DNA from: a virus
DNA: 33,158 nucleotides
Strand: one strand, 5' to 3'
Virus record (IMG/VR): IMGVR_UViG_3300044447_000005
Span: 1-33,158 of that record
Under the pieces are notes generated by a model. It was not told the origin of the DNA. It saw only the letters and a list, made by a program, of their open reading frames with translations, and did not search any database. Made by a program: the position numbers and the translations under genes. Positions 1 through 33,158 of this stretch are shown one piece after another. The first letter of the stretch is position 1, and each line of letters opens with the position of its first letter.

Positions 1-31
1 AGTCTATCTTTTAGCTATCCATAGGCAATAA

Positions 32-52
32 CTGACACGGTCGTGTTAGATT
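32..52 (+). promoter_or_regulatory. Possible promoter/operator upstream of terminase genes
   Basis: CTGACAC (32-38) and GTGTTAG (43-49) form a 7-bp inverted repeat with one G-T pair around the loop GGTC. The right arm overlaps a possible -10 box, TAGATT (47-52). I see no good -35 hexamer 16-18 bases upstream. The arrangement would suit a repressible promoter or the edge of a packaging site ahead of the terminase genes, but the sequence does not decide between them. Confidence 0.3.
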
Positions 53-65
53 TTGGGGGTGCGTT

Positions 66-512
66 GTGACCGGTTCTGAGGGTGTTTGTGTGGTTTGCGG
101 TGCGATGTTTGGCCGTGCTCAGCCTCGGCGGGTGACGTGTAGCCGTACTTGCTGGAGGCGGGAGAAGATGGCGCGGGAGGCTGGCGGGGAGCGTGCCGAG
201 GTGATGGCCGGCGTTCAGCGGGTGGGCTTGCCGGGGGGCATGATAGCTGCTGGGTCGTCAGGTGAGGGTGGTGGTTTGCGGGGGTCGGTGCTGGAGGTTC
301 TGGTGTCCGCTGGCAGGGAGGGGTCGCCGCTTGGGCTGGCGTGTTTGGCGCTGGCTGGGAGGGTGGATAATTCGAAGGCTGATACGGCTGCGGGTCTGGC
401 GTCACTGGTCCGGCAACTGGATGAGTCTCTGGCTGGTGCGTTGAAGGGCGCTGAGCGTGTGGGGGATCCTATTGATGAGTTGCGCCGGAGGAGGGAAGCG
501 AAACGTGTCTGA
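66..512 (+). CDS. Terminase small subunit (probable)
   Basis: This is probably the DNA-recognition subunit of the packaging motor, acting with the large subunit encoded at 728. The 148-residue protein begins with a small zinc-knuckle-like segment: two cysteines around residues 8-11 (CVVC) and two around 25-29 (CSRTC). A helical C-terminal half ends in the basic run LRRRREAKR, a typical close of actinophage small terminases. The GTG start at 66 has GGGGGT five bases upstream. The gene overlaps the next by eight bases, and the large terminase follows shortly after, which is the main support for the assignment. Small terminases diverge quickly, so the call rests on position and general build; an HNH-like or unknown zinc protein is the alternative. 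Confidence 0.65.
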   Translation: MTGSEGVCVVCGAMFGRAQPRRVTCSRTCWRREKMAREAGGERAEVMAGVQRVGLPGGMIAAGSSGEGGGLRGSVLEVLVSAGREGSPLGLACLALAGRVDNSKADTAAGLASLVRQLDESLAGALKGAERVGDPIDELRRRREAKRV

Positions 513-753
513 TCCTCGGCCTAGAGGCCCGAAACTGACTGCGGATGAGAAGGGTGCGGACATGGATATGAACGTCGTGGAGTCGGCTAGGACTGAGCGG
601 ATCACCGCTCGGCTTCGTCGGTGCTACCGAGAGTTGGAAGCTATCGAGCAGGAGGTGAACTGTTTCGATGAGAAGTCGTCAACCTCGGACGCGGTGGAGG
701 ACATTATCGAGAAAGCGGATCTGATCCGTGACCGGTGTCATGGGTTCGGCTGA
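505..753 (+). CDS. Small helical protein between terminase genes
   Basis: I do not recognise a family. The GTG at 505 lies inside the end of the preceding gene and is preceded by GGAGGAGGGA, so I use it rather than the upstream in-frame ATG at 457, which would overlap by 56 bases. The 82-residue product is charged and probably helical (ARTERITARLRRCYRELEAI), followed by an acidic stretch (EKSSTSDAVEDIIEKADLI). It overlaps the large terminase start at 728. Its place between the two terminase genes suggests a packaging accessory role, but that is inference from position only. Confidence 0.6.
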   Translation: MSDPRPRGPKLTADEKGADMDMNVVESARTERITARLRRCYRELEAIEQEVNCFDEKSSTSDAVEDIIEKADLIRDRCHGFG

Positions 754-2206
754 TCTCGCTGTTGTTCCGGCGTTCCGGACGTGCCCTCCGTATGCGGAGT
801 CGTATGGTGCGGAGGTCTCGGATTTGGCGCGGCTGGCTGGGTTCGGGCCGGACCCGGAGCAAGAGGTGGCGCTGAACGACATTTTCGGGGTGGACGCTGC
901 GGGGCAGTCGGCCGCGTTTGAGGTCGCGTTAGTCGCTCCGAGGCAGAATATCAAGAGTGGAACGTTCAAGATCGCTGCGCTGGGGTGGCTTTTCCTGACG
1001 GACCAGAGGCTTGTAGTGTGGTCGGCGCACGAATTTTCCACGGCGCAGGAAGCGTTCCGGGATATGTGCATCCTGATCGAGTCGTGCCCTGGCCTGGACC
1101 GGCGCCTGAAACGCATCCACCGGGGGTCTGGGACAGAGGCGATCGAGCTCATGTCGGGTGCTCGCCTGAAGTTCCGGGCGAGGACTAAAACGGGTGGGCG
1201 CGGCCTGACGGGTGACCGCGTGGTCCTCGACGAGTCGTTCGCTTTGAGCGCGGACCACATGGGCGCCCTGATGCCTACGCTGAGCGCTGTCCCTGACCCG
1301 CAGATCCTGTATGGTTCGAGCGCGGGGATGCCGGAGTCGAAGATCATGCGGGGTGTCCGGGACCGGGGCCGGACAGGGGCTCCGAGGCTGGCGTATCACG
1401 AGTTCTGCGACGACATTCCGGGCGAGTGCGTGAACCCTGGCTGCGACCACGAATACGGTGTAGTGGGGTGTCTCCTCGACGACGAGCGGCGGTGGTTCCG
1501 AGCGAATTCGCAGTTGGGGCGGAGGATCTCGCTGGAGTACGTGCGGGCGGAGCGGGCGACTCTCCCCCCAGCGGAGTTCGCCCGTGAGCGGCTCGGCTGG
1601 TGGGATGAAGAGGTGGGGAAACCGGTCCTCGACCCGTATCTGTGGGCTGCGTGCCTCGACCCGTTGTCGGTGATGTCGTCGCCGCCGTGGTTCGGTCTCG
1701 ATGTCGCGCCTGATCGGGGCTACGCGTCGATCGCTGTCGCGGGGCGCCGCGACGATGGTCTTCCACACGTCGAGATCACGTCCGCGGGGCAGGTCCCTGA
1801 TTCGCGGGCTGGTGTGGACTGGGTCGTGCCCCGCCTGATAGATCTGAAGACGCGGTGGCCGAACATGGTCGTCACCTACGCGGCGTGGTCCGCTGCGGAG
1901 TCCCTGAAACCGGCGCTGAGCCAGGCGGGGATCGCGACTGCGAGGGTCTCCGGGGGAGATGTCCACTCCGCGTGCGCTATGCTTTTCGATGCGGTGCAGG
2001 CGAAAACGTTGCGGCATCTGAGCCAAACCCATCTCGACGCGGCAGCCCGGGACGCCCGGAGGATGTCGAAAATGGGTGAGAACGGATGGAAATGGGGCCG
2101 GATGAGGTCCGCGGGCGACATTACAGCCCTATATGCTGCTACTTTAGCTCTGTGGGCGTCAAATGGGAGCGGGAAATCGCTCCGCCCGATAGACAACTTC
2201 TGGTGA
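728..2206 (+). CDS. terL: Terminase large subunit
   Basis: ATPase and nuclease of the DNA-packaging motor, which docks on the portal and pumps DNA into the prohead. The 492-residue length is normal for the family. A Walker A-like loop APRQNIKSG lies at about residues 70-78 and a Walker B RVVLDE at 164-169. The variant P-loop RQNIKSG is typical of actinophage terminases. The C-terminal half contains FGLDVAPD followed by further acidic positions, fitting the RNase H-like nuclease domain. The GTG at 728 overlaps the preceding gene by 26 bases; ATG 740 is an alternative start. The stop overlaps the start of the next small gene (GTGA at 2203). Confidence 0.95.
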   Translation: MTGVMGSADLAVVPAFRTCPPYAESYGAEVSDLARLAGFGPDPEQEVALNDIFGVDAAGQSAAFEVALVAPRQNIKSGTFKIAALGWLFLTDQRLVVWSAHEFSTAQEAFRDMCILIESCPGLDRRLKRIHRGSGTEAIELMSGARLKFRARTKTGGRGLTGDRVVLDESFALSADHMGALMPTLSAVPDPQILYGSSAGMPESKIMRGVRDRGRTGAPRLAYHEFCDDIPGECVNPGCDHEYGVVGCLLDDERRWFRANSQLGRRISLEYVRAERATLPPAEFARERLGWWDEEVGKPVLDPYLWAACLDPLSVMSSPPWFGLDVAPDRGYASIAVAGRRDDGLPHVEITSAGQVPDSRAGVDWVVPRLIDLKTRWPNMVVTYAAWSAAESLKPALSQAGIATARVSGGDVHSACAMLFDAVQAKTLRHLSQTHLDAAARDARRMSKMGENGWKWGRMRSAGDITALYAATLALWASNGSGKSLRPIDNFW

Positions 2207-2361
2207 GGGGCCGAACGCTGATGCGATCAATCGTGACGAGCCTCGCTGAGGTGGCGGGGATGCTCGCTGTGTCCGCTGGCGCCGGGCTGCGGTTCGGGTG
2301 GTGGGCTGGCCTCATTTGCGGCGGTGTCTGCGCGGTCGCCGCGGGGATCTCGGCAGCATGA
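2203..2361 (+). CDS. Small membrane protein between terminase and portal
   Basis: A 52-residue protein that I place from the GTG overlapping the terminase stop (GTGA); an in-frame ATG at 2221 would give 46 residues. After a short basic start (RGRTLMRS) most of the chain is hydrophobic and glycine/alanine-rich (VAGMLAVSAGAGLRF, then WWAGLICGGVCAVAAGISA), which would form one long or two short membrane segments. It overlaps the portal start by four bases (ATGA at 2358). Tiny membrane proteins at this position occur in other actinophages; their function is unknown. Confidence 0.65.
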   Translation: MRGRTLMRSIVTSLAEVAGMLAVSAGAGLRFGWWAGLICGGVCAVAAGISAA

Positions 2362-3548
2362 GCCTCCTCCGCCGCGAACGGCGGCAGTGGACCCCTGAAC
2401 CGTTCATCCCGCCCTACCCTGGCGCGGCAGGGCCTGGGCAGTCCGGCGGTATCGATGCGGCGCTCCGCATCTCGGCAGTGTGGGCATGTGTCCGGCTCAT
2501 CGCCGACGTCGTGTCCATGATGGAACTCCACGCCTACACGATGAAGGCTGGTGTCCGGGTCCCTGTACCTGACCCGCCGCTCCTCGTGAAACCCAGCGCC
2601 GACGCGACGACACCCGAGTGGGTCTACATGCTGGTCGCGTCTCTAATGCTCCGCGGCAACTGCTACGGGAAGATCGTCCGCCGCGACCCGCAAATGTACC
2701 CGGCACAGATCGAGCTTTACAACCCGGACGCGATCGCGTGCCGTATCGGCCCGGACGGGGCCGTATCGTACCAGGCACGCGGCCAGTCCGTACCCTACGC
2801 GGACATAATGCACATCCGTGCATATCGGATGGCGGGGTCACCAACTGGCCTGTCACCGATCCGGTACGCCGCCTCCGCGATCGGCCGCGAGCAGGCCATC
2901 CAAGACTTTTCCCTCGGCTATTTCACTGACGCGCCCCACCCTCAGGCCGTGCTGTCGTCGGAGCAGCCCATCGATGATGAGCAGGCCCGGTCGATCAAGG
3001 AGCGGGTCATGAACCGGGTGAGGGGCCGTGAGCCGCTGGTGTTCGGCGCGGGGATCAGCTACACGCCGCTATCAGTCAGTCCTGAAGAGTCGCAATTTCT
3101 TCAGACGCAGAGGTTGGGGGTCGCGGAAATCGCCCGAATTTTCGGTGTCCCCCCGGAGATGATCGCCGCTGAAGCGGGGAACTCGATGACCTACGCCAAC
3201 ATGGAACAGAAAGGGATTGATTTCCTCACCTACTCTATACAGCCGTGGCTGTCGAAGATCGAGGCCGCACTGTCCACGTTGATGCCAGGCCAGAAACATG
3301 TCAGGTTCGACCCGTCGGTCCTGCTCCGCACCGACCTGGAAACGCAGATGAAAGCGACCTCTATCGGGATCGCGTCGAAGCAGATGACTCCCGACGAGGC
3401 CCGCCGCCTCCGCGACGAACCGCCACTGACCGACGACCAGAAAACTCTCCTCGCCCTCGTCCCGCTCAGCGTCGGCCCCACCGGCACCCCGAAACCTGAC
3501 CCAGGAGCAGCCCAAGCCGCGGCAGCGGCGGAAACGGACACACCATGA
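2358..3548 (+). CDS. Portal protein (HK97 family)
   Basis: Forms the dodecameric ring at the capsid vertex through which DNA passes and to which terminase and connectors bind. The 396-residue product has the familiar features of the HK97-type portal: an N-terminal AALRISAVWACVRLIADVVSMMELHAY segment, a central MLRGNCYGKIVRR and GLSPIRYAASAIG, and IARIFGVPPEMIA followed by an NSMTYANMEQKGIDFL-like segment. The C-terminus is rich in Pro and Ala. I start at ATG 2358 because it overlaps the previous stop and begins a typical MSLLRRERR end; an earlier in-frame start at 2298 would lie inside the membrane-protein gene. It overlaps the protease by four bases. Confidence 0.95.
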   Translation: MSLLRRERRQWTPEPFIPPYPGAAGPGQSGGIDAALRISAVWACVRLIADVVSMMELHAYTMKAGVRVPVPDPPLLVKPSADATTPEWVYMLVASLMLRGNCYGKIVRRDPQMYPAQIELYNPDAIACRIGPDGAVSYQARGQSVPYADIMHIRAYRMAGSPTGLSPIRYAASAIGREQAIQDFSLGYFTDAPHPQAVLSSEQPIDDEQARSIKERVMNRVRGREPLVFGAGISYTPLSVSPEESQFLQTQRLGVAEIARIFGVPPEMIAAEAGNSMTYANMEQKGIDFLTYSIQPWLSKIEAALSTLMPGQKHVRFDPSVLLRTDLETQMKATSIGIASKQMTPDEARRLRDEPPLTDDQKTLLALVPLSVGPTGTPKPDPGAAQAAAAAETDTP

Positions 3549-4267
3549 AAACCGCTGAGCACCGTATCGGGGCGACCCCCATCGAGATCCGGGAAGACGG
3601 CGACACCTGCACCCTGTCCGGGTACGCCTCGACCTTCTCCCAGCCGTACGACATGGGCTGGTACGAAGAGACCGTGGACCCGGCAGCGTTCAAACGGACA
3701 CTCGGGCAGAAACCCGACGTCCGCCTCCTCGTCAACCACGGCGGGCTACCCCTGGCCCGCACCACATCAGGGACGCTGACCCTCGCCGCTGACGACAAGG
3801 GCCTGCTGGTCACCGGCGAGTTGGACCGGTCAGACCCCGACGTACAGGCACTGATCCCTAAAATGCAGCGGGGTGACCTCTCCCAGATGTCGTTCGCGTT
3901 CCGCGTCCTCGAAGACATCTGGGAAGACGATATGACTAAACGGACGCTGCTGTCGGTGGACCTGAACGATGGCGACGTCTCCATCGTCACCTACCCGGCG
4001 AACCCTAATGCGACAGCGACCCTCCGCGCGGACGGGCCGAACAGTGAGGCGATCGCGGCGGCACTCCGAAGCCTCGACGCGCGTGGCGCACCCGACGAGG
4101 ACCTCATCGGCGTCCTCACCCGAGCCCTCCAGCATTTCACGGGCGCCAGCGGCGGCGCCGCCGACGATGCCCTCGCCAACCAGGCCGAGGTGGACGGGAC
4201 AGCTGAAAGTCTCCGCGTCACACTGAGCCTCCTCGACCTCCGGAAAAGGAAACTCCGACTCCTGTGA
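3545..4267 (+). CDS. Prohead protease (HK97 type, U35)
   Basis: Serine protease that trims the scaffold-like N-terminus of the major capsid protein during head maturation. The 240-residue protein shows the conserved fold markers: SGYASTF near residue 25, GWYEETVDPAAF at 38-49, LLVNH with the likely catalytic His65, and DLSQMSFAF with the likely catalytic Ser116. An SIVTYPANP segment follows, as in other U35 proteases. The C-terminal 70 residues are low-similarity and could serve as a scaffold or be removed. It overlaps the portal by four bases and precedes the capsid gene by 119 bases. Confidence 0.93.
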   Translation: MKTAEHRIGATPIEIREDGDTCTLSGYASTFSQPYDMGWYEETVDPAAFKRTLGQKPDVRLLVNHGGLPLARTTSGTLTLAADDKGLLVTGELDRSDPDVQALIPKMQRGDLSQMSFAFRVLEDIWEDDMTKRTLLSVDLNDGDVSIVTYPANPNATATLRADGPNSEAIAAALRSLDARGAPDEDLIGVLTRALQHFTGASGGAADDALANQAEVDGTAESLRVTLSLLDLRKRKLRLL

Positions 4268-4386
4268 TACCGTCCAGAGTGCCAACACCCGAACGTACCG
4301 GCCCCGCGCACGCCTCGGCCTGCGTGATCCCGCTACGGGAGCGACCCGGCCCACCGACGCTAACTCCCGCAGAAAGGGACCCCGAA

Positions 4387-5718
4387 ATGAGCTTGTACGA
4401 TCAAATCAAAGAACTCCGCGTTCAGCGCAAAGAGCAACTCGAGGCGCTGCTGCAGACCGCGACCGACGAAGGCCGCGGACTCAACGAAGCCGAAGAGGGC
4501 ACCTACGAGACCGGCATCCACGAAATCCAGGGTTTCGACGCTCGCCTCTCCGACCTCGCGGAGCAGGAAACCCGCGAACAGGCCGCTAACGCCCACCGCG
4601 CCCCGACGGCGGCGACTGTCGCGTCAGTGAGCGAGCCGAATCCCGTCTACCGTCGCGGCGACACTCAGCATTCTTTCTTCCGGGACCTCGCCGACACCGC
4701 GAGGACAGGCCCCGGTAGTGACCAGGCCCGTACCCGGCTCGCAGCTGCGCAGGAAACACGCGCAGGGGACCTGACCACCGTCGCCGGTGCCGGCGGGGAG
4801 TTCGCGCCCCCGGTGTGGCTGATTGAGGATTTTATCGCTGTCGCCCGCGCCGCGCGTGTCACCGCCGACCTGTGCAACACCCGGCCACTCCCCGGCGGGA
4901 TCAGCTCAGTGAACCTCCCGAAGGTCTCGACGGGTACCACCACCGCTGTTCAGGCGACGCAGAACTCGGCACTGTCCGACACCGCGATGACAACGACCAG
5001 CGTATCCAGCGGTATCACCACCATAGGCGGTAAGCAAATCGTCTCGGTGCAGCTACTCCGGCAATCCGGTATCCCGTTCGATGAGGTAGTCCTTCAGGAC
5101 CTCGCGATGGCGTACGCAGTCAACGTCGACACACAGGTCCTGTACGGCGCCAACTCGGGCGGGGAACTCCGGGGCCTCGTCGGCACCGCCACCAACACCG
5201 CGTTCACCACGGCAAGCCCGGCACCCGCATCAGTCACCGCAGCGAACTCGCTGTACTACGTCGTGTCGAAAGTCGCGGCGGCTGTGCAGGCGAGCCGGTT
5301 CCTCCCAGCTACCGCGATCGTGATGCACCCCAACCGCTGGGCGTGGATTCTGGGCAGTGTCGATGCGAACGCGCGGCCGTTCGTGATCCCGCAGGGCAAT
5401 AATTTCAACCCTCTCGGGACCACCGGTGAGCAGCCAGCGCAGGGACTAGCCGGATATTTCGGGTCGTACCCCGTGTACACGGACCCCAACATTAGTCTCA
5501 CGGCGAACTCGGCGACGAACCAGGACGAAATCTACGTCCTCCGCCCCGAGGACCTGTGGCTATACGAAACACCAGTCGAAACAGCAAGTTTTGACGCGAC
5601 ATACGCCGACAACGCCAGCGTCCTGTTCCGGGCACTGGGCTTCGCCGCGTTCCTCCCCCACCGCTATTCCGGCGTTGTCAGGAGCATCAGAGGAACCGGT
5701 CTCATCGCACCCGCATAA
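4387..5718 (+). CDS. Major capsid protein (HK97 fold)
   Basis: Main shell protein of the head. From ATG 4387 it has 443 residues, the usual size when a delta domain is still attached. Residues 1-70 are a charged coiled coil (MSLYDQIKELRVQRKEQLEA), the expected internal scaffold cut away by the neighbouring protease. The rest shows the phage capsid pattern, with GGEFAPPVWLIEDF and a late DATYADNASVLFRALGF. AGAAAGGGA lies upstream at a suitable distance; the in-frame ATA/GTG region from 4264 has no such site and would add a proline-rich tail. The 119-base spacer before the start contains the small hairpin TCCCG-CTA-CGGGA (4328-4340), which might affect expression of this highly made protein. 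Confidence 0.95.
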   Translation: MSLYDQIKELRVQRKEQLEALLQTATDEGRGLNEAEEGTYETGIHEIQGFDARLSDLAEQETREQAANAHRAPTAATVASVSEPNPVYRRGDTQHSFFRDLADTARTGPGSDQARTRLAAAQETRAGDLTTVAGAGGEFAPPVWLIEDFIAVARAARVTADLCNTRPLPGGISSVNLPKVSTGTTTAVQATQNSALSDTAMTTTSVSSGITTIGGKQIVSVQLLRQSGIPFDEVVLQDLAMAYAVNVDTQVLYGANSGGELRGLVGTATNTAFTTASPAPASVTAANSLYYVVSKVAAAVQASRFLPATAIVMHPNRWAWILGSVDANARPFVIPQGNNFNPLGTTGEQPAQGLAGYFGSYPVYTDPNISLTANSATNQDEIYVLRPEDLWLYETPVETASFDATYADNASVLFRALGFAAFLPHRYSGVVRSIRGTGLIAPA

Positions 5719-5728
5719 TCAAGGGTCC

Positions 5729-5789
5729 GCCTCGGCTTGATCACCGAGGCTCGGGCGGCGCCGGGTACCTCCCGGTCCCGGCGCCGCCC
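5729..5789 (+). terminator. Tandem hairpins after the capsid gene
   Basis: Two inverted repeats lie just after the capsid stop. The first has 7-bp arms at 5729-5735 and 5744-5750 (GCCTCGG/CCGAGGC) around an 8-base loop. The second has perfect 13-bp arms at 5753-5765 and 5777-5789 (GGGCGGCGCCGGG and its complement), extended inward by ACC/GGT with one bulged T. There is no T-run, which is common for terminators in GC-rich actinobacteria. The pair could end or thin the strong capsid transcript before the downstream enzyme genes. Confidence 0.7.
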
Positions 5790-5809
5790 ACCAACCGGGA
5801 GGAAACAAC

Positions 5810-6493
5810 ATGCGCATGAAAGACAAGATCGCTATCGGGTGGCTCGACCCTGGCACCGTCGATGGAATGTTCTGCCTATCCATCGCCGGTATCTACGCGC
5901 AGCGGACAAGCCGCATCGAGTCCCTGATCCGGGTGGAGTCGGGGGGGCTCCTCTCCCGTGGCCGGAACGAGCTCGTCGCCCGGTTCATGGACCACTCCGA
6001 CGCTGAGTGGCTCCTGATGCTTGACTCCGACGAGCAACTGTCCGTCGCAGGGTTCGATAAGCTCGTCGCGGCGGCCCACGATGATGAGCGGCCTGTCGTC
6101 GCTGGCCTATATTTCGGTGCGTGGCCATCCCGCGACGGGCTGTACCCGGAAGCGTGCCCTCTTATCTTTGAGAAGGTCCCGGAGACGACGACGTTCAAAC
6201 CGATCGCGAACTACCCGCAGGACACTCTTATCGAGGTTGACTCCGCGGGGACCGGGTGCCTGCTGATCCACAGGTCGGTCCTGGAGTGTTTCCGCCGGTT
6301 CGCTGACCCCAAACATGAGGGGAAGGACTGGTGCTGGTTCCGGGACATGCCAGTCAACGGCGACTGGTTCTCCGAAGACCACTTCTTCTGCGCGCGAGCC
6401 CAAACGTTGGGCTACAAGGTCCACGCGCACACCGGGGTCGTGCTGCCGCACCGCAAGCGGTTTTGGCTCACAGATAAGCACCACGGCCGGTGA
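5810..6493 (+). CDS. Glycosyltransferase, GT-A/family 2-like
   Basis: A 227-residue protein predicted to transfer a sugar from a nucleotide-sugar donor. Near residue 70 it has the run WLLMLDSDEQLS, where DSDE matches the metal- and donor-binding DxD motif of GT-A enzymes. A later GTGCLLIHRSVLE and a WFSEDHFFCARAQTLGYKVHAH segment resemble the acceptor side and the ED motif of phage family 2 enzymes. It opens a new unit after the capsid hairpins with a GGGAGGA ribosome site, and its stop overlaps the next gene by four bases (GTGA). Genes of this type near capsid genes are known in actinophages and may modify capsid or tail proteins or, given the next gene, a modified DNA base. The acceptor cannot be told from sequence. 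Confidence 0.8.
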   Translation: MRMKDKIAIGWLDPGTVDGMFCLSIAGIYAQRTSRIESLIRVESGGLLSRGRNELVARFMDHSDAEWLLMLDSDEQLSVAGFDKLVAAAHDDERPVVAGLYFGAWPSRDGLYPEACPLIFEKVPETTTFKPIANYPQDTLIEVDSAGTGCLLIHRSVLECFRRFADPKHEGKDWCWFRDMPVNGDWFSEDHFFCARAQTLGYKVHAHTGVVLPHRKRFWLTDKHHGR

Positions 6494-7218
6494 TCCACTA
6501 CCACGGCGGGCCGATCACTCCAGAGACTGCAGCGCTCCGCGCCTGGACCCGCCGGCATGCCTTCATCAGCTACGCGAGCCCCAGCCAGATCAGGTTGGCA
6601 GCGTCGATCTGCCAGTCGTTCGCGCTCGACAACGGTGCGTTCTCCGCATGGAAAGCGGGCCGCCCGACAGACTGGCCAGGGTATTACACATGGTGCGATG
6701 AGTGGCTCCGGCACCCCGCCTGCGATTGGGCTGTCATCCCCGACGTGATAGGCGGGTCGGAGGATGAGAACGACGAGCTGATCAGCGAGTGGCCGCACGG
6801 CCACAAGGGCGTGCCGGTATGGCACCTGAACGAGTCGCCCAGGCGACTCGTTCGGTTGGCGGCCGAGTGGCCGCGGATCGCGCTCGGCTCCGCCGCGGAA
6901 TGGGATGTGTCTAAGCCTAGGAAATGTATCGAGAGGCTCGCCCAGACTCTCCCGGCGATCTCCGACTCAAAGGGCCGGCCTACGGTCAAACTGCATGGGC
7001 TGCGAATGCTGAACCCCGTCGTCGTCGAGCGTGTGCCGCTCGCCAGCGGCGACAGTACGAACATCGCGAGAAACATCGGTATAGATTCGGCGTGGCGCGG
7101 CACTTACTCTCCGGCCACTAAGGAAGCGCGGGCGGATGTGATCGCTGATCGCATCGAGCGCGCCGTCTCGCCGCCCACTCTGGTGGAGTACGCTGCGGCC
7201 GACCCCGCCCTATTCTGA
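6490..7218 (+). CDS. TGT/DpdA-like 7-deazaguanine transglycosylase (probable)
   Basis: Probably a base-exchange enzyme that replaces guanine by a 7-deazaguanine (preQ0 or a derivative), in DNA if it acts like DpdA or in tRNA if like TGT. The visible signature is a short TIM-barrel-like series: FALDNGAFSAW (about residues 44-54), corresponding to the DSGGF/DSGAF segment with the general acid/base Asp; IPDVIGG at 83-89; VWHLNES near 110; RIALGS at 129-134; KLHGLR at 167-172; and SGDSTN at 186-191, whose Asp188 occupies the place of the TGT nucleophile. The 242 residues are shorter than bacterial TGT, and I see no CxCxxC zinc site. It is coupled by GTGA to the glycosyltransferase. Actinophage homologues are often labelled queuine tRNA-ribosyltransferase. 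No precursor-synthesis genes occur in the window. Confidence 0.7.
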   Translation: MIHYHGGPITPETAALRAWTRRHAFISYASPSQIRLAASICQSFALDNGAFSAWKAGRPTDWPGYYTWCDEWLRHPACDWAVIPDVIGGSEDENDELISEWPHGHKGVPVWHLNESPRRLVRLAAEWPRIALGSAAEWDVSKPRKCIERLAQTLPAISDSKGRPTVKLHGLRMLNPVVVERVPLASGDSTNIARNIGIDSAWRGTYSPATKEARADVIADRIERAVSPPTLVEYAAADPALF

Positions 7219-7245
7219 GGGCCACGCTGGCAGAGGGTAGAGGGG

Positions 7246-7257
7246 TAGGATCGCCAT
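7246..7257 (+). promoter_or_regulatory. TAGGAT-N6 start-associated motif
   Basis: TAGGAT at 7246-7251 lies exactly six bases before the ATG of the next gene. It fits a TANNNT -10 box feeding a leaderless transcript, but its AGGA could also serve as a weak ribosome site with seven-base spacing. The same geometry occurs before the genes at 8875, 18976 and the leftward gene ending at 31453. Confidence 0.45.
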
Positions 7258-7413
7258 ATGACCAACGGCCACGACTACGCGCCCCACATAAAGATTTTGA
7301 AACAGCGGCTCGCTGAGGCCGTCGCGCACGGCGACCGCGTCGCGCAGGCCGCGTTCACCAGGGAACTGGCGGCAGCCGTCGCCGCGCAGAAGGAAACGAG
7401 GGCTAATGCTTGA
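7258..7413 (+). CDS. Small hypothetical protein, 51 residues
   Basis: A short charged, helical protein (MTNGHDYAPHIKILKQRLAE at the start, then an Ala-rich segment ending in KETRANA). I do not recognise a family. It begins at an ATG preceded by the TAGGAT-N6 motif and overlaps the connector gene by eight bases, so translation of the two is probably coupled. Codon third positions are GC-rich as in its neighbours. The length, spacing and overlap make it credible despite its size. Confidence 0.6.
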   Translation: MTNGHDYAPHIKILKQRLAEAVAHGDRVAQAAFTRELAAAVAAQKETRANA

Positions 7414-8260
7414 GGTAGGCGACGTCTACTACGGCTCAGCGGTGAACCTGAGCAACACGGGTTCACCCGTCGATTCGGGGACAGTCACCGTATCTGTGAC
7501 AGCACCCAACGGGTCAGTGACCGGACCGGCAGTTACTCAGACCGGCGTCGGCGAATACCAATACTCGTATCTCGTGGCGCTCCCCGGACCGCACCAGGTC
7601 CACTGGGCGGGGGCCGCACCGAATGCGTGGGCTCTCGCTGATGTGTTCTACGCTGACTCGGGCGACACGCTCCTCATCTCCCTAGATGAAGCGCGGCGTG
7701 GGCTGGGCGTCCCAGCCGCGAACACGGTAGGCGATGAGGACCTCCGTTCGTTCATTTCAGCTGCGACGCCGATCATTGAGGACCTCATCGGCCCCGTCCT
7801 GGCTAAGACGCGGGTGGAAACGTACGACGGGGGCGCTGCGGCCATCCCGCTGCTCCACGCACCGATCTTGTCGGTCACGAGCGTGGTCGAGTCGTGGGGC
7901 GGGGGGACAGTGCGGACCTTGACCCCGCAAACCCCGTTCACGGGCGGTGGTGATGCGTTCGGCTACTCCGCGGATCTCGTGACGGGGCTCCTGACTCGCC
8001 GCGCGTCCGGTGTCGCGGTCCGGTTCGCGCCCGGCGAGCGGAACGTTCAGGTCACGTATGTGTCGGGTCGGCTGCTGCGCCCGAACCACGTCCTCGCAAC
8101 CCGCCGCCTCGTCCGCCATTTGTGGCAGTCGGAGCAAACAGGGTTCCGCCCGGCGATGGGGCAACCCGATGCGACCGTGAAAACCCCGGCTGGGTTCGCT
8201 GTCCCGAAAGCGGTCCTGGAGATCCTCGCAGACTCCCGCCGCGTCGCCGGTATCGGCTGA
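7406..8260 (+). CDS. Head-to-tail connector with N-terminal Ig-like domain
   Basis: Probably a neck protein that closes the portal and joins head to tail. Residues 1-90 look like a beta-sandwich (SPVDSGTVTVSVTAPNGSV, then GEYQYSYLVALPGPHQVHWAG), as in Ig-like decorations. From about residue 95 (LISLDEARRGLGVP, DEDLRSFISAATPIIEDLIGPVL, then VTSVVESWGGGTV and VRFAPGERNVQVTYVSG) the sequence follows the HK97 gp6/SPP1 gp15-like adaptor pattern: a helical front, a beta hairpin and a helical tail (RRLVRHLWQSEQTG). The gene sits between capsid and tail-tube genes, where this adaptor is expected. The 284-residue length reflects the added N-terminal domain. Confidence 0.75.
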   Translation: MLEVGDVYYGSAVNLSNTGSPVDSGTVTVSVTAPNGSVTGPAVTQTGVGEYQYSYLVALPGPHQVHWAGAAPNAWALADVFYADSGDTLLISLDEARRGLGVPAANTVGDEDLRSFISAATPIIEDLIGPVLAKTRVETYDGGAAAIPLLHAPILSVTSVVESWGGGTVRTLTPQTPFTGGGDAFGYSADLVTGLLTRRASGVAVRFAPGERNVQVTYVSGRLLRPNHVLATRRLVRHLWQSEQTGFRPAMGQPDATVKTPAGFAVPKAVLEILADSRRVAGIG

Positions 8261-8382
8261 TGACCATCATCATGACCGTATTCGTCGCCGTCGTCGACTG
8301 CTTCTGCGCTGGCCTCGTAGGCTGCGAGCGGTGCGAAGCGCTCCGGACACGGGAGGAGGGTGGCGGATGGTGCAGTCCTTGA
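8260..8382 (+). CDS. Possible 40-residue membrane peptide
   Basis: A short frame starting at an ATG that overlaps the connector stop (TGATG) and running into the start of the next gene. The product begins with a hydrophobic stretch (MTIIMTVFVAVVDCFCAGLV) followed by a short charged and Cys-containing tail. It could be a real one-span membrane peptide bridging the two structural genes, or simply a chance frame. Overlap at both ends favours translation; no homologue is recognised. Confidence 0.4.
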   Translation: MTIIMTVFVAVVDCFCAGLVGCERCEALRTREEGGGWCSP

Positions 8383-8855
8383 CGGGTGTCCTTGACGGCC
8401 TGTACGCGGCATGTCAGGTCGCGTACATCGACTCGACGGCGGACGACGGGTCCCCCGTGGCTGTCTACATGGGCGACCCCGGCCAATATCAGCCGCAAGC
8501 GATAGTCGCAGTCACCGACTGCGGGCCGGGTCAGCAAATTGGCCGGCCCACCCTCGGCACCAGCCGGTCCCGCGAACTGATCTGCGAGACGCTGATCATG
8601 ATCAGCGTCTACACGCCAGGCGGGAACGAGGCACACAAGTCGAGCCTCGACCAGGTGACGGACCTCGTCCGCCGTTTCGAGGACCACATCCGGGTCAGCC
8701 CGAACGAGAAACTCGGCGGGGCATGCTACGACTCGTGGGTGTCGGCCCTCGCCGGGCCGGTAGGGTCGGTAGCGTACGATCCAGCCGAGCCGACCATCGT
8801 TACCGGGCGCACCGTGGACGCCACCATGACCGTCACAGCTAAAATCCGATATTGA
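8367..8855 (+). CDS. Tail terminator / head-tail connector-like protein
   Basis: A 162-residue protein in the position usual for the tail terminator, between the neck adaptor and the tail tube. It begins with a helix (MVQSLTGVLDGLYAACQV), followed by beta strands, a segment with TLIMISVYTPGGNEAHKSSLDQVTDLVRRFEDHIRV, and a final VDATMTVTAKIRY strand. That alternation is typical of the gpU/HK97 gp10-region terminators, but I see no diagnostic motif. The ATG at 8367 has GGGAGGAGGG upstream, so I use it instead of the in-frame ATG-like start at 8331. The assignment depends largely on synteny. Confidence 0.6.
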   Translation: MVQSLTGVLDGLYAACQVAYIDSTADDGSPVAVYMGDPGQYQPQAIVAVTDCGPGQQIGRPTLGTSRSRELICETLIMISVYTPGGNEAHKSSLDQVTDLVRRFEDHIRVSPNEKLGGACYDSWVSALAGPVGSVAYDPAEPTIVTGRTVDATMTVTAKIRY

Positions 8856-8856
8856 T

Positions 8857-8874
8857 CCGAGGTAGGGTACACAT
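8857..8874 (+). promoter_or_regulatory. CCGAGGTAGGGT-N6 start-associated motif
   Basis: CCGAGGTAGGGT (8857-8868) is followed by six bases and the ATG at 8875. The identical 12 bases with the same six-base spacing precede the gene at 18976. TAGGGT fits a -10 box for a leaderless message. An alternative is that AGGG acts as a ribosome site seven bases from the start. Confidence 0.45.
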
Positions 8875-9054
8875 ATGAGCCAAGTCCGGATGCGCCATAT
8901 CAACCCGCTGGGCCGCGTCGATGTCCCGTCTCTGGGCAGGACGCTGGAGCCGGGCGAGGAATTCGACGGCCCCGAGGAGCTACTGGAGCAGGCCGCCAAC
9001 TACGAGCCGGTGATGAAGCCGGCCCGGAAACCAACTAAGAAAGCGGACGCCTGA
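8875..9054 (+). CDS. Small hypothetical protein before the tail tube
   Basis: A 59-residue protein with the segments HINPLGRVDVPSLGRTLEPG and EELLEQAANYEPVMKP, then a lysine-rich tail (ARKPTKKADA). Small proteins with a similar NPLG...VPxLGR...PGE...LLEQ..NYEP layout are frequent beside head-tail genes of actinophages, but their role is unknown. It overlaps the tail tube start (TGATG), so its translation should be coupled to that abundant protein, which hints at a structural or assembly role. Confidence 0.65.
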   Translation: MSQVRMRHINPLGRVDVPSLGRTLEPGEEFDGPEELLEQAANYEPVMKPARKPTKKADA

Positions 9055-10070
9055 TGACTACCAGCCAGGACGCAGCAGTAGGGGCCGGGACGGAGACCAC
9101 ATTTAAGACTGGCGTGACTCCAACTAGGTGGTTCGAGTATGTGGATGAGTCCATCGACTGGAATAAGAACGTCAAGCAGGGCAAGGGCCTCCGCGTGGGG
9201 GGTAGGGTGGCTCGGTCTGGGCGGCGGGTGGTCCCGTCAGCGTCTGGCGGCGGCGACCTCACCGTTGAGTGCGTCAGCAAGGGCATGGGGCTCCTATGGA
9301 ACTACGCGCTCGGCGCCAACTCTTACACACTTGTGTCAGGTTCCACGTATCAGGGTGTGTTCACCCTCGGTGACAATCAGCCGAGTTTCACGGTCCAAAA
9401 AACGATTCCGCACGTCAACTCGGATGGGACGTTCACACCTGATCCGATCACGTTCTCCGGGTGCACTGTGGACAAACTTGAAATCGACTTCCCCAACGCG
9501 GACATCGTGTCCGCGAAGTTCACTATCGACGCGGCGGATGTGACGACGGCCACGGGCTACGCGGCAGCCTCGTACGCCTCGACCCCGAACTTGTTCCACT
9601 TCGCGAACGGCACGGCGTCAACAGGGACGTTGACGGCGCCGACGACTACCGCGCTCGCGTCTGCGACGACCACCGTCGCCGACATCCGCGGCGGGTCGCT
9701 AACCATCGACAATGCGAACGCGCTCGACCGGGGGTTGAACATCGGCTCAGGTGGTCGCCATGGCGACCCGACCGTTGGTCTGCGGAACATCGCGGGGAAG
9801 TTCGACGTCGAGTACGATTCGACAACTTTCAGGGACGCTGTCCTCGCGGAGACCCCGATGTGCGTCATTCTCACCTACGCCGCCGGCGCGTTGTCTTCTG
9901 GCCTTGAGACGCTGCAGATTGTGCTCCCGGAGGTTAAGTTCGACTCGCAGATCCCGATGACGAACAGCACAGATTTGGTGGTCCAGTCGATGTCGTTTCA
10001 GGTCCTCGACAACCTCACCGCAGCGCAACCCCTTTACATTGTGACTCGCTCGTCCGATGCGGCCATTTAG
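9054..10070 (+). CDS. Major tail tube protein
   Basis: Predicted subunit of the tail tube that surrounds the tape measure. The 338-residue protein starts MTTSQDAAVGAGTETTFKTG, continues with RWFEYVDESIDWNKNVKQGKGLR, and is rich in Ser, Thr, Gly and Ala beta-strand segments, such as GSLTIDNANALDRGLNIG. This is the usual look of actinophage tube proteins with a lengthened C-terminal domain. Its location after the connector genes and before the chaperones and tape measure is the standard one. An internal TAGGGT near 9205 has no start codon after it. Confidence 0.85.
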   Translation: MTTSQDAAVGAGTETTFKTGVTPTRWFEYVDESIDWNKNVKQGKGLRVGGRVARSGRRVVPSASGGGDLTVECVSKGMGLLWNYALGANSYTLVSGSTYQGVFTLGDNQPSFTVQKTIPHVNSDGTFTPDPITFSGCTVDKLEIDFPNADIVSAKFTIDAADVTTATGYAAASYASTPNLFHFANGTASTGTLTAPTTTALASATTTVADIRGGSLTIDNANALDRGLNIGSGGRHGDPTVGLRNIAGKFDVEYDSTTFRDAVLAETPMCVILTYAAGALSSGLETLQIVLPEVKFDSQIPMTNSTDLVVQSMSFQVLDNLTAAQPLYIVTRSSDAAI

Positions 10071-10073
10071 GCC

Positions 10074-10529
10074 ATGGCTGATGGTGTCAGTGTCGAGTCG
10101 GCGCAGTTCCGCCGCGCCGCTTCCAGGCTCCAGGCGGCTGGCCCGGAGCTGAGACGAAACTATGCGGCTAGGCTGCGAGAGGTCGCCAAGCCATTCGCGA
10201 ACGATGTCCTGGTCACTGGGGCATCGGGTTTGCCGAGGAGGGGAGGACTATCTTTCCGTGTCGCGCAAGGCAGGCCGAGAGTGGTCGCTAACGCACTCAG
10301 GGTTGAGGTTACGGTCGGAGGTAAATATGCTAAAGGGCTCGGCGGGGTTGATGAGGGACAGATCAAACATCCCGTGTTTAACCGCAGGAATGCGGCAGGG
10401 AAAAGGGAAGTGGTTACTCAGAGGGTCACGCCGCACCTGTTCCGCCGGCCGTTCGAGGCTGGAGCGCCAAGAATACGGGCCGCGCTCCTCAGGGCAGGAC
10501 AGGAAACGCTCAGCCGAATAAGCACATAA
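10074..10529 (+). CDS. HK97 gp10-like tail completion protein
   Basis: A 151-residue basic protein that resembles the HK97 gp10/tail-completion group. It shows an N-terminal helix (SAQFRRAASRLQAAGPELRRN), then GLPRRGGLSFRVA, then IKHPVFNRRNAAGKREVVTQRVTPHLFRRPFE with the kHPvFg...vTQrV.p.fF-like pattern, and a C-terminal helix. In many phages this gene precedes the tail tube gene; here it follows it. No clear ribosome site precedes ATG 10074, which lies three bases after the tube stop, so translational coupling is likely. Confidence 0.6.
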   Translation: MADGVSVESAQFRRAASRLQAAGPELRRNYAARLREVAKPFANDVLVTGASGLPRRGGLSFRVAQGRPRVVANALRVEVTVGGKYAKGLGGVDEGQIKHPVFNRRNAAGKREVVTQRVTPHLFRRPFEAGAPRIRAALLRAGQETLSRIST

Positions 10530-10544
10530 TCGGGAGGAAGAACC

Positions 10545-10955
10545 ATGAAATTCCAACTTGAAGACCGGATTTACGATGGGACGTCGATCGAAGATCTGTC
10601 TTTACGGGCCATGCTCGACTTGGAGCGCGAAACTGAGTCGTTCGGGCGGAAGCTCCGGATGCCCGACATTGAGGCGATGGCCGAGTCTCTTGCGGAGTGC
10701 GCGACGGACAAGGATCGCAGCAGACACCCCGACGTCCTTTGGCTTACCGCTGTGACGATCTGGGCGGCGCGCCGCGCGGCTGGGGAAACGCTCAGCTTCG
10801 CTGACGCTATCGACTTCCCCATGTCTCATCTGACGTTCCTCCCGGAACCGCAGGACCACAAGGAGAAAGCCAAAGCAAATCCTACGAAGCCGCGGGGTTC
10901 CGCGGCGGACGGACGGGATCGCGAAGGTCTGCGCGTCGCTTTGGCGACGACCTGA
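10545..10955 (+). CDS. Tail assembly chaperone, short product (gpG-like)
   Basis: The first of the two chaperone products that bind the tape measure before the tube polymerises. The 136-residue protein begins MKFQLEDRIYDGTSIEDLSL, has a helical core (AMLDLERETESFGRKLRMPD; TAVTIWAARRAAGE) and a Lys/Pro-rich end. GGGAGGA lies at a good distance before ATG 10545. The next open frame, read at -1 relative to this one and extending to 11110, carries the usual second half, so a frameshifted longer form is expected. The gene stands directly before the tape measure, as in lambda-like tails. Confidence 0.8.
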   Translation: MKFQLEDRIYDGTSIEDLSLRAMLDLERETESFGRKLRMPDIEAMAESLAECATDKDRSRHPDVLWLTAVTIWAARRAAGETLSFADAIDFPMSHLTFLPEPQDHKEKAKANPTKPRGSAADGRDREGLRVALATT

Positions 10956-11110
10956 GAGGGTCCGTGTACGAGCGGATGACTGTCGTGTGCCACCTGTGGC
11001 CGAGCATCTCGCCGTGGAACATCTGGGATTTACCGTATGGCGTGTGGCGCGGGTTCGCCGCAGCAGCGGACACGCACATCAAGGAGACCGAGGAGGCGAA
11101 TAAGCGGTGA
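10805..11110 (+). CDS. Tail assembly chaperone, -1 frameshift extension (gpT-like)
   Basis: The -1 frame relative to the short chaperone is open from 10805, just after a TGA at 10802, and ends at 11110. Its C-terminal part reads YERMTVVCHLWPSISPWNIW, then GVWRGFAAAADTHI, which matches the conserved SPWNIWDLP...VWRGFA segment of actinophage long chaperones. No good start with a ribosome site opens it (GTG 10964 is the first plausible one), so a ribosomal slip from the 10545 frame before 10955 is the natural reading. I find no perfect X-XXY-YYZ heptamer in the overlap; the G-run CGGGGTTC at 10893-10900 is one weak candidate. The start given is the limit of the open frame, not the slip site. Confidence 0.7.
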   Translation, partial: RYRLPHVSSDVPPGTAGPQGESQSKSYEAAGFRGGRTGSRRSARRFGDDLRGSVYERMTVVCHLWPSISPWNIWDLPYGVWRGFAAAADTHIKETEEANKR

Positions 11111-13092
11111 CTGATCTGACATTGCGGATGCTCCTCCTCGGCGAGGACCGGTCCGCGTCGAGGGCGCTTTCGCATGTGGGTGGCGAGGCTCGGCGGACAG
11201 AGGGCCTCCTGTCGCACATGAGCAAGGTCGGCGGGTCAGCGCTGGGCAGTCTCGGGAAAATCAAACCGGTCAGTATGGTCGCGGGGCTGGGGATCGCTGG
11301 CGGCGCTGCCGCCATCACCGGGTTCGGGAAGTCTTCAGTCACCGCGTTTCAGGCCACGGCAGCAGCGGCCCGGTCCACACAGAGAGTTCTAGGCGGGTCG
11401 CTGGAGGACGCGTCGAGGCTTAACTTCTCCGCGGGGCAGGTCGGGATCAGCTCCGACCAGATGACTTTAGCGATGGGCAGGCTGGAAAAGCAGATGGCCA
11501 GCAAAACCAGCCCGGCGCTTACGAAGCTCGGCATCAATTTCAAGGATGCGAATGGCCTGATAAAGCCTATGGCCGCAGTTCTCCCGCAGATTGAGGACAA
11601 GTTCGCGAAGATGGCGAATGGCCCCCAGAAGACAGCCTTCGCGTTGCAGCTGTTCGGGAAGGCTGGGGCGGGCCTGCTGCCGTTCCTGAATAAGGGCGCT
11701 AAGGGTGTCGCGGAGCTGGGGAAGGAGTCGGACAAGCTCGGTCTCACTATGGGCTCTAAATCGATCAAGTCAATCGGTGACAACAGGAAGGCGCACCGCG
11801 AACTTGAGGACGCGATGAAAGGGCTCAAGGTCACGGTTGGCGCTGTGCTGATGCCTATCATGACGAAACTCTTCACCTTCTTCACTTCGTACGCGGTTCC
11901 GGCGATTGATAAGTTGTCGAGGTGGTTTTCGGATAAGCTGGTGCCGGTCCTTAAACGAGATTTGCCGCCGATTCTGGCTAGGCTGTCCGCCATCTTCAAG
12001 AACGATATCGTGCCTGTCGTGAAAACCGTTGGTACAGTATTCGCTAATGTCTTCGGGTTCTTCGCGCGCCACATTTCGACGGCTAAGACCCTCGCCGTTG
12101 TTCTGGGGACGATAGCCGGCGTGATAGGCACTCTCCTTGTCGTGGCTAGAGTCATTACTACGGTGACGAAAGCGTGGACCGCCGTCCAAGCTGCCCTGAA
12201 CATAGTGATGTCGTTGAACCCTGTCGCCCTGGTCGTGTTCGCTATCGTGGCGTTGATAGCGATAATCGTGGTTATCGCGACCAAGACGACGTGGTTCCAA
12301 ACGATATGGAAAACGGTGTGGGGCGCGATCCACGGAGCCATCATGTTCGTGTGGAATTGGATCAGGTCACATTGGCCCCTGCTACTCGCTATCCTGACAG
12401 GCCCTATCGGTATCGCTGTGCTGTTCATCACCAGGCATTGGAAGTCCATCAAGGACGGCGCTACCGCGGTGATCAGTTGGATCGTGAACAAGTTCAACTC
12501 GCTAGTAGGGTTCTTTACAAGCCTGCCGGGGAAGATCGCTCACGTCGCATCTGGCCTGTTCAACAGTGTGAAGGACGGGGCGACCATCGCCGTCAAGTGG
12601 GTAGGGACGAAAATCGGGTCGCTCGTCGGGTTCTTCACTGGCCTGCCGGGGAAGATCGCGGCGAAAGTTGGCAACCTATTCGTGGGGATCAAGAATGCGT
12701 TCAAGTCGGCGATCAACGGGATCATCGGGATTTGGAACGGGCTGCATTTCAAGATCCCGGGGTTCTCTGTGCTGGGCCACAAGTTCGGTGGGGCGGATAT
12801 TGGGTTGCCGCAGTTGCCTAAGTTGGCGACCGGCGGGCAGATGTTCGATGGGTTGACCACAGTCGGCGAAAACGGTCCAGAGTTGATGGCCAAGTCGGGT
12901 TCTCGTGTGGATGTCCTGTCCAACGCACAGTCCAGATCATACCTATCCAGAGCGGCCAAAACGCCCGGTGATACCTATGTGTTCAACGTCCAGTCTCTTG
13001 ACCCGGCTGGGGCTGGGCGCGCTGTCGCTGCCGCCCTTGAGCGGCATGTTGGTACGGGCGGGACTGTGCGGATGGCGTCGGGGTTGCGCTGA
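11107..13092 (+). CDS. Tape measure protein
   Basis: Determines tail length and probably passes into the host envelope during DNA delivery. The 661-residue chain begins TDLTLRMLLLGEDRSASRAL and has a long Ala/Lys helical part. The middle carries strongly hydrophobic segments (AVVLGTIAGVIGTLLVVARVI; NPVALVVFAIVALIAIIVVI; LLLAILTGPIGIAVLFI). The C-terminal ATGGQMFDGLTTVGENGPEL is a recurrent ending of actinophage tape measures. At 661 residues it is short for the group, predicting a fairly short siphovirus tail of roughly 100 nm by the usual 1.5 A per residue rule. The GTG start overlaps the chaperone stop. Confidence 0.93.
   Translation: MTDLTLRMLLLGEDRSASRALSHVGGEARRTEGLLSHMSKVGGSALGSLGKIKPVSMVAGLGIAGGAAAITGFGKSSVTAFQATAAAARSTQRVLGGSLEDASRLNFSAGQVGISSDQMTLAMGRLEKQMASKTSPALTKLGINFKDANGLIKPMAAVLPQIEDKFAKMANGPQKTAFALQLFGKAGAGLLPFLNKGAKGVAELGKESDKLGLTMGSKSIKSIGDNRKAHRELEDAMKGLKVTVGAVLMPIMTKLFTFFTSYAVPAIDKLSRWFSDKLVPVLKRDLPPILARLSAIFKNDIVPVVKTVGTVFANVFGFFARHISTAKTLAVVLGTIAGVIGTLLVVARVITTVTKAWTAVQAALNIVMSLNPVALVVFAIVALIAIIVVIATKTTWFQTIWKTVWGAIHGAIMFVWNWIRSHWPLLLAILTGPIGIAVLFITRHWKSIKDGATAVISWIVNKFNSLVGFFTSLPGKIAHVASGLFNSVKDGATIAVKWVGTKIGSLVGFFTGLPGKIAAKVGNLFVGIKNAFKSAINGIIGIWNGLHFKIPGFSVLGHKFGGADIGLPQLPKLATGGQMFDGLTTVGENGPELMAKSGSRVDVLSNAQSRSYLSRAAKTPGDTYVFNVQSLDPAGAGRAVAAALERHVGTGGTVRMASGLR
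12451..12690 (+). repeat. Two 120-base tandem units in the tape measure gene
   Basis: Units at 12451-12570 and 12571-12690 encode related 40-residue segments, each carrying KDGAT, then SLVGFFT, then LPGKIA in register. The codon GGGTTCTT and the run GCCTGCCGGGGAAGATCGC recur almost unchanged exactly 120 bases apart. Internal repeats in tape measures usually represent length-adjusting duplications. Confidence 0.8.
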
Positions 13093-15320
13093 TGGCGGCT
13101 GGGCTCCCAGCTGGGGGGATCGTTGAGGTCGAGTTCACCCACGCCGTGTGGACTGACGTGACACCGGATTTGGATAACACGGCTATCACGATCCACATAG
13201 GCCGGACTACGGTATTCTCTCAGCCGGGAGCTGGGACTATGAGCGGGATTCAGCTCCGAAATCAGGACGGCCGGTACACGCCCCAATCGCAGGTCCTCGC
13301 CGATGGGGTGACGCCACACCCTTACTACCCGAACGTCCTTCCTCACCTACGGATCAGGTACTCGAACAGCCCAGCCGGTACCCGATTCACCGGGTATATC
13401 CAGGGGTGGGCACCCGGATATGACGCCAACGGTATCGCCTCTGTCGCGCTTACGGCTACCGACTCCCTCGATAGGCTGTCTAAAGGGAAAATGACTACCG
13501 CGCTGCAATACGGGGTGCAGGCGCCGTTTCGGCTGACCCCTAACCCGCTTGTTGCCGTGTGGCCAATGAACGAGCCCGCAGGAGTGATCCAGTCCCCGAG
13601 CGCCGATGGCGCGTACATGCTGACGGTAGGACAGATAGGGTCGGGCGGTGCCGTCAACTTCGGTGGCAGCGGCGTGTACAACGGAAACGGCAGCGCCGTC
13701 ACCTTCGCACCAGCGGATCAGACGAATGGGAAGTTTCTGCATACCCCAGCCACATGGGGTACCCAATCTGACATCGCAATCGAAATGTGGGTTCAGACCA
13801 CATATGTTCCAGTTGGGACCCTCGCTACTGGCGTGTTTTTCAGCCTATCTGGGGGTTCAACTACCAGCCCGCTAACCGACCATGCCTTTCTGGTCGGCTA
13901 CGACGCCGACGGTCACATGGTTTACCAGGACAGGTTAGCTAGGTACGTCGCGTTCACTACCGATTTCCTAGACGGAGGGTGGCACCAGATTGGCATCATC
14001 CGGAGCCAGGACGCCGCGGCCGGGGGCCACTTCACGGTCCATCTCTACTGCGATGGGGTAGACGTCTACCAGGTACAAACCACTGACACATTCGCTGGGT
14101 CCGCCTACTCCACCCTGACGTTGGGTTCGGGTGGTGGGGTAGCTGCCACCTACAGCGGCCACAGTTTGTACACGGGGCATTTGGGCTACGTCGCGGCGTG
14201 GTCCAGCGCGCCCGATTCTATGGCGGGCACACACCTTCCAAAACCGAAGATAGATTTCCCTGGCCACTACTTCGCCGGCAAGGGGTTCCCAGGCGATAAG
14301 ACGGGCCAACGGATAGGGAGGTACATGGATCAGGCCGGGGTCCCTTCGGCTGACGTGGTGGCGGACGCAGGGATCGAGACTGTCTCTCCGTACGGCTGGG
14401 CTGGCGCTGATCCCGTTTCCGCGTCGCAGGACATGGCGACAACCGAAGGCGGAGGAAGCGTATTCTATGTCTACACGGACGGGAAGATCCGGTTCCGCGA
14501 CCGAACTTTCAGGTCCGGTACCGTGGTTATGACCATAGATGCTGAGTCGGACTTGGATGGCGACGGGTACCAGCCGAGTTTCGACGAATTAACCCTCACG
14601 AACTCCGTGACCGTTACGAGGGCAACCGCTTCCGATACCGGAGGCGCACTGACTACTCAGACAGTCAAGGACCAAGCCTCGATAGCAGCCTACGATCTGA
14701 CACCGCGGGACATCACGACTTACGCGCAGACGGATGCTGCCGCGCTGCGCCGAGGGCAGTCTGAGTTGTCTGGGAACTCTCAGCCGGGATTCCGGCTGGT
14801 TCAAGTCACGGTTGACATGATGACGGCCCAGACGGCGGGCCTGTACGCGCAGCTAGCCACTATCGAGATCGGCTCCCGGATCAGAGTGGTTGGGCTCCCA
14901 GCGGGGCAATCCCCAGCCTCACAGATTGATCTGTTCGTGGAGGGATGGACTGAGACCATCGGCTCTGATCAATACACGGTCGCGTTCGACACCTCTCCCG
15001 CAGGTGGCGCGACTGGATCGAGATGGTCCGCGTTCATGTGGCAACCAGCCGGTACTACTACTCTCACAGCTGGCATCACGTCGGCCGCTACGACCCTTCA
15101 GGTCTCTACCACAGGGCTCCCGCTCTCAATGGACGCGGGGTCCTATCCGGCGCTGATCCAGGTCGGGACCGAAATCATGTCGCTGGCATCAGTGCCGGGG
15201 GGGGCGACGTCGCCCCAAACCTTCACGGGCATCACTAGGGCCATGAACGGCACGACGGCGGTGCCGCACGCCGCGGCCGACCCAATCGCACTTTACCCAG
15301 CCTCCAGATGGCAAGCCTAG
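13092..15320 (+). CDS. Minor tail protein (Dit/Tal-like) with LamG-like insertion
   Basis: A 742-residue tail-tip protein. Residues 1-140 (IVEVEFTHAVWTDVTPDLDN, RNQDGRYTPQ, RFTGYIQGW, SVALTATDSLDRLSKG) match the distal-tail/baseplate hub style. About residues 150-390 form a jelly-roll with LamG features: PLVAVWPMNEPAG, FVQSDIAIEMWVQT-like strands, GWHQIGIIRSQD and LYCDGVDVYQV. LamG/concanavalin folds bind carbohydrates, so this part may touch host surface glycans. The C-terminal third returns to a hub-like pattern (YQPSFDELTLTNSVTVTR; IEIGSRIRVVGLP) and ends in LTAGITSAATTLQVSTTGLP. The ATG overlaps the tape measure stop. Confidence 0.8.
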   Translation: MAAGLPAGGIVEVEFTHAVWTDVTPDLDNTAITIHIGRTTVFSQPGAGTMSGIQLRNQDGRYTPQSQVLADGVTPHPYYPNVLPHLRIRYSNSPAGTRFTGYIQGWAPGYDANGIASVALTATDSLDRLSKGKMTTALQYGVQAPFRLTPNPLVAVWPMNEPAGVIQSPSADGAYMLTVGQIGSGGAVNFGGSGVYNGNGSAVTFAPADQTNGKFLHTPATWGTQSDIAIEMWVQTTYVPVGTLATGVFFSLSGGSTTSPLTDHAFLVGYDADGHMVYQDRLARYVAFTTDFLDGGWHQIGIIRSQDAAAGGHFTVHLYCDGVDVYQVQTTDTFAGSAYSTLTLGSGGGVAATYSGHSLYTGHLGYVAAWSSAPDSMAGTHLPKPKIDFPGHYFAGKGFPGDKTGQRIGRYMDQAGVPSADVVADAGIETVSPYGWAGADPVSASQDMATTEGGGSVFYVYTDGKIRFRDRTFRSGTVVMTIDAESDLDGDGYQPSFDELTLTNSVTVTRATASDTGGALTTQTVKDQASIAAYDLTPRDITTYAQTDAAALRRGQSELSGNSQPGFRLVQVTVDMMTAQTAGLYAQLATIEIGSRIRVVGLPAGQSPASQIDLFVEGWTETIGSDQYTVAFDTSPAGGATGSRWSAFMWQPAGTTTLTAGITSAATTLQVSTTGLPLSMDAGSYPALIQVGTEIMSLASVPGGATSPQTFTGITRAMNGTTAVPHAAADPIALYPASRWQA

Positions 15321-15333
15321 AAATGGATACAAT

Positions 15334-15813
15334 ATGACACTCCCGATTCCGGCCGTTGGCGATCTCGCGACGGCTGCCTGGGCTGATCAGGTCGCGGGCG
15401 GGTTCCAGGTTTGGACGGCGTTCACGCCTGCGCTGTCCGGCTCGACTACCAACCCGACCCTCGGTACCGGGTCGTCGGCCACCGGCCGGTACATTCAGAT
15501 CGGGAAAACTGTCGTCGGCGCGGGGGCCTTTTCGTGGGGCTCGTCTCCGACTGCTGGTTCAGGCCAATACCTCATCACACTCCCGCTGCCGGTTCTGACA
15601 ACGGTGGGGACGCAGCCGCTTGGCGTGTGCCGCGTTAAATGTGCTGGCCTGTACACTGATGCCCTGCTTAGCGCGTATTTCGGGAGCCAATGCCAACTGG
15701 GGTACCCGAGCGCAGCGGTGAACGGCACCCTCGTAGCGGTGGGCGCGGGCGCGCCTGGTACGTGGGCCGTTTCCGACCGTATAGACTTCCAGTTCAGATA
15801 TGAAACAACATAA
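15334..15813 (+). CDS. Minor tail protein, 159 residues
   Basis: A beta-rich protein beginning MTLPIPAVGDLATAAWADQV, a common start for actinophage tail-tip proteins, followed by WTAFTPALSGSTTNPTLGTG and ATGRYIQIGKTVVGAGAFSW. This last pattern is typical of small fibre jelly-rolls that recognise or decorate the tail tip. No catalytic motif is visible. It lies 13 bases after the Dit/Tal-like gene with no good ribosome site, so it may be translated by re-initiation. Confidence 0.65.
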   Translation: MTLPIPAVGDLATAAWADQVAGGFQVWTAFTPALSGSTTNPTLGTGSSATGRYIQIGKTVVGAGAFSWGSSPTAGSGQYLITLPLPVLTTVGTQPLGVCRVKCAGLYTDALLSAYFGSQCQLGYPSAAVNGTLVAVGAGAPGTWAVSDRIDFQFRYETT

Positions 15814-15822
15814 GGAGTGCTT

Positions 15823-16533
15823 GTGCCGACCAACCTCGAGCAGGGCGCGCCGTACAACATTGTGACTGTCCAGGGGCAGCCGTTTGACCTGAACGTTACG
15901 TGGATGGACACTGCTGACCCGCCAGCGCCGATCCCACTGTCGGGGTATCGGGCTCACATGCAGATACGGACATCTACGGGCGGTGCGGGGAAGATCCTCG
16001 CCGACCTCTCGTCAGAGGGCGGTACTGGGGTCCTCACGGCCGCAGCGGTACCGCCGACGATCCCGCTGACCATCTCCACCGCGAACACCTTCTCCATCAA
16101 CGACGTGGAGGCGGATATCGCCCCCGGCACTTACAGCACCGTCCAAGAACTGGGCGATGCTGTGGCCGCCGCATTAGACGCCGTCACCGGGACGACCACT
16201 GTCGCAACTGTGTCCGGCGGGCGTATCGTGCTAACCGACCCGGCGCTCATCGGGCACGCCCTCACGGTATGGTTTTCTTTCACTGATGCGCTCGGGTCGT
16301 TGGGGATAACCGTCGGGCAGACCTTCGCGTCTTCCGGTGCCGCGCTCACCATCGAACCGGCATCAGAGACGGGCGTTATCACCATCCACATCGCCGCTGA
16401 TATCACGCAGTCGCTGAACAGACCGGCCTACTACGACCTTTTCGTTGTGTCGAAAACTGATCCGGATAGCAGGACTAGGCTCATCTTCGGCGACGTCGGC
16501 CCCTCGCTGTCCGTGACTCAGGAGGTGCCGTAG
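15823..16533 (+). CDS. Minor tail/baseplate protein, 236 residues
   Basis: I start at GTG 15823, which lies six bases after AAGGAG; the in-frame GTG at 15817 overlaps that ribosome site. Residues 1-60 ([31 protein letters not shown]) and the end ([28 protein letters not shown]) form a beta framework typical of phage baseplate upper-type proteins. The middle ([20 protein letters not shown], then [12 protein letters not shown]) looks like an inserted domain of the kind seen in fibre proteins. It precedes the collagen-like fibre gene closely. Confidence 0.6.
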
Positions 16534-16535
16534 CC

Positions 16536-17708
16536 GTGGCTGAGGTGACTGAAGTCATCGTCCACCCTGCGCCTATCAACGCGGTCGTCGTGTCGTCGGC
16601 GCTCGCTGGCGCGACGGGGCCGGCGGGGCCTCAGGGCTCGCCGGGCGCTACCGGGGCTCAGGGCGTGAAAGGTGACACAGGGGCGACGGGGGCTCAAGGG
16701 GCGACGGGGACTGCTGGATCGGCTGGCGCAGCAGGATCTACCGGCGCGACTGGGCCGGCTGGCCCAGCCGGGGCGGATGGCGCCGCTGGATCGGCTGGTG
16801 CGACGGGTGCGACGGGATCTACCGGCCCGGCCGGGGTCGTCGCAGCAACCGCACCAGCGACCTACGACTCTGGCACTCAGACCGTCGGTGTCACCCTCGG
16901 CTCAACGGCTGGGACGGCGGCGGCGGGAGACGACGCCCGGATCGTGGGCGCCGCAACAGCCGCATCCGTCGCTGCGGAAGCGGCGACGGCCCGCGCGGCT
17001 GAATCGGCGGCGCAGGCCACCGCCAACGCGGCCCTCGTGAAGACAGCGAACCTGTCAGACGTCGCCAGTGCCGCCACCTCGAGGACCAACCTCGGCCTGG
17101 GGACAGCTGCAGTCACCAACACCGGCACGGGGGCCGGGAACGCGATCCTCGGGAATGATTCACGGCTTACCGACGCTAGGACACCCGCTGCGCATGCGGC
17201 GACGCATGCGGCGGCGGGCAGTGACCCTGTGACCCTCACCGAGGCGCAGGTAACGAACCTGACCGCCGATCTTGCTGCAAAGGCGAATAAGACCGATAAC
17301 CTGTCCGTGTTCGCTGCTACGACGTCGGCGCAGCTAGCAGGCGTCCTGTCGGACGAGACGGGTACGGGTGCGGCCGTGTTCGCCACCGGCCCAGCGCTGT
17401 CAGCTCCGACGGGACTAGTGAAGGGCGATGTAGGTTTAGGTGACTGCGACAACACGTCAGATGCGTCGAAACCGGTAAGTACGGCGCAAGCCACTGCTGA
17501 CGCTCTTGCGGTGCAGAAGTCGGTCGCGACCACTAAAGGTGACATTCTCGCAGCATCAGCATCGGCTACGGTTGTCAGGGTAGGTGTCGGATCTGACACG
17601 CAGGTCCTCACCGCCGACTCGACGCAGACCGCGGGAGTGAAATGGGCCGCCGCCGCCGCCGGTGGCGGCAGCAGTTACGTTTCAAACGCGAAATACGGGA
17701 CGGACTAG
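16536..17708 (+). CDS. Collagen-like tail fibre protein
   Basis: A 390-residue fibre protein. After a 26-residue head ([20 protein letters not shown]), residues 28-98 are Gly-X-Y triplets ([20 protein letters not shown] and more), which should form a collagen-like triple helix. Next comes an Ala-rich probable coiled coil with [20 protein letters not shown], then [20 protein letters not shown], a well-known phage fibre motif, then [20 protein letters not shown]. The last 50 residues ([37 protein letters not shown]) are a linker module found again in the gene at 18976. The GTG start lies two bases after the preceding stop. Confidence 0.8.
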
Positions 17709-17712
17709 GACA

Positions 17713-18030
17713 ATGGACTCACCGAAACGCCTTTCTGGGCCGACGCAACTCACGACATCCGGCGTCGTCCAATACACGGTGCCGGCGGCGACGACGACCG
17801 TCATCCGCAGCATCCATGCATATAACGTGAACGTCGCGACGGCGAATTTCACCCTCGGCATCGGGGGTGTCACGGCTGCGCTGTCCCTCTATTCAGCGTT
17901 TCCGGTCCCTACGGTCGGGACCCTTGATTGGTCGGGGTTCCTCGTCCTCAACGCGGGCGACACCCTCAATGCCCTGTCTGGGACAAGCGCGTCGCTTACC
18001 CTCACTATCTCGGGGATCGAGGTCTCATGA
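17713..18030 (+). CDS. Small minor tail/fibre protein
   Basis: A 105-residue beta-rich protein (QLTTSGVVQYTVPAATTTVI, RSIHAYNVNVATANFTLGIG, then LDWSGFLVLNAGDTLNALSG). The pattern of a PAxxxTVIRSIHxYN strand followed by a GDTL..L.G turn recurs in small tail-tip proteins of actinophages. I use ATG 17713, just after the fibre stop, with AGGA a few bases before. The stop overlaps the start of the HAEG-repeat gene by four bases. It may be a fibre cap or decoration; its function is unproven. Confidence 0.6.
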   Translation: MDSPKRLSGPTQLTTSGVVQYTVPAATTTVIRSIHAYNVNVATANFTLGIGGVTAALSLYSAFPVPTVGTLDWSGFLVLNAGDTLNALSGTSASLTLTISGIEVS

Positions 18031-18971
18031 CCGAGCAGGTGCGGGGCATTGACCGGCAACTCGGCGTGTGGAACCGGGTCGAGCAGGAAGCGACAATCAC
18101 TGTGGCGGCGACCAGCGCCCATGCGGAGGGCGCCGGCAAAATAACGGGGGTTTCGACCCGGTCACACGCCGAAAATTTCGGTACCTGCTCCGGCACGGGC
18201 AACCAATGCCACGCCGAGGGCTCCGGTACCTGCTCTGGCACGGGGTCGAATAACCACGCGGAGGGGTTGGGGACCGCCACCGCGAATTTCGCTCACGCGG
18301 AGGGCGCGTCCACCACTGCCAGCGCCGCCAACTCTCACGCGGAGGGCAACACGAACACGGCCAGCGGTGTCAGCTCCCACGCGGAGGGCACCAACGGGTC
18401 CGCCGCTGGCATCGCTGCGCATTCGGAGGGTATCCAATGCGCAGCTGGCGGTAACTACTCTCACGCCGAAGGCGGGAGGGCGGTGACACCCCGGCTGGGG
18501 CAGCACGGTAAAAGTTCCTCCGGCGCGTTCGCGACGAACGGCGATCAGCAGCACTCCAACTACGTCCAGGGGCAGACGACGTCGTCAGCCACCCCCGCAC
18601 TTCTCTCCGCCGATGGGGGCATCGCCGCCGACTTCACTAACAGCGCGGGCGGGTCGAATGTTTTAACGCTCCCAGCGTCCCGCGCATTCTTTTTCCGCGC
18701 CGAGGTGGTCGCCCGCCGGACCGACGTTGAGGGCACCGTCGCTGCGTTCACTGTCATGGGCGCGGTGTCGCGTGAGGCGTCGGGGACCCCGCGCCTGGTC
18801 GGAACCCCTGTGACGGTGACGTGGGCCGATGTCGCTGCCTCGACGTGGACTGTCGTCCCCAGCGTCGTCAACCCAAGCGGTGCCCTGTGGTACCTCGCGT
18901 TTACGGTCACAGGTGAAGCGGCGAAAACCCTTCAGTGGGTCTCGACGCTTTTCACGACCGAGGTAGGGTGA
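18027..18971 (+). CDS. Tail fibre with YadA-head-like HAEG repeats
   Basis: A 314-residue protein made of three parts. Residues 1-28 are a short charged start (TEQVRGIDRQLGVWNRVEQE). Residues 30-150 hold nine degenerate repeats with the core HAEG at positions 32, 47, 62, 77, 90, 104, 118, 132 (HSEG) and 146; the second reads HAEN. This pattern is that of the left-handed beta-roll head of trimeric adhesins such as YadA, also used in phage appendages. The C-terminal 130 residues (LPASRAFFFRAEVVARRTDV, then RLVGTPVTVTWADVAASTWT, LAFTVTGEAAKTLQWV) resemble the beta domain that follows such repeats in phage fibres, sometimes labelled peptidase G2-like, but I see no certain catalytic residues. It should trimerise at the tail tip and contact the host. 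Confidence 0.75.
   Translation: MTEQVRGIDRQLGVWNRVEQEATITVAATSAHAEGAGKITGVSTRSHAENFGTCSGTGNQCHAEGSGTCSGTGSNNHAEGLGTATANFAHAEGASTTASAANSHAEGNTNTASGVSSHAEGTNGSAAGIAAHSEGIQCAAGGNYSHAEGGRAVTPRLGQHGKSSSGAFATNGDQQHSNYVQGQTTSSATPALLSADGGIAADFTNSAGGSNVLTLPASRAFFFRAEVVARRTDVEGTVAAFTVMGAVSREASGTPRLVGTPVTVTWADVAASTWTVVPSVVNPSGALWYLAFTVTGEAAKTLQWVSTLFTTEVG
18114..18476 (+). repeat. Nine HAEG-type repeats
   Basis: Repeat units have a period of 13-15 residues, most often 14 or 15, each centred on HAEG and usually followed by a Gly/Ser/Thr/Ala run. At DNA level CACGCNGAGGG recurs. Three units contain cysteine, which is unusual for this repeat. Confidence 0.8.
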
Positions 18972-18975
18972 TCCC
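18958..18975 (+). promoter_or_regulatory. CCGAGGTAGGGT-N6 start-associated motif
   Basis: CCGAGGTAGGGT (18958-18969) lies six bases before ATG 18976 and is identical to the sequence at 8857-8868. TCGACG at 18941-18946 is a weak -35 candidate 17 bases upstream of TAGGGT. It may drive a leaderless message or act as a special ribosome site. Confidence 0.45.
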
Positions 18976-19575
18976 ATGACGTATCAGATCAGGGAATTCG
19001 TGGATGGTGTGGTCCCGCTCGCCGCCGTGACCACGAAGGGTGATCTCATCGCGGCGACGGGTACGGCTGCGGTCGCGAGGGTGCCGGCGGGGTCGGATGG
19101 GCAGGTCCTCACCGCCGATGCGGCACAGGCGGCGGGAGTGAAATGGGCCGCGGGCGGCGGAGGCGGCGGCGGTACCGGGGTCGAGATTGTCTCGATGACT
19201 GCTGACCATGCAGATGCGGTGGCGCTGGCGGCGGGGGTCACGATGACGACGCTGCATGCGGGGGATGTCGTCGGGTTCGGCATCGGGTACGTGCCTGAGG
19301 CGTGGGCTGGTGCGTCGCCGCATTTATCTGTTTCCGGCGCGGATCCGCTGGTGGATCCGCTGATTGATTTGGATCTGAGCACCGCCAGCGCCATAGACGC
19401 ATCAGGGTTCGCCCTTCTGCCCAATATGAATCAGTTTGAGGACTTGTTCCTTGCGCCTGCCACCATCGCACTCATCCTCCGCGCGTGGCAGCCCGGCTCC
19501 GGGTTTACGCCGATCGTGTCGGCGACCGGCAGCGCTACGGCTGTGGTGGGCATCTACCGGGCGCTACTGGCCTGA
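18976..19575 (+). CDS. Minor tail/fibre protein sharing linker module
   Basis: A 199-residue protein with a short head (TYQIREFVDGVVPLAAV), then the module TTKGDLIAATGTAAVARVPA, GSDGQVLTADAAQAAGVKWA, a poly-Gly hinge, and a C-terminal beta domain (VEIVSMTADHADAVALAAGV; VVGFGIGYVPEAWAGASPHL). The module also ends the collagen-like fibre at 17520-17650. It is probably a fibre tip or an exchangeable adhesin. The last 12 bases overlap, tail to tail, the leftward HTH gene. Confidence 0.65.
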   Translation: MTYQIREFVDGVVPLAAVTTKGDLIAATGTAAVARVPAGSDGQVLTADAAQAAGVKWAAGGGGGGGTGVEIVSMTADHADAVALAAGVTMTTLHAGDVVGFGIGYVPEAWAGASPHLSVSGADPLVDPLIDLDLSTASAIDASGFALLPNMNQFEDLFLAPATIALILRAWQPGSGFTPIVSATGSATAVVGIYRALLA

Positions 19576-19788
19576 TCCCCGCGCAGCTGGCCGTTTGAGA
19601 TCTGTCCTCGCGCCCTGCCCCGGCCGCGTTTCCAGCCATGCCAGGATCGCCGCGGGTGCCCAGCCGCGTACCGCACCTATGGTCGCGTCCGGCTCGGGGA
19701 GGCCCGCTCTGGACAGCGAGTCCGGCTCTACACCCATGAGGTGCGCCACCTCTGTCCTGGAAAGGTAGCGCACCGTCTCAGTGGTCAC
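19564..19788 (-). CDS. Excisionase/AlpA-like helix-turn-helix protein
   Basis: A 74-residue leftward protein with a winged-helix MerR/AlpA-like N-terminus: VRYLSRTEVAHLMGVEPDSL, then SRAGLPEPDATIGAVRGWAP and AILAWLETRPG. This layout (YLsrtEVA..lGv...tLsr..LPePDa.iG..rGW....I..W) is common in small DNA-binding proteins of actinophages and matches excisionases or transcription regulators. The GTG start lies inside the end of the Cys-rich gene, so the two form an operon. No integrase is present in the window, so an excisionase role cannot be claimed; a switch regulator is as likely. Confidence 0.75.
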   Translation of the reverse strand: MTTETVRYLSRTEVAHLMGVEPDSLSRAGLPEPDATIGAVRGWAPAAILAWLETRPGQGARTDLKRPAARGSGQ

Positions 19789-20014
19789 AGGACCCGGCTT
19801 CGAGGCCGCACCGGGAGCAGTAGTAGTTGTCGCGGTGTGTCTGGTGTGAGCGGCTCTGGTTGGACCACCCAGCCGGCGCGGTCCGTACCGGCGCTGCGAC
19901 TACTACGGCGGGGGTTTTGGGCATGATCAGCTCGCGGAAGCACGCGCCGCAGATCTGGGCGGGGTTCGCGCCGAATGTGTCTGCTTTGTGGCCGCAAATG
20001 TGGTTCTTGTACAT
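19778..20014 (-). CDS. Leftward Cys-rich (zinc-ribbon-like) protein
   Basis: A 78-residue protein whose ATG is preceded by AGGAGG with six-base spacing, the best ribosome site in this part of the window. CxH at residues 7-9 and CGAC at 22-25 form one possible metal site; CSRC at 66-69 with C75 and H78 forms another. The middle (TPAVVVAAPVRTAPAGWSNQ) is a flexible linker. I do not know the family. It is the first gene of a two-gene leftward unit with the HTH gene, overlapping it by 11 bases. Confidence 0.65.
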   Translation of the reverse strand: MYKNHICGHKADTFGANPAQICGACFRELIMPKTPAVVVAAPVRTAPAGWSNQSRSHQTHRDNYYCSRCGLEAGSCDH

Positions 20015-20047
20015 GATGTCCTCCTGGGGTTCCGGTTTTCCTTACAA

Positions 20048-20127
20048 CTAAAACTATACACGTCCGCCGTGCGACGTGGCAGGGAGCTTGCGAAACTTTT
20101 CCCTAAAACTTTAGCGTCGGGTAGACT
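20048..20127. promoter_or_regulatory. Divergent control region with operator-like repeats
   Basis: On the leftward strand TATAGT (20058-20053) is a good -10 box for the Cys-rich gene. The inverted repeat CACGTC-N8-GACGTG (20059-20078) lies just upstream, where a repressor would block polymerase. On the right, CTAAA-AC-TTTAG (20103-20114) is a near-perfect palindrome, and CTAAAACT occurs twice (20048-20055 and 20103-20110). TAGACT (20122-20127) is a weak rightward -10 box with TTCCCT 17 bases upstream. The 155 bases between the genes are unusually A/T-rich for the window. Confidence 0.5.
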
Positions 20128-20169
20128 GCGACCAGACTAGGCGGGGGCCCGCATGACAGGGGAACGGCA

Positions 20170-20526
20170 GTGCTGATCGAGGCAGCGTCCACCGGCGACC
20201 CCACAGGGATCCTGGTCCAGTACGGGGCGCTCGGCGTACTCACGATAATCGCCCTCGGCGCCGTAAAAGTTCTCTTCTCCCGCGAGATCCAGGCGCACCA
20301 GCGGGAAACTGAGCGCGCGGACCGCGAGCACGAGGAAAATGTTCGCCTCAATTCGATAACGATTGAGAGGGTGCTCCCTGCGGTGATCTCCGCCGGGCAG
20401 GCCGTCGCGGAATGCGTTACCCTCATTAGATCAGTGCGGTACCGGGAGGACGTCGCCGCAGCTGCGATGGCCGCAACTGCGGTGGTCAGGGAAGGCTCAG
20501 CGCGAGTGGCGGGATCTGAGACGTGA
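20170..20526 (+). CDS. Membrane protein of the lysis region
   Basis: A 118-residue protein with one transmembrane helix at about residues 15-35 (ILVQYGALGVLTIIALGAVK) followed by a charged helix (SREIQAHQRETERADREHEE) and an amphipathic C-terminal part. The N-terminal EAASTGDPTGILVQYG start is a familiar opening for small membrane proteins beside actinophage lysis genes. The build (one span plus a long cytoplasmic helix) would suit a holin partner or an antiholin, which is inference. The GTG start lies in the rightward side of the divergent control region; the stop overlaps the next gene. Confidence 0.65.
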   Translation: MLIEAASTGDPTGILVQYGALGVLTIIALGAVKVLFSREIQAHQRETERADREHEENVRLNSITIERVLPAVISAGQAVAECVTLIRSVRYREDVAAAAMAATAVVREGSARVAGSET

Positions 20527-20699
20527 CGAATACGAAGAGTGACCACGAGCCGTTGAAATCGGTTGATACGATGATCCGGGTCCTGCTGCGCACCGTCGGA
20601 TCGCTTGAGGACTACACAACGTTACTGGTCCGCGAGATCGCTCGGGCGCGGAGCCAAGCAGAGGAGATCCGGGATGACGGAGACACCAAACGCCCGTGA
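20523..20699 (+). CDS. Small helical protein, 58 residues
   Basis: GTG 20523 overlaps the preceding stop (GTGA), and the frame runs to 20699, overlapping the following gene by 26 bases. The product is charged and helical (PLKSVDTMIRVLLRTVGSLE, YTTLLVREIARARSQAEEIR). No family is recognised. Overlaps on both sides and GC-rich third positions support it being translated as part of the lysis-region operon. Confidence 0.6.
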   Translation: MTNTKSDHEPLKSVDTMIRVLLRTVGSLEDYTTLLVREIARARSQAEEIRDDGDTKRP

Positions 20700-21159
20700 C
20701 CTGTCAGCGGGGCGGCTGGAGACGGCGGCGCTGGACCTGGTCGCGAACGTGTCCCACCTCCGAGACGCTGTCGATGTCGCCAGGGGACTCAAAGAGGATC
20801 TGCTGCGGCTGCAGCAGTACTCCGGGAGGTCCCGCAACTGGGTCAAGGGTGTCGCGTTTGGGCTCGTTTTCGACCTAATCGTGTCGCTGCTCGGCGCAGG
20901 CCTGTTCCTGCATCAGCGGGACCTGACAGACCAGGTACGTAGGAGTCAGCGGGCACTTGCGGCTGCGAGCGCGGCGGACTGCCGATTCTTCTACGACTTC
21001 GGGACGATCGCCCTCCCGGCCACCTCAGGCAAGGTCGCCCTTCAGATCGTCGCCGACTCCCGGAACGCCTACGCGACTCGCGGGTGCACCGGCAAATCGG
21101 GTCGCCTCCCCAGACCGGACCCCCGGCTACTGCCCTACCTTGTCCCGGCCGCTAAATGA
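20674..21159 (+). CDS. Membrane protein of the lysis region, 161 residues
   Basis: ATG 20674 has AGGAG at 20662-20666 and opens inside the preceding small gene. Residues 1-60 are helical and polar (LETAALDLVANVSHLRDAVD). A single hydrophobic helix follows (GVAFGLVFDLIVSLLGAGLF, about residues 60-80), then an extended outer part with two or three Cys (C100 region and RGCTGKSG). The likely topology is N-in with the C-terminal half outside. Proteins of this form in lysis regions are usually holin-like or spanin-like accessories, but no diagnostic motif is present. Confidence 0.65.
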   Translation: MTETPNARDLSAGRLETAALDLVANVSHLRDAVDVARGLKEDLLRLQQYSGRSRNWVKGVAFGLVFDLIVSLLGAGLFLHQRDLTDQVRRSQRALAAASAADCRFFYDFGTIALPATSGKVALQIVADSRNAYATRGCTGKSGRLPRPDPRLLPYLVPAAK

Positions 21160-21198
21160 GCACAACGTGGTACCCAGAGAACGGAGGTTGATACCGTC

Positions 21199-21970
21199 AT
21201 GACCATAGTTGCTGCCGATATCAGTTACTTTTCAGTCACCCGTTGACGACTCGTACGCCCGGCAGTGGCTGATCTTCCGCTGCTGCGACGGCAACTTCCG
21301 CGACCCAAACTGCGAGCACAACGCGGCATGGGCCGCTGCTGCCACCGCGTCCGGGAAAATGCTGGGGTGGACCGCGTACGTCGTGTACCGGCCCGGCCAG
21401 AATCTCGCTGTCCTCGCCAACGTCCAGCACCTCCCGGCCGGGGGGCATGTCATGGTCGATGTCGAGTCGTGGGGCGGGCAGATCTCAGGCGACCACTCGG
21501 CCGAGATTAACTTGCTAGTGCTGGGGCTCCGGGCGAAATTCGGGGACAGGGTCTGGGCGTACGGCAATCAGGGCGACCTGGCCAGCATCTACCCGCGCCG
21601 CGGGGCAATACCCGTCGTGGTCGCATCGTATGGCGGAAGCAAACCTGGCCTGCCGTATATGGTCGGGTGGCAGTACACCGATGGCGTTGTCCCGTCGGGG
21701 GGGCGGCCCCAGTCGTCGGCCCCGTTCGGCGCGTGCGACCACAACGAGCTCTATGTCCAAACCGCGCCGCCACCTGCGCCACCGAAACCGAAAGAGGACG
21801 AAATGTTTCATTTCAAGTATTTTGATGGGCACTACATCGTGTGCCAGGGCAAAATCCTGGCAGTCACGAGCGTGACGCCGTTCGTCGCGTCGCTGCCCGA
21901 CTGGGGTCCAGTGTCGAAAGAGCAGCTCGGGATCTGGGTCTCCGCGTTCGGCCCGGCCGTCAACCACTAA
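21199..21970 (+). CDS. Endolysin, GH25-type muramidase, apparently frameshifted at its 5' end
   Basis: Predicted peptidoglycan hydrolase. ATG 21199, preceded by GGAGG (21183-21187), reads MTIVAADISYFS and meets TGA at 21244. In the +1 frame the protein continues as QSPVDDSYARQWLIFRCCDG, so joining the frames at the TTTT run (21229-21232) restores a normal N-terminus ending ADISYFQSPVDD. The catalytic core shows VMVDVESW with Asp (21458-21460) and Glu (21464-21466) in the DxE arrangement of GH25, then VWAYGN, VVVASYGG and MVGWQYTDG. A Pro-rich linker (PPPAPPKPKEDE) leads to a 55-residue C-terminal domain of unknown type, probably wall-binding. The frame without the first ten codons has only a TTG start (21209) and no ribosome site. 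It is either a sequencing or real base insertion, or a +1 slip on UUUU. Confidence 0.75.
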
Positions 21971-21980
21971 GAGGAGAGTA

Positions 21981-22283
21981 ATGAACATCACTAGCATCTC
22001 AAAAGCCCTGCTGGGGGGGGCGACTGCTGCGCTCACCGCCCTGGTCACCGCCGCCGCTGATGGGCATGTGACTGGCCCGGAGTGGCTCGGGATCGCGTTC
22101 GCTACACTGGCGGTGTTCGGCGGCGTTTACGGTGTCCCGAACGGGGCTGCGGCGCCTCTCGCGGTGACAGTGACGGATGTGACGCCCAGTCTGGCACTAT
22201 CCGCAGACGTACCGGCGTTCCCTCCGGCTCCAACTCCTCCCACACCGGGGCCGCCGCCGCTGGCTGCTCCGCCTGTAGTCTGA
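21981..22283 (+). CDS. Holin, r1t-like
   Basis: Makes the membrane lesion that releases or triggers the endolysin. The 100-residue protein has two hydrophobic helices (LLGGATAALTALVTAAADGH; WLGIAFATLAVFGGVYGVPN) separated by a short polar turn with VTGPEW, then a proline-rich tail (FPPAPTPPTPGPPPLAAPPV). The turn and the GVYGVPN end of helix two are hallmarks of the actinophage r1t-like holins. GAGGAGAG precedes ATG 21981, ten bases after the endolysin stop. Strong hairpins follow, closing the lysis unit. Confidence 0.85.
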   Translation: MNITSISKALLGGATAALTALVTAAADGHVTGPEWLGIAFATLAVFGGVYGVPNGAAAPLAVTVTDVTPSLALSADVPAFPPAPTPPTPGPPPLAAPPVV

Positions 22284-22292
22284 CAGCGGCCC

Positions 22293-22365
22293 GCACCCGG
22301 CCCAGCCAGTAACTGGCTGGGCCGGTGCTGTCCCCGGACCGTCTCCCCGGCGAGTCGTGCCGGGG
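22293..22365 (+). terminator. Tandem hairpins after the holin gene
   Basis: Perfect 13-bp arms CCGGCCCAGCCAG (22297-22309) and CTGGCTGGGCCGG (22313-22325) surround a three-base loop TAA; GCA/TGC extends them past one bulged C. A second hairpin has 7-bp arms CCCCGGC (22345-22351) and GCCGGGG (22359-22365). No T-run follows. This is the strongest intrinsic-terminator-like structure in the window and separates the late and early transcription units. Confidence 0.8.
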
Positions 22366-22480
22366 GTGGAGGGTGCAGGTGCATAGAGGGCTGTCGGGGG
22401 TGCCTGTGGGTGCGGGTCCAAGGATCATGGCTGTTACACTACATAACGCGCCGGTGCCTGCCAAGTCCCTAGTTTTGGGG

Positions 22481-22517
22481 TAGACAACCACCGGCTCTGT
22501 AAGATAACGTAACAGGC
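22481..22517 (+). promoter_or_regulatory. Promoter for the early rightward genes (probable)
   Basis: TAGACA (22481-22486) and TAACGT (22505-22510) are 18 bases apart and resemble sigma70 boxes; the ATG lies seven bases after the -10, so the message may be leaderless. CTGTTAC (22431-22437) and GTAACAG (22509-22515) form a 7-bp inverted repeat whose right arm overlaps the -10, and ATAACG occurs at 22443 and 22504. These could be operator half-sites. The 234 bases between the holin and this gene otherwise hold only the hairpins. Confidence 0.55.
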
Positions 22518-22742
22518 ATGGACATCGTGATGACAGACGAGATAACAGGCGCCGAGGTGGCGTGCCCAGTCCGCGAGATCGCGGTCGCGATCCGGCCGTG
22601 GTTCCTCGACGCGCCAGACGATCAAGCTGCGGGGATCGCGGACACGATCACCGCGCTGCAGGACGCGCTCAGCGACAGCGCCGCGTCCGCGGAGGACGTG
22701 CGGGGCCTCGAAGGCGCTCTCGGCGTGCGGCACAGTTGGTGA
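22518..22742 (+). CDS. Hypothetical early protein, 74 residues
   Basis: First gene after the terminators and promoter. The acidic, largely helical product (DIVMTDEITGAEVACPVREI, then DQAAGIADTITALQDALSDS) has no motif I recognise. It lacks a clear ribosome site, which fits leaderless translation from the promoter just upstream. It overlaps the next gene by four bases (GTGA). As first early gene it could act on host functions or transcription, but that is position only. Confidence 0.6.
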   Translation: MDIVMTDEITGAEVACPVREIAVAIRPWFLDAPDDQAAGIADTITALQDALSDSAASAEDVRGLEGALGVRHSW

Positions 22743-22924
22743 CACTCACACACTCACAGCAGTTGCTGGAGGTCCGATCGGGCCTGCCCCTCGACGTGTA
22801 CCTGGAGACGATGAGCCGGGTACACACGTGGCGGACCATCTCCAGACTCATCCATGATCGGTACGGGCTGCAGATCAGTCACGTCACGCTACACCGGTGG
22901 CACCAGGAACTCTCCGCGCGATGA
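22739..22924 (+). CDS. Small helix-turn-helix protein
   Basis: A 61-residue protein starting at GTG 22739, which overlaps the previous stop. The helical sequence LPLDVYLETMSRVHTWRTIS, then RLIHDRYGLQISHVTLHRWH, has the form of a helix-turn-helix with recognition helix near VTLHRWHQEL, similar to small transposase- or regulator-type HTH units that decide whether R/K-rich groove contacts are made. It overlaps the next frame by four bases (ATGA). It is a likely transcription regulator of the early unit. Confidence 0.6.
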   Translation: MTLTHSQQLLEVRSGLPLDVYLETMSRVHTWRTISRLIHDRYGLQISHVTLHRWHQELSAR

Positions 22925-23307
22925 TCCGCGCACTCGCCGCCGTTTTCGCCATTCCGCTACTACTCACAGGAGGACCACCATGCGCGACGACGACTCGACC
23001 CCTATCCCCTATTCCCTCACAGGTGATGCCTGCGGGGTCCAGCAGCGGCGCGAGCGGTACCGCCCTCGGCACGCTGCGCCCAAGTACGACTACTCCTCAC
23101 CCGAGAAATATCACATGTGGACCCGGTATGCGGAGTACCGCCCGCGGCACGCCCGCGGCTGATACCCCCGCCGGTCCCGGACCCAGCGCATCCCGTGTGG
23201 ACGAGCCGGGACCGGCGGGTGACACGCCGTGGCCAGCGGTGGTGGTAGCGGTGCTGCTGGCCCTGGTGGGGATGCTGTCCCTCGCTGCGGGGTGGCGGCG
23301 GGACTAG
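22921..23307 (+). CDS. Possible Pro-rich membrane protein overlapping the next gene
   Basis: ATG 22921 overlaps the HTH stop and opens a 128-residue frame. It starts with a signal-like stretch (MIRALAAVFAIPLLLTG), passes through a Ser/Thr/Pro-rich middle and ends with a clear membrane helix (AVVVAVLLALVGMLSLAAGW) and a short basic end. The middle overlaps the out-of-frame gene at 22980-23162, and its third positions are less GC-rich there, so the middle may be a by-product of that gene. Either this is a true nested pair or only the ends are coding. I cannot decide from sequence. Confidence 0.4.
   Translation: MIRALAAVFAIPLLLTGGPPCATTTRPLSPIPSQVMPAGSSSGASGTALGTLRPSTTTPHPRNITCGPGMRSTARGTPAADTPAGPGPSASRVDEPGPAGDTPWPAVVVAVLLALVGMLSLAAGWRRD
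22980..23162 (+). CDS. Small basic Tyr/Arg-rich protein
   Basis: ATG 22980 has AGGAGG with six-base spacing, a strong site that favours this frame. The 60-residue product has a DDD start (MRDDDSTPIPYSLTGDACGV) and an Arg/Tyr/His-rich remainder (QQRRERYRPRHAAPKYDYSS; YAEYRPRHARG) with YRPRHA repeated at the end. No family is recognised; such a basic, aromatic composition suggests nucleic-acid or protein contacts. Third positions are strongly GC-rich, supporting coding. It lies inside the out-of-frame gene beginning at 22921. Confidence 0.55.
   Translation: MRDDDSTPIPYSLTGDACGVQQRRERYRPRHAAPKYDYSSPEKYHMWTRYAEYRPRHARG
23168..23220. terminator. 14-bp inverted repeat with 25-base loop
   Basis: CCCGCCGGTCCCGG (23168-23181) and CCGGGACCGGCGGG (23207-23220) are perfectly complementary. 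It lies six bases after the stop of the Tyr/Arg-rich gene, so it may act as a terminator or attenuator; the loop is long for an intrinsic terminator. It also lies inside the 22921 frame, encoding part of its Pro/Gly-rich linker. Confidence 0.5.
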
Positions 23308-23368
23308 GATCTAAGCTCGACCCCGCGCACTGGACGGTGCGCGGACCTCGAAACGGAAAGAGTGTGGC

Positions 23369-23638
23369 ATGTCGCAGAACGATAACGGATCAGAGTATAA
23401 ATGGACGTCGCGGGATGACGAGATCGTGGGTGGGTGGCGGCGGGACGAGCCCGGTAGTAGCCGGTGGCCTGCGGGGCTCGTCGTCGCCGGAGCGGTCGGT
23501 GTGGCCGCATCCGCAGCGGTGTTCACTGTGATAGCAGCAGAGATCGTCGCGTGGCTGGGCTGGTTTTACTTCGCTGTCCCCGCGGTGGCGGGCGCAGCGG
23601 CGATGTACGCGGCGTGCAAAGTGGCGGTGCGGCGATGA
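23369..23638 (+). CDS. Membrane protein, two helices
   Basis: An 89-residue protein with a polar head (SQNDNGSEYKWTSRDDEIVG) and two hydrophobic helices (LVVAGAVGVAASAAVFTVIA; WLGWFYFAVPAVAGAAAMYA) ending in a short basic tail (KVAVRR). GGAAAGAG lies at a suitable distance before ATG 23369. The two spans and small size would fit a membrane effector or superinfection factor, but no known motif shows. Its stop overlaps the next start (ATGA). Confidence 0.65.
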   Translation: MSQNDNGSEYKWTSRDDEIVGGWRRDEPGSSRWPAGLVVAGAVGVAASAAVFTVIAAEIVAWLGWFYFAVPAVAGAAAMYAACKVAVRR

Positions 23639-23805
23639 CCGCAGTCGGGGCGGAGCTGAAGGCGTTGCTGAAGATCGTGTGGAGGCTGATAGCGCTGGAG
23701 GAACGCGGCGAGTCAGACCCCGAACTCGCCGGCCAGCTCGCTGCAGCGGCCGACCTGATCAGCCACGTGCAGGCCACGATGAGCGAGAAGGAGGCGCGGG
23801 TATGA
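23635..23805 (+). CDS. Small helical protein, 56 residues
   Basis: ATG 23635 overlaps the preceding stop. The product is a single amphipathic helical run (TAVGAELKALLKIVWRLIAL, EERGESDPELAGQLAAAADL, ISHVQATMSEKEARV). No family is recognised. The stop overlaps the start of the Rad52-like gene, so expression is coupled to the recombination pair. An accessory role there is only suggested by position. Confidence 0.6.
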   Translation: MTAVGAELKALLKIVWRLIALEERGESDPELAGQLAAAADLISHVQATMSEKEARV

Positions 23806-24551
23806 CATTTTCCGAGGCGCAGATCGCTCAGTTGCTGAAACCGATCGCGGCGAAGCGGGTCCTGAAAGACGGGAAAGGGTTTTCGCATGTGTCGCAGCAG
23901 GACATCACGGCGCACCTCATCCGCGTGCTCGGGTTCGGTGCGTTCGACACGCAGATCCTGTCACTCGACCTGGTCTACGAGAAAAACTCGCTCGACCGGA
24001 AAACGGGGAAACCAAACCCGGACCGGTGGGACGTCGGGTACAGGGCGACGCTCCGCCTCACGATCCGGGACCCGGACGGGGCCGAGCAGTGCCACTATGA
24101 GGACGGGTCGATGGGGGTCGCGCAAAACCAGGCGCTCGGCGACGCACACGATCTGGCGATGAAAAGCGCTATCAGTCTCGCGAAAAAAAGGTGCGCTATA
24201 AACCTCGGCGACAACTTCGGATTGTCTTTGTACAATAAGGGGCAAACCGCGGCTCTGGTGATCGGCACCCTGATCCGCACCGGCGCCACGCAGACCCCTG
24301 CGGATATGCAGGCGGGTGTCGAGCAGCAGGTGACCCTCGGCCGCGACGAGACGGACCAGGGGGACGATATCGCACCGCATGCCGCGAGCGATGAGCTGCT
24401 GGAGCAGATCGCTGACCTGCTGGAGCAGGCGTCGACCAGGCAAGAGGTGCGGGAAGTGGGCGAGAAAATCGCCGGGCTGGGCCTCGATCCGGGGACCCGC
24501 GCTGAGCTGAAAATCCTGTACGGCAAAAGAATGAAGGAGATGACGTCATGA
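23802..24551 (+). CDS. Rad52-like single-strand annealing protein
   Basis: Recombinase mediating single-strand annealing of exonuclease-processed ends. The 249-residue protein matches the Rad52/22 pattern: IAQLLKPIAAKRVLKDGKGF, SHVSQQDITAHLIRVLGFGA, then the beta strands VGYRATLRLTIRDPDG, the HYEDGSMGVAQ acid/glycine turn, and the MKSAISLAKKRCAINLGDNF, GLSLYNKG segment that corresponds to the conserved AxxSAxxDAxKRxxxxxGxxFGxxLY motif. The C-terminal third is acidic and helical (SDELLEQIADLLEQASTRQE), a likely tail for partner or single-strand-binding protein contact. It overlaps the exonuclease gene by four bases. Confidence 0.85.
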   Translation: MTFSEAQIAQLLKPIAAKRVLKDGKGFSHVSQQDITAHLIRVLGFGAFDTQILSLDLVYEKNSLDRKTGKPNPDRWDVGYRATLRLTIRDPDGAEQCHYEDGSMGVAQNQALGDAHDLAMKSAISLAKKRCAINLGDNFGLSLYNKGQTAALVIGTLIRTGATQTPADMQAGVEQQVTLGRDETDQGDDIAPHAASDELLEQIADLLEQASTRQEVREVGEKIAGLGLDPGTRAELKILYGKRMKEMTS

Positions 24552-25399
24552 CTCTCTCACCTCTCCGGACGGGCCGTATCACGGGGTCCCGCGTCGCGGC
24601 CATCATCGGGCAGTCGCCCTACGCGACCAGTACCGACGTGATGCGGGAAATGGTCCGCGAGCACCACGGCGACGACAGGGAGTTCGCTGGGAACGTCGCC
24701 ACGCAGTGGGGTCAGGACCACGAGCACCTGGCCGTAGCGATGTACGAAACAGAGTGCGGGGTCCTCGTCCACGGCGAGCAGGGGTTCATAACGCACCCGG
24801 ATCATCCGTATCTGGGGGTCACACCCGATGGCCTCGTCGGCGACGACGGGATGATCGAGGTGAAATGCCCGTGGCGGGGCAAATATCGGCATATCAGTGA
24901 GTCGCCTGCGCACGAGGCGCAGATCCGTCTACAGCTCGCGGTGACGGGCCGCCGGTGGTGCGACTATGTCGTGTGGGCCGATGATCGGATCTCGATCTCC
25001 CGCGTCTACCACGATCCCGGCTGGCTAGATATGCACCTGCCCAGGCTCGCCGATTTCGTCAGCGAGTATGAGGTGATCGTCGCGGATGAGACACTGTCTG
25101 CGCCGTTCCGGGCTCCGGCTGACCGCCGCGACGAGGACTGGGCCGACGCCGCCGACACCTATCAGCGGCTCCTGGACGAGAGGGACGTCGTCGATGCTGA
25201 GCTGAAGGAAGCGAAAGGGGTCCTGCTGGAGTTGGCGGGCGGGCAGCCAGCGAAGGGGCGGGGGATACAGGTCTCGCTTACGAAACGGAAGCCGCGGTTT
25301 GATGTCGATGCCCTCGCCGCTTATTCTCATGGGCTCGACCTGAACATGTTTTACGGTGAGCCGTCGGAGTCGTGGACTGTCCGGCGGTGGGCCGGGTGA
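24548..25399 (+). CDS. YqaJ/RecB-type exonuclease
   Basis: Resects double-stranded ends to give the annealing protein its single strands. In the 283-residue protein the PD-(D/E)XK features are easy to see: TGSRVAAIIGQSPYATSTD near the start, TQWGQDHEHLAVAMYE at about 52-67, LGVTPDGLVGDDGMIEVKCP with Asp94, Glu104 and Lys106, then QIRLQLAVTGRRWCDYVVW with glutamines at 125 and 129. The C-terminal part is helical (LLDERDVVDAELKEAKGVLL). Together with the Rad52-like gene it forms a RecET/Red-like pair. Its stop overlaps the next start. Confidence 0.85.
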   Translation: MTLSPLRTGRITGSRVAAIIGQSPYATSTDVMREMVREHHGDDREFAGNVATQWGQDHEHLAVAMYETECGVLVHGEQGFITHPDHPYLGVTPDGLVGDDGMIEVKCPWRGKYRHISESPAHEAQIRLQLAVTGRRWCDYVVWADDRISISRVYHDPGWLDMHLPRLADFVSEYEVIVADETLSAPFRAPADRRDEDWADAADTYQRLLDERDVVDAELKEAKGVLLELAGGQPAKGRGIQVSLTKRKPRFDVDALAAYSHGLDLNMFYGEPSESWTVRRWAG

Positions 25400-25755
25400 C
25401 TGCGCCGAGCACCGCTAACGAGGTGGTTCTAGCGTTGACGTCGCTGACGCGGGAGTTGCGCGATAAGGTAGCGGCGTACCGTCACGCGGAGCTCGACGCG
25501 GCCCTGAAACGCCACGCGGCGGACCTCGCCGAAGCGCGGGCGTTCCTGTCAGCGGAGGGCTCGGTGGAGCAGCGGAAACGGCTCGCCGAGGTCGACTCCG
25601 CTGACGTCGAGGGTGAGGCTCTCGTCGCTGAAGCTGTTGTCCGGGTCATCAAAGCTGAACTGCGGGCCATCGAAACCCGCATAGAAGTGGGCAGAACATA
25701 CGGCGCGACGGTTCGCGCGGAACTTTCCACAATCGGATATCAGGAGCACCCATGA
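25396..25755 (+). CDS. Helical protein downstream of exonuclease
   Basis: A 119-residue coiled-coil-like protein from GTG 25396, which overlaps the exonuclease stop; the in-frame 25372 ATG would overlap more. The sequence carries LTSLTRELRDKVAAYRHAEL, then ARAFLSAEGSVEQRKRLAEV and RAIETRIEVGRTYGATVRAE. The FL.AEGSVE.RKR and RIEVGR.YGA.VRAEL segments recur in proteins next to actinophage recombination or replication genes, with no assigned role. It overlaps the HNH gene by four bases. Confidence 0.7.
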   Translation: MTAPSTANEVVLALTSLTRELRDKVAAYRHAELDAALKRHAADLAEARAFLSAEGSVEQRKRLAEVDSADVEGEALVAEAVVRVIKAELRAIETRIEVGRTYGATVRAELSTIGYQEHP

Positions 25756-26048
25756 GCGGCCGTGCGGGGAAAAACCGGCTGCCCATGCGGAGCAAGAAGA
25801 TGAAGGCACTATACGTGGACCGGCGGCGCCTCGTCGCCAGGATGCTGAGCGAGACACCGATCTGCGATCGCTGCCACGCTGAGCGGGCCACAGAGATACA
25901 TGAAGTGCTTACGAGGGCGCGGGGCGGGAGCGTCGTGGACGAGGCTAACTGCCGCGCTTTATGTCACGCATGTCACCTCCATATCACAGAAAACCCGGCG
26001 GAATCGCTGAGAGAGGGATGGATACGGTCATCATGGGACAAGACCTGA
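25752..26048 (+). CDS. HNH-type protein, 98 residues
   Basis: A small HNH nuclease-like protein. Zinc-binding pairs CDRC (residues 38-41) and CHAC (71-74) frame the core, which reads TEIHEVLTRARGGSVVDEAN and then CRALCHACHLHI. His50 is the likely first H, Asn66 the N and His75 the final H. The N-terminal KKMKALYVDRRRLVARML is basic and could bind DNA. It lies between recombination and WhiB-like genes in an overlapping run. It could cut, nick or only bind DNA; the compact size is like many phage HNH proteins. Confidence 0.75.
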   Translation: MSGRAGKNRLPMRSKKMKALYVDRRRLVARMLSETPICDRCHAERATEIHEVLTRARGGSVVDEANCRALCHACHLHITENPAESLREGWIRSSWDKT

Positions 26049-26305
26049 GTTTTATGGACGGCATCCACGCCGAGGCGTGGATGCGCGACGCGAGTTGCGC
26101 GCAGATCGGGTGTGACGACGACCTGTGGTTCCAGCCGGGGCCGAACCCCGTAGCCGACCGAGTGTGCGCCGAGTGCCCCATTCGTGCCGAGTGTCTCGCA
26201 TACGCGGTGGCGATCCCCTCGCTGGAGGGCGTATGGGCCGGGACCAGCTTTAAACAGCGTCAGCGGCTACGCCGGCAAACGCGGGTGGTGGCCCCTCGTG
26301 GGTAG
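26033..26305 (+). CDS. WhiB-like regulator 1
   Basis: An iron-sulphur-cluster transcription regulator of the WhiB family. From ATG 26033 it is 90 residues; ATG 26018 and ATG 26054 are other possible starts. The four-cysteine set is Cys22, CAEC (45-48) and Cys54 (CAQIGC at 22-27 has one extra Cys), followed by the turn GVWAGT and the basic tail KQRQRLRRQTRVVAP. Such proteins bind the sigma A subunit region of actinobacterial polymerase. It overlaps the HNH gene end and the second WhiB-like gene start. Having two family members in a row points to control of transcription. Confidence 0.8.
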   Translation: MGQDLSFMDGIHAEAWMRDASCAQIGCDDDLWFQPGPNPVADRVCAECPIRAECLAYAVAIPSLEGVWAGTSFKQRQRLRRQTRVVAPRG

Positions 26306-26708
26306 CTCGCAGCGGGAAACGTGGGCGGAGGACGCGCTGTGCCTCGGCGCGGACGGCGAGATGTGGTTCGAGGCGGTACCCGTCGCCGCTGTCCGGATCT
26401 GCCGGCAGTGTCCCGTCGCAGCGGAGTGTCTGGGGTATGCGCTGGCTCGCCCAGACCTCGACGGAGTGTGGGGCGGCACGACACCCAAAGAGCGGAAGCG
26501 GTTACGCCGGACGGCCCGCCCGCCAGTCGAGTGCCCCGTCTGCCAGCGGATGGTGTCGGGGTACCCGGGTCAGCTCGCCGCACACCTGAGGAGGAACCAC
26601 AGGTCGTCGTCACACCCCTTCACTTTGAGGCGCGACAAGCGGGGTTGGTGCACAGTGTGTCTGCTCCGGTCGAGCAACCCCATCCACTCGGGGACCCCGG
26701 ATGCCTGA
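26298..26708 (+). CDS. WhiB-like protein fused to a C2H2-like zinc finger
   Basis: A 136-residue protein starting at GTG 26298, overlapping the preceding stop by eight bases. Residues 1-75 form a WhiB domain: Cys15, CRQC (35-38), Cys44, then GVWGGTTPKERKRLRR. After RPPVE a finger follows: CPVC at 79-82, then H96 and H101, in the order C-x2-C-x13-H-x4-H. A CTVC at 118-121 ends the chain with an HSGTPDA tail. WhiB proteins normally stop near the basic tail, so this adds a second metal-binding or DNA-binding module. It overlaps the next gene by eight bases. Confidence 0.8.
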   Translation: MGSSQRETWAEDALCLGADGEMWFEAVPVAAVRICRQCPVAAECLGYALARPDLDGVWGGTTPKERKRLRRTARPPVECPVCQRMVSGYPGQLAAHLRRNHRSSSHPFTLRRDKRGWCTVCLLRSSNPIHSGTPDA

Positions 26709-27423
26709 TATGGATCATGCGGCGATCCTCTACCAGCGGTACGAGTTGGACGGGGCCGCGACTCTGAGCGTGACGGTGGGGACGACTGGGTCCCTCGGTG
26801 TGTGGTTCGACGTCGCCGGGGGACCGGATACGGGTCGGATGAGCGACGCGGGACCCGCATACGCGCCGCACGAGCAGTACGGGCCGCTACCAGACGAGAT
26901 ACAGCACGCCATAGACGGAACCCCTGAACCCGGGCCTGAGCCGGTGGCGTGCCACTGGGAATGGCATACGCCGGCCGACGACGACGACCCGGCCCGCGGT
27001 ATCTACGCGTGGACCACCGACACCGGGGACGTCGCGCGTCACCCCCGCTGCGACGAACCAGCAGACGGGTACCCGTGTACCGTGTACCGCACCGACATTA
27101 GCCTGATCTGCAACCACACGCGGGGGTATGACTGCCGGGAACCTATCAGACACCCAAACGGGCTCGAATACTTATGCTGCAACAAAGTGGCGGGACCTGC
27201 ACAGAAATGTGCGCGGCACCAGCCGCGACCACCGCCTAAACCACGCCGCGGCGCCGATGGGAGACTCTGGGCCGACCCCCCCGCATGCCGCGCCAGATGC
27301 CACAAAACAATCGGCGGCAAAACAGGACAGACCATCGACTACCCATGCAAACACAAAGTCCAGACCGACGGCGAGCGGTGCGGTCGCCACAAGGGTCGCG
27401 AGGGAATGCCGGATGCTAGATGA
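26701..27423 (+). CDS. Cys/His-rich protein, probable metal binding
   Basis: A 240-residue protein. The N-terminal part (HAAILYQRYELDGAATLSVT, VGTTGSLGVWFDVAG) looks globular with beta strands. From residue 80 on it is rich in Cys and His: CHWEW, HPRCDE, YPCTVY, ICNHT, CREP, YLCCN, KCARH, CRARCHKTIGG, CKHKVQ, RCGRH. That is enough for several zinc sites. No family is recognised. It sits beside the WhiB-finger gene, whose end overlaps its ATG, and precedes the replication genes. Possible roles are DNA binding or an iron-sulphur protein partner. Confidence 0.65.
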   Translation: MPDMDHAAILYQRYELDGAATLSVTVGTTGSLGVWFDVAGGPDTGRMSDAGPAYAPHEQYGPLPDEIQHAIDGTPEPGPEPVACHWEWHTPADDDDPARGIYAWTTDTGDVARHPRCDEPADGYPCTVYRTDISLICNHTRGYDCREPIRHPNGLEYLCCNKVAGPAQKCARHQPRPPPKPRRGADGRLWADPPACRARCHKTIGGKTGQTIDYPCKHKVQTDGERCGRHKGREGMPDAR

Positions 27424-27432
27424 GCCCCAGTC

Positions 27433-28584
27433 TTGACTACTGAGAGTGACGCCGCCTGGGTTATGGTCCCGGTCGGCGTCCTGACTAACCCCGCCGTGAG
27501 CGCGACCGCTAAGCGGGTCTGGGCTGCGTACGCGAGTTTCGGGTCTGGCTGGGCGCCGACCGGCGTACGTGTCGCCGAGAGGGCCGGAGTGTCACTGGAT
27601 ACGGTCCAGCGAACGTTGCCCGCGCTCGTGGCAGCCAGGCTACTGCTGTCCAGCCCGGAGCAGGCTCCCGCAGCGCACGGCCGGACAGTCGCCTACGAGG
27701 CGCAGGGTCAGTGCGTGCCGTTCATCAAATGCCCGAAAGCGCTGCTCGCAGACTCGACACTGACGTCGGCGACCGTCATGACCTACCTGGCGCTCGCCTC
27801 ATTCGGCAATGGGTCAGACTCCGTGTACCCGGCGAGATCGAAGGTGGCGACTCGGGCAGGCATCAGGATGACAGCATGCAGGGACGCCATCCGGAGGCTC
27901 CGGGGACTCGGGTGGATCACCTGCGCCGGAGAGGTCGCGCCCGAGAAACGAGCCGGGAACCGGAGCCCAGTCAAGCGGTACCTCGTGAACCCGGAAGCCG
28001 CAAATCCGCCCCCGGGAAGCCGCAAACGCGCCCCCGGAGAAGCCGCAAATCCGCCCACAGAAGTAGATCCTTTAGAACTAGATCCCTTTACCCAGAAAAC
28101 GCTCTTGACGCGCGAGCGCGAGACGGACACCGAAGAATCAATTCTTCCGTGGCGTTCCTCCGGCGCGCCTTTGCCCGAGGAAAAAACCAAAAGCGCACCG
28201 GAGGAACAAAAGATGAACAGAACACTCCAATCTTCGGAGATTCACGCCGCGTTTCTGATCTGGTACGAGGCGTACCCCGTTAAACAGGGCCGCGACAGGG
28301 CTGAGCACGCCTACAGGAAGGTTTTGAAGGAAAAGCGTACTGGGATGCCAGATCCGGTTTTGTTTCTTCTGGAGCGATCTCAGGCGCTCGTAGCGTTCAT
28401 GGAGTCGGAGAGGTCTGGTGGTTGCGAGCCGCCGTGGGCGCCGCATCCGGCTACGTGGCTTAGTGAGGGCCGCTGGGGAGACGTTCACGTTTCACGCCAA
28501 AAGGTGTCGGCTGGGTCAATAGGGATTTCAGTCGTACCACGGTCGACAACCAAGGAGTATTGGGATGTATCAGGAAGAATCTGA
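27433..28584 (+). CDS. Winged-helix replication initiator-like protein
   Basis: A 383-residue protein, placed from the TTG at 27433 because the conserved opening AAWVMVPVGVLTNPAVSATA begins nearby; no good ribosome site precedes it, and an ATG at 27462 is an alternative. The first 220 residues hold two similar winged-helix units (AERAGVSLDTVQRTLPALVA; KVATRAGIRMTACRDAIRRL), the layout of phage initiators and DnaD-like primosome proteins. A disordered middle with EAANPPPG and related repeats follows. The end (HAAFLIWYEAYPVKQGRDRA, EHAYRKVLKE) resembles the DnaD/replication C-terminal domain. The DnaC-like loader follows and overlaps by 20 bases. Confidence 0.75.
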   Translation: MTTESDAAWVMVPVGVLTNPAVSATAKRVWAAYASFGSGWAPTGVRVAERAGVSLDTVQRTLPALVAARLLLSSPEQAPAAHGRTVAYEAQGQCVPFIKCPKALLADSTLTSATVMTYLALASFGNGSDSVYPARSKVATRAGIRMTACRDAIRRLRGLGWITCAGEVAPEKRAGNRSPVKRYLVNPEAANPPPGSRKRAPGEAANPPTEVDPLELDPFTQKTLLTRERETDTEESILPWRSSGAPLPEEKTKSAPEEQKMNRTLQSSEIHAAFLIWYEAYPVKQGRDRAEHAYRKVLKEKRTGMPDPVLFLLERSQALVAFMESERSGGCEPPWAPHPATWLSEGRWGDVHVSRQKVSAGSIGISVVPRSTTKEYWDVSGRI

Positions 28585-29107
28585 CGATTTGAGCTATGCG
28601 AGGGCATACGTGCGTGACAAAATGCTAGAGAAGGTTCCACCGCGGTTCGCTGGGGCGGAGACTGACAATTCGGCCGCTATCCGGTGGCTAGCGGAACTCA
28701 CCGGGACGCTCTACATTTTCGGGCCTACGGGGTCAGGGAAGACGCATATTGCGTGGGCGCTGTACCGGAGCTACGCGAAGCGGGGCATCGGTACAGCTAG
28801 ATTCTGGTCATTCGCGGACCTGCTCGATGGGATCCGGCCAGGAGGCGACGAGGAGACGATGAACATCGCGAAGAAGGCGAGGGTTCTGATCATCGACGAT
28901 ATCGGGGCACAGATGCCGAGCCGGTGGGCAATCGACAAGCTGCTCGGCCTGGTCGATTACCGGTGGGCGCATATGCTGCCTACGATCGTCACAGGAAATT
29001 TGCGGCCCCGCGATCTGGGCGGGCATGTCGGCGATCAGGTCGCGTCGAGGTGGGCTCACAACGCGACAACCATCGGTGTCATCGAGAAGGACAGGCGCCG
29101 GGCGTGA
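28565..29107 (+). CDS. DnaC-like helicase loader ATPase
   Basis: A 180-residue AAA+ protein that would load or remodel the helicase encoded next. The P-loop GPTGSGKT is at residues 53-60, Walker B VLIIDDIG at 107-114, sensor TGN at 143-145 and the arginine-finger candidate in VASRWAHNA at about 159-167. The N-terminal 35 residues (EESDDLSYARAYVRDKMLEK) serve as the helicase contact in related loaders. GGAG lies nine bases before ATG 28565. It overlaps the next gene (GTGA), as expected for a loader-helicase pair. Confidence 0.85.
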   Translation: MYQEESDDLSYARAYVRDKMLEKVPPRFAGAETDNSAAIRWLAELTGTLYIFGPTGSGKTHIAWALYRSYAKRGIGTARFWSFADLLDGIRPGGDEETMNIAKKARVLIIDDIGAQMPSRWAIDKLLGLVDYRWAHMLPTIVTGNLRPRDLGGHVGDQVASRWAHNATTIGVIEKDRRRA

Positions 29108-30366
29108 CGGTGCCGCAGGCTGACGACGCTGAGCGTTCAGTCCTCGGTGGCGTACTGCTGGCCCCGCACGTCCTCCGCGGCGTCAGAGACGTTCTGAGCG
29201 CCGACGATTTCTGGAAGGCGCAGCATCAGGAGATTTTCCGGACGGTGTGCGCACTCGCTGATGCGGGGCTCCCGGTCGATGCGGGGACTGTCGGCGCGGA
29301 CCTGTCCTTGCGGGGCCTGATAGGCCGGTGCGGCGGGTACCCATATCTGTTCGAGCTCGGCAACAGCGTGCCGACCGCAGTAAACGCCACGTACTACGCA
29401 GACCAGGTCAGGGACGCATCATCGAGACGTAAAGCGCTGATCCTGTCAGACAGGATAAGGCAGGCAGCGGAAACAACACCCTCGGTGGGCACAGAGAGTG
29501 ACCGTGAAACGTTTCTCACTACGCTCGCTTCACAGGCGGTTGAGTTGGACGTCCTGATCGAGGAACGGCTGGAAGGGGCGCCCGTGACAGACCTCCACAC
29601 CTGGGACGCTTTCCTCGTCCGGCCCCAGAAACCGGATGACTGGATCATTCCCGGCCTTCTCGCCAGGCAGGACGTCGTGATGATCCTCGGCGGAGAAGGC
29701 GCCGGGAAGAGTTGGCTCAGCCGGCAGCTAGCGCAGTGCCTGCCCGCCGGAGTGCATCCCTTCAAACCAAGGGAGCGGATTTCGCCGATGCGTACCCTGC
29801 TGGTGGACCTGGAGGTATCGGAGACGACGCTGATATCGGAGACGAAGCCGATGTCGCATCAGGTCGCGAAGGTCGGCGAGTGGGCCGAGGGCGGGTATGT
29901 GTGGCACCATCCGCAGGGGCTCAACCTGCGCGACGCGGCGGACGTGACGGAGTTTGAGCGGCGCGTCGCCCTTGCCCACCCCGACGTCATTTTCTTCGGC
30001 AGCCTCTACAACGCCTACTACGCCGGCCGCGACTCGTACGAGCAGGTCGCGGACGAGATCCGGGGCGTGTTCAACCGCATCAGGTCGCGGTTCGGGTGTG
30101 CGCTGTGGATAGAGCACCACATGCCGAAAGGCGACGGCGTGAACAGGCCCTCGACCCCGTACGGGTCGTCCGTTTGGCAGCGGTGGGTCACCCACGGGCG
30201 CGCCATGCACCGCATAACGGACTCTATGTTTGAGTTGCGCCCCTTCCGCGGTGACCGCGGGGTCCGAGATTTCCCCGCCGGTATCCAACGGGGCGGCAAG
30301 TTGCCCGTATCGCCGATATGGGACCAGGGAGAGATCGAAATAGCGAAGGAAGGGGCATCAACATGA
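29104..30366 (+). CDS. DnaB_N-ATPase replicative helicase-like protein
   Basis: A 420-residue protein from GTG 29104. Residues 5-105 form a DnaB_N domain (PQADDAERSVLGGVLLAPHV, AQHQEIFRTVCALADAGLPV, then LIGRCGGYPYLFELGNSVPT). From residue 180 it has a RecA-like ATPase: GGEGAGKS P-loop at 196-203, RTLLVDLEVSE, a DVIFFGSLYNAYY Walker B-like strand and a WIEHHMPKGD segment. The ATPase looks more like the RepA/AAA_25 class used in plasmid and phage helicases than classical DnaB. Its place after the loader supports a replicative helicase role. Confidence 0.8.
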   Translation: MTVPQADDAERSVLGGVLLAPHVLRGVRDVLSADDFWKAQHQEIFRTVCALADAGLPVDAGTVGADLSLRGLIGRCGGYPYLFELGNSVPTAVNATYYADQVRDASSRRKALILSDRIRQAAETTPSVGTESDRETFLTTLASQAVELDVLIEERLEGAPVTDLHTWDAFLVRPQKPDDWIIPGLLARQDVVMILGGEGAGKSWLSRQLAQCLPAGVHPFKPRERISPMRTLLVDLEVSETTLISETKPMSHQVAKVGEWAEGGYVWHHPQGLNLRDAADVTEFERRVALAHPDVIFFGSLYNAYYAGRDSYEQVADEIRGVFNRIRSRFGCALWIEHHMPKGDGVNRPSTPYGSSVWQRWVTHGRAMHRITDSMFELRPFRGDRGVRDFPAGIQRGGKLPVSPIWDQGEIEIAKEGAST

Positions 30367-30677
30367 CAACAAGTGGTGCATCTCCGCATAACCGGGACAA
30401 CGCGAGGCGGTTCGCCGCCAGGCAAGAAGGCGTCCCGCGGTGGGCGCAGGTCCTCAACGTCGCCGAGGAAGCCGGCGAGTTCACGGGCGCGTTCCGCCGG
30501 TGGTCTGGCAACGCGCGCCGCAAAGGAACCCTGGCCGAAGTGGCGGAGGAGCTCGCGGATGTCGTCATCGCCGCGTTCGTCGCCGCAGCCCACCTCGACG
30601 TAGACCTCGACGACGCCATCGCGGCGAAATGGTCGAAAATCCAGGACCGTCCAGCCGTCTACGGCAGCCCAGCATGA
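30363..30677 (+). CDS. MazG-like nucleotide pyrophosphohydrolase
   Basis: A 104-residue protein with the all-alpha NTP-PPase motif: VAEEAGEFTGAFRRW at residues 33-47 (Glu35, Glu36, Glu39) and VAEELADVVIAAFVAAAH at 60-77 (Glu63, Asp66). These are the ExxE...ExxD metal ligands of MazG-like enzymes, which hydrolyse nucleoside triphosphates and in phages may lower alarmone levels or clean nucleotides. The ATG overlaps the helicase stop and its own stop overlaps the resolvase gene. Confidence 0.8.
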   Translation: MTTSGASPHNRDNARRFAARQEGVPRWAQVLNVAEEAGEFTGAFRRWSGNARRKGTLAEVAEELADVVIAAFVAAAHLDVDLDDAIAAKWSKIQDRPAVYGSPA

Positions 30678-31066
30678 CGCCGGGCACGTGGACGATCCCG
30701 CTGAGCTACCTGAAACCGCCGCTGTCCCTGAACGGACGCGAACACCACATGGTGCGGTGGCGAGTCGGGAAGGAGATCTCGGGAGAGGTGCTGGCGCGAT
30801 GCCAGCACGCGAAACTCCCGAAAGCCATCCCTTACGTGGCTGTGACACTCCACTACCTCCCGGCCAGCGCCCGGAGGAGGGACGAAGACAACCTTGTCGC
30901 GACGCTGAAGCCATGCGTCGACGGGCTGGTAGCGTACGGGCTGGTAGCAGACGACGACTCGGAGCACGTCACCAGCCGCGTCGTCATCGGGAAACCTGGG
31001 CAGGGAGCCTATATCGGGCGGCAATTTTATCGGTGCTGGCTCGAAATAAGCGAGCCCGGTATATAG
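30674..31066 (+). CDS. rusA: RusA-like Holliday junction resolvase
   Basis: A 130-residue endonuclease that cuts branched DNA produced in replication and recombination. RRRDEDNLVATLKPCVDGLV provides the catalytic acids Asp70, Asp72 and Asp83, with Lys79 near; DDSEHVT follows. The opening (TIPLSYLKPPLSLNGREHH) is the family's usual nucleotide-contact strand. The ATG overlaps the MazG-like stop. It is the last gene of the long rightward overlapping run that starts at 22518. Confidence 0.85.
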   Translation: MTPGTWTIPLSYLKPPLSLNGREHHMVRWRVGKEISGEVLARCQHAKLPKAIPYVAVTLHYLPASARRRDEDNLVATLKPCVDGLVAYGLVADDDSEHVTSRVVIGKPGQGAYIGRQFYRCWLEISEPGI

Positions 31067-31071
31067 GCGGG

Positions 31072-31175
31072 TATAAATTCTTGCCCATCGGGGTGAAGCC
31101 GGAGGCATGTCCGGTAAGGCGGCGGCAAGCGGTTTCTTCCGGCCGGGGTCCAAGGCCTCGCCTGCCCCGATGGGC
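31072..31175. other. Hairpin-closed intergenic element
   Basis: GCCCATCGGGG (31083-31093) and CCCCGATGGGC (31165-31175) pair perfectly over 11 bp and enclose 71 bases holding a smaller hairpin CCGGA-N6-TCCGG (31099-31114). TATAAA (31072-31077), the A/T-rich exception in this area, lies where a rightward -10 would place a start near the first base of the stem. The element lies between two converging genes, ending in the leftward HNH stop, so it may be a bidirectional terminator or a small structured RNA. It is not a tRNA: no T-arm fits. Confidence 0.4.
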
Positions 31176-31453
31176 TACCAGTCGCGGGACGCCGGGTATC
31201 CGGGAGTGGCCCGCAGGACCCCGTTCTTCTTGTGCGCCGCCGCGGATCGGTTGCAGCGCTGATGCTCGGGGCCTGTGTAGAGGGTCCGGTCGTCGTCGGC
31301 GTGGCCGAGGTCCCACGGGTCGTCGGGAGCTATCGGTGTGCGGCACCGCGAGCACGCGATGTGCCCCCCCGCGACGTGTTCGGCCCACGCTTTCCGTAGC
31401 CGCTGGTGCGCGGGGCCGTAGCCCGCCTCGCTCGTTGACGCGGTTCTGCTCAT
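31175..31453 (-). CDS. Leftward HNH endonuclease-like protein
   Basis: A 92-residue leftward gene. The sequence has an HQRLRKAWAEHV helix, CSRC at 34-37, DDPWDLGHADDDR with His51, and GPEHQRCNRSAAA with His64, Cys67 and Asn68, which is the small actinophage HNH layout (WDLGH.DD.r..Y.GPEH..CNR). It faces opposite to all its neighbours. TAGGAT lies exactly six bases before its ATG on its own strand, matching the motif of three rightward genes. It might be an independently expressed or mobile nuclease, but no boundary repeat is seen. Confidence 0.75.
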   Translation of the reverse strand: MSRTASTSEAGYGPAHQRLRKAWAEHVAGGHIACSRCRTPIAPDDPWDLGHADDDRTLYTGPEHQRCNRSAAAHKKNGVLRATPGYPASRDW

Positions 31454-31465
31454 CCCCGGATCCTA
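31454..31465 (-). promoter_or_regulatory. TAGGAT-N6 motif before leftward HNH gene
   Basis: On the leftward strand TAGGAT (31465-31460) is followed by six bases (31459-31454) and the ATG. This is the fourth example of the TAGGRT-N6-ATG arrangement and the only one on the minus strand. Confidence 0.45.
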
Positions 31466-31478
31466 TCCGCTGCAGGGG

Positions 31479-31507
31479 TTGACGCCACACACGGATGAGC
31501 GTAACGT
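31479..31507 (+). promoter_or_regulatory. Sigma70-type promoter
   Basis: TTGACG (31479-31484) and TAACGT (31502-31507) are separated by 17 bases, a near-consensus housekeeping promoter. A transcript would start near 31514 and carry a leader of about 36 bases before the ribosome site GGAG (31540-31543) and ATG 31550. It serves the last rightward genes and shares its -10 sequence with the promoter at 22505. Confidence 0.75.
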
Positions 31508-31549
31508 CATACACGAAGGCGGATCCCATCAAACTTCCAGGAGCGCGAC

Positions 31550-31735
31550 ATGATCACCACCGCAACAGAGGCCAGGACCCCAGATTTCGGTACCATCATC
31601 GACTACTGGACCGGTGTGCCGATCCGGTCAGCGACCCGCCTCGAATGGCTCCGGTCCACCACCGTTTCAGCGGATATCGTGGTGATCTCCGCTGACGGCC
31701 GCGACGTCATCGTCCGCGGTGGCCCCGAGTGGTAG
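31550..31735 (+). CDS. Small hypothetical protein, 61 residues
   Basis: First gene behind the promoter at 31479, with GGAG six bases upstream of the ATG. The product (ITTATEARTPDFGTIIDYWT, GVPIRSATRLEWLRSTTVSA, then DIVVISADGRDVIVRGGPEW) appears to be a small alpha/beta protein ending in a beta hairpin. No family is recognised. The good promoter and ribosome site suggest high expression. Confidence 0.65.
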   Translation: MITTATEARTPDFGTIIDYWTGVPIRSATRLEWLRSTTVSADIVVISADGRDVIVRGGPEW

Positions 31736-31739
31736 ACAC

Positions 31740-31970
31740 ATGAGCCTAAACCGGTGGCAGACCGCAGCGGATGCCCTGTCCCGGATCGCTTTCCGGGATG
31801 AGACCTACGCCGCCCATTCCGATGCGGCGTTCGCTGCCGAGGTCGCCGCAGCACACTCAGACCGGCGCGACGCGGCAATGTACATGCGCCGCAGGTTGCT
31901 CCACGTTTCCATGGCGACCGCTGAACAGTCCTGGGCTGACACGAGCCCGCAACTTTCTGGAGGTAAATGA
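31740..31970 (+). CDS. Small helical protein, 76 residues
   Basis: A helical, Ala-rich product (NRWQTAADALSRIAFRDETY, AAHSDAAFAAEVAAAHSDRR, DAAMYMRRRLLHVSMATAEQ). Its ATG lies four bases after the preceding stop and its end overlaps the start of the repeat gene. No family is recognised. It may be a partner of the Ala/Ser/Tyr-repeat protein that follows, judging only by overlap. Confidence 0.6.
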   Translation: MSLNRWQTAADALSRIAFRDETYAAHSDAAFAAEVAAAHSDRRDAAMYMRRRLLHVSMATAEQSWADTSPQLSGGK

Positions 31971-32644
31971 TGTCTGATATTACGAACCCGTTGCGTCTCG
32001 CGGTCGGCTCGCACGCTGCGGGGTCCGGTAAGGGCTGCGCGATGAACGTGGTCAGCTGGGAGAACGGCGATCGGACGATCACCGATTTCCCAAAGTGTAC
32101 GGATCAGCTGATGACGCGGCTGGTGCAGCGTTTGAACGACCAGTTTTGCACGCATCGTGATGGCGATTTGTTGTGCGCGCCGTGTTCGGTGACGGTTCTC
32201 GCCGTGGCGCACCGCGTGGCGGGTACGGGGTTCCTGGGGTTGTCGGATGCGCGGCGAGCTGCGGTGTATACGGCGATAGCGAAGGATCAAGCCTCCGCCG
32301 CCGCCTCCGCCTCCGACGCCGCCTCCTACGCCTCCGACGCCGCCGCCTCCGCCGCCTCCTACGCCGCCGCCTCCTACGCCGCCTCCGCCGCCTCCTACGC
32401 CGCCGCCTCCGCCGCCTCCTACGCCGCCTCCGCCGCCTCCTACGCCGCCGCCTCCGCCGCCTCCTACGCCGCCTCCGCCGCCTCCGCCGCCTCCTACGCC
32501 GCCTCCGACGCCGCCTCCGACGCCTACTTGACTCAGGTTGAGCGGGCGATCGCCCTGTTCGGAGAGTTGACTGGGTATATAGCGATCGCGCCCGACGAAA
32601 AAACTGTGTCCGCCGCATGCGTGCTGATGCTGGCCACGACATGA
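31970..32644 (+). CDS. Conserved actinophage protein with Ala/Ser/Tyr repeat
   Basis: A 224-residue protein; ATG 31970 is preferred over 31967 since GGAGG is six bases away. The N-terminal 100 residues (HAAGSGKGCAMNVVSWENGD, then FPKCTDQLMTRLVQRLNDQF and LAVAHRVAGTGFLGLSDARR) match a widespread actinobacterial/phage family of unknown role, with its CxMe.vsw..GD..tD.P.C and RLND and GT...RR segments. Residues 108-186 are made only of Ala, Ser, Tyr and Asp in a 15-residue period. A normal C-terminal segment (LTQVERAIALFGELTGYIAI) follows. The repeat would most likely form a long helix or fibre. Confidence 0.7.
   Translation: MSDITNPLRLAVGSHAAGSGKGCAMNVVSWENGDRTITDFPKCTDQLMTRLVQRLNDQFCTHRDGDLLCAPCSVTVLAVAHRVAGTGFLGLSDARRAAVYTAIAKDQASAAASASDAASYASDAAASAASYAAASYAASAASYAAASAASYAASAASYAAASAASYAASAASAASYAASDAASDAYLTQVERAIALFGELTGYIAIAPDEKTVSAACVLMLATT
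32291..32527 (+). repeat. 79-codon repeat using four codons
   Basis: All 79 codons are GCC, TCC, TAC or GAC. A 45-base (15-codon) unit, reading YAASAASYAAASAAS, is repeated in the middle; edges are less regular and carry GAC. The region is a low-complexity GC-rich tract, prone to slippage and assembly error. Confidence 0.9.
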
Positions 32645-32817
32645 CCACGGCCATGCTCAGCCAGGCACACCAGGAACTGCACCGCGCCGAAGGCGCTCTC
32701 CACGCCGCGCACCAAACACACAACGACAAGTGGATCACGGCGGCGAGTGACCATCTGCACCGGGCCATCGTCGCACTGGAGCAGTGCACAGCAGCCATGA
32801 GCGGGAAGGAGGTCTGA
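32641..32817 (+). CDS. Small helical protein, 58 residues
   Basis: ATG 32641 overlaps the repeat-gene stop. The product is a His/Ala-rich helical protein (TTAMLSQAHQELHRAEGALH, AAHQTHNDKWITAASDHLHR, AIVALEQCTAAMSGKEV). No family is recognised. It overlaps the ribbon-helix-helix gene start, whose ribosome site lies in its last codons. Confidence 0.6.
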   Translation: MTTAMLSQAHQELHRAEGALHAAHQTHNDKWITAASDHLHRAIVALEQCTAAMSGKEV

Positions 32818-33011
32818 TGCCCCCCACGAGCAGGGACCGGGAAAGGGTGACGCTTTGGGTCGGACGTGGCAGCCTCGCCGCGATCGCTGTACTGGCGGAC
32901 CGGGCGCAGACCACCAAGTCCGACATTCATCGGGAAGCGCTGAGACTCGGGCTCGCCGCCATCAGACGCGACGGGCTCATGCTGCTCACCGGAGAGAAGC
33001 GCGAGCAATGA
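32817..33011 (+). CDS. Ribbon-helix-helix DNA-binding protein
   Basis: A 64-residue protein with GGAGG upstream of ATG 32817. After an Arg-rich start, RVTLWVGRGSLAAIAVLADR, then AQTTKSDIHREALRLGLAAI, gives the beta-strand, helix, turn, helix order of the Arc/CopG family (RVTL strand, loop with TTKSD, long helix EALRLGL). It is probably a dimeric repressor of a nearby promoter. Its stop overlaps the next gene. Confidence 0.7.
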   Translation: MPPTSRDRERVTLWVGRGSLAAIAVLADRAQTTKSDIHREALRLGLAAIRRDGLMLLTGEKREQ

Positions 33012-33158
33012 GGCCGCCAGGGGTGAATAAAGCGACTAATCCTGATGGTAGTGTCCGCGGTTTTGTTGCCGAGTCGGCTATGGTGGCCGATTCGGCGTTT
33101 GTAGGCCCAGGCGCGCAGGTGTCCGACGCCGCGTGGGTGTCCGGCGATGCGCGGGTGT
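33008..33158 (+). CDS. Partial repeat protein, left-handed beta-helix-like
   Basis: Cut by the right edge of the window. ATG 33008 overlaps the preceding stop (ATGA). The first 50 residues begin RPPGVNKATNPDGSVRGFVA and then show a hexapeptide-like beat: ESAMVADSAFVGPGAQVSDA, then AWVSGDARV. Such V-(S/D/G)-(D/P)-(A/G)-x-V repeats are typical of left-handed beta-helical proteins (polymer-forming or acyltransferase-like solenoids). The length and function are unknown because the rest is missing. Confidence 0.6.
   Translation, partial: MRPPGVNKATNPDGSVRGFVAESAMVADSAFVGPGAQVSDAAWVSGDARV

Follow-up and report, generated by a model that had tools for sequence, protein, structure and literature searches.

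A singleton DpdA in the head module of a probable actinobacterial phage and its apparent pairing with a glycosyltransferase

The occurrence of DpdA without precursor genes has been described previously, and phages that carry dpdA only are the largest group in PMC6884629. The DNA of one such phage, 7-11, contains dADG at ~0.02% of G; the DNA of Orion contains none, because the Orion host makes no preQ0 (PMC6884629). The DNA of MED16, which likewise has dpdA only, contains dADG in ~0.13% of G (PMC8306585). PMC6884629 also raises the question of a possible functional divergence of singleton DpdA. The singleton DpdA proteins of Salmonella phages 7-11, SW9 and SEN1 and of Pantoea phage MED16 resemble the protein described here in that they are short, TGT-like and found in phages that lack precursor genes. 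Those of 7-11 and SW9 possess the same conserved residues and are 34-37% identical to it over most of its length. All four phages have enterobacterial hosts, in which preQ0 synthesis is the rule, whereas the phage described here has a probable actinobacterial host and carries DpdA in the head module beside a glycosyltransferase. The DpdA proteins of 9g and CAjan/VogelGryff, phages with preQ0 and G+ DNA modification, have the catalytic Asp pair and the equivalent of H196 in common with the present protein. However, DpdA of 9g and VogelGryff is ~310 aa long with a C-terminal extension, compared to 242 aa here, and is encoded beside FolE; 9g also encodes QueD, a QueE-type protein and QueC, and none of these accompanies the present gene.

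The window, the whole stretch of 33,158 nucleotides that was analysed, is a linear IMG/VR contig of a soil phage (IMGVR_UViG_3300044447_000005). The 33-kb record is probably incomplete. Contigs of its relatives are 38-39 kb in length, so a few genes may be absent from the record, and absence from the window does not equal absence from the phage. No tRNA genes were found in the record. The locus is located between the genes for the major capsid protein and a head-tail adaptor (Table 1). Both open reading frames that the earlier note had described in this interval are present, run in the same direction and overlap by GTGA.

Table 1. Features of the glycosyltransferase-DpdA locus and its flanking head genes.
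Feature	Position	Strand	Basis
Major capsid protein, HK97-like	4264..5718	+	Related only to mycobacteriophage capsids among named phages
GT-A-like glycosyltransferase, 227 aa	5810..6493	+	Match to phage glycosyltransferase family phrog_34859, E 2.5e-27; DSD (DXD) motif at residues 72-74
GTGA stop/start overlap, glycosyltransferase/DpdA	6490..6493	+	Junction read in sequence
DpdA-type base-exchange enzyme (TGT superfamily), 242 aa, GTG start	6490..7218	+	Match to phrog_887, E 7.7e-73
Small ORF (MTNGHDYAPHIKILKQRL...)	7258..7413	+	Similar short ORFs directly after, or fused to, the glycosyltransferase in L082-L086
Head-tail adaptor, right-hand anchor of the locus	7406..8260	+	Family match and synteny with relatives

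The second gene of the pair encodes a full-length member of phrog_887, annotated in PHROGs as "queuine tRNA-ribosyltransferase". This match, along with the residues shared with 9g DpdA, bears out the DpdA/TGT-like identity proposed from the sequence in the earlier note. The protein has no match in Pfam or NCBIfam, and no match to PF01702 was found in the six frames of the record, which indicates a phage-type member of the superfamily and not a canonical TGT. Searches of PDB sequences with the single protein and with an alignment revealed no homologue, and nothing was found by PADLOC. By tblastn (E 1e-5) the protein matches 115 phage records, the best being Vibrio phage Athena1 (61%). The matches listed in a looser tblastn search include 7-11 (34%, E 7e-26), SW9 (37%, E 2e-40) and VogelGryff DpdA (E 1e-5), and DpdA of phage 9g is matched by profile with a probability of 94.7. 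At least 578 stretches in IMG/VR contain relatives of the protein. Elsewhere the phrog_887 family is found mainly in gammaproteobacterial phages, with members in the temperate phages BTP1, SPN3UB, SfI and Athena1 that are 52-61% identical over nearly the full length. In Athena1 and BTP1, the two inspected, the gene resides in the early/replication region, unlike the head module position seen here. No biochemical test of relatives with more than 50% identity was found in the literature.

The residues required for assignment to DpdA are retained. LDNGAF, PDVIG, LGS and GDST are all present, as the earlier note had stated, and the signpost residues D47, D85, G133, D188 and S189 do not vary across an alignment extending from the window protein to DpdA of 9g and VogelGryff; the signposts are therefore not a product of chance. 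The candidate catalytic residues D47, D85, H112, H169 and D188 are also all invariant between the window protein and 9g DpdA, where they correspond to D72, D114, H141, H196 and D215, respectively. Thus, the catalytic Asp pair on which the earlier note had made the assignment depend is kept (D47/D188, equivalent to D72/D215 in 9g). H169 aligns exactly with H196 of 9g (KVH196GF), the histidine used to define DpdA. This residue separates DpdA, in which it is present, from DpdA2, in which it is absent (PMC6884629), and its presence here sets the protein apart from DpdA2 of the Vibrio phage nt-1 type. The C-terminal CxCxxC zinc site was not found in the window protein, which contains four scattered Cys residues. 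Nor does the protein resemble a canonical bacterial TGT, having neither a PF01702 match nor the zinc site.

The AF2 model of the protein is confident (pLDDT 87.6, pTM 0.86). In BFVD the named top structural matches are phage queuine tRNA-ribosyltransferases, including those of Arthrobacter, Microbacterium and Mycobacterium phages. Comparison with PDB folds gave weaker results; the best query TM-score among the 50 matches listed was 0.53, to the archaeosine TGT 1j2b (E 0.046), and none of the listed matches fell below 1e-3. A modelled fold like that of the TGT superfamily, and the tRNA-ribosyltransferase annotation carried by PHROGs and many records, would suit a tRNA-guanine transglycosylase that acts on host tRNA during infection. 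Such a role is quite unlikely for a protein of only 242 aa that lacks the zinc site and the PF01702 match but keeps the marker histidine of DpdA. Moreover, modified DNA occurs in phages that have dpdA alone (PMC8306585, PMC6884629).

The earlier note had seen no FolE, QueD, QueE or QueC candidate in the window, and six-frame family searches of the record agree: QueC, PTPS/QueD, FolE, radical-SAM proteins (QueE superfamily) and Vut_1/YhhQ were all without a match. The genes beside DpdA were surveyed in 178 collected loci, which sample the nearest relatives and of which about 149 are distinct. A QueD-like PTPS gene is found upstream of DpdA on 15 contigs, including that of Caulobacter phage DMCA, mostly with a 4-base overlap. 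In one locus (L123) a canonical QueD gene overlaps DpdA, and in two others (L027:5453-6004 and L076:5468-6004) the gene overlapping DpdA by 4 bases encodes a Vut_1 (YhhQ-type) transporter, possibly a phage preQ0 uptake gene. In L008 QueC is encoded 11 bases downstream of DpdA. The overlapping QueD-like and transporter genes and the adjoining QueC support a 7-deazaguanine as the substrate of the family. In a tree the window DpdA groups, on a long branch, with most of the members linked to QueD-like, QueC or transporter genes (support 92/99). QueC is also present in all 15 bacterial genomes with DpdA prophages, a result that does not discriminate, since the preQ0 pathway is anyway expected in the majority of such hosts.

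Several of these neighbouring genes have features of their own. In L008:3115-5065, and also in L007, a QueD-like gene 233 bases from DpdA, the DpdA gene itself and an intact QueC gene (PF06508, E 7.3e-66) occur together on one contig, a partial precursor pathway with the DpdA family of the window. In many relatives the gene for a QueD-like PTPS protein of ~100 aa extends into the DpdA start, among them L003:1800-2117, L020:5705-6004, L033:5693-6004, L053:1054-1350, L116:2660-3004, L069:5639-6004 and L105:4684-5001. The HGH zinc motif is kept in these proteins, but the position of the catalytic Cys (CxxLHGH) is occupied by D, E, T or G in nearly all of them and by C in L119/L120. Given this replacement, the small QueD-like PTPS may not be a normal QueD.

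The structural model of the glycosyltransferase is poor (pLDDT 48, from seven sequences), and the weak resemblance to a GT-A fold is suggestive only. Six IMG/VR relatives of the phage (L082-L087) keep the gene in synteny at 68-72% identity, without DpdA in the locus. The gene order in these relatives is capsid, glycosyltransferase, head-tail adaptor; where the contig extends that far, a portal and a protease gene are found upstream. A search of the whole L082 and L083 records (38-39 kb) did not find DpdA; the search had no control, but its query matches hundreds of sequences elsewhere. Conversely, the glycosyltransferase profile matched none of the 177 other DpdA loci, even at E 1, so the two genes are adjacent in 1 of the 178 collected DpdA loci and their linkage is not conserved. 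In two of the relatives, L083 and L085, the end of the glycosyltransferase gene likewise shares a GTGA with the start of the next gene, there a short ORF and not DpdA; in L082 and L084 the junction between glycosyltransferase and short ORF is TGATG. A similar short ORF is present in the window, but there it comes after DpdA and not after the glycosyltransferase. The simplest reading of these junctions is that DpdA was inserted between the glycosyltransferase and the short ORF, which would mark the insertion point.

The earlier note had taken the two genes as a coupled unit. Co-directional genes joined by a GTGA overlap, and the existence of sugar-modified DNA bases in other phages, such as the glucosyl-hmC of T4 DNA, are what one would expect of a two-step hypermodification unit in which a 7-deazaguanine put in by DpdA would receive a sugar from the glycosyltransferase. 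The distribution of the genes makes this very improbable: the glycosyltransferase is without DpdA in six of six close relatives, DpdA is without the glycosyltransferase in 177 of 177 other loci, and the overlap is older than DpdA at the locus. Since the overlap exists in relatives without DpdA, it is no evidence for a joint pathway, and a special translational coupling of the two genes is rejected. PreQ0 and ADG, to our knowledge, also have no hydroxyl of the kind used by a standard glycosyltransferase. Nor is there support for the sugar-bearing deazaguanine that the earlier note had raised as a possibility. That the glycosyltransferase has been recruited in this phage to glycosylate the base that DpdA inserts, and so to yield a glycosylated 7-deazaguanine in DNA, is extremely improbable, and no report of such a base in phage DNA was found in the literature consulted.

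Genomic position points to another target for the glycosyltransferase. The Omega-like (cluster J) mycobacteriophages harbor clusters of glycosyltransferase genes in the same slot, from capsid to head-tail genes. Their slot holds 8-10 genes with several glycosyltransferases (PMC3706429), whereas that of the window holds one glycosyltransferase and DpdA. Gp12 of Optimus, a member of cluster J, aligns with the window glycosyltransferase (23%, E 3e-6), with a profile probability of 65%. Capsid glycans have been reported in other mycobacteriophages (PMC11256854). The glycosyltransferase is a core gene of the lineage that most likely decorates the virion, a likelier target by position than a DNA base. 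It was probably in the locus first and is most likely unrelated to DpdA, and the two genes are unlikely to make up a new DNA-sugar system.

The host is probably an actinobacterium, based on sequence kinship. The relatives of TerL and of the capsid protein are overwhelmingly from phages of actinobacteria, as are the best matches of the portal protein and the helicase, and the window contains a gene for a WhiB-type regulator (26184-26708). Mycobacterium smegmatis makes no preQ0, and mycobacteria lack the preQ0 pathway (PMC6884629). With a probable actinobacterial host the base may therefore be unavailable, as in Orion. It could be argued that dpdA was acquired as a mere passenger, finds no substrate in the present host and leaves the phage DNA unaffected, given that its family is otherwise found mainly in gammaproteobacterial phages, that no precursor genes are in the record and that the DNA of Orion, whose host makes no preQ0, carries no modification. 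This is unlikely, however. The reading frame is uninterrupted, ~40% divergence has left every conserved residue in place, and the codon composition matches that of the phage (GC3 0.79), which suggests retention under selection.

The preferred reading, with a probability of roughly 0.78, is that the second gene encodes a singleton phage DpdA that uses a host-made or scavenged base, and that the glycosyltransferase is functionally separate. By analogy with TGT, the enzyme, with a probable TGT fold, would cleave the N-glycosidic bond of selected guanines in DNA with D188 as the Asp nucleophile; D47 would serve as general acid/base, and D85, H112 and H169 would shape the base pocket. A 7-deazaguanine made by the host or scavenged, presumably preQ0 and possibly later found as dADG, would be inserted in place of the guanine. 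Probably few guanines would be replaced, and none unless the base is supplied by the actinobacterial host. The dpdA gene would have entered the accessory slot that separates the capsid gene from the head-tail genes, immediately downstream of a lineage-specific glycosyltransferase gene.

These results assign a singleton DpdA to a phage whose host is probably an actinobacterium; both this host and the head module position are unusual. Mere adjacency most likely accounts for the seeming pairing of the glycosyltransferase with DpdA, and recognising this spares a false lead. The family context provides testable support for the use of a 7-deazaguanine by singleton DpdA and bears on the divergence question of PMC6884629. 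Finally, the window also contains a recombination gene pair (23679-25399), in which a RecE-like exonuclease is encoded beside a member of a recombinase/DNA-repair protein family.
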